Shown: positions 1-32,950 of the stretch, piece by piece | Layout: each line of letters opens with the position of its first letter | Numbering within the stretch: position 1 is the first letter of the stretch | DNA from: Lachnospiraceae bacterium | GTDB taxonomy: Bacteria; Bacillota; Clostridia; Lachnospirales; Lachnospiraceae | Assembly (NCBI GenBank): GCA_021770245.1 | Contig: JAETRI010000039.1 | Location: forward strand, 1 to 32,950 | Length of the DNA stretch: 32,950 bases | Direction of reading: 5' to 3' | The notes under the pieces: generated by a model | Database searches by the model: none | What the model saw: the letters and a program-made list of their open reading frames with translations, nothing else | Told to the model about the DNA's origin: nothing | Program-made: the position numbers and the translations under genes

Positions 1-136
1 TATTTGCGAAATGCACTTCATCCAACGCCCCAAGTGGCATAAATCACTATTTTGTTAGCTGAAATATTGAATTTTCAAGGTACGAAACCCATTTTAGATA
101 TGGGAAGTCTTAGTTATATATTTTTTCTGAACAACA

Positions 137-165
137 TTGACAGTGAGGTATATTTCCGTTAAAAT
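137..165 (+). promoter_or_regulatory. Promoter of the small RNA upstream of DUF3800
   Basis: The sequence shows TTGACA at 137-142, a 17-base spacer and TAAAAT at 160-165, a near-consensus housekeeping promoter. Transcription would begin near 172. That places the structured segment 181-255 at the very 5' end of the transcript, ahead of its own terminator. Confidence 0.75.
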
Positions 166-171
166 TAACAT

Positions 172-258
172 ATAAATAAGTCAGTGGTATCACTGATGGG
201 GCTGGTCGAAAGACCCTGGTCCACCGAACAGCGGGGAATTTCCCCGCTATTTTTGTTA
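172..258 (+). ncRNA. Small structured RNA upstream of a DUF3800 gene
   Basis: A short transcription unit of about 85 nt lies between a strong promoter and an intrinsic terminator. Visible structure: a hairpin with arms TCAGTG/CACTGA (181-196), a hairpin GGTC-GAAA-GACC with a GNRA-type loop (204-215), and the terminator stem AGCGGGG/CCCCGCT (230-248) followed by a U-rich tail. No convincing coding frame is present. From established knowledge, a set of different conserved RNA motifs has been reported near genes encoding the DUF3800 domain; the gene that begins at 286 is such a gene. I infer that this RNA belongs to that group, but I cannot say which motif it matches. It could act in trans as an RNA, or as a leader of the DUF3800 gene when the terminator is read through. 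Confidence 0.6.
230..255 (+). terminator. Intrinsic terminator of the DUF3800-associated RNA
   Basis: A perfect 7-bp stem AGCGGGG/CCCCGCT with a 5-nt loop (230-248) is followed by ATTTTTGTT. It lies 31 bases before the DUF3800 start codon, so the gene is probably expressed by read-through or from another signal. Confidence 0.7.
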
Positions 259-285
259 GGGAAATCTGAGAGGGATGAAGGAAAT

Positions 286-966
286 ATGGCTGAAAAGATT
301 TTAAGTGTTTTTATAGATGAATCGGGTGATTTTGGGCCATATGATTTCCATGCGCCATTTTATCTGATTGCAATGGTCTTACATAATCAGGATATTAATA
401 TTAGTAAAAATATTGATAATTTGGAGAGTCATTTGTCAAACATTGGATATAAACAGCATGCCATCCATACTGGGCCGCTGATCCGCAGGGAATCTGTCTA
501 TGCCAATGACCTTATGGAAGAACGCAAAAGGCTTTTTAATGCATTATTTAATTTTACCCGTAAATTGGATTTCCATTATGTTTGTGCCAAAATAAGGAAA
601 GATGAATGCCCGGATGTAATTACGTTAACAGCGAAAATATCAAAAGCGATTGCAGGAATACTTAAGGATTATTAAAATTTTTGGGAACAGTTTAACTGCA
701 TTATAATTTATTACGACAATGGGCAGATTGAACTTACCAAGATTCTGACTTCTGTTTTTAATGCACTTTATGCTCATGTAGAGTTCCGAAAAGTAAAGCC
801 TGTAGATTATAAATTGTTTCAGGCGGCTGATCTGATTTGTACAATGGAACTACTTGCGGAAAAAGCAGAGTCCAATTCATTTTCAAGGTCGGAACAGGAA
901 TTCTTTTGTTCTGTACGTGACTTTAAAAAGAACTATCTTAAGCCGTTATTGAAGAAGCATTTATAG
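286..966 (+). pseudogene. DUF3800 domain protein interrupted by an in-frame stop
   Basis: Reading from ATG 286 (purine-rich site GATGAAGGA just upstream) gives a protein starting with the DUF3800 N-terminal motif VFIDESGDFG. The frame stops at TAA 673-675. The same frame then stays open to TAG 964-966 and encodes the family's C-terminal half, including IIYYDNGQ and the typical FQAADLI motif. The whole gene would encode about 226 residues, normal for the family, so a single nonsense codon splits an otherwise intact gene. DUF3800 proteins have an RNase H-like acidic core of unknown function and often sit near defence and mobile genes. A recently inactivated gene is most likely; suppression of the stop or a sequencing error are alternatives. 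Confidence 0.8.
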
Positions 967-1186
967 GGAGCAGGTGTGTGGCAGAATGGAAAAGCAAAAC
1001 TGTACATAGCCGTTATCCAGCAGGATGTTCAGGTGGCGATGTGCGGTCGTTTTGGGGAGAATGGAGGTAGAAGCAGACCGGTAAAACAGGGTACTGCTGC
1101 CGGAACATATTCCGGCGGCCGGTTGGTTAAAGAAGTATTTCATCTGATTATTTCGGGGTCTTTTGAGCCACCTGTCCGCACCGTAA
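967..1186. other. Intergenic stretch without a recognised gene
   Basis: About 220 bases follow the DUF3800 remnant. Short open frames exist on both strands but none resembles a known family or has a convincing ribosome binding site. It is probably decayed accessory DNA leading into the toxin remnant that follows. Confidence 0.4.
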
Positions 1187-1345
1187 TATTCAACATATGT
1201 TTCTAAGCAATTTGGGGAAAATAAGGCAAAGGCTTGTGTCAGAGAAATTACGTCAACTGTTCGGTATTTAGAAATATTTCCGGAAGAGGGCCCATGCGTG
1301 GAAGATTTAATAGAATACCCAACAGATTACCATTACTCGGCTTAG
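1187..1345 (+). pseudogene. Possible C-terminal remnant of a RelE/ParE-type toxin
   Basis: The frame opens after a TAA at 1184-1186, has no start codon, and ends at TAG 1343-1345. Its roughly 52 residues include the pattern REITSTVRYLEIFPEEG, which resembles the helix and 'LExFPExG' turn found in RelE/ParE toxins. The N-terminal start and the last strand residues are missing, and no antitoxin gene is seen next to it. It was judged by eye, so the family call is tentative. Confidence 0.4.
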
Positions 1346-1379
1346 CTCGTGCAGCTCGGAAAAACGTGTAGAATCTGCA

Positions 1380-1408
1380 TTGTATTTCTTGGAAAAATGT
1401 GTTATACT
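1380..1408 (+). promoter_or_regulatory. Promoter of the DUF4143 ATPase gene
   Basis: TTGTAT at 1380-1385, a 17-base spacer and TATACT at 1403-1408. Transcription from about 1415 would start after the upstream GTG at 1349, which supports ATG 1442 as the real start of the next gene. Confidence 0.6.
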
Positions 1409-1441
1409 CCTTTCATTCCCACGCAGAAGGGTCGTGATGTG

Positions 1442-2734
1442 ATGAAACGAAACGCCTTAGAAGCCTTGATCCGATGGCAGCACAGTGAAGACCGCAAGCC
1501 AATGGTGCTTAAGGGCGCACGCCAGGTTGGCAAGACCTGGCTCATGAAGGAATTCGGTCAAAACTGCTACGAACATTTCGTTTACTTCAACTTTGACGAA
1601 GAAGATGAACTGAAATCTATTTTCGAGATCAACAAGGACACTCGGCGGATCATAGAATTGCTCTCCCTGATTGCAGGAGAAAAGATCATACCTGGGGAGA
1701 CATTGGTGATTTTTGATGAGATACAAGAGTGCCCTGCCGCCTTGAACACTCTGAAATACTTCAAGGAAAAGGCCAATGAGTATCATATCATTTCAGCTGG
1801 CAGTCTTTTGGGGACGCTGCTGGCTCAGCCAAAATCCTATCCGGTGGGCATGGTGAATCTGCTGGAACTCTCCCCTCTTACCTTTGACGAATTCCTGGCA
1901 GCCACAGAGCCGTCTTTACATGACTACTACTGCGCCATTCAGAAGGGGCAGCCTATTGAGGAGATTTTCCACCGCCGTTTGATGGAAGCCTGCAATAACT
2001 ACTTTATCATTGGAGGAATGCCGGAGTGCGTAGCTTCCTGGGTAACATACAAAGACCCGGCTAAGGTGGCCCGGATTCAGCGAGAGCTGATCGAAATTTA
2101 TGAAAATGACTTCTCCAAGTACAACGGCAGGGTCAACAGCGGGCGCATTCTAATGGTTTTTCGCAGTATTGTCTCCCAGCTTGCCAAGGCCAATGAGAAG
2201 TTCATGTACGGCGCCGTCCGGGAAGGTGGTCGGGCCAGAGACTTCGAGGAAGCAATAGAATGGCTCGTCTCCGCCGGGATGTTGAACCGGGTCTACAATG
2301 TCTCCAAGATGGAGCACCCTCTCGCTGCCTTTGACAAATTGGATCAGTTCAAGCTCTTTGTCTTTGACACCGGACTGCTTAAGCAGATGGCAGGAATCGA
2401 TAACAGCGCTATCCTATTGAAAAACGATTATCAGTTCAAAGGCCCTTTGACTGAGAACTTTATTTTGCAGCAGCTTCGCGGCCAGTTTGCGGTGGAGCCC
2501 CGCTACTATTCCGACAAGAGCGGAGAAATTGACTTCGTGGTGCAGTACGGAACAAAGATTATCCCTATTGAGGCCAAGGGCGGCGAGGACAAATCCGCCC
2601 CCTCCTTCAAGCGGTATATTTCCGAACACCAGCCGGAATATGCCCTCCGGTTCTCCAAACGCGGATATCGGAAGGACGGGTATATCACCAACCTTCCGTT
2701 GTATCTGGCGGGAAAGACGAGAGAACTGCTTTAG
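1442..2734 (+). CDS. AAA-family ATPase with DUF4143 nuclease-like C-terminus
   Basis: The 430-residue protein has a Walker A motif GARQVGKT (residues 25-32), a Walker B motif LVIFDEIQEC with Asp92-Glu93, and a sensor-like segment IISAGS. The C-terminal DUF4143 region contains GEIDFVV (near residue 361) and IPIEAKGG (near 375), matching a PD-(D/E)XK-like fold. This AAA_14/DUF4143 architecture is common in gut Firmicutes and Bacteroidetes; its substrate is unknown. Start ATG 1442 is chosen because AGAAGGG lies just upstream and the promoter at 1380-1408 excludes the earlier GTG. The gene is complete and stands alone between a toxin remnant and a MATE exporter. I assign no specific function beyond ATP-dependent action with a possible nuclease-fold domain. 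Confidence 0.9.
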   Translation: MKRNALEALIRWQHSEDRKPMVLKGARQVGKTWLMKEFGQNCYEHFVYFNFDEEDELKSIFEINKDTRRIIELLSLIAGEKIIPGETLVIFDEIQECPAALNTLKYFKEKANEYHIISAGSLLGTLLAQPKSYPVGMVNLLELSPLTFDEFLAATEPSLHDYYCAIQKGQPIEEIFHRRLMEACNNYFIIGGMPECVASWVTYKDPAKVARIQRELIEIYENDFSKYNGRVNSGRILMVFRSIVSQLAKANEKFMYGAVREGGRARDFEEAIEWLVSAGMLNRVYNVSKMEHPLAAFDKLDQFKLFVFDTGLLKQMAGIDNSAILLKNDYQFKGPLTENFILQQLRGQFAVEPRYYSDKSGEIDFVVQYGTKIIPIEAKGGEDKSAPSFKRYISEHQPEYALRFSKRGYRKDGYITNLPLYLAGKTRELL

Positions 2735-2799
2735 CGGCAGCTCTCCTTGTGTCAAGGCTATCACCCCGGAGGAATTTTTGTGGCGCACATTTTACAAAT

Positions 2800-2818
2800 A
2801 GGCGCAGCTGCCTTTTTC
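2800..2818 (+). terminator. Weak candidate terminator after the DUF4143 ATPase
   Basis: A short stem AGGC/GCCT (2800-2813, one extra G-U pair possible) is followed by TTTTCT. The stem is short, so this is a weak call. Confidence 0.3.
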
Positions 2819-2862
2819 TAATTATCTGTTGCTGAAAATGGCCTGGCAGCCGTGAATGGATA

Positions 2863-2884
2863 CCCGCTGAAGCGGGCCGGGAGG
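2863..2884 (+). promoter_or_regulatory. Hairpin directly before the ribosome binding site of the first MATE gene
   Basis: CCCGCT and AGCGGG (2863-2876) form a tight hairpin two bases before GGGAGG (2879-2884). The same arrangement (stem, then Shine-Dalgarno, then start) recurs at several other genes in this window. Confidence 0.45.
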
Positions 2885-2895
2885 TTAAGGTTCAA

Positions 2896-4281
2896 ATGGA
2901 GAAAAAAGTTCTCAAAACAAAAAAGCCAGCCGACACGGGAAATATGACCGTCGGAAATCCCTATATGCTGATGATCTCTTTTGCCCTGCCTGTATTTTTG
3001 AGCCAGGTTTTTCAGCAGATGTACAATACGGCGGATGCTTTCCTGGTGGGCAGATATCTGGGGACGAACGCGTTGGCCGCAGTCACATCCTCGGGGACGC
3101 TGATTTTTCTGATGACCAGCCTGTTTTACGGGATCGGCATGGGGGGAGGCGTGATGATCTCCCGGTATTTCGGGGCCGATGCCGGGGAGCAGGTTTCCCG
3201 GGCCATACATACGCTGCTGGCCTTTGGCGTGGTCAGCGGTTTCCTGCTTACGCTGGCGGGCGTGGGGTTCACGCCTGTGTTTCTTTCCTGGATGCGGACG
3301 GATCCGGAGGTGATGCCGGAGGCCGTAGAGTACTTCCGTTTTTATTTTGCGGGCGCTTTTGCCATGGTGATGTACAATATCTGCTGCAGCATCATGAACG
3401 CGCTGGGGGACAGCAGACGGCCCCTGTATTACCTGATCTTTTCTTCTTTGCTGAATGTGGGGTTAGACTGCGTGTTCCTGGGGGCTTTCGGCTGGGGAGT
3501 CTGGGCGGCGGCCGTTGCGACGGTCGTCTCCCAGGCGGCCAGCGTAGTGCTGTGCATGGCTCATCTGATGCGCAGGGGGAACGTTTTTACGGTGGAATTG
3601 TCCCAAATCCGTTTTCACAAAAGGATGCTGGCGGAAATCATCCAAAACGGCCTGCCGGCAGGGGTGCAGAATTCGGTGATCGGATTCGCAAATGTGATCG
3701 TACAGTCGCAGATCAATTCCTTCGGGAAATTGGCCATGGCCGCCTATGGGGTCCATTCCAAGATCGAAGGATTCGCTTTTCTGCCCATCATCAGCTTTAA
3801 CATGGCCTGTACCACCTTCATCAGCCAGAACCTGGGGGCAGGGCAGCATAAGAGGGCCAAGCAGGGCGCCCGCTTCGGCATCCTGGCCGCGTCTTGTTTG
3901 GCCGAATGCGTGGGGCTGATCTACTACGGATTCGCTCCGCAGCTGGTGGGGATGTTTGACCGGACGGCGGGCGTGGTGGAGCTGGGCGTCCGGCAGGCGC
4001 GTACCGTGGCGCTTTTCTATTTTCTCCTGGCGTTTTCCCATTCGGTGGCGGCGGTCTGCCGCGGGGCGGGGAAGGCCTTTGTCCCCATGTTCGTCATGCT
4101 GTCCGTGTGGTGCGTCCTGCGGATTTCGTATATTATTACCGTCATGCGCATAACCGGGGATATCGGCCTGATCTACTGGGCCTATCCGATCACCTGGGCG
4201 GTCAGCTCGGTCATCTATCTGCTCTACTATCTGCGTTCCGACTGGGTGCACGGGTTCGACGGCGCCGGGGTGAACGCGTAA
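2896..4281 (+). CDS. MATE family multidrug/cation efflux transporter
   Basis: This 461-residue integral membrane protein has the length and roughly twelve hydrophobic segments of the MATE family. The N-terminal region has the family pattern PVFLSQVFQQMYNTADAFLVG, and a matching second half begins near LPAGVQNSVIGFANVIVQS. MATE proteins export drugs or metabolites in exchange for Na+ or H+. The substrate cannot be read from the sequence. ATG 2896 is preceded by GGGAGG and AAGG and by a small hairpin. The stop codon TAA (4279-4281) lies inside the first unit of an array of TAAGGAG repeats, so the 3' end of the gene has been shaped by repeat expansion. A second, distinct MATE gene lies at 19986-21362. 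Confidence 0.93.
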   Translation: MEKKVLKTKKPADTGNMTVGNPYMLMISFALPVFLSQVFQQMYNTADAFLVGRYLGTNALAAVTSSGTLIFLMTSLFYGIGMGGGVMISRYFGADAGEQVSRAIHTLLAFGVVSGFLLTLAGVGFTPVFLSWMRTDPEVMPEAVEYFRFYFAGAFAMVMYNICCSIMNALGDSRRPLYYLIFSSLLNVGLDCVFLGAFGWGVWAAAVATVVSQAASVVLCMAHLMRRGNVFTVELSQIRFHKRMLAEIIQNGLPAGVQNSVIGFANVIVQSQINSFGKLAMAAYGVHSKIEGFAFLPIISFNMACTTFISQNLGAGQHKRAKQGARFGILAASCLAECVGLIYYGFAPQLVGMFDRTAGVVELGVRQARTVALFYFLLAFSHSVAAVCRGAGKAFVPMFVMLSVWCVLRISYIITVMRITGDIGLIYWAYPITWAVSSVIYLLYYLRSDWVHGFDGAGVNA

Positions 4282-4359
4282 GGAGAGGGCGGCAGCGATA
4301 AGGAGAGCGTCTGCGGTAAGGAGAGCGTCTGTAGTAAGGAGAGCGCCGTCGGTAAGGAG
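4279..4359 (+). repeat. Tandem array of five TAAGGAG-containing units at the end of the MATE gene
   Basis: TAAGGAG occurs at 4279, 4299, 4317, 4335 and 4353, giving steps of 20, 18, 18 and 18 bases. The core unit resembles TAAGGAGAGCGTCTGCGG. The last four units share a frame and, if the MATE stop were read through, would encode a repeated KES(V/A)-type hexapeptide down to a stop at about 4408. TAAGGAG is also a perfect Shine-Dalgarno match, but no gene start follows the array. Confidence 0.7.
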
Positions 4360-4417
4360 GGAGTGTCAGCGGAGGCGGCTTTGGCTTGCGTCTGTTTCGA
4401 GCGCATATAAATCGGGG

Positions 4418-4446
4418 GAGGGAAGGCTTTGACGGCGCCTTCCCTC
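4418..4446. terminator. Stem-loop between convergent MATE and metallo-hydrolase genes
   Basis: A 10-bp perfect stem GAGGGAAGGC/GCCTTCCCTC with a 9-base loop lies between two convergent genes. The plus-strand side is followed by TTTACCTTT. It may terminate transcription from one or both sides; the T-tract is weak on the minus strand. Confidence 0.45.
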
Positions 4447-4447
4447 T

Positions 4448-5281
4448 TTACCTTTCCCTGAAAATATGCCTCGGGTTATAAACGATGTTTCCCAGCCCTC
4501 CGTCTGCGCGCATGCCGGGAGACGTAACGGCCTTCGCCAGCTTGAGCCCCTGAAAATCCATAAAGGCATAAGGAACGCTGTCGTCCTCACCGGCCATGAT
4601 CTGCCGGCAGACTTCCATGACGCCGTCCAGGATGGACTTATCCACAGAAGTGGAGGCGTGGGAGAGGTAGACGGTATCATAGAGGCTTTCCCGCCTCTTA
4701 AGAGCCTCAAGGGTTTCCAGATACGTTTCCACGCTGGCGCTTTCTTCGCCCCACAGGAAAACATTGGGGTTACAGGCGTCTCCGAAGAGGATGCTGCGTT
4801 CTTCACGGTTCAGGATACAGGTCATGCCTTGGGTATGGCCAGGGACCGCGACAGCCTCCAGGGTGATGCCGCCCAGAGGGAAAGTCTGGCCGTCCGCGAG
4901 GGGAAGGTAACCCTGCGTCCGGTCCGGGCACATATTCTCATCCGTCAGTTCCCCGGCGGCTTCCCCCAGGACGAAGGACAGATAGTCCTTTCTCATTTCC
5001 AGCCCTGCGTGTTCGGAAGCCAATTCCCAGTCGGCTTCGCCCAGATACACCTTATCAAAGAGGGCGGCTCCTCCGGCATGGTCGCAGTGGCCGTGGGTGA
5101 GCAGGACGACGACGGGTTTGTCGGTTAATGTTTCCACATAGTCTTTCAGGTTTCCTGCGCCCGTACCGGTATCGATGAGCGCGGCGCTGTCGTTTCCCTC
5201 CACCAAAAAGCAGAAAACGTCTCCCACATTGGTGATTTTGGTGGTGGAAGGGGTGATTTTCTCATGCGTATAGAATTCCAT
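4448..5281 (-). CDS. MBL-fold metallo-hydrolase
   Basis: The 277-residue protein carries the metallo-beta-lactamase metal site: THGHCDH (His63, His65, Asp67, His68), PGHT (His149), FGDAC (Asp168) and a distal LSHAS (His208). This is a glyoxalase II-like hydrolase fold that usually binds two zinc or iron ions. The substrate is unknown. ATG 5281 is preferred over upstream starts because GCAGAGG lies 7 bases before it and the family motif TNVGDVFCFLVEG begins shortly after. It follows the esterase gene (stop at 5364) on the same strand by 82 bases, and both are probably transcribed from the promoter at 6365-6393. A 10-bp inverted repeat stands in the gap. Confidence 0.88.
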   Translation of the reverse strand: MEFYTHEKITPSTTKITNVGDVFCFLVEGNDSAALIDTGTGAGNLKDYVETLTDKPVVVLLTHGHCDHAGGAALFDKVYLGEADWELASEHAGLEMRKDYLSFVLGEAAGELTDENMCPDRTQGYLPLADGQTFPLGGITLEAVAVPGHTQGMTCILNREERSILFGDACNPNVFLWGEESASVETYLETLEALKRRESLYDTVYLSHASTSVDKSILDGVMEVCRQIMAGEDDSVPYAFMDFQGLKLAKAVTSPGMRADGGLGNIVYNPRHIFRER

Positions 5282-5296
5282 TTTTATACCTCTGCA

Positions 5297-5319
5297 TATC
5301 GCAAGCGGAGCTTGCGATA
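5297..5319 (-). repeat. Inverted repeat between esterase and metallo-hydrolase genes
   Basis: TATCGCAAGC and GCTTGCGATA form a perfect 10-bp stem with a 3-base loop. On the minus strand it stands just before the ribosome binding site of the metallo-hydrolase. It may protect or tune the downstream message; there is no T-run, so it is not a classic terminator. Confidence 0.6.
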
Positions 5320-5363
5320 CTGCCAATAATAAAGAGTTTGAAAGTGCCTTCCCTTTGGACCGG

Positions 5364-6281
5364 CTAAACGGCCGGATAGATGCAGCGTCTTATGAAACCG
5401 TCCACCAGATCCAGGACTTCCTTTGTCCAGAACTCGGTTCCGCCGTGGTCTGCGCCCCGGATGATGCATAGTTGTACGTCTTTTCCCAGTTCCTTCATGA
5501 GACGGTAGAGGGTAACGCTCTGTTCGATATTGACCACCCGGTCCTTGGTGCCATGAAGGATCAGCGTGGGGGCGATCCGGGTATCGCTGTTCATGTTGCA
5601 TTCCACGGAAAGCTTTCTCATCAGCTCCGGATGATCCAAAAGATTCACCCCGCCCATGACCATCCCCTCCGGGCTGTCCGGAAGGCAGTGGCGGATCTGG
5701 ATGGGATTGGAGTCCTCCTTCATGACGCTGATGCTTCCGTAATAGTCGATGATTCCCTTCACTTCGGCGGATATGCCGGGGAAAAGGTTGTCCGTTTCCT
5801 CATCATGGATCATGCCGGCGTACACGGCCGTATGCCCGCCGGACGAATCCCCGGCCAGGAGAAAGGCATTCGGGTCGATATGGTATTCGGAGGCGTTTTT
5901 CCGAAGAAAACGGATCGCGTTTCGCGCATCCCTGATCTGGGCGGGAAAAGGTGCGATGCCGGAGTGCCTGTACCGGACGACGGCCACCACATATCCCCGC
6001 AGCGCCAGCCTGGACAGGTTGGGGAGCTGAAAATATACATCCTGTTCCATCCAGGCGGAACCCTGTACGAAGACCACGCAGGGACAGACCATTTCCGGCT
6101 GGTTGCGCGTAAAGGGCTGGAGGATCTGCAGATGGAGGGGGATATCCCGGATCCGGGCATATTCCACGTCATGCAGGTAACGCACGCCCGGTTCATCCCC
6201 GGTGGATCGGATCACCTGCGCACCCTCTACCTCTTGGGTATATTCCGGAAATTCTTCATAGGTCCATTCTTTTACTTCCAT
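5364..6281 (-). CDS. Alpha/beta hydrolase (carboxylesterase/acetyl-xylan-esterase-like)
   Basis: The 305-residue protein has the alpha/beta-hydrolase nucleophile elbow GDSSGG (Ser146), HGTKDRVV (Asp247) and GADHGG (His279), giving a full catalytic triad. The oxyanion region reads VFVQGSAW rather than the canonical HGGxW. The fold resembles the HSL/BD-FAE group of esterases that deacylate small or polysaccharide-linked esters; the substrate is inferred only loosely. No signal peptide is seen, so it should be cytoplasmic. Start ATG 6281 has GGGAG about 7 bases upstream. A strong minus-strand promoter lies at 6365-6393, and the metallo-hydrolase follows in the same transcription unit. Confidence 0.88.
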   Translation of the reverse strand: MEVKEWTYEEFPEYTQEVEGAQVIRSTGDEPGVRYLHDVEYARIRDIPLHLQILQPFTRNQPEMVCPCVVFVQGSAWMEQDVYFQLPNLSRLALRGYVVAVVRYRHSGIAPFPAQIRDARNAIRFLRKNASEYHIDPNAFLLAGDSSGGHTAVYAGMIHDEETDNLFPGISAEVKGIIDYYGSISVMKEDSNPIQIRHCLPDSPEGMVMGGVNLLDHPELMRKLSVECNMNSDTRIAPTLILHGTKDRVVNIEQSVTLYRLMKELGKDVQLCIIRGADHGGTEFWTKEVLDLVDGFIRRCIYPAV

Positions 6282-6364
6282 ATCTGGCTCCCATTCCGCC
6301 GCGGATGCGGCAATAAGATCGGTGAGGACAGGAATGCCCTCTTTTATCGGTTTCCGTTATCTTG

Positions 6365-6393
6365 ATTATATAGGAGACGGAAGGAAATGTCCA
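6365..6393 (-). promoter_or_regulatory. Promoter of the esterase/metallo-hydrolase unit
   Basis: On the minus strand TGGACA (6393-6388), a 17-base spacer and a perfect TATAAT (6370-6365). It lies 84 bases upstream of the esterase start. Confidence 0.75.
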
Positions 6394-6412
6394 GGTATGG
6401 CAGGGGCCGCAC

Positions 6413-6467
6413 AGGACAAACGCATGAAAGGCCCTGAGGCCCGCAAAGCCATTCATGCGTTTGTCCT
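6413..6467. repeat. Palindromic repeat family, copy A
   Basis: Arms AGGACAAACGCATGAA (6413-6428) and its exact reverse complement (6452-6467) enclose a 23-base GC-rich centre with GGCC-type motifs. This is the shortest complete copy and gives the terminal 16 bp shared by the family. It lies between the divergent esterase and Rpn genes. Confidence 0.8.
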
Positions 6468-6532
6468 GGTTAAATCGGGAGGCTTATGGTAATATTGAGA
6501 TACGAAAATAGAAGGGAAAGCAGGTGGGAAGA

Positions 6533-7335
6533 ATGACAGTGACGGAACAGATAGACCGGAAGCATCAGGAAGATTTACAGAGGCTAAGAGGTTTTCGCCT
6601 GCTTGATGATGATTTCCTCACAAAGTGTTTTGAGAAAGATACGGCAAGCATAGAACTGGTGTTGCAGATTGTTTTGGAAAAGCCGGATTTAAAGGTACTG
6701 GATGTTCGCACCCAGGTATTTGTGGAGAATCTGACAAACCGTTCAGTGAGGTTGGATATTCTGGCTACGGACAGCACGGGAGCAAAACTGAACGTGGAAG
6801 TACAGCGCTCCGACAAAGGAGCTGGGAGAAAAAGAGCAAGATATAATAGCAGCATGATGGACGCAAACCTTTTAAAGAAAGGCGAGGACTTCGACAAGCT
6901 GCCGGAAACGTGGGTAATTTTTATCACAGAGAATGACGTAATGGGAAAAGGACTGCCGCTCTATCCGATTGAACGCTGCTTTTTAGAAACCGGGGAAAGA
7001 TTTGAGGACGGTTCGCACATACTGTATGTAAATGGCGCTTATCGTGGAGATACGCCAATCGGGAAGTTAATGCATGACTTCTCCTGCACGGACGCAGCGG
7101 ATATGTACTATGGGACACTGGCAGACAGGGGGAGTTTTTTAAGGAGAGCAAGGAGGGAATCGAGATTATGTGCCGGGCTATGGAAGATATGAGGAATCAG
7201 ACATTGAAAGAGGGAATGATAAGTGTTGCAAAGAGAATGCTGGAAGATGGAACAATAACGCTTGAAAAGATTGCGGAATTTGTTGGTCTTTCTGTTGACG
7301 AGGTGAGAAAATTGAAAACAGATCAAAATGCGTAA
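6533..7335 (+). pseudogene. Rpn-type PD-(D/E)XK nuclease/transposase-like gene with a -1 frame break
   Basis: From ATG 6533 (AGGTGGG upstream) the frame encodes an Rpn/YhgA-like PD-(D/E)XK protein with the active-site pattern RLDILA...LNVEVQRSD. In-frame translation ends at 7192 with an unrelated arginine-rich tail. The family C-terminus (FKESKEG, then MCRAMEDMRNQ and LEKIAEFVGLSVDEVRKL) continues in the -1 frame and ends at TAA 7333-7335. The frames change at T TTT TTA (7135-7141), whose codon phase is exactly that of a -1 slippery heptamer; a slip there restores the family length without gain or loss. Proteins of this family are linked to recombination-promoting nuclease activity. Either a one-base deletion killed the gene, or frameshifting makes the full protein of about 267 residues. 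Confidence 0.8.
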
Positions 7336-7346
7336 ATGGCATTAAT

Positions 7347-7385
7347 GAGCCGGGAATCTAAAAAACAGGTTCCAGGCTCTATTTG
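7347..7385 (+). terminator. Terminator after the Rpn-type gene
   Basis: GAGCC...GGCTC with an inner GGAA/TTCC pairing (7347-7379) is followed by TATTTGTT. It starts 12 bases after the stop codon of the restored Rpn frame. Confidence 0.55.
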
Positions 7386-7441
7386 TTAGGGCAAGGCCTG
7401 TTCTTTATTGAGTAGTTTTTCGCTGATCCGAAAAACGGAAC

Positions 7442-7567
7442 TTGGCAATTCCCGCCCTGTCCGGTCCCGGCAAATCTTCGTTGGCTCTGGACGTTCTCTA
7501 TGCCGAAGGCGCCCGGCGGTATCCGGAGGCCCTGTCCGCCTACATCCGGCGGCGCATGACCCAGGCT
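7442..7567 (+). pseudogene. UvrA-like ATPase fragment
   Basis: A stretch of about 40 residues matches the N-terminal Walker A region of UvrA-type excinuclease ATPases: [19 protein letters not shown] followed by [13 protein letters not shown]. The usual GSGKSS is GPGKSS here. Nothing of UvrA precedes or follows it in frame, so this is a short relic, probably of a UvrA paralogue. Confidence 0.55.
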
Positions 7568-7651
7568 GTCGGACAGCGGGGCCATCGGAACAGGTCCGCC
7601 CGGCAGCCTGTCAGGCGCCCGGCTGAAAGCCATGGCCTTAAGCCGGCCGCA

Positions 7652-7684
7652 TTGCGTATAGTCCTCCTTTTCCCCTCATATAAT
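7652..7684 (+). promoter_or_regulatory. Candidate promoter of the polysaccharide deacetylase
   Basis: A perfect TATAAT lies at 7679-7684, 30 bases before the start codon. The only -35-like hexamer, TTGCGT at 7652, is 21 bases away, so the -35 element is poor. Confidence 0.4.
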
Positions 7685-7714
7685 ATTTGAGAAGGGAAAT
7701 AAGGAGCAGTACAC

Positions 7715-8413
7715 ATGGGAAAAGAAAAGAGGCTGACAGGGATGCTTGCAATCTTTCTATTTGTGGCAGCTCTGTCTTTTTTTGTCATAGGAAACGGGAA
7801 AGAGGCCAGACAGACGACGTCTTCGTCAGTGGCGGAGCAGGACGGGCACAATAAAGACATCGGGAAGGTGGCGCTCACCTTTGACGACGGCCCTCACCCC
7901 TTTTATACGGAACAGCTGCTGGACGGGCTGAAGGAACGGGGCGTGAAGGCCACTTTTTTTGTTACGGGAGAAAATGCGCAGCTTCATCCGGATATTATCG
8001 AAAGAATGGATAAGGAAGGCCATTTGATCGGTAACCACACTTACAGCCATATCCAGCTTACGACAGGCAACCGGGAGCAGTTTCGGGAGGAACTGATCAA
8101 AACGAACGAAATCATTATGGAGATTACCGGAAAAGAAGTGATCTATGTCCGGCCGCCTTACGGCAGCTGGGATAAAAAATTTGAGACGGAGCTGAACATG
8201 TTCCCCGTCCTGTGGAGCGTGGATCCCCTCGACTGGTGCTCCAGCAACGTTTCCTGCATCACGAACCGGATCATAGGCGATGTGGAGGACAGCGACATCA
8301 TCCTGATGCATGACTGCTACGAATCCACGGTAACTGCCGCCCTTCAGGTGGTGGATGAGCTGATGGCGGAAGGATATACCTTTGTGACAGCGGACGAGAT
8401 CCTGTTCGATTAA
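7715..8413 (+). CDS. Polysaccharide deacetylase (NodB domain), membrane-anchored
   Basis: The 232-residue protein starts with a short basic stretch and one hydrophobic segment (about residues 9-27) that should anchor or export it, so the catalytic domain faces the outside. The NodB motifs are all present: TFDDGP with catalytic Asp57 and metal-binding Asp58, HTYSH (His108 and His112), RPPYG, SVDPLDW and ILMHD. These enzymes remove N-acetyl groups from peptidoglycan GlcNAc or chito-oligosaccharides; a PgdA-like role in lysozyme resistance is plausible but inferred. ATG 7715 is preceded by AAGGAG at 8 bases spacing. It is monocistronic, with a palindromic repeat directly downstream. Confidence 0.9.
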   Translation: MGKEKRLTGMLAIFLFVAALSFFVIGNGKEARQTTSSSVAEQDGHNKDIGKVALTFDDGPHPFYTEQLLDGLKERGVKATFFVTGENAQLHPDIIERMDKEGHLIGNHTYSHIQLTTGNREQFREELIKTNEIIMEITGKEVIYVRPPYGSWDKKFETELNMFPVLWSVDPLDWCSSNVSCITNRIIGDVEDSDIILMHDCYESTVTAALQVVDELMAEGYTFVTADEILFD

Positions 8414-8443
8414 ATGTCCGGCATATCAATACCCGGCACGGAT

Positions 8444-8530
8444 AGGACAAACGCATAAACGCCCCTGTGCTGCTGTGACGGCCCTGTCCGGCCTTTCGCA
8501 GCAGCACAGGGGCGTTCACGCGTTTGTCCT
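8444..8530. repeat. Palindromic repeat family, copy B
   Basis: Outer arms AGGACAAACGC (8444-8454) and GCGTTTGTCCT (8520-8530) enclose a second stem of about 18 bp, built on AACGCCCCTGTGCTGCTG, with a GGCC-bearing loop. Placed 30 bases after the deacetylase stop, it may also act as its terminator. Confidence 0.8.
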
Positions 8531-8599
8531 GCGTATGGAGGAAAAGCCTTGCCTCATTCCCTCCGCAACATTATAATCGAATCAGACGGGGAGGTGTGC

Positions 8600-8927
8600 A
8601 TGGAAAAAATTCTTGTAATGGATGAACATAATTATGAAGATCATCTCGGGGAAATGGTAAGAATATCCGTAAGGGGGATTATATTGATTGACGGTAAGTT
8701 ATTGATGATTGAAAATTCCCTCGGAGAGGTCAAATTACCGGGCGGAGGTATGGAGTTTGGGGAAGATGATTACCGTGTTTTAATCCGGGAGGTAAAATAC
8801 AATAGAAGAGGCATTGGAAAAAAGCGGGAGAATGTTGGAAAACGAAGGGCGGCAGGCGTGGAACCAACGCGAATATAGGACGCTGCTGCTTATCAAAGAT
8901 CATTTTGTTCCTGAAAAAAGTAGTTGA
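8600..8927 (+). pseudogene. Nudix hydrolase with an internal deletion and frame change
   Basis: ATG 8600 (GGGGAGGTG upstream) starts a Nudix N-terminus with VRGIILIDGKLLMIE and KLPGGGMEFGEDDYRVLIREV. This is the first part of the Nudix box GX5EX7REU. The EEXGU end of the box is absent: after about 8800 the sequence jumps, in another frame, to a typical Nudix C-terminus (IEEALEKSGRMLENEG, then WNQREYRTLLLIKDHF) ending at TGA 8925-8927. A middle piece of roughly 60 residues, including catalytic glutamates, seems deleted. The in-frame product ends at 8878. It cannot be an active pyrophosphohydrolase. Confidence 0.75.
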
Positions 8928-8952
8928 CAGAGAGAAAGACTTTTGTTATATT
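8924..8952 (+). promoter_or_regulatory. Promoter of clpB
   Basis: TTGACA (8924-8929), a 17-base spacer and TATATT (8947-8952). The -35 hexamer overlaps the stop codon of the Nudix remnant. No CIRCE inverted repeat and no CtsR-type direct repeat was found beside it, although clpB is often under such control. Confidence 0.75.
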
Positions 8953-9075
8953 ACAAATAGAACAAATAAAGCAAACTATCACAAGCCTCCGGCGCATCTT
9001 CAAACAGGAAGAGGGAAGTAAGCGGGTATCGGTGTTTCCTGAAACGGAATGCAGCCGGGCGGAGCTGATTGATAC

Positions 9076-9091
9076 GCGCGCTAAAGCGCGC
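9076..9091 (+). promoter_or_regulatory. Hairpin before the clpB ribosome binding site
   Basis: GCGCGC-TAAA-GCGCGC forms a 6-bp GC-only stem in the clpB leader, 3 bases before ATAGGAG and 15 before the ATG. It may set translation efficiency. The stem is too stable to be an obvious heat-melting thermometer. Confidence 0.5.
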
Positions 9092-9106
9092 AGATAGGAG
9101 CCGATT

Positions 9107-11692
9107 ATGAACATTTCAAAATTTACACAGAAATCCATGGAGGCCGTGGAGCGCTGCCAGAAGCTGGCCTATGAATACGGCAACCAGGAGATTGAAGAAG
9201 AACATCTGCTCTATGGCCTGTTAACCATAGAGGACAGCCTGATCCTGAAGCTGATCGAAAAGATGGGGATTGCGAAGGAGCATTTTGTGAACCGGGCGGA
9301 GGACGCGGTGAGCCGACGGGTCAAGGTACAGGGCGGGCAGGTCTACGTGGGGAAGGATCTGAATACGGTCCTCACCTCCGCCGAAGACGAGGCGAAGCAG
9401 ATGGGGGACGAATATGTGTCCGTGGAGCACCTGTTCCTGGCCATGATCCGTCATCCCAACAAGGAAGTCAAGCAGATCTGGACGGAGTACGGTATTACCC
9501 GGGAACGTTTCCTGCAGGCCCTTTCCACGGTACGGGGGAACCAGCGGGTGACCAGCGACAATCCGGAGGCCACCTATGACACCCTGGAAAAGTACGGCGA
9601 GGATCTGGTGGAGAAGGCCAGGAATCAGAAGCTGGATCCGGTGATCGGCAGGGATGCGGAGATCCGGAACGTGGTCCGGATCCTGTCCAGAAAGAGTAAA
9701 AACAACCCGGTGCTTATCGGCGAGCCGGGCGTGGGCAAGACGGCCGTGGTGGAAGGGCTGGCCCAGCGGATCGTGCGCGGAGACGTACCCCAGGGGCTGA
9801 AGGATAAGAAGATTTTCGCGCTGGATATGGGCGCGCTGGTGGCGGGCGCCAAGTACCGGGGAGAATTCGAAGAACGCCTGAAGGCCGTTCTGGAGGATGT
9901 GAAGAACAGCGACGGCCAGATCATTCTTTTTATCGATGAACTGCACACCATCGTGGGCGCGGGCAAAACGGAAGGCAGCATGGATGCGGGCAACATGCTC
10001 AAGCCCATGCTGGCCAGGGGTGAACTGCACTGCATCGGGGCCACCACCCTGGACGAATACAGACAGTACATCGAGAAGGATGCGGCGCTGGAGCGGCGTT
10101 TCCAGCCGGTGATGGTGGAAGAACCCACGGTGGAAGATACCATTTCCATCCTCCGCGGCCTGAAAGAGCGGTACGAGGTTTTCCATGGGGTGAAAATCAT
10201 GGACAATGCCCTGGTGAGCGCGGCAATTCTCTCCAACCGCTATATTTCCGACCGTTTCCTGCCGGATAAGGCCATCGACCTGGTGGACGAGGCCTGTGCG
10301 CTGATTAAGACGGAGCTGGATTCCATGCCCACGGAGCTGGACGAACTGCAGCGTAAGATCATGCAGACGGAAATCGAAGAAGCGGCGCTGAAAAAAGAAG
10401 ATGACCGTTTGAGTCAGGAACGCCTTGCCGACCTGCAGAAGGAGCTGGCCGAGCTGAAGGAGCAGTTCCAGAACAGAAAGGCCCAATGGGATAACGAGAA
10501 AGCGGGAGTGGAGCGCCTGTCCCGGCTGCGGGAAGAGATCGATGCCACCAACAGCCAGATTGAGATTGCCCAGCGGGAAGGAAATCTGGAGAAGGCGGCG
10601 GAGTTAAGCTACGGCCGCCTGCCGGATCTGAGGAAACAGCTGGAGGCGGAAGAAGAAAAGGTAAAGAGCGAAGACCTCTCTCTGGTGCACGAGAGTGTGA
10701 GCGAAGAGGAGATCGCCCGGATCGTTTCCCGGTGGACGGGAATCCCCATCGCCAAGCTTACGGAGAGCGAACGGAACAAAACCCTGCATCTGGACGCGGA
10801 GCTGCACCGCAGGGTGATCGGCCAGGATGAGGGCGTAACCAAGGTAACGGAAGCGATTATCCGTTCCAAGGCCGGCATCAAGGATCCCGGAAAGCCCATC
10901 GGCTCCTTCCTCTTCCTGGGCCCCACGGGCGTGGGCAAGACGGAGCTGGCAAAGGCGCTGGCCGCCGCGCTTTTCGATGATGAAAACAATATGGTGCGTA
11001 TCGACATGAGCGAATACATGGAGAAACATTCCGTTTCCCGGCTGATCGGAGCGCCTCCCGGATATGTGGGATATGAGGAGGGCGGCCAGCTGACGGAAGC
11101 CGTCCGCAGAAAGCCCTACTGCGTGGTGCTCTTCGACGAGGTCGAGAAAGCCCATCCGGACGTATTTAATGTGCTCCTTCAGGTGCTGGACGACGGGAGG
11201 ATCACGGATTCCCAGGGGCGCACCGTGGACTTTAAGAATACCATCCTCATCATGACCTCCAACATCGGCGCATCCATCCTGCTGGACGGGATCGGCCGGG
11301 ACGGAAGGATCACGGAAGAAACAAAGGAGGAAGTGATGACGGAGCTGCGTGGCCGCTTCCGGCCGGAATTTTTGAACCGCCTCGACGAAACGATCCTGTT
11401 TTCACCCCTCTCCAGGGAAGATATCGGCGGCATCATCGGCCTGATTGTGGACGATTTGAACAGACGCCTTTCGGACCGGGAACTGCGTATCGAGCTGACC
11501 GAAGAAGCGCGCCGGTTCGTGGTGGAAAACGCCTATGATCCTGCCTACGGCGCAAGGCCCTTGAAGCGCTATATCCAGAAGTACGTGGAAACCCTTTCCG
11601 CCAGACTGATCCTTCAGGATCAGGTGAGCGAAGGAGACACCATCCTGATCGATGTAAAGGACGGAGCCCTTACCGCAGAGCGGAAAGCATAG
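9107..11692 (+). CDS. clpB: ATP-dependent disaggregase ClpB
   Basis: The 861-residue protein has the full ClpB layout. There is an N-terminal double Clp_N repeat (about 1-150), a first AAA+ domain with GEPGVGKT (about 205-212) and [13 protein letters not shown], and a long middle coiled coil (about 400-525). The second AAA+ domain has GPTGVGKT (about 604-611) and [14 protein letters not shown], and a C-terminal D2-small domain follows. The middle domain and the absence of a ClpP-binding IGF loop region separate it from ClpA and ClpC. ClpB works with DnaK to extract proteins from aggregates in the cytoplasm. The ATG is preceded by ATAGGAG, and the gene has its own promoter and a leader of about 150 nt. 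Confidence 0.97.
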
Positions 11693-11739
11693 TCCCCGGC
11701 ATTTAGGATGGTCCCCTCTGTGATCATCACGCTCCGCAG

Positions 11740-11780
11740 GGCAGGGGTGGCATGGGGCTGCAGGGCCATTCCTGCGTTTG
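11740..11780. repeat. Palindromic repeat family, degenerate right arm (copy F)
   Basis: The segment aligns with the right arm of copy D: it has AGGGGTGGC, GGGCCATTCCTGCG and TTTG in the same order, with scattered substitutions. The left arm is missing. It lies 47 bases after clpB. Confidence 0.5.
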
Positions 11781-11837
11781 GCGTGCCGCAAACCTGACGA
11801 AGCGGGGAAGCCTATCCCCAGAGTACCTGTGAGAAAC

Positions 11838-11911
11838 AGACGGGAGGCAGACGACGGCACATCGGATCCAAAGGTTTTGGCCCGATGCGTCGTGTCCGCC
11901 TCCCGTCGTCT
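11838..11911. terminator. Long imperfect stem-loop between convergent clpB and the Na+ pump genes
   Basis: AGACGGGAGGC at 11838-11848 pairs with GCCTCCCGTCGTCT at 11898-11911. Further imperfect pairing (ACATCGG with CCGATG) and a core CCAAAGGTTTTGG extend it to about 30 bp. It probably separates the two convergent units, though neither side carries a long T-run. Confidence 0.45.
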
Positions 11912-11957
11912 GCTATTTGCGATCTCGTCTCTCATTCTGCCGCCAAGCGTTCTTCTT

Positions 11958-12083
11958 TCAATCTTTTCCCCCGCCCAAGCGCCCGATCAGGGTGATGGAC
12001 AGGCTGATAAGCCCGATCACGACGAAGATGCCGAGCATCCCCTTTCCAGTGATGGTAAGCGCGATAATCAGATTGGATCCCAT
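11958..12083 (-). CDS. OadG-related small membrane subunit (41 aa)
   Basis: ATG 12083 is preceded by AAGGTGA at 5 bases and lies 35 bases after the OadB stop. The 41-residue product is MGSNLIIALTITGKGMLG followed by a continuous hydrophobic helix (about residues 6-34) and a GRLGGGKD tail. This looks like the short OadG-related subunits that accompany OadB-type proteins in Clostridia. OadG normally helps assemble the Na+-translocating decarboxylase complex and has a longer C-terminal tail that is absent here. It is easy to miss because of its size. An overlapping ATG 4 bases upstream is in another frame. Confidence 0.75.
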   Translation of the reverse strand: MGSNLIIALTITGKGMLGIFVVIGLISLSITLIGRLGGGKD

Positions 12084-12118
12084 TCATTTCACCTTCTTTC
12101 CTTAGCGGATGATGTCGT

Positions 12119-13258
12119 TTACAGATAGGCGGATACCAGGCTGATAACCAGCCCTCCGGCGATGACGGAAGCGATCTGGCCGGATACGTTTACCCCGGTA
12201 GCCTGCATGATCAGGATATTGCCCGGATCCTCCTTCAGAGCCATCTTTTGGACCACCCTGGCGGACATGGGAAAGGCGGAGATCCCCGCGGCCCCGATCA
12301 TGGGATTGATTTTTTCCTTTAAAAACAGATTGACGAACTTGGCAAAGAGTACGCCCCCAATGGTGTCAAATACGAAGGCCAGCAGCCCGATGGCCATGAT
12401 GAGCAGGGTATCCACGCGGACGAAAGCTTCTGCGCGCATGCTGAAAGAAATGGTGATGCCAAGGAGCAGGGTGATCAGGTTGGACAGGGTGCTCTGGGCG
12501 GTATCGGACAGGATGTTCAGCACGCCGCATTCCCGCAGGAGATTTCCGAACATGAGGAAGCCCACCAGGGCCACGGAGGCCGGTGCGATCATCCCCACCA
12601 GGAAGGTCACCAGGATAGGAAAAAGGATCCGGGTGGTTTTGGTGACGGGTCTTGCGGGTTTGGCGGCCATGCGGATACATCGTTCCCTGCGGGTGGTTAC
12701 GAGACGGATGGCGAAGGGCTGCACAATGGGCACCAGGGCCATATAGGAATAGGCGGCCACGGCGATGGGGCCCACATAGGCGGAACCCAGAACCTGAGAG
12801 ACCAGGATGGAGGTGGGGCCGTCGGCAGCGCCGATGATGCCGATGGAGGCAGCATCCCGCAGGTCAAAACCGAGGAGAACGGCGACGCAGAGGGCGAAGA
12901 AGATGCCAAACTGGGCGGCCGCGCCGAACAGGAAACTGATCGGACGTGAGAGCAGCGGGCCGAAATCGATCATGGCTCCGATCCCGATGAAGAGCAGGAT
13001 CGGCAGGGCTTCCGAGGCCTCGATTCCCGCTTCAAACAACCATTGAATGATGCCGTTTACCTCACCGATCCCGGCCATGGTTTGGTCAATGACGCCGGAA
13101 GAGGGAAGATTGACCAGGATCGCACCAAAGCCCATAGGAAGCAGCAGGGCCGGTTCGTACTCCTTTTTTATGGCCAGATAGATGAGCAGCAGCCCTACTG
13201 CATACATAACGATCTGCTGCGGGGTGATGGACAGAAAGCCTTCGTAGAGAAATTCCAT
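12119..13258 (-). CDS. Na+-translocating decarboxylase beta subunit (OadB/GcdB/MmdB type)
   Basis: This 379-residue polytopic membrane protein has the signature GIIGAADGPTS, with Asp146 at the position of the essential intramembrane aspartate that carries Na+ in oxaloacetate decarboxylase. Many hydrophobic segments and the LPILLFIGIGAMIDFGP motif fit the family. The beta subunit couples decarboxylation of a carboxybiotin group to Na+ export. No alpha (carboxyltransferase) or biotin subunit lies within the window, so its partners must be elsewhere or its role differs. ATG 13258 is chosen because AAAGGAG precedes it by about 7 bases. A 350-base leader holds a riboswitch-like element with a terminator (13428-13610), and the OadG-like gene follows. 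Confidence 0.92.
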   Translation of the reverse strand: MEFLYEGFLSITPQQIVMYAVGLLLIYLAIKKEYEPALLLPMGFGAILVNLPSSGVIDQTMAGIGEVNGIIQWLFEAGIEASEALPILLFIGIGAMIDFGPLLSRPISFLFGAAAQFGIFFALCVAVLLGFDLRDAASIGIIGAADGPTSILVSQVLGSAYVGPIAVAAYSYMALVPIVQPFAIRLVTTRRERCIRMAAKPARPVTKTTRILFPILVTFLVGMIAPASVALVGFLMFGNLLRECGVLNILSDTAQSTLSNLITLLLGITISFSMRAEAFVRVDTLLIMAIGLLAFVFDTIGGVLFAKFVNLFLKEKINPMIGAAGISAFPMSARVVQKMALKEDPGNILIMQATGVNVSGQIASVIAGGLVISLVSAYL

Positions 13259-13427
13259 AGGGGTTCTCCTTTCGCGATGGAAAGCTGCCTGCGGGACAGC
13301 TTTATGAAATAATGTTTTGTGCTGCATGGGCCGGATGATGATCAATCGGTCAGGGAAAAGACTTTCCCCTGCCTGCAGCCCGGCCATGCACCGCTCGGGG
13401 TTAGAATCCTTTTGTACGGGTCTGCAC

Positions 13428-13469
13428 ACAAAAAAACGAGACCTTTTGACCTATGCCAAAAGTCTCGTT
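13428..13469 (-). terminator. Intrinsic terminator in the oadB-type leader (riboswitch expression platform)
   Basis: On the minus strand AACGAGAC-TTTTG pairs with CAAAA-G-GTCTCGTT around the loop GCATAGGT. A run of seven T follows. The 5' half of the stem contains the conserved 3' core of the aptamer (ACGAGAC and TTTTGGC), so aptamer folding and terminator folding are mutually exclusive. Confidence 0.85.
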
Positions 13470-13610
13470 CTTTCCTAAAGTAAACGGCAGCATAAAAACC
13501 ATATTGTCCGCCGTATTAGAAAGTGCACGACCATGACTGCACTGCCCGAAAACAGGAAAAACAGCCAGGGGATGTTGATCGTACAGGTTACTACTCCCTT
13601 TTAACGTAGC
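13451..13610 (-). promoter_or_regulatory. yybP-ykoY-like (Mn2+ class) riboswitch upstream of the Na+ pump subunit
   Basis: Read on the minus strand, the leader begins with CTACGTTAAAA and then GGGAGTAG, and ends with AACGAGAC and TTTTGGCATAG. GTTAAAA pairs with TTTTGGC as helix P1 (extended by CTA/TAG), leaving GGGAGTAG and ACGAGAC as the facing loops, as in yybP-ykoY aptamers. Internal helices fit too: TGTACGATC with GGTCGTGCA, and ACGGC(G)G with C(T)GCCGT. The 3' aptamer strand is also the 5' strand of the terminator, so ligand binding should favour transcription (an ON switch). In known cases the class senses Mn2+. The gene downstream is oadB-type, not a recognised Mn exporter, which is unusual. 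Confidence 0.75.
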
Positions 13611-13613
13611 TTT

Positions 13614-13643
13614 ACCTTATCACTTCCTGCATAGGTCTGTCAA
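13614..13643 (-). promoter_or_regulatory. Promoter of the riboswitch/oadB-type transcript
   Basis: On the minus strand TTGACA (13643-13638), an 18-base spacer and TAAGGT (13619-13614). The expected start point falls at about the first base of aptamer helix P1. Confidence 0.6.
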
Positions 13644-13843
13644 GGGATTTGAAAAGGAACGGATAATCTTAGCGAAATCGTGGCACCCGTTCGGGCAAAA
13701 TATCCGGAATGTCTGAAAACCAGACATCAAAGCGGGAATGTCTATTGCATATTACAAAGGAAAAAGATAAGGTGAACCTATCAAATCTGATCTGCCGTGG
13801 AAATGCGGAAGGACGGTTCTTAAATACGGAAGGGAGAAAGGCT

Positions 13844-14491
13844 ATGAAGATGCAGAATATCTTAGCCGTGTGCATGATTGCAGTTACGGTTTCTTTCCTG
13901 GGATTTGTCGTAGAGAATGTATGGCTCGCCCTGACAAAGGGATACATGGATAACCGCAGTATGTGTTTCCCCTTTTTATTGGGTTATGGGCTGGCGATCG
14001 TTTTGCTCTTTCTGATTTTTGGGACGCCTGAGCAACCCTGTTTTTTCAAAAGAGAGATTCCGATAAAAAACAGGAGGGCGGAGCTTCTGCTCTATTCTGC
14101 GGGGGTGATGCCATGCATTTGTGCAGGGGAAGTGATATTGGGCACATTTGTGGAAAAAGTCTGTCATTTTCACTGGTGGGATTATTCCTCTATCCCGTTC
14201 CATATAACGAGATATACGTCAATTCCCACCAGCATGCTGTTTACGGCCGGAATCACTCTTTTTATGGATCGATTTTGGGGAATGCTGTATGAATATTATA
14301 TGGGATGGAGTATGGAAAGGCTGAGGATTACGGTAAGCGTGATGGGACTTCTCCTGATAGGGGATTTTGTCTATAGCAGCATAAGGATGTACCGGCTGCA
14401 GGGGATGATCCGAAGATGGAGAATTGACACGTCGGGAAGGTGGATATATAAAAAAATTCATCTCTGTAATACAGGTCAAACGCATGAATGA
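13844..14491 (+). CDS. CmpB-like multi-pass membrane protein (putative ABC-transporter type IV family)
   Basis: A 215-residue hydrophobic protein with about five membrane segments. Its N-terminal FLGFVVENVWLALTKGYMDNR and the later WDYSSIPFHI match a family found widely in Firmicutes and named putative ABC-transporter type IV; the actual function is unknown. ATG 13844 follows GGGAGAAAGG by 3 bases, and earlier in-frame starts lack a binding site. The last residues (GQTHE) and the stop codon are encoded by the left arm of palindromic repeat copy C, so a repeat insertion has replaced or trimmed the native C-terminus. The upstream gap 13644-13843 on this strand shows no clear promoter. Confidence 0.75.
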   Translation: MKMQNILAVCMIAVTVSFLGFVVENVWLALTKGYMDNRSMCFPFLLGYGLAIVLLFLIFGTPEQPCFFKREIPIKNRRAELLLYSAGVMPCICAGEVILGTFVEKVCHFHWWDYSSIPFHITRYTSIPTSMLFTAGITLFMDRFWGMLYEYYMGWSMERLRITVSVMGLLLIGDFVYSSIRMYRLQGMIRRWRIDTSGRWIYKKIHLCNTGQTHE

Positions 14492-14571
14492 CCCTGAGGC
14501 CCCTGCGCCACCCCTGTCCGGCCCGCGGCGCCGGACAGGGGTGGCGCAGGGGCCTCAGGGCGATCCATGCG
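14481..14571. repeat. Palindromic repeat family, long copy C
   Basis: A 31-bp perfect stem (14492-14522 with 14530-14560, built on CCCTGAGGCCCCTGCGCCAC) with a 7-base loop CCGCGGC lies inside outer arms CGCATG/CATGCG. This is the most stable structure in the window. It overlaps the stop codon of the CmpB-like gene. Confidence 0.85.
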
Positions 14572-14584
14572 AATACCGTTTAAA

Positions 14585-14612
14585 TTGCTTCTTTTTCATT
14601 ATCGTGTATAAT
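14585..14612 (+). promoter_or_regulatory. Promoter of the DUF4250 gene
   Basis: TTGCTT (14585-14590), a 16-base spacer and a perfect TATAAT (14607-14612), about 110 bases upstream of the coding start. Confidence 0.6.
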
Positions 14613-14721
14613 GAAGAAAAGAAAGACGGGTTGAAAAATGTCCGTAAGCCGTTTTTAGGTAACAATTTATGCCGCAGGCGGCCCAAAGCTTGCAGACTAT
14701 GGAAAGGGTATGGTGATTTGT

Positions 14722-14895
14722 ATGCTGCCGGAAGATCCTGTTATGCTCTTGAGCTATGTAAATCTGAAACTCCGGGACTATTACACGAGCTTGGAAGAAC
14801 TGTGTGAAGACCTGGAAGCGGACAGGGAGGCCATTCTGGAAAAATTAGGAGGAATTGATTATTCATACGACAGAGAGAAGAATCAGTTCGTCTGA
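14722..14895 (+). CDS. DUF4250 domain protein (57 aa)
   Basis: The small protein MLPEDPVMLLSYVNLKLRDY... ending DREKNQFV matches the whole length of the DUF4250 family, which is common in Clostridia and has no known function. The sequence suggests a small helical domain resembling a helix-turn-helix. ATG 14722 is preferred to ATG 14710 because family members begin with MLPxDPVMLLS and GGTGA lies about 6 bases upstream. It is preceded by its own promoter and is probably cytoplasmic. Confidence 0.85.
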   Translation: MLPEDPVMLLSYVNLKLRDYYTSLEELCEDLEADREAILEKLGGIDYSYDREKNQFV

Positions 14896-14930
14896 GCCAA
14901 AAGCCATGCGGTGGCAGAAAAACCGTCCCG

Positions 14931-14990
14931 GCGCCGCGGGGCCGGACAAGGGTGGCGCAAGGGCCGCAAGGCCATTCATGCGTTTGTCCT
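14931..14990. repeat. Palindromic repeat family, right-half copy D
   Basis: From GCGCCGCGGGGCCGG to ATTCATGCGTTTGTCCT, this repeats the centre and right arm of copy C, and the end of copy A, but lacks a left arm. It lies about 450 bases from copy C in the same orientation. Confidence 0.7.
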
Positions 14991-15095
14991 GTCGGCGATG
15001 TGCCCAATGTAAGTCTATGGACGCCCCTCCGCCGTATGGAAAGCGTCCGGCGGGAGGGAAGACCCCGCATGGACTGCCCCCTTTACGTTAAAAGA

Positions 15096-15138
15096 AAAAG
15101 GAACCTGCCGGAAAGCCGTTTCCGCACAGGTTCCTTTT
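15096..15138. terminator. Terminator of the ABC transporter operon
   Basis: AAAAGGAACCTG and CAGGTTCCTTTT form a 12-bp stem, with an inner CGGAAA/TTTCCG stem. On the minus strand the stem runs into TTTTTCTTTT, ending the transporter operon 23 bases after the last stop codon. The structure can also work on the plus strand. Confidence 0.85.
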
Positions 15139-15160
15139 ATGCGCGTAAATTGGATGGCGC

Positions 15161-15970
15161 TTATTTTACGGAGCCGGTAATACCTTCCGTGAAGCTCTTC
15201 TGCAGGCAGAAGAAAACGATGGCTGTAGGGATCGTACAGATGAATACGCCCAGCATCAGCATACCGTAGTCGATGGCATAACCGCCCTGCAGGTTGGCAA
15301 CCAGCATGGGCATGGTAATGGCATTATTGCTCTGTAGCACCACCTTGGGCCACAGGTAGTTATTCCAGGCATTCATGAAAGTAATGGTCATGGCTGCCGC
15401 ATAGGTGGACTTCATGGTGGGAACAAACATGCGGAAGAAGATTCCCAGTTCGCTCAGCCCGTCGATCCTGGCCGCCTCGATGATATCGTGGGGGAAGGAG
15501 CGGGAAGCCTGACGGAACATCATAATCATGAAAGGCGTTGCGATGGACGGAAGGACAAAAGCCCACATGGTGTTGATCATTCCCAGCGTGGAGAACATCC
15601 GGAACATGGGGATCATCACAGCCGCAAAGGGGATCATCATAGCCGTCAGCAGGATCGCAAATACCGTGTCCTTACCTTTGTCGTGATAGATTTCGAAGCC
15701 GTATCCGGCTATGGAACACAGCAACAGACAGAGGAAAGTCAACAGGATCGAGTTACGGAAAGAATTGAAGAGCGCCAGACCAAGGTTCTGGTTGCCGATG
15801 AGGGCTTTGTAATTCTCGATCAGATAGGCGCCGGGGATCAGTCTGCCCCTGACGACGTCCACGCTCTTGTTGGTCGCCGCACAGGCCATGTAGTACAGCG
15901 GGAACACAGAGATCAGGGAAAAAATCGACAGGAATAAATATGCGAAAAACTTTTTTCCTTTGGTCATCAT
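15161..15970 (-). CDS. Carbohydrate ABC transporter permease, MalG type
   Basis: A 269-residue inner-membrane permease with six predicted helices. The cytoplasmic EAA loop EAARIDGLSELGIFFRMFVP is the coupling helix that docks on the ATPase. Its length and the N-terminal topology fit the MalG/LacG class of CUT1 sugar importers. ATG 15970 overlaps the stop of the upstream permease (TGA at 15969-15967), indicating translational coupling. It is the last gene of the operon. The ATPase is not encoded here; such systems commonly use a shared MsmK-like ATPase. Confidence 0.93.
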   Translation of the reverse strand: MMTKGKKFFAYLFLSIFSLISVFPLYYMACAATNKSVDVVRGRLIPGAYLIENYKALIGNQNLGLALFNSFRNSILLTFLCLLLCSIAGYGFEIYHDKGKDTVFAILLTAMMIPFAAVMIPMFRMFSTLGMINTMWAFVLPSIATPFMIMMFRQASRSFPHDIIEAARIDGLSELGIFFRMFVPTMKSTYAAAMTITFMNAWNNYLWPKVVLQSNNAITMPMLVANLQGGYAIDYGMLMLGVFICTIPTAIVFFCLQKSFTEGITGSVK

Positions 15971-16854
15971 CTTTCATCACCTACTTTCATCTGAAGGAGT
16001 GCCAGGATCGCAACAAGGACCAGGATTATAATGGACATGGCAGCTGCATAACCGAAATTCGGGCTGGACACGAAGGAGGTATTATAAATGTAGTGGGACA
16101 TACTCATCGTGGATTTGCCCGGACCGCCGTTTGTTAAGTTCAGAGATTCGTCGAACAGCTGCAGCGTACCGTTGGTGGAAGTGATAGTGGTCATCAGGAT
16201 CGTGGGCTTCAGCAGAGGTACGGTGATCTTGAAGAAGGTCTGCATAGGGCTCGCACCGTCGATCTTGGCAGCCTCATAGACGGAATATTCGATATTCTGC
16301 AGGCCTGCCAGATAGAACACCATGTTGTATCCGGTCCATCTCCACAACAGAGCAAGGACAACCACGATACGGGCTGACCAGGGGTTGGAGAACCACATCA
16401 CGGCATTTAAACCCAGGGCGCGCAGGATCGTGTTGATGAACCCGTCGTTGGCAAACAGGGCCTTGAAAATCATGGCATAGGATACCAAGGATGTGGCACA
16501 GGGCATAAAAATACAGGTACGGAAGAATCCCTTAAAGCGCAGATCCTTATTGTTCAATATGGAAGCTAATATCAGTGCCAGGATCAGCATGATGGGCACC
16601 TGGATGATCAGGTAAATAAAGGTATTGAACATTGTCTCCTTGAAGGTAGGATCCTTCAGGATACGTATATAGTTGGCAAATCCTGAAAAACTCAGGTTGA
16701 CGCCCATCCCTGTCTGCAAGGACAGGATGAATGCGCGAATCATGGGATAAAAGCTGGTCCAGCAGATCAGCGCCACCGCGGGCAGCAGGAACGCCCAGCC
16801 GGTAAGGCCATGCCTTTTCTCAAGAGTGAGGCCTTTTTTGTTTTGACCGTTCAT
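15967..16854 (-). CDS. Carbohydrate ABC transporter permease, MalF type
   Basis: A 295-residue permease with six predicted helices and the EAA loop EAAKIDGASPMQTFFKITVP. It pairs with the MalG-type permease to form the membrane channel of a CUT1 importer. ATG 16854 is preferred over an earlier ATG at 16875 because GGGAGG stands about 9 bases before it. A strong stem-loop (16883-16927) separates it from the binding-protein gene and may lower its expression relative to that gene. Confidence 0.93.
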   Translation of the reverse strand: MNGQNKKGLTLEKRHGLTGWAFLLPAVALICWTSFYPMIRAFILSLQTGMGVNLSFSGFANYIRILKDPTFKETMFNTFIYLIIQVPIMLILALILASILNNKDLRFKGFFRTCIFMPCATSLVSYAMIFKALFANDGFINTILRALGLNAVMWFSNPWSARIVVVLALLWRWTGYNMVFYLAGLQNIEYSVYEAAKIDGASPMQTFFKITVPLLKPTILMTTITSTNGTLQLFDESLNLTNGGPGKSTMSMSHYIYNTSFVSSPNFGYAAAMSIIILVLVAILALLQMKVGDER

Positions 16855-16882
16855 GGAATTCTCCCTCCCTTTCAATCGTAGG

Positions 16883-16927
16883 AAAGGGGTCTGTTCACTG
16901 CCTGCGACGGCAGCAACAGGCCCCTTT
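16883..16927 (-). promoter_or_regulatory. mRNA stem-loop between binding-protein and permease genes
   Basis: AAAGGGGTCTGTT (16883-16895) pairs with AACAGGCCCCTTT (16915-16927) over 13 bp with one G-U pair, with an inner CTGCC/GGCAG hairpin. No T-run follows, so it is more likely a stabilising or processing element that leaves the binding-protein message more abundant than the permease message. Confidence 0.65.
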
Positions 16928-17080
16928 GGTCATAGCTTTATATCGTTTCCTCCCGAAAGAAAGGGGGAGGAATTCTGTCAGCCGAGAAACGAAACCTCTT
17001 GGGCGGCATACGCCTTTCTGTCAGGGAACCCCTTCCGGATAAAGGATGCCATGCCCCGCGGGCATTCGTTTGACGAAAAA

Positions 17081-18454
17081 TCAGCCGCCCATATTGAATT
17101 CGACGGTATCCTGTGCACCCTTCAGCTCGGTATCGATATCGGCCCCCTGCTGGATGATGTTGGAAAGAGCCACGCCCACAGCGTCACGCGCATCGTAATA
17201 GAATGCACCGGTGACATTGGAAGGGGTCTTGGCAGCGAAATCAACGATCTTGGCATAGATCGCATCCCCGCCAAAGAACTCTACGGGCTGATTGTAAGCT
17301 TCGGATTCGCCGGCGGGCTTCCAGGTTGCCAGGGCGCCCTTGGCAATGATGTCGTCATAGAAAGCATTGCTCCCTGCGAAGGTAGCATTCATGAAATCCA
17401 CAGCCAGGTCAACGTTCTGGCAGTTGGAAGAAATAGCCCAGGACGAACCGCCGTTATTGGAATAGTTGCTGGCATTCTCAACGCCTTCCAGTTTGGGAAG
17501 ATTGGTGATGCCCCATTTGCCGGACTGATCTTCGGCGGGAGTGATGCTGGCCATGATCCAGCAGCCGTTCACGGCGCTCACACAGGTGCCGTTATTCAGG
17601 GAACCGATGTACTGATTCCAGTCGGTCACTTCCTGCATGATGCCTGCATCCACCATTTCGATGTAGATGTCGATGATCTTGCGAAGCTGCTCGTTTTCCG
17701 CGATGTTAACGCTGCCGTCCTCATTGAACAGGGAAGCGCCGCAGGACTGGAGCATCATCATGGTCATATCGGTGGAACCTGTCGTACCGGTCATCATAGG
17801 ATATCCGGTTTTCTCCAGGACGACTTTCCCCTTTTCGATATATTCGGACCAGGTGATGTCCGTGAAATCATCGAGAGTGAAGCCGGCCTGTTCCAGATAA
17901 TCGGTACGCATGGCATTGATCACGGTGCCGTTATCGAAAGGAATACCGTAATTCGTTCCGTTCAGGGTTGAATAGGCAACCTTTGCCTCTGAAAACTGGG
18001 AGAAATCAATCCCTTTGTCATTGAGCGGTACAAATACGTCGGGATAGTTTGTGGCGTATTTCTGGAATGAATTATCCTGCATCAGGAAAATGTCAGGAAG
18101 CGTACTCAGATCGCCTGCGGAAATTGCCGTAGTGATACGGGTTTCAATGTCGGTGAACGATACCTCGCTTACCTCAACGGTGAAGCCTTCATGATCCTGT
18201 GCGTAGATCTCTGCCGCTTTTTCAATGGCATAGATATTAAAGTTCGGATCCCATGTCCATACTGTCAGAGAATTGCTTCCGCCTGAAGAACCCTCTGTGG
18301 CGGTACCGCTGTCTGCGGCAGCTCCGCCGTTGTCTGCAGTTCCGCTGTCTCCGGAACCGCCCGTGCTGCCTCCCGCGTTGCTTCCGCCGCCGCATGCGGT
18401 TAAGGAAACAACCATGCTGAGAGCCAGTAATACGGAAATTACTTTTCTTTTCAT
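17081..18454 (-). CDS. Sugar ABC transporter substrate-binding lipoprotein (family 1)
   Basis: The 457-residue protein has a lipoprotein signal peptide: basic MKRK, a hydrophobic core and the lipobox LTAC with Cys21. A low-complexity Gly/Ser/Asp/Ala linker (about residues 22-62) follows, which lets the domain extend from the membrane. The mature domain begins LTVWTWDPNFNIYAIEKAAEIY and matches family 1 extracellular solute-binding proteins. It should capture an oligosaccharide or glycoside for the two downstream permeases. ATG 18454 has AGGAGG about 8 bases upstream. The gene heads the operon behind an extended -10 promoter with a weak -35, consistent with activation by the adjacent AraC regulator. 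About 225 bases, including a stem-loop, separate it from the permeases. Confidence 0.94.
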   Translation of the reverse strand: MKRKVISVLLALSMVVSLTACGGGSNAGGSTGGSGDSGTADNGGAAADSGTATEGSSGGSNSLTVWTWDPNFNIYAIEKAAEIYAQDHEGFTVEVSEVSFTDIETRITTAISAGDLSTLPDIFLMQDNSFQKYATNYPDVFVPLNDKGIDFSQFSEAKVAYSTLNGTNYGIPFDNGTVINAMRTDYLEQAGFTLDDFTDITWSEYIEKGKVVLEKTGYPMMTGTTGSTDMTMMMLQSCGASLFNEDGSVNIAENEQLRKIIDIYIEMVDAGIMQEVTDWNQYIGSLNNGTCVSAVNGCWIMASITPAEDQSGKWGITNLPKLEGVENASNYSNNGGSSWAISSNCQNVDLAVDFMNATFAGSNAFYDDIIAKGALATWKPAGESEAYNQPVEFFGGDAIYAKIVDFAAKTPSNVTGAFYYDARDAVGVALSNIIQQGADIDTELKGAQDTVEFNMGG

Positions 18455-18575
18455 GTTTCATCCCTCCTGATATTTTTCTGTATTTGTTCACTTTGACCGC
18501 ATATTTCCTTCCCGTGCTCCGAATGGATTGGCATTATGTATAAGAAAAATGCGTTTTAGGAACCAATACATATAC

Positions 18576-18584
18576 ATTATATCA
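18576..18584 (-). promoter_or_regulatory. Extended -10 promoter of the ABC transporter operon
   Basis: On the minus strand the sequence reads TGATATAAT: TATAAT at 18581-18576 with the TG of an extended -10 at 18584-18583. The hexamer 17 bases upstream (CAACAA) is a poor -35. A palindrome CCATTT-AA-AAATGG lies about 55 bases further upstream (18636-18649). This layout suits an activator-dependent promoter. Confidence 0.6.
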
Positions 18585-18781
18585 TGGCATAAATTCGTTT
18601 GTTGCTATATTCAAACATATTACACGCATAATCAACCATTTAAAAATGGATTTTGACAGATATGACAAAAAAGGATGGGCGCAGATCAAAAGAAGGAAAG
18701 ATTTATCCAATGTTTCTCTTGTCACTGCTTTTCCGGCGCGGGAAGACGGGCAGAGAGGATACGGCAGGGAAAATAAAATAT

Positions 18782-18825
18782 CCGGAAAAAGGGCGTTCGG
18801 GGCCGGGAAACGCCGCATTTTCCGG
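18782..18825 (-). terminator. Nested stem-loop after the AraC gene
   Basis: CCGGAAAA/TTTTCCGG outer arms enclose a GGCGTT/AACGCC stem. On the minus strand the structure is followed by ATATTTTATTTT. It would end the AraC transcript 22 bases after its stop codon. Confidence 0.55.
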
Positions 18826-18846
18826 AAGTTAAGGGGCTTTATGGGT

Positions 18847-19809
18847 CTAAAAATCCGTGGGGGGGGGTATTTTTCCCCATCCCTCCAACGGCTGTATCGC
18901 ATAATCCAGCAGGCTGTGCTCGTAGAATTCCGGCTTTTTTCTCCATTGCTGGGGAGAGACGCCCATGATCCTGCGGAAATTCCGGTTGAAGGTGGAAAGG
19001 GTGGAAAAGCCCGTACGGGAAGCGATAGCGCTCACCGGATCGTTGGTCCGCTTCAGCTCGTCACAGGCTCTTTGGATCCGCACCTGGTTGATGTATTCCA
19101 CGGGCGTTGTTTTCATGCATTCCACAAAAATGCGCCGGAAATGGGTTTCACTCATATGGCACATGGAGGCCAGCTCTTCGATTTTAATGGGGCGTTCGGG
19201 CACCACGCCGATATAGTTCAGGGCGCGGGAAATGGCCAGGCTGCTCTGTTGGCGGGGGAACTCCCTATCGTCTTCCACGTCGTGGTTCCAGCGGGCGATC
19301 CGGATCAGGATAGACCAGACCAGTCCGGCCGCTTCTTCCTGGTAGAGTTCTTTTTGAGAGCGCATCACTTCAATGAGCTGACGGATCAGGGCTGCCGTTT
19401 CCTGATGTTCCCCGACGCGTACCAGATGGGCGGAACGGTTGATCCTGCGGACGAGCCGGTCGGCCATATGGGGAGCATTATAATAACGCTCGGACAGAAA
19501 TCCGTCTACATCTATGAACAGATATTCCCAAGAAGAGAGAGTATCCCGGCTGGAATTGGTGGTGTGCGGGAAATTCTTAGGGATGACCGTAAACATGTCT
19601 CCCTGAAAAGGGAGGTTATCCTCCTGGAAAGTCATCAGGCCCTTCCCATAGTAGCAATACCCGATTTCCAAATGGTTGTGAAAATGGAGGTAATCCGGAC
19701 TCCTGCCATAGTGCTGCGTCCATTCCTCACCGAGCAGGGCCAGCGCAGGGCTTCCGGGAGGGATCCGGTAATAACGGTATTCCATTTTCGGCTTCTTCTT
19801 TTTTCCCAT
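18847..19809 (-). CDS. AraC family regulator with cupin sensor domain, next to the sugar importer
   Basis: The 320-residue protein has an N-terminal cupin-like sensing region with the motif HFHNHLEIGYCYYGKG. Two C-terminal helix-turn-helix units follow, around SMCHMSETHFRRIFVECMK and SAIASRTGFSTLSTFNRNFR. It lies upstream of, and on the same strand as, the binding-protein gene, so it probably activates that operon in response to the imported sugar. ATG 19809 is preferred over an upstream frame extension because AAAGGA stands 6 bases before it. A run of nine C (nine G on the plus strand, 18859-18867) near the stop codon encodes Pro-Pro-Pro and could slip, changing the last residues. The leader carries the hairpin-SD element shared with two other genes. 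Confidence 0.93.
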   Translation of the reverse strand: MGKKKKPKMEYRYYRIPPGSPALALLGEEWTQHYGRSPDYLHFHNHLEIGYCYYGKGLMTFQEDNLPFQGDMFTVIPKNFPHTTNSSRDTLSSWEYLFIDVDGFLSERYYNAPHMADRLVRRINRSAHLVRVGEHQETAALIRQLIEVMRSQKELYQEEAAGLVWSILIRIARWNHDVEDDREFPRQQSSLAISRALNYIGVVPERPIKIEELASMCHMSETHFRRIFVECMKTTPVEYINQVRIQRACDELKRTNDPVSAIASRTGFSTLSTFNRNFRRIMGVSPQQWRKKPEFYEHSLLDYAIQPLEGWGKIPPPTDF

Positions 19810-19840
19810 ATCAATCCTTTCATGCCGCGTCCCCTGCGGC
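19807..19840 (-). promoter_or_regulatory. Shared hairpin-SD leader element, copy 1
   Basis: Minus strand: stem GCCGC-loop-GCGGC (19840-19824) followed by ATGAAAGGATTGAT and the ATG. It matches copies at 21360-21392 and 26054-26086. The loop here reads AGGGGAC where the others have AAAGGAC. Confidence 0.65.
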
Positions 19841-19930
19841 GGCGCGATGCGTCCTTTGCGAGTGCGGTTTCGCATCTGCTGCCGGCTCCGGCGGCAAAAG
19901 ATTGAGAAGTGGCATTTTCAATCCCGCGGG

Positions 19931-19960
19931 TTTGTCTGCGCGCCGGAGCCCGCAGACAAA
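19931..19960. repeat. Inverted repeat between MATE and AraC genes
   Basis: TTTGTCTGCG and CGCAGACAAA are perfect 10-bp arms around a 10-base loop containing CCGG. It lies 26 bases after the stop codon of the second MATE gene and may stabilise or end that message; no clear T-run follows. Confidence 0.55.
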
Positions 19961-19985
19961 AGTAATCGGACAAAACCGTTTGCCG

Positions 19986-21362
19986 TTACCCCAGTCTCCG
20001 GCTGCGTTTCAGCCAATTACCCCGTAGGTAATACACGATGAAGAGCAGGGAAGTCACTGCCCAGGTGAGGGGATAGCTGAATGCCACCGTGGAGATTTCC
20101 GGGCGCAGGGGGACGACGGCCAGCACCCATATGACGCGCAGGATGCAGATCCCGACGCAGGTCATCAGCGTGGGAGGGACTGCGTCTCCGCATCCTCTGG
20201 CGGTTCCCCCAAGGATCTCGATGCAGACGTAGGTGATATAGCTGGGGGAAATGACGCGCATCATGCGAAGCCCTATGGCGACCACATCGGGGTCGGCCGT
20301 GAACAGGCGGAAAAAGAAGCGGCCGCCGGTTAAGACGACGACGCTGAGCAGTACGCTGGTAAACGCCGCCATGCCCAGGCATATCCGCACGCTTTTGCGG
20401 ATCCGGTCGTATTTTCCCGCGCCGAAATTCTGGCCGGCAAAGGTGGTGATGGCCACGCCGTAAGCGCCCATGATCATCCAGAAGATACCGTCCACCTTTC
20501 CGTAGGCCGTCCAGGCCGCAATGGTATCCGTTCCGAAGGAATTGATACTGGACTGGACGATCAGGTTGGAGACGGAATACATGGAGGACTGCAGTCCGGC
20601 CGGAAGTCCGATCCGGATGATGTTGCGCAGAAGAAAGGGGGAAAAGCGGATTTCCCGTAGATTCAGCCGGTAGGAATCCTCCGCCCTCATCAGCGCAGCC
20701 ATGACCATTACCGCGCTGATGACCTGGGAAAGGGAGGTGGCAATGGCCACCCCTGCCACGCCCAGTTTCAGTACGACCACGAAAAAAATATCCAGGATAA
20801 TATTGGCAATACAGGACAGGATCAGAAAATAGAGAGGCCGCTTGGAATCGCCCACGGCCCGCAGCATACCGGATCCCATATTATAAATCAGAGCGGGAAT
20901 AACGCCCAAAAAATAGATCCGCATATAAACGGTGGACGGCGTCAGGATTTCCGCAGGCGTATGCATTGCCTGCAGGGCGAGCCGGGAAAACAGAAGCCCG
21001 AGCACCATGATAACGGCGCCGCCCGCCAGGGAGAGGGCTACGGAGGTATGGACCGCCTTTTTCACATTTTCCTTGTGCCCTGCGCCGTAATACTGGGAAA
21101 TGATGACGGTGGAGCCGGAGGAGAGCCCGATGAAGAATCCGACCAGCAGGTTGATCAGCGTGGCCGCCGGTCCGCCCACTGCTGCCAGGGCCTCCTTGCC
21201 CACGAAATTGCCCACGATGACGGCGTCGGTGGTATTATAGAGCTGCTGAAAAAAGGTCCCGAACAGGATGGGGAAGAAGAAAAGAAGGAGCTGCTTCCAG
21301 ATGACCCCCTCGGTGATCTGGTTGCGGTTTGCCCCTGCGTTGGTTTTTTGACTGGCTGCCAT
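19986..21362 (-). CDS. MATE family efflux transporter (second copy)
   Basis: The 458-residue protein has the MATE fold, with LFFFPILFGTFFQQLYNTTD and VIVGNFVGKEALAAVGG near the start and the second-half counterpart LPAGLQSSMYSVSNLIVQSS. It is related to, but clearly different from, the MATE protein at 2896-4281. It exports an unknown drug or metabolite by Na+ or H+ exchange. ATG 21362 is preferred to earlier in-frame starts because GGAGGA stands 5 bases before it. Its promoter is at 21515-21543, and a leader of about 145 nt contains the shared hairpin-SD element. The AraC gene lies downstream on the same strand and could be co-transcribed. Confidence 0.93.
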   Translation of the reverse strand: MAASQKTNAGANRNQITEGVIWKQLLLFFFPILFGTFFQQLYNTTDAVIVGNFVGKEALAAVGGPAATLINLLVGFFIGLSSGSTVIISQYYGAGHKENVKKAVHTSVALSLAGGAVIMVLGLLFSRLALQAMHTPAEILTPSTVYMRIYFLGVIPALIYNMGSGMLRAVGDSKRPLYFLILSCIANIILDIFFVVVLKLGVAGVAIATSLSQVISAVMVMAALMRAEDSYRLNLREIRFSPFLLRNIIRIGLPAGLQSSMYSVSNLIVQSSINSFGTDTIAAWTAYGKVDGIFWMIMGAYGVAITTFAGQNFGAGKYDRIRKSVRICLGMAAFTSVLLSVVVLTGGRFFFRLFTADPDVVAIGLRMMRVISPSYITYVCIEILGGTARGCGDAVPPTLMTCVGICILRVIWVLAVVPLRPEISTVAFSYPLTWAVTSLLFIVYYLRGNWLKRSRRLG

Positions 21363-21392
21363 AGTACTCCTCCATGCCGCGTCCTTTGCAGC
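21360..21392 (-). promoter_or_regulatory. Shared hairpin-SD leader element, copy 2
   Basis: Minus strand: GCTGC-AAAGGAC-GCGGC (21392-21376) followed by ATGGAGGAGTACT and the ATG. One stem position is a G-U pair where the other copies have C-G, so pairing is kept. Confidence 0.65.
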
Positions 21393-21514
21393 GACGCACC
21401 GGTTCTTCTGCCCGGAAGGCCCGTCGCAGAATAAAACGATATCTGAAACAAAATACCGCCTGGACAGCCGCTCCCGAACGGACAGGTCGTGCGGCAATAC
21501 GAAACGGTTCTTTG

Positions 21515-21543
21515 ATTATATCCGGTTTGCGGGGGAAATACAA
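21515..21543 (-). promoter_or_regulatory. Promoter of the second MATE gene
   Basis: On the minus strand TTGTAT (21543-21538), a 17-base spacer and a perfect TATAAT (21520-21515). Confidence 0.75.
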
Positions 21544-21672
21544 GGAAAAAGTCGAAAATTTACACCATGCGGGACAGGAAGCGGATAAACCGAAAAAATG
21601 GGAGGAGAAACTCAAAAAATACAGGGAATGACTTTTCCGGTGTTTCATGATAAAATAAAAGACAAGTAGGAG

Positions 21673-22019
21673 GTTTATCTGGACACCTCAGTAGTCAGCT
21701 ATCTGTATCAACAGGATACACCGGAAAAGATGAGGGATACGCTGGAACTGTGGGAACTGTTCAAGCAGGGACGCTATGAAGTGTATATTTCTGATATCGT
21801 GTTCAATGAGATTGGCGGCTGCAGCCAGGAAAAGCTGGATATCCTTCTGGGCTATTTGGAACAGATTCAATATCAGCTGCTCCACTTGTAAATGTAAAAA
21901 CAGTGCGAGGGGTAAAGACCATCACAACCCTGGAGGGTTACAAGGATCTGCTGATCTATCCGCCCTCCGCACTTTTGGAAGGAGAGGATGAGGACGATGA
22001 CGAAACCGATAGTGAGTAA
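21673..22019 (+). pseudogene. PIN-domain toxin with lost start and internal deletion
   Basis: A ribosome binding site AGGAGG leads into VYLDTSVVSYLYQQ, the N-terminal acidic motif of a PIN-domain RNase, but no start codon stands before it; only a CTG at 21679 is near. The frame continues with YEVYISDIVFNEIGG and ends at TAA 21889-21891. Two frames over, the C-terminal part of the same family resumes (NVKTVRGVKTITTLEGYKDL...) and runs to TAA 22017-22019. About 40-60 residues in the middle, with the second pair of acidic residues, are missing. The gene is therefore dead as a nuclease. Its end overlaps the small partner gene that follows. A second relic of the same family lies at 31891-32100. 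Confidence 0.75.
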
Positions 22020-22170
22020 GGATTTTAATTTGGAGGATATCCGGAAAATCCGGGAATATAATTCCCTGCGCCATGTCCAGATGACTCCCAGGGAGATCAT
22101 TGAAGATACCCGAAAAGGAGCAGCGGCGGTGTTGGAAAGGCTGCGGCAAAGTGAGAAAGTGAATGTGTGA
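21997..22170 (+). CDS. Small partner of the PIN toxin (putative antitoxin, 57 aa)
   Basis: A small, charged, helical protein: MTKPIVSKDFNLEDIRKIREY, then HVQMTPREIIEDTRKG. It overlaps the last 23 bases of the PIN relic, the usual coupling of toxin-antitoxin pairs. ATG 21997 is chosen because AGGAGAGG precedes it by 9 bases; ATG 21988 is an alternative. A homologous small frame follows the second PIN relic near 31708-31888: both share P-I-(V/L)-S-x-D-F, EDI and a K-x-REYN pattern. This repeated linkage supports a functional pair. No known antitoxin family was recognised, so the antitoxin role is inferred from context. Confidence 0.65.
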   Translation: MTKPIVSKDFNLEDIRKIREYNSLRHVQMTPREIIEDTRKGAAAVLERLRQSEKVNV

Positions 22171-22209
22171 TAGTGCACAAATATTTTTACACTTTTTCTC
22201 GCCAGGGCC

Positions 22210-22236
22210 TTGACAGACCGGCCGTTTTGGTATAGG
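22210..22236 (+). promoter_or_regulatory. Promoter of the T-box/trpB transcript
   Basis: TTGACA at 22210-22215 is followed by TATAGG at 22231 (15-base spacing), or TAGGTT at 22233 (17-base spacing). Either places the start near 22243, just before the T-box stem I. Confidence 0.5.
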
Positions 22237-22254
22237 TTAATTAACAACAGAAAA

Positions 22255-22543
22255 AATGAAACCTGTGAGAAAGAGTAGTAAGCACAACGGAAGATGACAG
22301 AGAGCCGCGGACGGTGGAAATGCGGTATTGGAAATTGTGCCGAATGGACTTTTGAGGCCGGCCCGAAGAACAGTAGGCGTCGGCGGGAACCCGGGCCCGT
22401 TATCAAACCGGCGTGCATGATGGTGCATGCGCACGTATGTGTGGGAAGAGTGGACGCTAAGTCAATTTGAGTGGTACCGCGATAATAGATCAGATTATTA
22501 CCGCCTCAAGTCCTGTGATGAGCAGGGGTTGGGCGGTTTTTTT
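22255..22543 (+). promoter_or_regulatory. T-box riboswitch with a Trp (UGG) specifier
   Basis: The leader has an AGAGAGCC purine motif at the base of stem I and a specifier region GAATGGACTTTTGAG, with TGG at 22345-22347. It also has the distal AGTAGG motif, the T-box sequence TGGTACCGCG (22472-22481) and a terminator (22500-22543). T-boxes pair their specifier codon with an uncharged tRNA anticodon and the tRNA 3' end with the T-box bulge, which prevents termination. UGG fits tRNA-Trp, and the gene downstream is TrpB2. The element should therefore switch the gene on when tryptophan is scarce. Confidence 0.92.
22500..22543 (+). terminator. T-box terminator
   Basis: ACCGCC (22500-22505) pairs with GGCGGT (22532-22537), with inner TCCTG/CAGGG pairing, and is followed by seven T. 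The 5' arm overlaps bases just after the T-box sequence, as expected for the antiterminator switch. Confidence 0.85.
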
Positions 22544-22658
22544 ATGAGAAGCGGCCCTGACAGGAGCGGCGCCGCCGGGATTCGGCGGGCGGATTCCATG
22601 TGCGGACCACATAGACCTTCCTCATCAGGTTCCACCCAACGCGGGAAAGGAGAAAGAG

Positions 22659-24047
22659 ATGTCAGTAAAACAGGAAATCCCTTACAAAATCTATCTGGAA
22701 GAGAAGGAGATGCCGAAGCAGTGGTATAACGTGCGGGCCGATATGAAGAATAAGCCCGCCCCTCTGCTGAATCCCGGCACGCTGCAGCCCATGACCTTTG
22801 AAGAGCTGCGGGGCGTATTCTGCGACGAGCTGGTAAAGCAGGAACTGAACGATACGGACGCTTATATCGATATTCCGGAGGAGATCAGGAAATTCTATAA
22901 GATGTACCGGCCCTCGCCTCTGGTAAGGGCGTACTGCCTGGAAGAAAAGCTGCAGACCCCGGCGAAAATCTATTATAAATTCGAAGGAAACAACACCAGC
23001 GGCAGCCACAAGCTTAATTCTGCCATCGCACAGGCCTATTATGCCAAGGAACAGGGCTTGAAGGGCGTTACCACGGAAACGGGAGCGGGGCAGTGGGGTA
23101 CGGCTCTTTCCATGGCCTGTTCCTATTTCGGCCTGGACTGCCAGGTCTATATGGTAAAAGTATCCTATGAGCAGAAGCCCTTCCGCCGGGAGGTGATGCG
23201 CACCTACGGCGCGAAAGTGACGCCTTCCCCTTCGGATTCCACCCAGGTGGGCAGGAAAATCCTGGCGGAGCATCCCGGCACCACGGGAAGCTTAGGCTGC
23301 GCCATCTCCGAAGCCGTGGAGGCAGCCACTACACAGGAGGGATACCGTTATGTGCTGGGAAGCGTGCTTTCTCAGGTGCTGCTTCATCAGTCGGTCATCG
23401 GACTGGAGACGAAGGCGGCCCTGGATAAATACGGCATCGTCCCGGACATGATTATCGGATGTGCGGGCGGCGGCTCGAACCTGGGCGGCTTGATCTCCCC
23501 CTTCATGGGAGAGGTGCTCAGGGGAGAGAAAAAGTATCGGTTCATCGCCGTGGAACCGGCCTCCTGCCCCAGCTTGACCCGCGGAAAATACGTGTATGAT
23601 TTCTGCGATACGGGAATGGTCTGCCCTCTGGCGAAAATGTATACCCTGGGGAGCGGCTTCATTCCTTCGGCCAATCATGCGGGCGGCCTGCGCTACCACG
23701 GCATGAGCTCCGTATTATCCCAGCTGTATGCGGACGGATACATGGAGGCCCGCAGCGTGGAACAGACCGCGGTGTTTAAGGCGGCCGAGGAATTTGCACG
23801 GGTGGAGGGGATCCTTCCCGCCCCGGAAAGCAGCCATGCCATCCGTGTGGCCATTGACGAGGCCATGAAGTGCAAGGAGACGGGAGAAGAGAAAACCATC
23901 GTGTTCGGCTTGACCGGGACCGGCTACTTCGACATGGTGGCCTATGAGAAGTTCCACAACGGCGAGATGAGCGATTACATCCCCACGGATGCGGATCTGC
24001 AGGCCGGCTTTGACGGGATTCCCCGTTTCCCCGAAAACGAGATCTGA
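22659..24047 (+). CDS. Tryptophan synthase beta chain, TrpB2 type
   Basis: The 462-residue protein is the PLP-dependent beta chain that joins indole and L-serine to make tryptophan. The PLP lysine is Lys118 in SGSHKLNSA, and the phosphate-binding loop is CAGGGSNLGG. The N-terminal extension with PAPLLNPGT and the overall length place it in the TrpB2 branch (COG1350), which often works without TrpA. No trpA or other trp gene lies nearby, so it probably salvages free indole. ATG 22659 follows AAAGGAG by 6 bases. It is controlled by the Trp T-box just upstream. Confidence 0.93.
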   Translation: MSVKQEIPYKIYLEEKEMPKQWYNVRADMKNKPAPLLNPGTLQPMTFEELRGVFCDELVKQELNDTDAYIDIPEEIRKFYKMYRPSPLVRAYCLEEKLQTPAKIYYKFEGNNTSGSHKLNSAIAQAYYAKEQGLKGVTTETGAGQWGTALSMACSYFGLDCQVYMVKVSYEQKPFRREVMRTYGAKVTPSPSDSTQVGRKILAEHPGTTGSLGCAISEAVEAATTQEGYRYVLGSVLSQVLLHQSVIGLETKAALDKYGIVPDMIIGCAGGGSNLGGLISPFMGEVLRGEKKYRFIAVEPASCPSLTRGKYVYDFCDTGMVCPLAKMYTLGSGFIPSANHAGGLRYHGMSSVLSQLYADGYMEARSVEQTAVFKAAEEFARVEGILPAPESSHAIRVAIDEAMKCKETGEEKTIVFGLTGTGYFDMVAYEKFHNGEMSDYIPTDADLQAGFDGIPRFPENEI

Positions 24048-24116
24048 CGGGGACGGATAAGCGGGCGGTATACGGCGGTGCGGCGCCTGGCGGAGCCGCA
24101 GGAAGTACCTGATTCG

Positions 24117-24138
24117 TCTGCGCGCGAAAGCGCGCAGA
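24117..24138. repeat. GC-rich hairpin between trpB2 and the alpha/beta hydrolase
   Basis: TCTGCGCGC-GAAA-GCGCGCAGA is a perfect 9-bp stem with a GNRA tetraloop. It resembles the hairpin in the clpB leader. No T-run follows, so it probably stabilises mRNA rather than ending it. The rest of the 24048-24220 gap shows no clear promoter. Confidence 0.5.
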
Positions 24139-24220
24139 TGATGACCGAAACCGGAGACGGATAAGGCCCATACAGGACCGGCTTCGTACGCGCATGAAAG
24201 CACATGGATGGGAACCGGAT

Positions 24221-25156
24221 ATGATAAGCAGAAATAAAAAGATGATACTGGCCGCGGCGGCAGCCCCGTTGGCGGCGCTTACGGGAAGCGCGGCATTTTT
24301 CTTCGGGTACTCCTCGTTACGGTTCCCGGAAAAGAAAGGGAAACGAAAGAAAAACTACGGGAAATACGCAGATACGATTCAAAACGGAGTGGACTGGTTC
24401 CTGGACAGGAATCCGGAGCAGGTGATTCTGACCTCGCAGGACGGGCTGAAACTCTCGGCCCGTTTCCTTCCGGCGGAAGGGGAGAGCCGGAAGGCGCTGA
24501 TCCTCATGCACGGTTACCGGGCGGAGCCCCTGGTGGATTTCGCAGGGCTATACCGGTTCTACCACGAACAGGGATATCATCTGCTGGTTCCTTCCCAGAG
24601 GAGCCACGGGGACAGCGAGGGAAAGTACATCTGTTTCGGCGTAAAGGAGCGGTTTGACTGTAAGATGTGGGCAGAGTATCTGTGCTCCCGCCTGGGAAAG
24701 GACTGCAGCGTTTTCCTTTCCGGAATTTCCATGGGCTGTTCCACCGTACTCATGGCAGCGGGCACCGGCCTTCCCGAAAACGTGCGGGGGATCATTGCGG
24801 ACTGCGGCTTTACCTCCCCTTATGATATTTTCAGGCACGTGCTGCGCAGGAATTTCGGCCTGCCGGCATTCCCGCTGATCGGGATGACGCAGGTGCTGGC
24901 AAAGCATCGGGCAGGATTTACTTACCGGGAGGCATCCACGACGGATGTGTTGAAGGCCTGCCGGATCCCGGTGCTGTTCATCCACGGAGGGGCGGATACC
25001 TTTGTCCCCGTGCGCATGACCCTGGAGAATTACGCCGCCTGCGGCGCGCCGAAGGAGCTTCTGATCATAGAGGGAGCAGGGCATGCGGTTTCCAACATGG
25101 AGGATCCCGTGCGGTATCGGGAGGCAGTCCTGGGCTTTATGCAGAAATACGAATAG
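24221..25156 (+). CDS. Membrane-anchored alpha/beta hydrolase
   Basis: A 311-residue protein with an N-terminal hydrophobic anchor (about residues 8-27) followed by a basic KKGKRKK stretch. The hydrolase domain begins near VILTSQDGLKLSARF. It shows LILMHGYRAEP (oxyanion region), the nucleophile elbow GISMGCS, FIHGGADTFVP (Asp) and EGAGHAVS (His), so the catalytic triad is complete. This is the common gut Firmicutes type of serine hydrolase of unknown substrate. The start is uncertain: ATG 24221 has a weak GGGAACC site, while ATG 24194 would add nine residues. It follows trpB2 after 173 bases and converges with the AraC gene. Confidence 0.85.
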   Translation: MISRNKKMILAAAAAPLAALTGSAAFFFGYSSLRFPEKKGKRKKNYGKYADTIQNGVDWFLDRNPEQVILTSQDGLKLSARFLPAEGESRKALILMHGYRAEPLVDFAGLYRFYHEQGYHLLVPSQRSHGDSEGKYICFGVKERFDCKMWAEYLCSRLGKDCSVFLSGISMGCSTVLMAAGTGLPENVRGIIADCGFTSPYDIFRHVLRRNFGLPAFPLIGMTQVLAKHRAGFTYREASTTDVLKACRIPVLFIHGGADTFVPVRMTLENYAACGAPKELLIIEGAGHAVSNMEDPVRYREAVLGFMQKYE

Positions 25157-25177
25157 AAAGCCGTGCGGGGCAGGACT

Positions 25178-26056
25178 TCAGTCCCGGTTTGCCGCGGCCT
25201 GCTTCAGATATTCGGAGGGCGTGCAGGCGTTGAAGCGACGGAAGACCACGGTAAAATAGCTGCTGCTGCCGAATCCCAGCTCCATGGCGATATCCGTTAC
25301 GGATTTCCCTTCCGCCAGAAGCTGCTTGGATAGCTGGATCTTGCGGTAATTGATGTAATGCCTGGGCGAGATGCCCGTCTGCGCCTTGAATTTCTGTTTG
25401 AACTGGGACAGGGACAGGCCGCACAGCCGGGCCAGACCCTCTAAAGGCAGTTCCTGGCTGATGTTATCTTTAATATAGGTAAGAACGCGTTCCATGTCGG
25501 GAGATACAGAACGGGGCAGCTCCCGGGATTGGGCCATGATTTCGTAGAGAGCCAGAAGGAGACAGGAGGAGGCCTGGTAGCGCAGATGCGGGCTGGCCGC
25601 CAGTTCAAAGGCTTTTTTTACATGGGACAGCATGCTCCCGGGCGCATGGAAGGTGTGGGGAGGAAGCTGGGCCAGGCCGGAGACGAGATGCGCTCCGGCC
25701 TCTTCGTTTAAAAAGAAGAGATTTTCTTCGGACACATCCAGTTGGAACCACAGGATCTCCCCCGTGGACAGGGGGATCAGATTGGTGCTGTGCACTTCGT
25801 TGGGACGGGTCATGAAAACATCGTAGCCGGACAGTTCATAGTCCTTCTCCCCCACAGTGAAGGTGAGGGTCCCCTCGGTCACGAAGGTGAACTCATAGGC
25901 GTCCCTGTGGAAATGGGGAAGCAGGGGGGCGCAGGCCTGGTTCATGGTATGCTTTCCGAACATGCGCAGGCCGGGAATGCCGAGCTCGCGCCTGGTATAT
26001 ACGGTGCGATATTTCGAGGTATAATAACTGTCTGTCCATTCCTGCGGGCAAATCAT
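25178..26056 (-). CDS. AraC family regulator with cupin domain (second)
   Basis: The 292-residue protein has an N-terminal cupin region (HFHRDAYEFTFVTEGTLTF) and two C-terminal helix-turn-helix units, LARLCGLSLSQFKQKF and TDIAMELGFGSSSYFTVVFR. It probably senses a sugar or related effector. The target is uncertain: the nearest carbohydrate gene is the alpha-mannosidase at 26647, about 600 bases beyond its start on the opposite strand. Start ATG 26056 follows GGAGGA by 5 bases within the shared leader element. The leader also holds a 12-bp inverted repeat, and a palindrome at 26185-26218 may be an operator. Confidence 0.92.
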   Translation of the reverse strand: MICPQEWTDSYYTSKYRTVYTRRELGIPGLRMFGKHTMNQACAPLLPHFHRDAYEFTFVTEGTLTFTVGEKDYELSGYDVFMTRPNEVHSTNLIPLSTGEILWFQLDVSEENLFFLNEEAGAHLVSGLAQLPPHTFHAPGSMLSHVKKAFELAASPHLRYQASSCLLLALYEIMAQSRELPRSVSPDMERVLTYIKDNISQELPLEGLARLCGLSLSQFKQKFKAQTGISPRHYINYRKIQLSKQLLAEGKSVTDIAMELGFGSSSYFTVVFRRFNACTPSEYLKQAAANRD

Positions 26057-26117
26057 ACTAATCCTCCATGCCGCGTCCTTTGCGGCACCGCAACATGAAT
26101 CGAAGATTCATGTTGCG
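26054..26117 (-). promoter_or_regulatory. Shared hairpin-SD leader element, copy 3, with adjacent 12-bp inverted repeat
   Basis: Minus strand: GCCGC-AAAGGAC-GCGGC (26086-26070) then ATGGAGGATTAGT and the ATG of the AraC gene. Immediately upstream, CGCAACATGAAT and ATTCATGTTGCG (26089-26117) form a perfect 12-bp stem with a 5-base loop, giving two hairpins in a row. Confidence 0.65.
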
Positions 26118-26184
26118 ATTCTATCTCCTTTTCGAATTTTGCGGCACAAAAGTATTAATTTTGTACGGCGTATATAAATAGTGG

Positions 26185-26218
26185 CGGTACTTTTTTAATG
26201 ATTTTATAATAAGTACCG
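26185..26218. repeat. Inverted repeat CGGTACTT...AAGTACCG upstream of the AraC gene
   Basis: Perfect 8-bp arms separated by 18 AT-rich bases. The spacing (about 26 bases centre to centre) and AT-rich centre suggest a protein-binding site near an AraC promoter rather than a terminator. No clear -35/-10 pair was identified. Confidence 0.4.
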
Positions 26219-26345
26219 GACGAGGTCAATGGGGAAAGACTTTGCACGAGCCGCCTGTTGGAAATACCGGGCAGGGAAAGGTTTCCGCCCGCCGCGCAGT
26301 CCGCATTCCGGATGGAGGGAAAACCTCTCTATGCGGGCTTGTGCA

Positions 26346-26378
26346 TAAGAAAAGCTCCCGGATTTCTCCGGAAGCTTT
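26346..26378 (-). terminator. Terminator of the first tRNA-Leu gene
   Basis: On the minus strand AAAGCTTCCGG pairs with CCGGGAGCTTT (one mismatch) and is followed by TCTTATG. It starts 10 bases after the tRNA 3' end. Confidence 0.6.
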
Positions 26379-26387
26379 GTAAGACAG

Positions 26388-26471
26388 TGCAGGAAAAGAG
26401 ACTTGAACTCTCATGGTATTGCTACCACACGGACCTGAACCGTGCGCGTCTGCCAATTCCGCCATTCCTGC
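26388..26471 (-). tRNA. tRNA-Leu (anticodon CAG), copy 1
   Basis: An 84-base class II tRNA with acceptor stem GCAGGAA/TTCCTGC, discriminator A, anticodon loop TTCAGGT (anticodon at 26437-26435) and a long variable arm. The CCA end is not encoded. It is identical to the tRNA at 31332-31415. It has a strong promoter (26484-26512) and a terminator. Confidence 0.95.
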
Positions 26472-26483
26472 GCGACGATAATT

Positions 26484-26512
26484 ATAATATATGATTCCCC
26501 ATGGAATGTCAA
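26484..26512 (-). promoter_or_regulatory. Promoter of tRNA-Leu copy 1
   Basis: Minus strand TTGACA (26512-26507), a 17-base spacer and TATTAT (26489-26484). Confidence 0.8.
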
Positions 26513-26646
26513 CACCTTTTTAAAAATTCAGCTGTCAAATGAAAGGCTGTGACGGTTCGGGCTTGCCGAAACCGCTGCAAGGCAGGGCGCAGTTTGGCAT
26601 GCGCCGATTTCCGGCATCATGAACCGCTGCGAGAAAGGAGAAACGT

Positions 26647-29600
26647 ATGAAAGTCATGCATTCGGAGTGGACCGGACGTCTCGAACACTGGATCCGGACA
26701 CTCAAGGAGGATTTCTATCGGCCTCTGGGCGAAATCGCCTGGGAAGCATGCAGGACAAAGGAACATTTGTCCTTAGAAGAGCTGGGAAGCTGTGGGTTTG
26801 CGCCTGTAAAACCGGGCTTCACCTGGGGGGAGACCTGGGAATACTGCTGGTTTCGGGGAAGCGTGGTCCTTCCGAAAGAGGCGGAGGGGAAGCGTATCGT
26901 CCTTTCCCTGGCTCCGGGCGGAGAATCCACCCTGTTTGTGAACGGGACGAGCTTCGGGACCTATCGTGCGGACTGGGTGATGGAGAAGCATCATTATCTG
27001 GAGGACAACGTGCTCTGCGCGGCTGGAAAGGCCGGGGACCGTTATGATATCCTGATGGAAACCTATGCAGGACATTATTATCCGGATGCGGGCGGCTGCT
27101 CCACCGGGCCGGTGCTTCCCGGTTCCTATCAGGATCCCCTGGAGGAGGGAGCGCGCAGAAAGCTGGGCGAGTGCACCTATGGGATCTGGAACGAGGATGC
27201 CTATCAGCTTTATATGGATGTGGATACCCTGTCCAAGCTTCTGAAAACCCTGGACGAGACGAGCCTTCGGGCGGCCAGGATTGCGGAAGCGCTGGAACGG
27301 TTTTCCCTGATCGTGGATTTTGAACAGGGCGAGGAGGGCAGGGATGCTTCCTACCGGGAGGCCTCCGCCATGCTGCGTCCGGTGATGGAAGCGGTAAACG
27401 GCTCCACCCAGCCGGTTTTCTATGCCGTCGGCAACGCACACCTGGATCTGGCCTGGCTGTGGCCTATGGCGGAAACCCATCGGAAGACCTCCCGTACCTT
27501 TGCCGCACAGCTTCGTCTGATCGAGGAATATCCGGAATATAAGTTCATCCAGAGCCAGCCGGCTTCCTATGAGATGTGCAGAAAATATTACCCGGAGCTG
27601 TTTGAACGGATTAAGGATGCCATCAAGGGCGGCCAGTGGATCGCAGACGGCGCCATGTGGGTGGAGCCGGATACCAATATGGCCGGCGGCGAAGCCCTGA
27701 TCCGGCAGCTGGTACACGGGAAACGGTACTATAAGGATGTGCTCGGCGTGGAGAGCGAGGTGCTCTGGCTGCCGGATACCTTTGGTTACACGGCTGCGCT
27801 GCCCCAGATCCTGAAGGGCTGCGGCGTGAAGTACCTGGTGACCCAGAAAATTTTCTGGTCCTACAACGAGGGGGATCAGTTCCCCTACCACTATTTCACC
27901 TGGCAGGGGATGGACGGCTCCCAGGTGACCTCCTTCCTTCCCACCAGCTATACTTACAAGACCGATCCGGCGGAGATCAATACGGTGTGGAAAAACCGGA
28001 CACAGGTACGCGACCTGGACGCTTTCCTCCTGCCCTTCGGCTATGGAGACGGCGGCGGCGGGCCTTCCAGGGATCATGTGGAATACGCCCTGCGTCAGAA
28101 GGATCTGGAAGGCGGCGTGCGGGTGAAAATGGAAGGCCCGAAGGAATTCTTTGAGGATATGGAAGCAAAGGGCGGCCCGAAAAACACCTATGTGGGAGAA
28201 CTGTATTTCTCCGCCCACAGGGGCACCTATACCGCTCAGGCCATGGTAAAACAGAAAAACCGGCAGAACGAACTGGCGCTGCGTGAAATGGAGATGTGGG
28301 CATCCGCAGCGAAACTGGCCGGATGGACCTATCCGCTTGAGAAGGCCGACGGCCTCTGGAAAGAGCTGCTGCTCCATCAGTTCCACGATATCCTTCCCGG
28401 CTCCTCCATTGCCCGGGTGTATGTGGAGGCCCAAAAGGCCCATGAAGAGATCCATAAGGGAGCAAAGGAGGTACAAGCCGATGCCCTGAAGGCCCTGCTG
28501 GGCGAAAAAACGGAAGCGGAGGCGGTGAGCGTATTCAACTCCTTAAGCTTCCCGCGCAAAGCCCTGGTGGAGCTGCCGGATTCCTTTGCCCGGGGAGCCT
28601 GTCTGGCGGACGGAAGCCATGTACCTGTGGGACGTACGCAGGAGGGCGTGAAAGCTCTGGTAACCCTGCCTTCCTGCGGCGCCGTTTCCCTTAGGCCCGC
28701 CGACGGTCCGGACGAGGCGGCCGGAGCTGCGATCCGAAAGACAAAAGACGGTTTTGTGCTGGAAAACGAAGTGCTTACGGCAGCGGTGGACGGACGCGGC
28801 GAAGTGACCTCCTTTGTATTAAAGGAAAGCGGCAGGGAATTCGCGGCGGGCAGCATGAACCGCTTCCGCCTGTACAAGGATGTGCCCAGACTGTTCGATG
28901 CCTGGGATATCGATTCCAACTATATCGAACAGGAAGTGGACGGCGCCTTTGACGTGACTGTGGAAGCGCTGGAGCAGGGCCTGGAAGCCGTACTGATGGT
29001 GAAGGGAAGGATCGGAGAGTCTTCCTTTACCCAGAAAATCCGCCTGGCATCCGGCAGCCGCAGGCTGGTATTCGAGACCCGGGTGGATTGGAAGGAGCTG
29101 CACCGCCTGCTGAAGACGGCGTTCCCTGTGGCGGTATATGCGGAGAACGGGATCAATGAAATGCAGTTCGGTTATGTGGAGCGTCCCGCCCATCGTTCCA
29201 GGCTCTATGACAAGGACCGGTTTGAGGTGTGCAATCATCGCTACAGCGCATTCTGTGACGGGAGCCACGGAGCGGCCGTACTGAACGACTGTAAATACGG
29301 GATTTCCATGAACTCTAACAGCCTGGAACTGACGCTTCTCACCGCTTCGGCCGGGCCGGAGATGCGCGCGGACAACAGGGTGCACCACTTCACCTATGCC
29401 TTTACCGCCTGGGAAGGCGCATTCGCGGACTGCGATGTGGTGCGTCAGGGATATGAGCTGAACGTGGCGCCCGTGGTGGCGGAAGGGGGAAGCAGGGACT
29501 TCAGCCTGATTTCCATTGACAAGGAAAACGTTCTGGCGGATACTCTCAAACCCGCGGAGGACGGCAGCGACGACCTCATCCTGCGTCTCTATGAGGCGAA

Positions 29601-29772
29601 GAAGGCGGCCGTAACGGCCGGGATCCATGTGGACATGGGAGACATGCGGGCCTATATCTGCGACATGCTGGAAAATAAACTGGAAGAAGTGCCGGTGGAA
29701 GACGGAAAACTTTCGCTTCCCTTCCGTGCCTTTGAAGTGAAAACGATCAGGCTGGTGCCCGGGAAGGGCTGA
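26647..29772 (+). CDS. GH38 alpha-mannosidase
   Basis: The 1041-residue enzyme has the GH38 order of domains. There is an N-terminal beta domain (about 1-250) and a catalytic domain opening with GNAHLDLAWLWP (zinc ligands His265 and Asp267). The nucleophile is Asp377 in LPDTFGYTAALPQ, and HQFHDILPGSS carries another zinc-ligand His. Long C-terminal beta-sandwich domains follow. The enzyme cleaves alpha-mannose residues, probably from N-glycan fragments or short manno-oligosaccharides. No signal peptide is visible, so it acts in the cytoplasm on imported sugar. ATG 26647 follows AAAGGAG by 6 bases. No clear promoter was found between the tRNA promoter and the gene. Confidence 0.95.
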   Translation: MKVMHSEWTGRLEHWIRTLKEDFYRPLGEIAWEACRTKEHLSLEELGSCGFAPVKPGFTWGETWEYCWFRGSVVLPKEAEGKRIVLSLAPGGESTLFVNGTSFGTYRADWVMEKHHYLEDNVLCAAGKAGDRYDILMETYAGHYYPDAGGCSTGPVLPGSYQDPLEEGARRKLGECTYGIWNEDAYQLYMDVDTLSKLLKTLDETSLRAARIAEALERFSLIVDFEQGEEGRDASYREASAMLRPVMEAVNGSTQPVFYAVGNAHLDLAWLWPMAETHRKTSRTFAAQLRLIEEYPEYKFIQSQPASYEMCRKYYPELFERIKDAIKGGQWIADGAMWVEPDTNMAGGEALIRQLVHGKRYYKDVLGVESEVLWLPDTFGYTAALPQILKGCGVKYLVTQKIFWSYNEGDQFPYHYFTWQGMDGSQVTSFLPTSYTYKTDPAEINTVWKNRTQVRDLDAFLLPFGYGDGGGGPSRDHVEYALRQKDLEGGVRVKMEGPKEFFEDMEAKGGPKNTYVGELYFSAHRGTYTAQAMVKQKNRQNELALREMEMWASAAKLAGWTYPLEKADGLWKELLLHQFHDILPGSSIARVYVEAQKAHEEIHKGAKEVQADALKALLGEKTEAEAVSVFNSLSFPRKALVELPDSFARGACLADGSHVPVGRTQEGVKALVTLPSCGAVSLRPADGPDEAAGAAIRKTKDGFVLENEVLTAAVDGRGEVTSFVLKESGREFAAGSMNRFRLYKDVPRLFDAWDIDSNYIEQEVDGAFDVTVEALEQGLEAVLMVKGRIGESSFTQKIRLASGSRRLVFETRVDWKELHRLLKTAFPVAVYAENGINEMQFGYVERPAHRSRLYDKDRFEVCNHRYSAFCDGSHGAAVLNDCKYGISMNSNSLELTLLTASAGPEMRADNRVHHFTYAFTAWEGAFADCDVVRQGYELNVAPVVAEGGSRDFSLISIDKENVLADTLKPAEDGSDDLILRLYEAKKAAVTAGIHVDMGDMRAYICDMLENKLEEVPVEDGKLSLPFRAFEVKTIRLVPGKG

Positions 29773-29860
29773 GGCCGGTGATCCCGGGGCCGGCAGTACC
29801 ATACCGGTCCCGGATTCATCCGGGAAGGAGTCCCGCCATACGTTGGAATCGTCTTTTCAT

Positions 29861-29890
29861 GGGGCGCATTTGTTTTGCCGCCCCGTTTTG
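29861..29890 (+). terminator. Candidate terminator after the alpha-mannosidase
   Basis: GGGGCG and CGCCCC form a 6-bp stem around an 11-12-base loop, followed by GTTTTG. It lies about 90 bases after the mannosidase stop and 33 bases before the next start. Confidence 0.35.
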
Positions 29891-29922
29891 CAATGATCCT
29901 GTCGGGCCGGAGGGGCAGGCGA

Positions 29923-30435
29923 ATGATTATTTTGATAACGGGAGCATCTCATACGGGGAAGACTGCCCTTGCTCAAAAATTATTGGAAAAATATAAATGG
30001 CCTTATCTGTCCATAGACCATCTGAAGATGGGCCTGATCCGCAGTCGGAATACGACGCTTACGCCTTTAAGCGATGATAAGGCATTAACGGATTACTTAT
30101 GGCCGATCGTGCGTGAAATGATAAAAACGGCTATCGAGAACGATCAGAATCTTATTGTCGAAGGATGCTATATTCCCTTCGGCTGGTCGAAGGATTTTGA
30201 AGAGGGGTATTTGGAAAATATCAGGTATTACTGCCTGGTTATGAGCAAAAAGTATATTATGAATCATTTCGGCGATATCAAAAAGTACGCAAATGTCGTG
30301 GAGAACAGAATGGACGATGAGTACTGCACGATAGAAACCGTGCTCAGGGATAACGAAGAAATACTGGAGCAGTGCCGGAAGCATGGGGTTAACTGCTTCC
30401 TTATCGATGAGGAATACAGGATAGACATTGAGTGA
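29923..30435 (+). CDS. P-loop nucleotide kinase-like protein
   Basis: The 170-residue protein begins MIILITGASHTGKTALAQ, a Walker A motif (residues 7-14). LSIDHLKMG and LIVEGCYIPFG, typical of small-molecule kinases of the adenylate or shikimate kinase kind, follow. The substrate is unknown; proteins of this sort act on nucleotides, sugars or 2-phosphoglycerate. ATG 29923 is preceded by GGAGGGG about 7 bases away, which rejects an in-frame start at 29875. It has no TM segment and should be cytoplasmic. Confidence 0.78.
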   Translation: MIILITGASHTGKTALAQKLLEKYKWPYLSIDHLKMGLIRSRNTTLTPLSDDKALTDYLWPIVREMIKTAIENDQNLIVEGCYIPFGWSKDFEEGYLENIRYYCLVMSKKYIMNHFGDIKKYANVVENRMDDEYCTIETVLRDNEEILEQCRKHGVNCFLIDEEYRIDIE

Positions 30436-30448
30436 TAAAGGAAGGCGT

Positions 30449-30486
30449 GCCGCAGGGGCCACAGGGCCATTCCCGCATTTGTCCTG
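30449..30486. repeat. Palindromic repeat family, right-arm fragment (copy E)
   Basis: GCCGCAGGGGCCACAGGGCC, then ATTCCCGCATTTGTCCTGG, aligns with the right end of copies A and D with few changes. It lies 13 bases after the kinase-like gene. Confidence 0.6.
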
Positions 30487-30553
30487 GGGGTAAGCGTCCC
30501 GGTTTTATCAAACGGGGATCCTTTCTTAGCGTAGTATTGCAGGAGGTATACGG

Positions 30554-31042
30554 ATGACAATAGCAGAAATTACGATGAAAATGATTGATTTTTGCGAAGG
30601 AAACATGCATGATATCGACCACTTTATCCGGGTGTGGACATATGCGAAGACGATCGGCGAACTGGAAGGGCTGGATCCAAAGAGGCAGTTTATTCTCGAG
30701 ACGGCTGCGATTACGCACGATATTGCCTGCCCTCTATGCCGGGAGAAGTACGGAAATGCCGACGGAAAGCATCAGGAGGAAGAAGGAGCCCCGATGGTTA
30801 TGGAATTTTTGAAGGACTCCGGTATGAGCGGGGAAGAGATCGACCGGGTCTCTTATCTGGTCGGCCATCACCATACCTTATCAGGCATCGAAGGAATGGA
30901 TTATCAGATCCTTATTGAGGCGGACTATCTTGTAAATGCGGCGGAAGGCGGATATACGAAAGATAATATGAGAAACGCCATCGGAAAAATCATAAAGACA
31001 AAGAGCGCACTGCATCTGATGCGGTCAATATTCTGCCTGTAA
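30554..31042 (+). CDS. HD domain phosphohydrolase
   Basis: The 162-residue protein has the HD-domain pattern: an N-terminal HDIDHFIRVWTYA, the metal-binding THDIACP, GHHHT and the closing EADYLVN. This superfamily hydrolyses phosphate esters of nucleotides or signalling molecules; the substrate is not known. Start ATG 30554 follows AGGAGG by 7 bases. It is about 120 bases downstream of the kinase-like gene and is on the same strand, but a palindromic repeat separates them. Confidence 0.85.
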   Translation: MTIAEITMKMIDFCEGNMHDIDHFIRVWTYAKTIGELEGLDPKRQFILETAAITHDIACPLCREKYGNADGKHQEEEGAPMVMEFLKDSGMSGEEIDRVSYLVGHHHTLSGIEGMDYQILIEADYLVNAAEGGYTKDNMRNAIGKIIKTKSALHLMRSIFCL

Positions 31043-31291
31043 CCGGAGACTTCTGTATTTTTATGAAAAATATCCGGCCTGCATCATAGCATAAGACGAC
31101 AAAAAGCGCCCTGTGACCTTTAATCCGGCAAGGTCCTTTGAAATCCTCAAATACTTCGTCCACAGTTAAGCTGTCTGGGTTTTTGAAAGATTATTTTTTC
31201 ATGAAAATGCTCCTTTTCTATGCTCGTCAAACGCCCAGAAAACTGCAGGGCAATCTTGCGAGTAAAAAGGAGTGGATAGAAAGTTTTAGAA
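31043..31291. other. Intergenic stretch without a recognised gene
   Basis: About 250 bases between the HD gene and the tRNA terminator. A minus-strand frame reading NPDSLTVDEVFEDFKG may be a scrap of a small regulatory protein, but it has no start codon or binding site. Nothing firm can be assigned. Confidence 0.3.
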
Positions 31292-31327
31292 AGAAAAAAT
31301 CCTAGTAAACTCTACATTTACTAGGAT
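31292..31327 (-). terminator. Terminator of the second tRNA-Leu gene
   Basis: On the minus strand ATCCTAGTAAA and TTTACTAGGAT form a perfect 11-bp stem with a 7-base loop, followed by TTTTTCTTTC. Confidence 0.9.
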
Positions 31328-31331
31328 CAAC

Positions 31332-31415
31332 TGCAGGAAAAGAGACTTGAACTCTCATGGTATTGCTACCACACGGACCTGAACCGTGCGCGTCTGCCAA
31401 TTCCGCCATTCCTGC
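31332..31415 (-). tRNA. tRNA-Leu (anticodon CAG), copy 2
   Basis: An 84-base class II tRNA, identical base for base to the copy at 26388-26471, with anticodon CAG at 31381-31379. It has its own strong promoter and terminator that do not resemble those of copy 1, so the repeated unit is essentially the tRNA gene itself. Confidence 0.95.
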
Positions 31416-31427
31416 ACGACATGATAT

Positions 31428-31456
31428 ATTTTAAATGATACCACGAAAAAAGTCAA
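31428..31456 (-). promoter_or_regulatory. Promoter of tRNA-Leu copy 2
   Basis: Minus strand TTGACT (31456-31451), a 17-base spacer and TAAAAT (31433-31428). Confidence 0.8.
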
Positions 31457-31499
31457 GTCTTGTGAGGGAATTTTTTGACAAAAATTTAAATGTTTTATA

Positions 31500-31528
31500 T
31501 TGACTTCTTATCTCCAAAATGGTATTAT
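31500..31528 (+). promoter_or_regulatory. Promoter of tRNA-Leu(AAG)
   Basis: TTGACT (31500-31505), a 17-base spacer and TATTAT (31523-31528). A TTGACA at 31475 with TATATT 15 bases later may be a second, overlapping promoter. Confidence 0.75.
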
Positions 31529-31564
31529 ATTTCTCGCAGCATAGTTATGGTATTATGCAGGCGG

Positions 31565-31648
31565 GCGGAAGTGTCGGAATTGGCAGACGAGCAAGACTAA
31601 GGATCTTGTGATGGTTACATCGTGTGGGTTCAAGTCCCATCTTCCGCA
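31565..31648 (+). tRNA. tRNA-Leu (anticodon AAG)
   Basis: An 84-base class II tRNA with acceptor stem GCGGAAG/CTTCCGC, discriminator A, anticodon loop CTAAGGA (anticodon 31599-31601) and a long variable arm. CCA is not encoded. It is divergent from tRNA-Leu copy 2, and an AT-rich island with degraded accessory genes begins directly after it. Confidence 0.94.
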
Positions 31649-31650
31649 GT

Positions 31651-31692
31651 AAAAAAAGGAAACCTTTGGAGGATAAGGTTTCCTTTTTTACA
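31651..31692 (+). terminator. Terminator of tRNA-Leu(AAG)
   Basis: AAAAAGGAAACCTT and AAGGTTTCCTTTTT form a long stem with an 8-base loop, with T-runs on both strands. It can also end the minus-strand PIN/partner unit. Confidence 0.85.
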
Positions 31693-31707
31693 TACCATAA
31701 ATTTATT

Positions 31708-31888
31708 TTATGTGGACGCTTTCTGTAATTTTCTTTCCCGTATCTGCCTGTGTACTTCCATACCACGTTCATTATAATAATTTTGTCTTTTCTGTGGATT
31801 CATATCTTTTGCCTGATAGTAATTATACTCTCTTAGCTTATGAATATCCTCAATCGAAAAATCTGGACTTAAAATAGGCTTTTTCCAT
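31708..31888 (-). pseudogene. Second copy of the PIN partner gene, frameshifted near its start
   Basis: ATG 31888 lies two bases after the PIN stop codon. It reads MEKAYFKS and stops quickly. Removing one A from the AAAAA run right after ATGG puts it in frame with KPILSPDFSIEDIHKLREYN and onward to RKLQKAST, ending at TAA 31710-31708. That product is clearly homologous to the small partner at 21997-22170. A one-base insertion in the A-tract, slippage or a sequencing error are equally possible. Confidence 0.65.
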
Positions 31889-31890
31889 AT

Positions 31891-32100
31891 TTATACCTCA
31901 CTTTCTAACAATACAGATGGATTTAGAATTTCAATAGGTTTATAACCTTTCAAATTGGTGATAGCTCTTACACTTCTGATTGTTTTGATATTGACAATAT
32001 GCCTAAAATTCCAAGATATGATACAATCACATCCAAAAATAACTGCAGCTGCAAACATTTCCCATAATTGCCGGGTATCAGCCATTTTCCCAGTTTTCAA
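31891..32100 (-). pseudogene. C-terminal half of a PIN-domain toxin
   Basis: The frame ends at TAA 31893-31891 and encodes MADTRQLWEMFAAAVIFGCD followed by IISWNFRHIVNIKTI and a GYKPIEILNPSVLL tail. This is the C-terminal half of a PIN-domain RNase and matches, in its last part, the tail of the relic at 21673-22019. The N-terminal half with LYLDTSV is absent, so the nuclease site is incomplete. The partner gene follows immediately. Confidence 0.75.
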
Positions 32101-32162
32101 TCAATATTATATCTAAATTTAATGTAAAATTGTTTATCCATATCAAAGAACCGGAATTTAGG

Positions 32163-32717
32163 TTACTCAGTATTTGCAAAAAAATCTATGATACTGTTTA
32201 CTCCCAAAAGTGCATTTTTGTCATCAATTGCAGGTCTTTCATTGGTGTTATGGCTATATACCGCCTCATGAATATTATAGCTGTTCATATGGTGCAAAAG
32301 CGTACAAGCTGTACTGTAAGCCTTATCCATATGACCATCACCTCCCCCAACTAATATAACTGCACCTTTTTTAGATTTTGTAATCGGTTCTTCCTTTCTG
32401 AAAAACCTGGCACAAAAATATGTCTGAAGCCTGCTTCCAACATCTAATAATCTCCCTGTTAATTCAGAAAAATAGATTGGTGAAGCAATCAAAATGTTAT
32501 CACAGTCCTGTATGTACTTATATATCTCCTGCATCTCATCATTAATTGCACATCCATTATTTCCCCAACAATATCGACAATCAAGGCAAGGTGAAATATT
32601 GCATCTGTAAGCATATACAATCCTGTACTCTCCCACAATTTTTTCGGTAATTTTATTCATAAGGCTGTCCGTATCACCATTGATTCTTGGAGAGCCGTTT
32701 AAAATCAGTGTTTTCAT
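32163..32717 (-). CDS. Flavodoxin-fold NAD(P)H-dependent reductase/iron-sulfur flavoprotein
   Basis: The 184-residue protein begins MKTLILNGSPRINGDTDSLM, the FMN-binding loop of flavodoxin-fold reductases. It is followed by a cysteine cluster, CLDCRYC with a further Cys eight residues on, that could hold an iron-sulfur site, and by LIASPIYFSELTGRL. Such proteins pass electrons from NAD(P)H through FMN to unknown acceptors. ATG 32717 is chosen because GGAG stands about 9 bases before it and the family starts at MKTLILNGSPR; an earlier ATG at 32723 is too close to the site. It has a promoter at 32767-32795. Codon use is AT-rich compared with most genes in the window. Confidence 0.85.
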   Translation of the reverse strand: MKTLILNGSPRINGDTDSLMNKITEKIVGEYRIVYAYRCNISPCLDCRYCWGNNGCAINDEMQEIYKYIQDCDNILIASPIYFSELTGRLLDVGSRLQTYFCARFFRKEEPITKSKKGAVILVGGGDGHMDKAYSTACTLLHHMNSYNIHEAVYSHNTNERPAIDDKNALLGVNSIIDFFANTE

Positions 32718-32766
32718 TATCATTTTCTCCACTGCTAAATCCCAGTTGCCTTATGTATTTCATTTT

Positions 32767-32795
32767 ATTCTATATGGGGCAATCAAACAATACAA
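32767..32795 (-). promoter_or_regulatory. Promoter of the flavoprotein gene
   Basis: Minus strand TTGTAT (32795-32790), a 17-base spacer and TAGAAT (32772-32767). The -35 and spacer lie inside the inverted repeat 32776-32820. Confidence 0.65.
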
Positions 32796-32820
32796 AACTG
32801 CCTTTTATTGTGATTGCCCC
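32776..32820. repeat. Inverted repeat overlapping the flavoprotein promoter
   Basis: GGGGCAATCA and TGATTGCCCC are perfect 10-bp arms, with further CAATA/TATTG pairing after a small bulge. It spans the -35 region of the flavoprotein promoter and ends beside the transposase fragment, so it could be an operator or an end of a mobile element. Confidence 0.5.
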
Positions 32821-32821
32821 T

Positions 32822-32950
32822 GTTTATTCTCATTATGAAAACAGATTTTGGGGCAAGACCTGTCTATCTGACCCGTGAAGACCGTATCAAAGCCCATTTT
32901 CTCACATGCTTCCTCGCCCTGCTGCACTTCCGGCTGCTAAAACGTTCCCT
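32822..32950 (+). mobile_element. C-terminal fragment of an IS transposase (IS1634-like), cut by the window end
   Basis: The open frame reads IMKTDFGARPVYLTREDRIK then AHFLTCFLALLHFRLLKRS up to the window edge. The pattern RPVYxxxxDRIxAHFLxCFLALL is typical of the C-terminal part of IS1634/IS4-like DDE transposases. The N-terminal portion with the first catalytic residues is not present upstream, so the element is truncated on the left. Whether it continues to an intact right end is beyond the window. Confidence 0.65.

Follow-up and report, generated by a model that had tools for sequence, protein, structure and literature searches.

Genes encoding GDT1 and TerC proteins are known targets of Mn2+ riboswitches, which form the yybP-ykoY family (Rfam RF00080). 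In the crystal structures of these RNAs, as described in PMC6754395, Mn2+ is held by phosphates and by the N7 of an invariable adenosine, which in Xanthomonas oryzae is A48 in the loop ACAUACU, and A10 of loop L1 docks on helix P3.1. Both mneA and terC are named among the targets of the class (PMC13274385), and a predicted Mn2+ riboswitch has been placed 5' of the P-type ATPase gene CD2503 of Clostridioides difficile, whose orthologue in Lactococcus lactis protects against Mn2+ (PMC11477304). As to the direction of the response, the Mn2+ riboswitch of L. lactis is described as having an ON layout (PMC11087558, PMC9190785), whereas one review calls Mn2+ riboswitches OFF switches (PMC11477304). 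A second ion riboswitch, Na+-I (DUF1646 motif), is reported to occur occasionally 5' of oxaloacetate decarboxylase genes (PMC9337991). In the decarboxylase Na+ pumps, D203, S382 and N412 of the beta subunit (OadB) are described as Na+-site residues, E40 as critical for decarboxylation and R304 as affecting it, and Salmonella OadG binds the alpha subunit through its tail (residues 61-84), which is dispensable for binding of the beta subunit (PMC7274780).

Here, we report on a leader found on the minus strand of a 32,950-nt stretch of Lachnospiraceae DNA (the window), upstream of a gene of the OadB type. The leader is a genuine RNA element, and its best reading, judged from its motifs and its relatives, is that of a putative P2-less member of the yybP-ykoY (Mn2+) riboswitch family. 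We propose, with a probability of roughly 0.8, that this P2-less Mn2+ riboswitch drives the expression of an orphan OadB with a role in Mn2+ tolerance. The structure of the RNA, its conservation, its family, the genes it accompanies and the paralogy of OadB come out of the computation itself, while Mn2+ as the ligand, the ON direction and the part played in tolerance are deductions. The earlier note, made on the letters of the window, had recognized both diagnostic loops, a P1 helix, a matching promoter and a terminator, all of which are found where it had put them (Table 1).

Table 1. Elements of the leader and of the transcription unit behind it in the window, with RF02617 matches in other loci
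Feature	Position	Strand	Details
Promoter	13614..13643	-	TTGACA 13643-13638, 18 nt, TAAGGT 13619-13614; read from sequence
Putative aptamer, P1 to P1'	13455..13605	-	P1 GTTAAAAG 13605-13598 pairs CTTTTGGC 13462-13455
Loop L1, 5' strand	13587..13597	-	Begins GGAGTAG at 13597; GGGAGTAG invariant in 12 aligned leaders; A10-equivalent probably 13595 (position inferred)
Helix P3.1, 5' arm	13576..13585	-	Partner arm 13533-13524
Loop L3	13568..13575	-	ACATCCCC; contains UCAACA; presumed A48-equivalent 13573, placed from the motif
Helix P4 and hairpin	13470..13523	-	13523-13518 pairs 13475-13470
Loop L1, 3' strand	13463..13469	-	AACGAGA, invariant in 12 aligned leaders
Intrinsic terminator	13430..13469	-	Hairpin 13469-13435, then T's
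Orphan OadB paralog, 379 aa	12119..13258	-	ATG at 13258, preceded by AAAGGAG
OadG-like membrane stub, 41 aa	11958..12083	-	35 nt 3' of oadB
RF02617 matches (below cut-off)	L172 1844-1963; L148 1838-1950; L197 1839-1953		oadB leaders

The leader shares with RF00080 the L1 strands GGGAGUAG and ACGAGAC, an L3 with UCAACA and the invariant adenosine, and the order P1/L1/P3.1/L3/P3.2/P4, with a variable P3.2. The 216-nt stretch folds better than 200 of 200 shuffles (z -3.76), and TTGACA lies immediately 5' of the leader in 13/13 genus leaders; a consensus scan made no promoter call at this site. The 5' arm of the terminator includes P1', so that P1 and the terminator are mutually exclusive, and the competition for one strand that had been claimed, a further trait of the family, is borne out. 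The terminator fold is computed at -61.3 kcal/mol and the best P1-forced fold at the weaker -48.6 kcal/mol, hence keeping the RNA in its P1 form would take a ligand. These features suggest an ON switch in which, without ligand, the more stable terminator would form and transcription would stop near 13430, whereas Mn2+, bridging L1 and L3, would hold P1 and leave the terminator without its 5' arm; oadB and the gene for its small OadG-like partner would then be transcribed. A second strong hairpin (GCATGGCCGG...CCGGCCCATGC) lies at 13427-13260 (minus strand), between the terminator and the start of oadB.

At the DNA level, parts of the leader are matched in all of 13 Eisenbergiella genomes, that of the window included, and the core can be read through the 13 genus leaders. 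In the alignment of 12 genus sequences 335 of 336 cells are paired, with little variation; alignments A1 and A2 are without L011, whose aptamer is the same as that of L010, and L024 and the second L007 match stand in alignment A3 only. A covariance model built from the 12 genus leaders (R1) found relatives at E 0.01 in 26 of 299 family genomes and in 43 of 391 class genomes. In the alignment of 65 R1 matches (64 distinct), 97.0% of 1657 cells are paired, against 36-49% for slid partners, and two-sided changes occur at 23 of the 28 pairs, with covariation in all four helices, although this alignment was fitted to the model and its pairing and covariation numbers therefore lean towards it.

The Infernal search with RF00080 that the earlier note had proposed found nothing in the window at the gathering threshold, and nothing between 13200 and 13800 with E relaxed to 10. 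The same model reported nothing across the window's own genome at E 0.001, and in that genome it left unreported even the mntP leader (L212, 1251-1348), which carries all the motifs as well as a P2 hairpin; over its cut-off (45 bits) it matched in none of 150 family and none of 196 class genomes. Since it passes its cut-off in no sampled genome, its silence on the window leader says little, and RF00080 was rejected as sole arbiter. The Na+-I (DUF1646) riboswitch was likewise set aside, since Rfam searches did not detect it in the window at the gathering threshold, or in 13200-13800 at E values up to 10.

Below its cut-off, RF00080 does reach relatives of the leader. Among 20 R1 loci scanned with it, it matched two oadB leaders, that of L029 with 29.8 bits (E 2.4e-4) and, weakly, that of L027 with 20.5 bits (E 0.14); among 13 orphan-oadB loci scanned it matched five, from L164 at best (43.1 bits, E 2.9e-8) to L206 at the weakest (21.3 bits, E 0.088). 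Furthermore, R1 and RF00080 match overlapping stretches in genomes G373 and G417. A second model, R2, built from P2-containing oadB leaders, matches the mntP leader in each of the 8 loci (out of 10) where it bears the core, leaders of TerC and GDT1 genes, the P2-less oadB leaders L027, L029, L033 and L043, and other Eisenbergiella oadB leaders (L128, 23.8 bits, E 0.003; L192, 24.7 bits, E 0.002). At E up to 1, R2 has no match to the window leader (L025) or to L035; with neither RF00080 nor R2 matching it, the kinship of the window leader itself rests on its R1 relatives. The yybP-ykoY call of the earlier note holds on the loops, on the layout of P1 and terminator, and on the links that R1, R2 and RF00080 draw among the relatives.

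In 3 of the 13 orphan-oadB loci, RF02617 (SSRC10, a Streptococcus sRNA) also matches below its cut-off over the same RNA, and in L172 its bits exceed those of RF00080. The consensus of RF02617 holds strings like GGGAGUAG and GAGACCU, so this family may be a relative and may itself be a yybP-ykoY-type leader.

The core bases, for which a comparison with confirmed Mn2+ binders had been proposed, agree with the family. UCAACA of L3, with the equivalent of the Mn2+-contacting A48, and both L1 strands do not vary among the 12 aligned genus leaders, and the same adenosine is invariant in 18 P2-containing oadB leaders. The window leader differs from RF00080 in that it has no room for P2, and so no four-way junction with that helix, in that P1.2 is reduced by eye to about 2 bp, most of it missing, and in an L3 one base longer than the consensus. 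Accordingly short distances between GGAGTAG and YCAACA, 12-16 nt, are seen in 61 of 65 R1 rows (4 rows were not scored), compared with 22-50 nt in the P2-containing sets and 24-26 nt in mntP leaders. P2 is present in other oadB leaders and in mntP leaders, and we infer that it is a variable element of the family. A P2-like hairpin seems to survive in three of the ATPase leaders (L049-L051). In L041, where an R1-type leader precedes a Na_Ca_ex gene, additional sequence that seems to form a hairpin sits at the position of P2, which suggests that P2 is easily gained or lost. A third leader subtype occurs 5' of oadB (L131, L142, L149, L154 and similar loci), with an L3 of the form CGUCAGUACGA, with P2 and, by eye, with an adenosine kept at the A48 offset.

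That the leader controls a gene of the OadB type, as the earlier note had stated, is borne out; its description as a Na+ pump subunit has to be revised, since the gene is an orphan paralog and the carrier-linked pump operon of the same genome has an OadB of its own without such a leader. The product scores 491.6 bits with Pfam PF03977 and 395.5 bits with TIGR01109, and its AlphaFold model (mean pLDDT 81.5) superposes on 6iww with a TM-score of 0.83, against a much weaker 0.30-0.50 for NapA and CitS. It shares with the beta subunits OadB/MmdB the Pfam family, the fold and the Na+-site residues. Unlike the pumps (OAD/MCD/GCD), it has no linked biotin carrier, and a stub replaces the full-length gamma/delta subunit (OadG). 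This 41-aa stub has no Pfam match and fits best NCBIfam NF040909 (OadG_rel_small; E 7.2e-4), whose family of 37 positions it matches over positions 1-33 with 19.5 bits, below the curated cut-off of 25. A small OadG-like protein is encoded 3' of riboswitch-linked oadB in 11 of 12 cases with an ATG start, the twelfth showing the motif only.

In the own genome (96% complete), one biotin-carrier match was found, in an operon that also encodes carboxyltransferase, a full OAD_gamma, HMGL/PYC_OADA and the second OadB. The search of 12 genomes for OadB gave 33 matches over the cut-off, of which 26 were used; left aside were L124 (no readable ORF) and six matches without a locus, five of them fragments in G216 and the sixth a whole match in G019, whereas L121 (fragmented) was omitted only from alignment A5, and L135 and L151 from A8. 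A biotin-carrier motif on the strand of the gene, within about 1.5 kb, accompanies 0 of 12 riboswitch-linked oadB genes and, just upstream, 14 of 14 others; one opposite-strand string of this kind lies near L117. The two sets form separate clades (100/100), with a mean identity of 46% between them and of 79% within the riboswitch set, and R1, R2 and a third model, R3, have 0 matches in the 14 biotin-linked oadB loci. D298, E83 and Q361 are specific to the orphan proteins, in which they occur in 81 of 81 rows. In orphan OadB, D146 is the residue equivalent to D203.

The association extends beyond one genus. When a collection of 84,980 genomes was scanned at the protein level, at least 588 relatives of OadB, of whatever kind, came up, and the best 80 were kept; these lean to close kin of the window gene (71-89% identity). 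All 80 group with it (at least 71% identity, against at most 47% for biotin-linked OadB). A looser biotin-carrier pattern occurs at 9 of the 80 loci, at none of them in a carrier-like context, and the small OadG-like protein at 44 by a stricter pattern. Directly 5' of oadB, 43 of the 80 loci have a yybP-ykoY-type RNA by R1-R3 (E 0.01 or better), and 37 have no such RNA by these models. Thirty of these loci, initially chosen for their motifs, served to train R2 and R3, but 41 of the 43 RNAs are matched by a model that was not trained on them. Conservation upstream of orthologous oadB genes, whose absence the earlier note had named as evidence against its proposal, is thus found. In two further loci the RNA heads an operon in which oadB comes second, after a Na_Pi_cotrans gene (L134, 66-3053) or after a CNNM (CorC-type) gene (L145, 450-3140; R2 E 0.061, R3 E 1e-6), and in L186 oadB is followed by a yybP-ykoY-type RNA and then by mntP. 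Conserved large neighbours of orphan oadB are few, the two largest clusters having only 6 and 5 members across the 80 loci.

What the orphan OadB does is suggested by the logic of the regulon and by its mntP neighbour: most likely its product works in Mn2+ tolerance beside MntP, as a paralog that has kept the Na+-site residues and has no adjoining gene for a decarboxylase or a biotin carrier. These data suggest that gut bacteria withstand an excess of manganese with the aid of this OadB-like protein. MntP is encoded in 11 of the 12 orphan-OadB genomes and GDT1 in 1 of 12; OadB is therefore no simple replacement of MntP, and the idea that it stands in for a missing exporter is weakened. More specifically, and tentatively, as we hold it to be somewhat short of an even chance, orphan OadB and its stub may form a hitherto unrecognized Mn2+ exporter, an elevator-type Na+-coupled secondary transporter derived from the decarboxylase pump by loss of the enzyme and induced by Mn2+ through the riboswitch in many Lachnospiraceae and Oscillospiraceae.

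The main rival on the function of OadB is that it still pumps Na+, drawing in trans on the carboxybiotin carrier that the C51 operon encodes, so that induction by Mn2+ would raise the sodium gradient for Na+/Mn2+ exchangers. The conservation of D203, S382, N412 and E40 in 81 of 81 orphan rows and the single biotin-carrier match of the genome are in keeping with such a pump, but R304 is kept in 12 of 81 orphan rows, whereas all 14 linked rows have R or Q there; N311 is kept in 56 of 81 as compared with 14 of 14, and the stub is devoid of the cytoplasmic tail by which, according to PMC7274780, OadG binds the alpha subunit. Na_Ca_ex is moreover present in just 5 of the 12 genomes, and we consider a pump in trans unlikely. 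On the same residue counts, loss of the carboxybiotin site was rejected as a general rule, being partial only; the Na_Ca_ex count also speaks against the idea that OadB powers Na+/Ca2+ exchangers.

A different objection concerns the ion. The earlier note had raised a variant aptamer with another preference, and the same fold could have shifted to Ca2+, Na+ or Mg2+; indeed, the longer L3 and the loss of P2 and of most of P1.2 could have altered affinity or ion choice. The genes behind the variant were examined at 55 loci (L025-L079) of the 69 distinct R1 matches, nine representatives being classed by Pfam and the others by blastp, except for L053, L068 and L072, which were classed by eye. The next gene encodes a P-type ATPase in 28 loci, Na_Ca_ex in 8, OadB in 7, GDT1 in 7, TerC in 2 and Na_Pi_cotrans in 1, and is unclassed or missing in 2 (L062 gave no class, and L046, at a contig end, no gene). 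The presence in this list of Na+/Ca2+ exchangers, Ca2+-type P-ATPases, a Na+/Pi cotransporter and OadB, together with the altered L3 of the window, could be taken for a shift of ligand. However, the P2-less form also precedes the 7 GDT1 and the 2 TerC genes which, with the 28 P-type ATPase genes, point to the association with Mn2+ export genes that is typical of RF00080. An L3 of RF00080 length is found by eye among R1 loci (L033, L047, L058), orphan oadB of other genera carries P2-containing RNAs, and a P-type ATPase, CD2503, is itself described as a predicted Mn2+ riboswitch target with a Mn2+-protective orthologue (PMC11477304). With the adenosine invariant, a different ion is neither shown nor needed, and we regard it as improbable; Mn2+ would be the ligand of the P2-less form as well.

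Finally, the idea that the motifs arose by chance and that the structure is a mere terminator with a folded 5' UTR, to which the silence of RF00080 on the window leader and the frequency of terminator-like sites in the region, not above that in shuffles, might lend colour, can be given almost no credit, since conservation, which we consider decisive here, extends to 13 of 13 genomes with two-sided changes across genera that already contradict chance, and since separately built models cross-match each other's leaders.

In open-licence full text, no paper was found that joins 'oadB' with 'riboswitch', 'manganese riboswitch' with 'oadB', or 'yybP-ykoY' with 'Lachnospiraceae'; the gene tables of the 2015 work that defined the class may already contain OadB. 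With this locus, the regulon of manganese riboswitches would gain a new gene and an architecture that lacks P2. In the sampled Clostridia, the RF00080 threshold keeps such switches from view, and the orphan OadB branch now has a testable role. Should orphan OadB export Mn2+, a subunit of a sodium pump would have become a metal transporter, and the riboswitch would have pointed to its substrate. Elsewhere in the window, a long inverted repeat (ctgaggcccctgcgccacccctgtccggc and its complement) forms a strong hairpin at 14494-14558, just past an ORF ending at 14491, and Rfam RF02975 (DUF3800-XI RNA) matches the plus strand at 198-245 with 65.6 bits, against a cut-off of 37.8.
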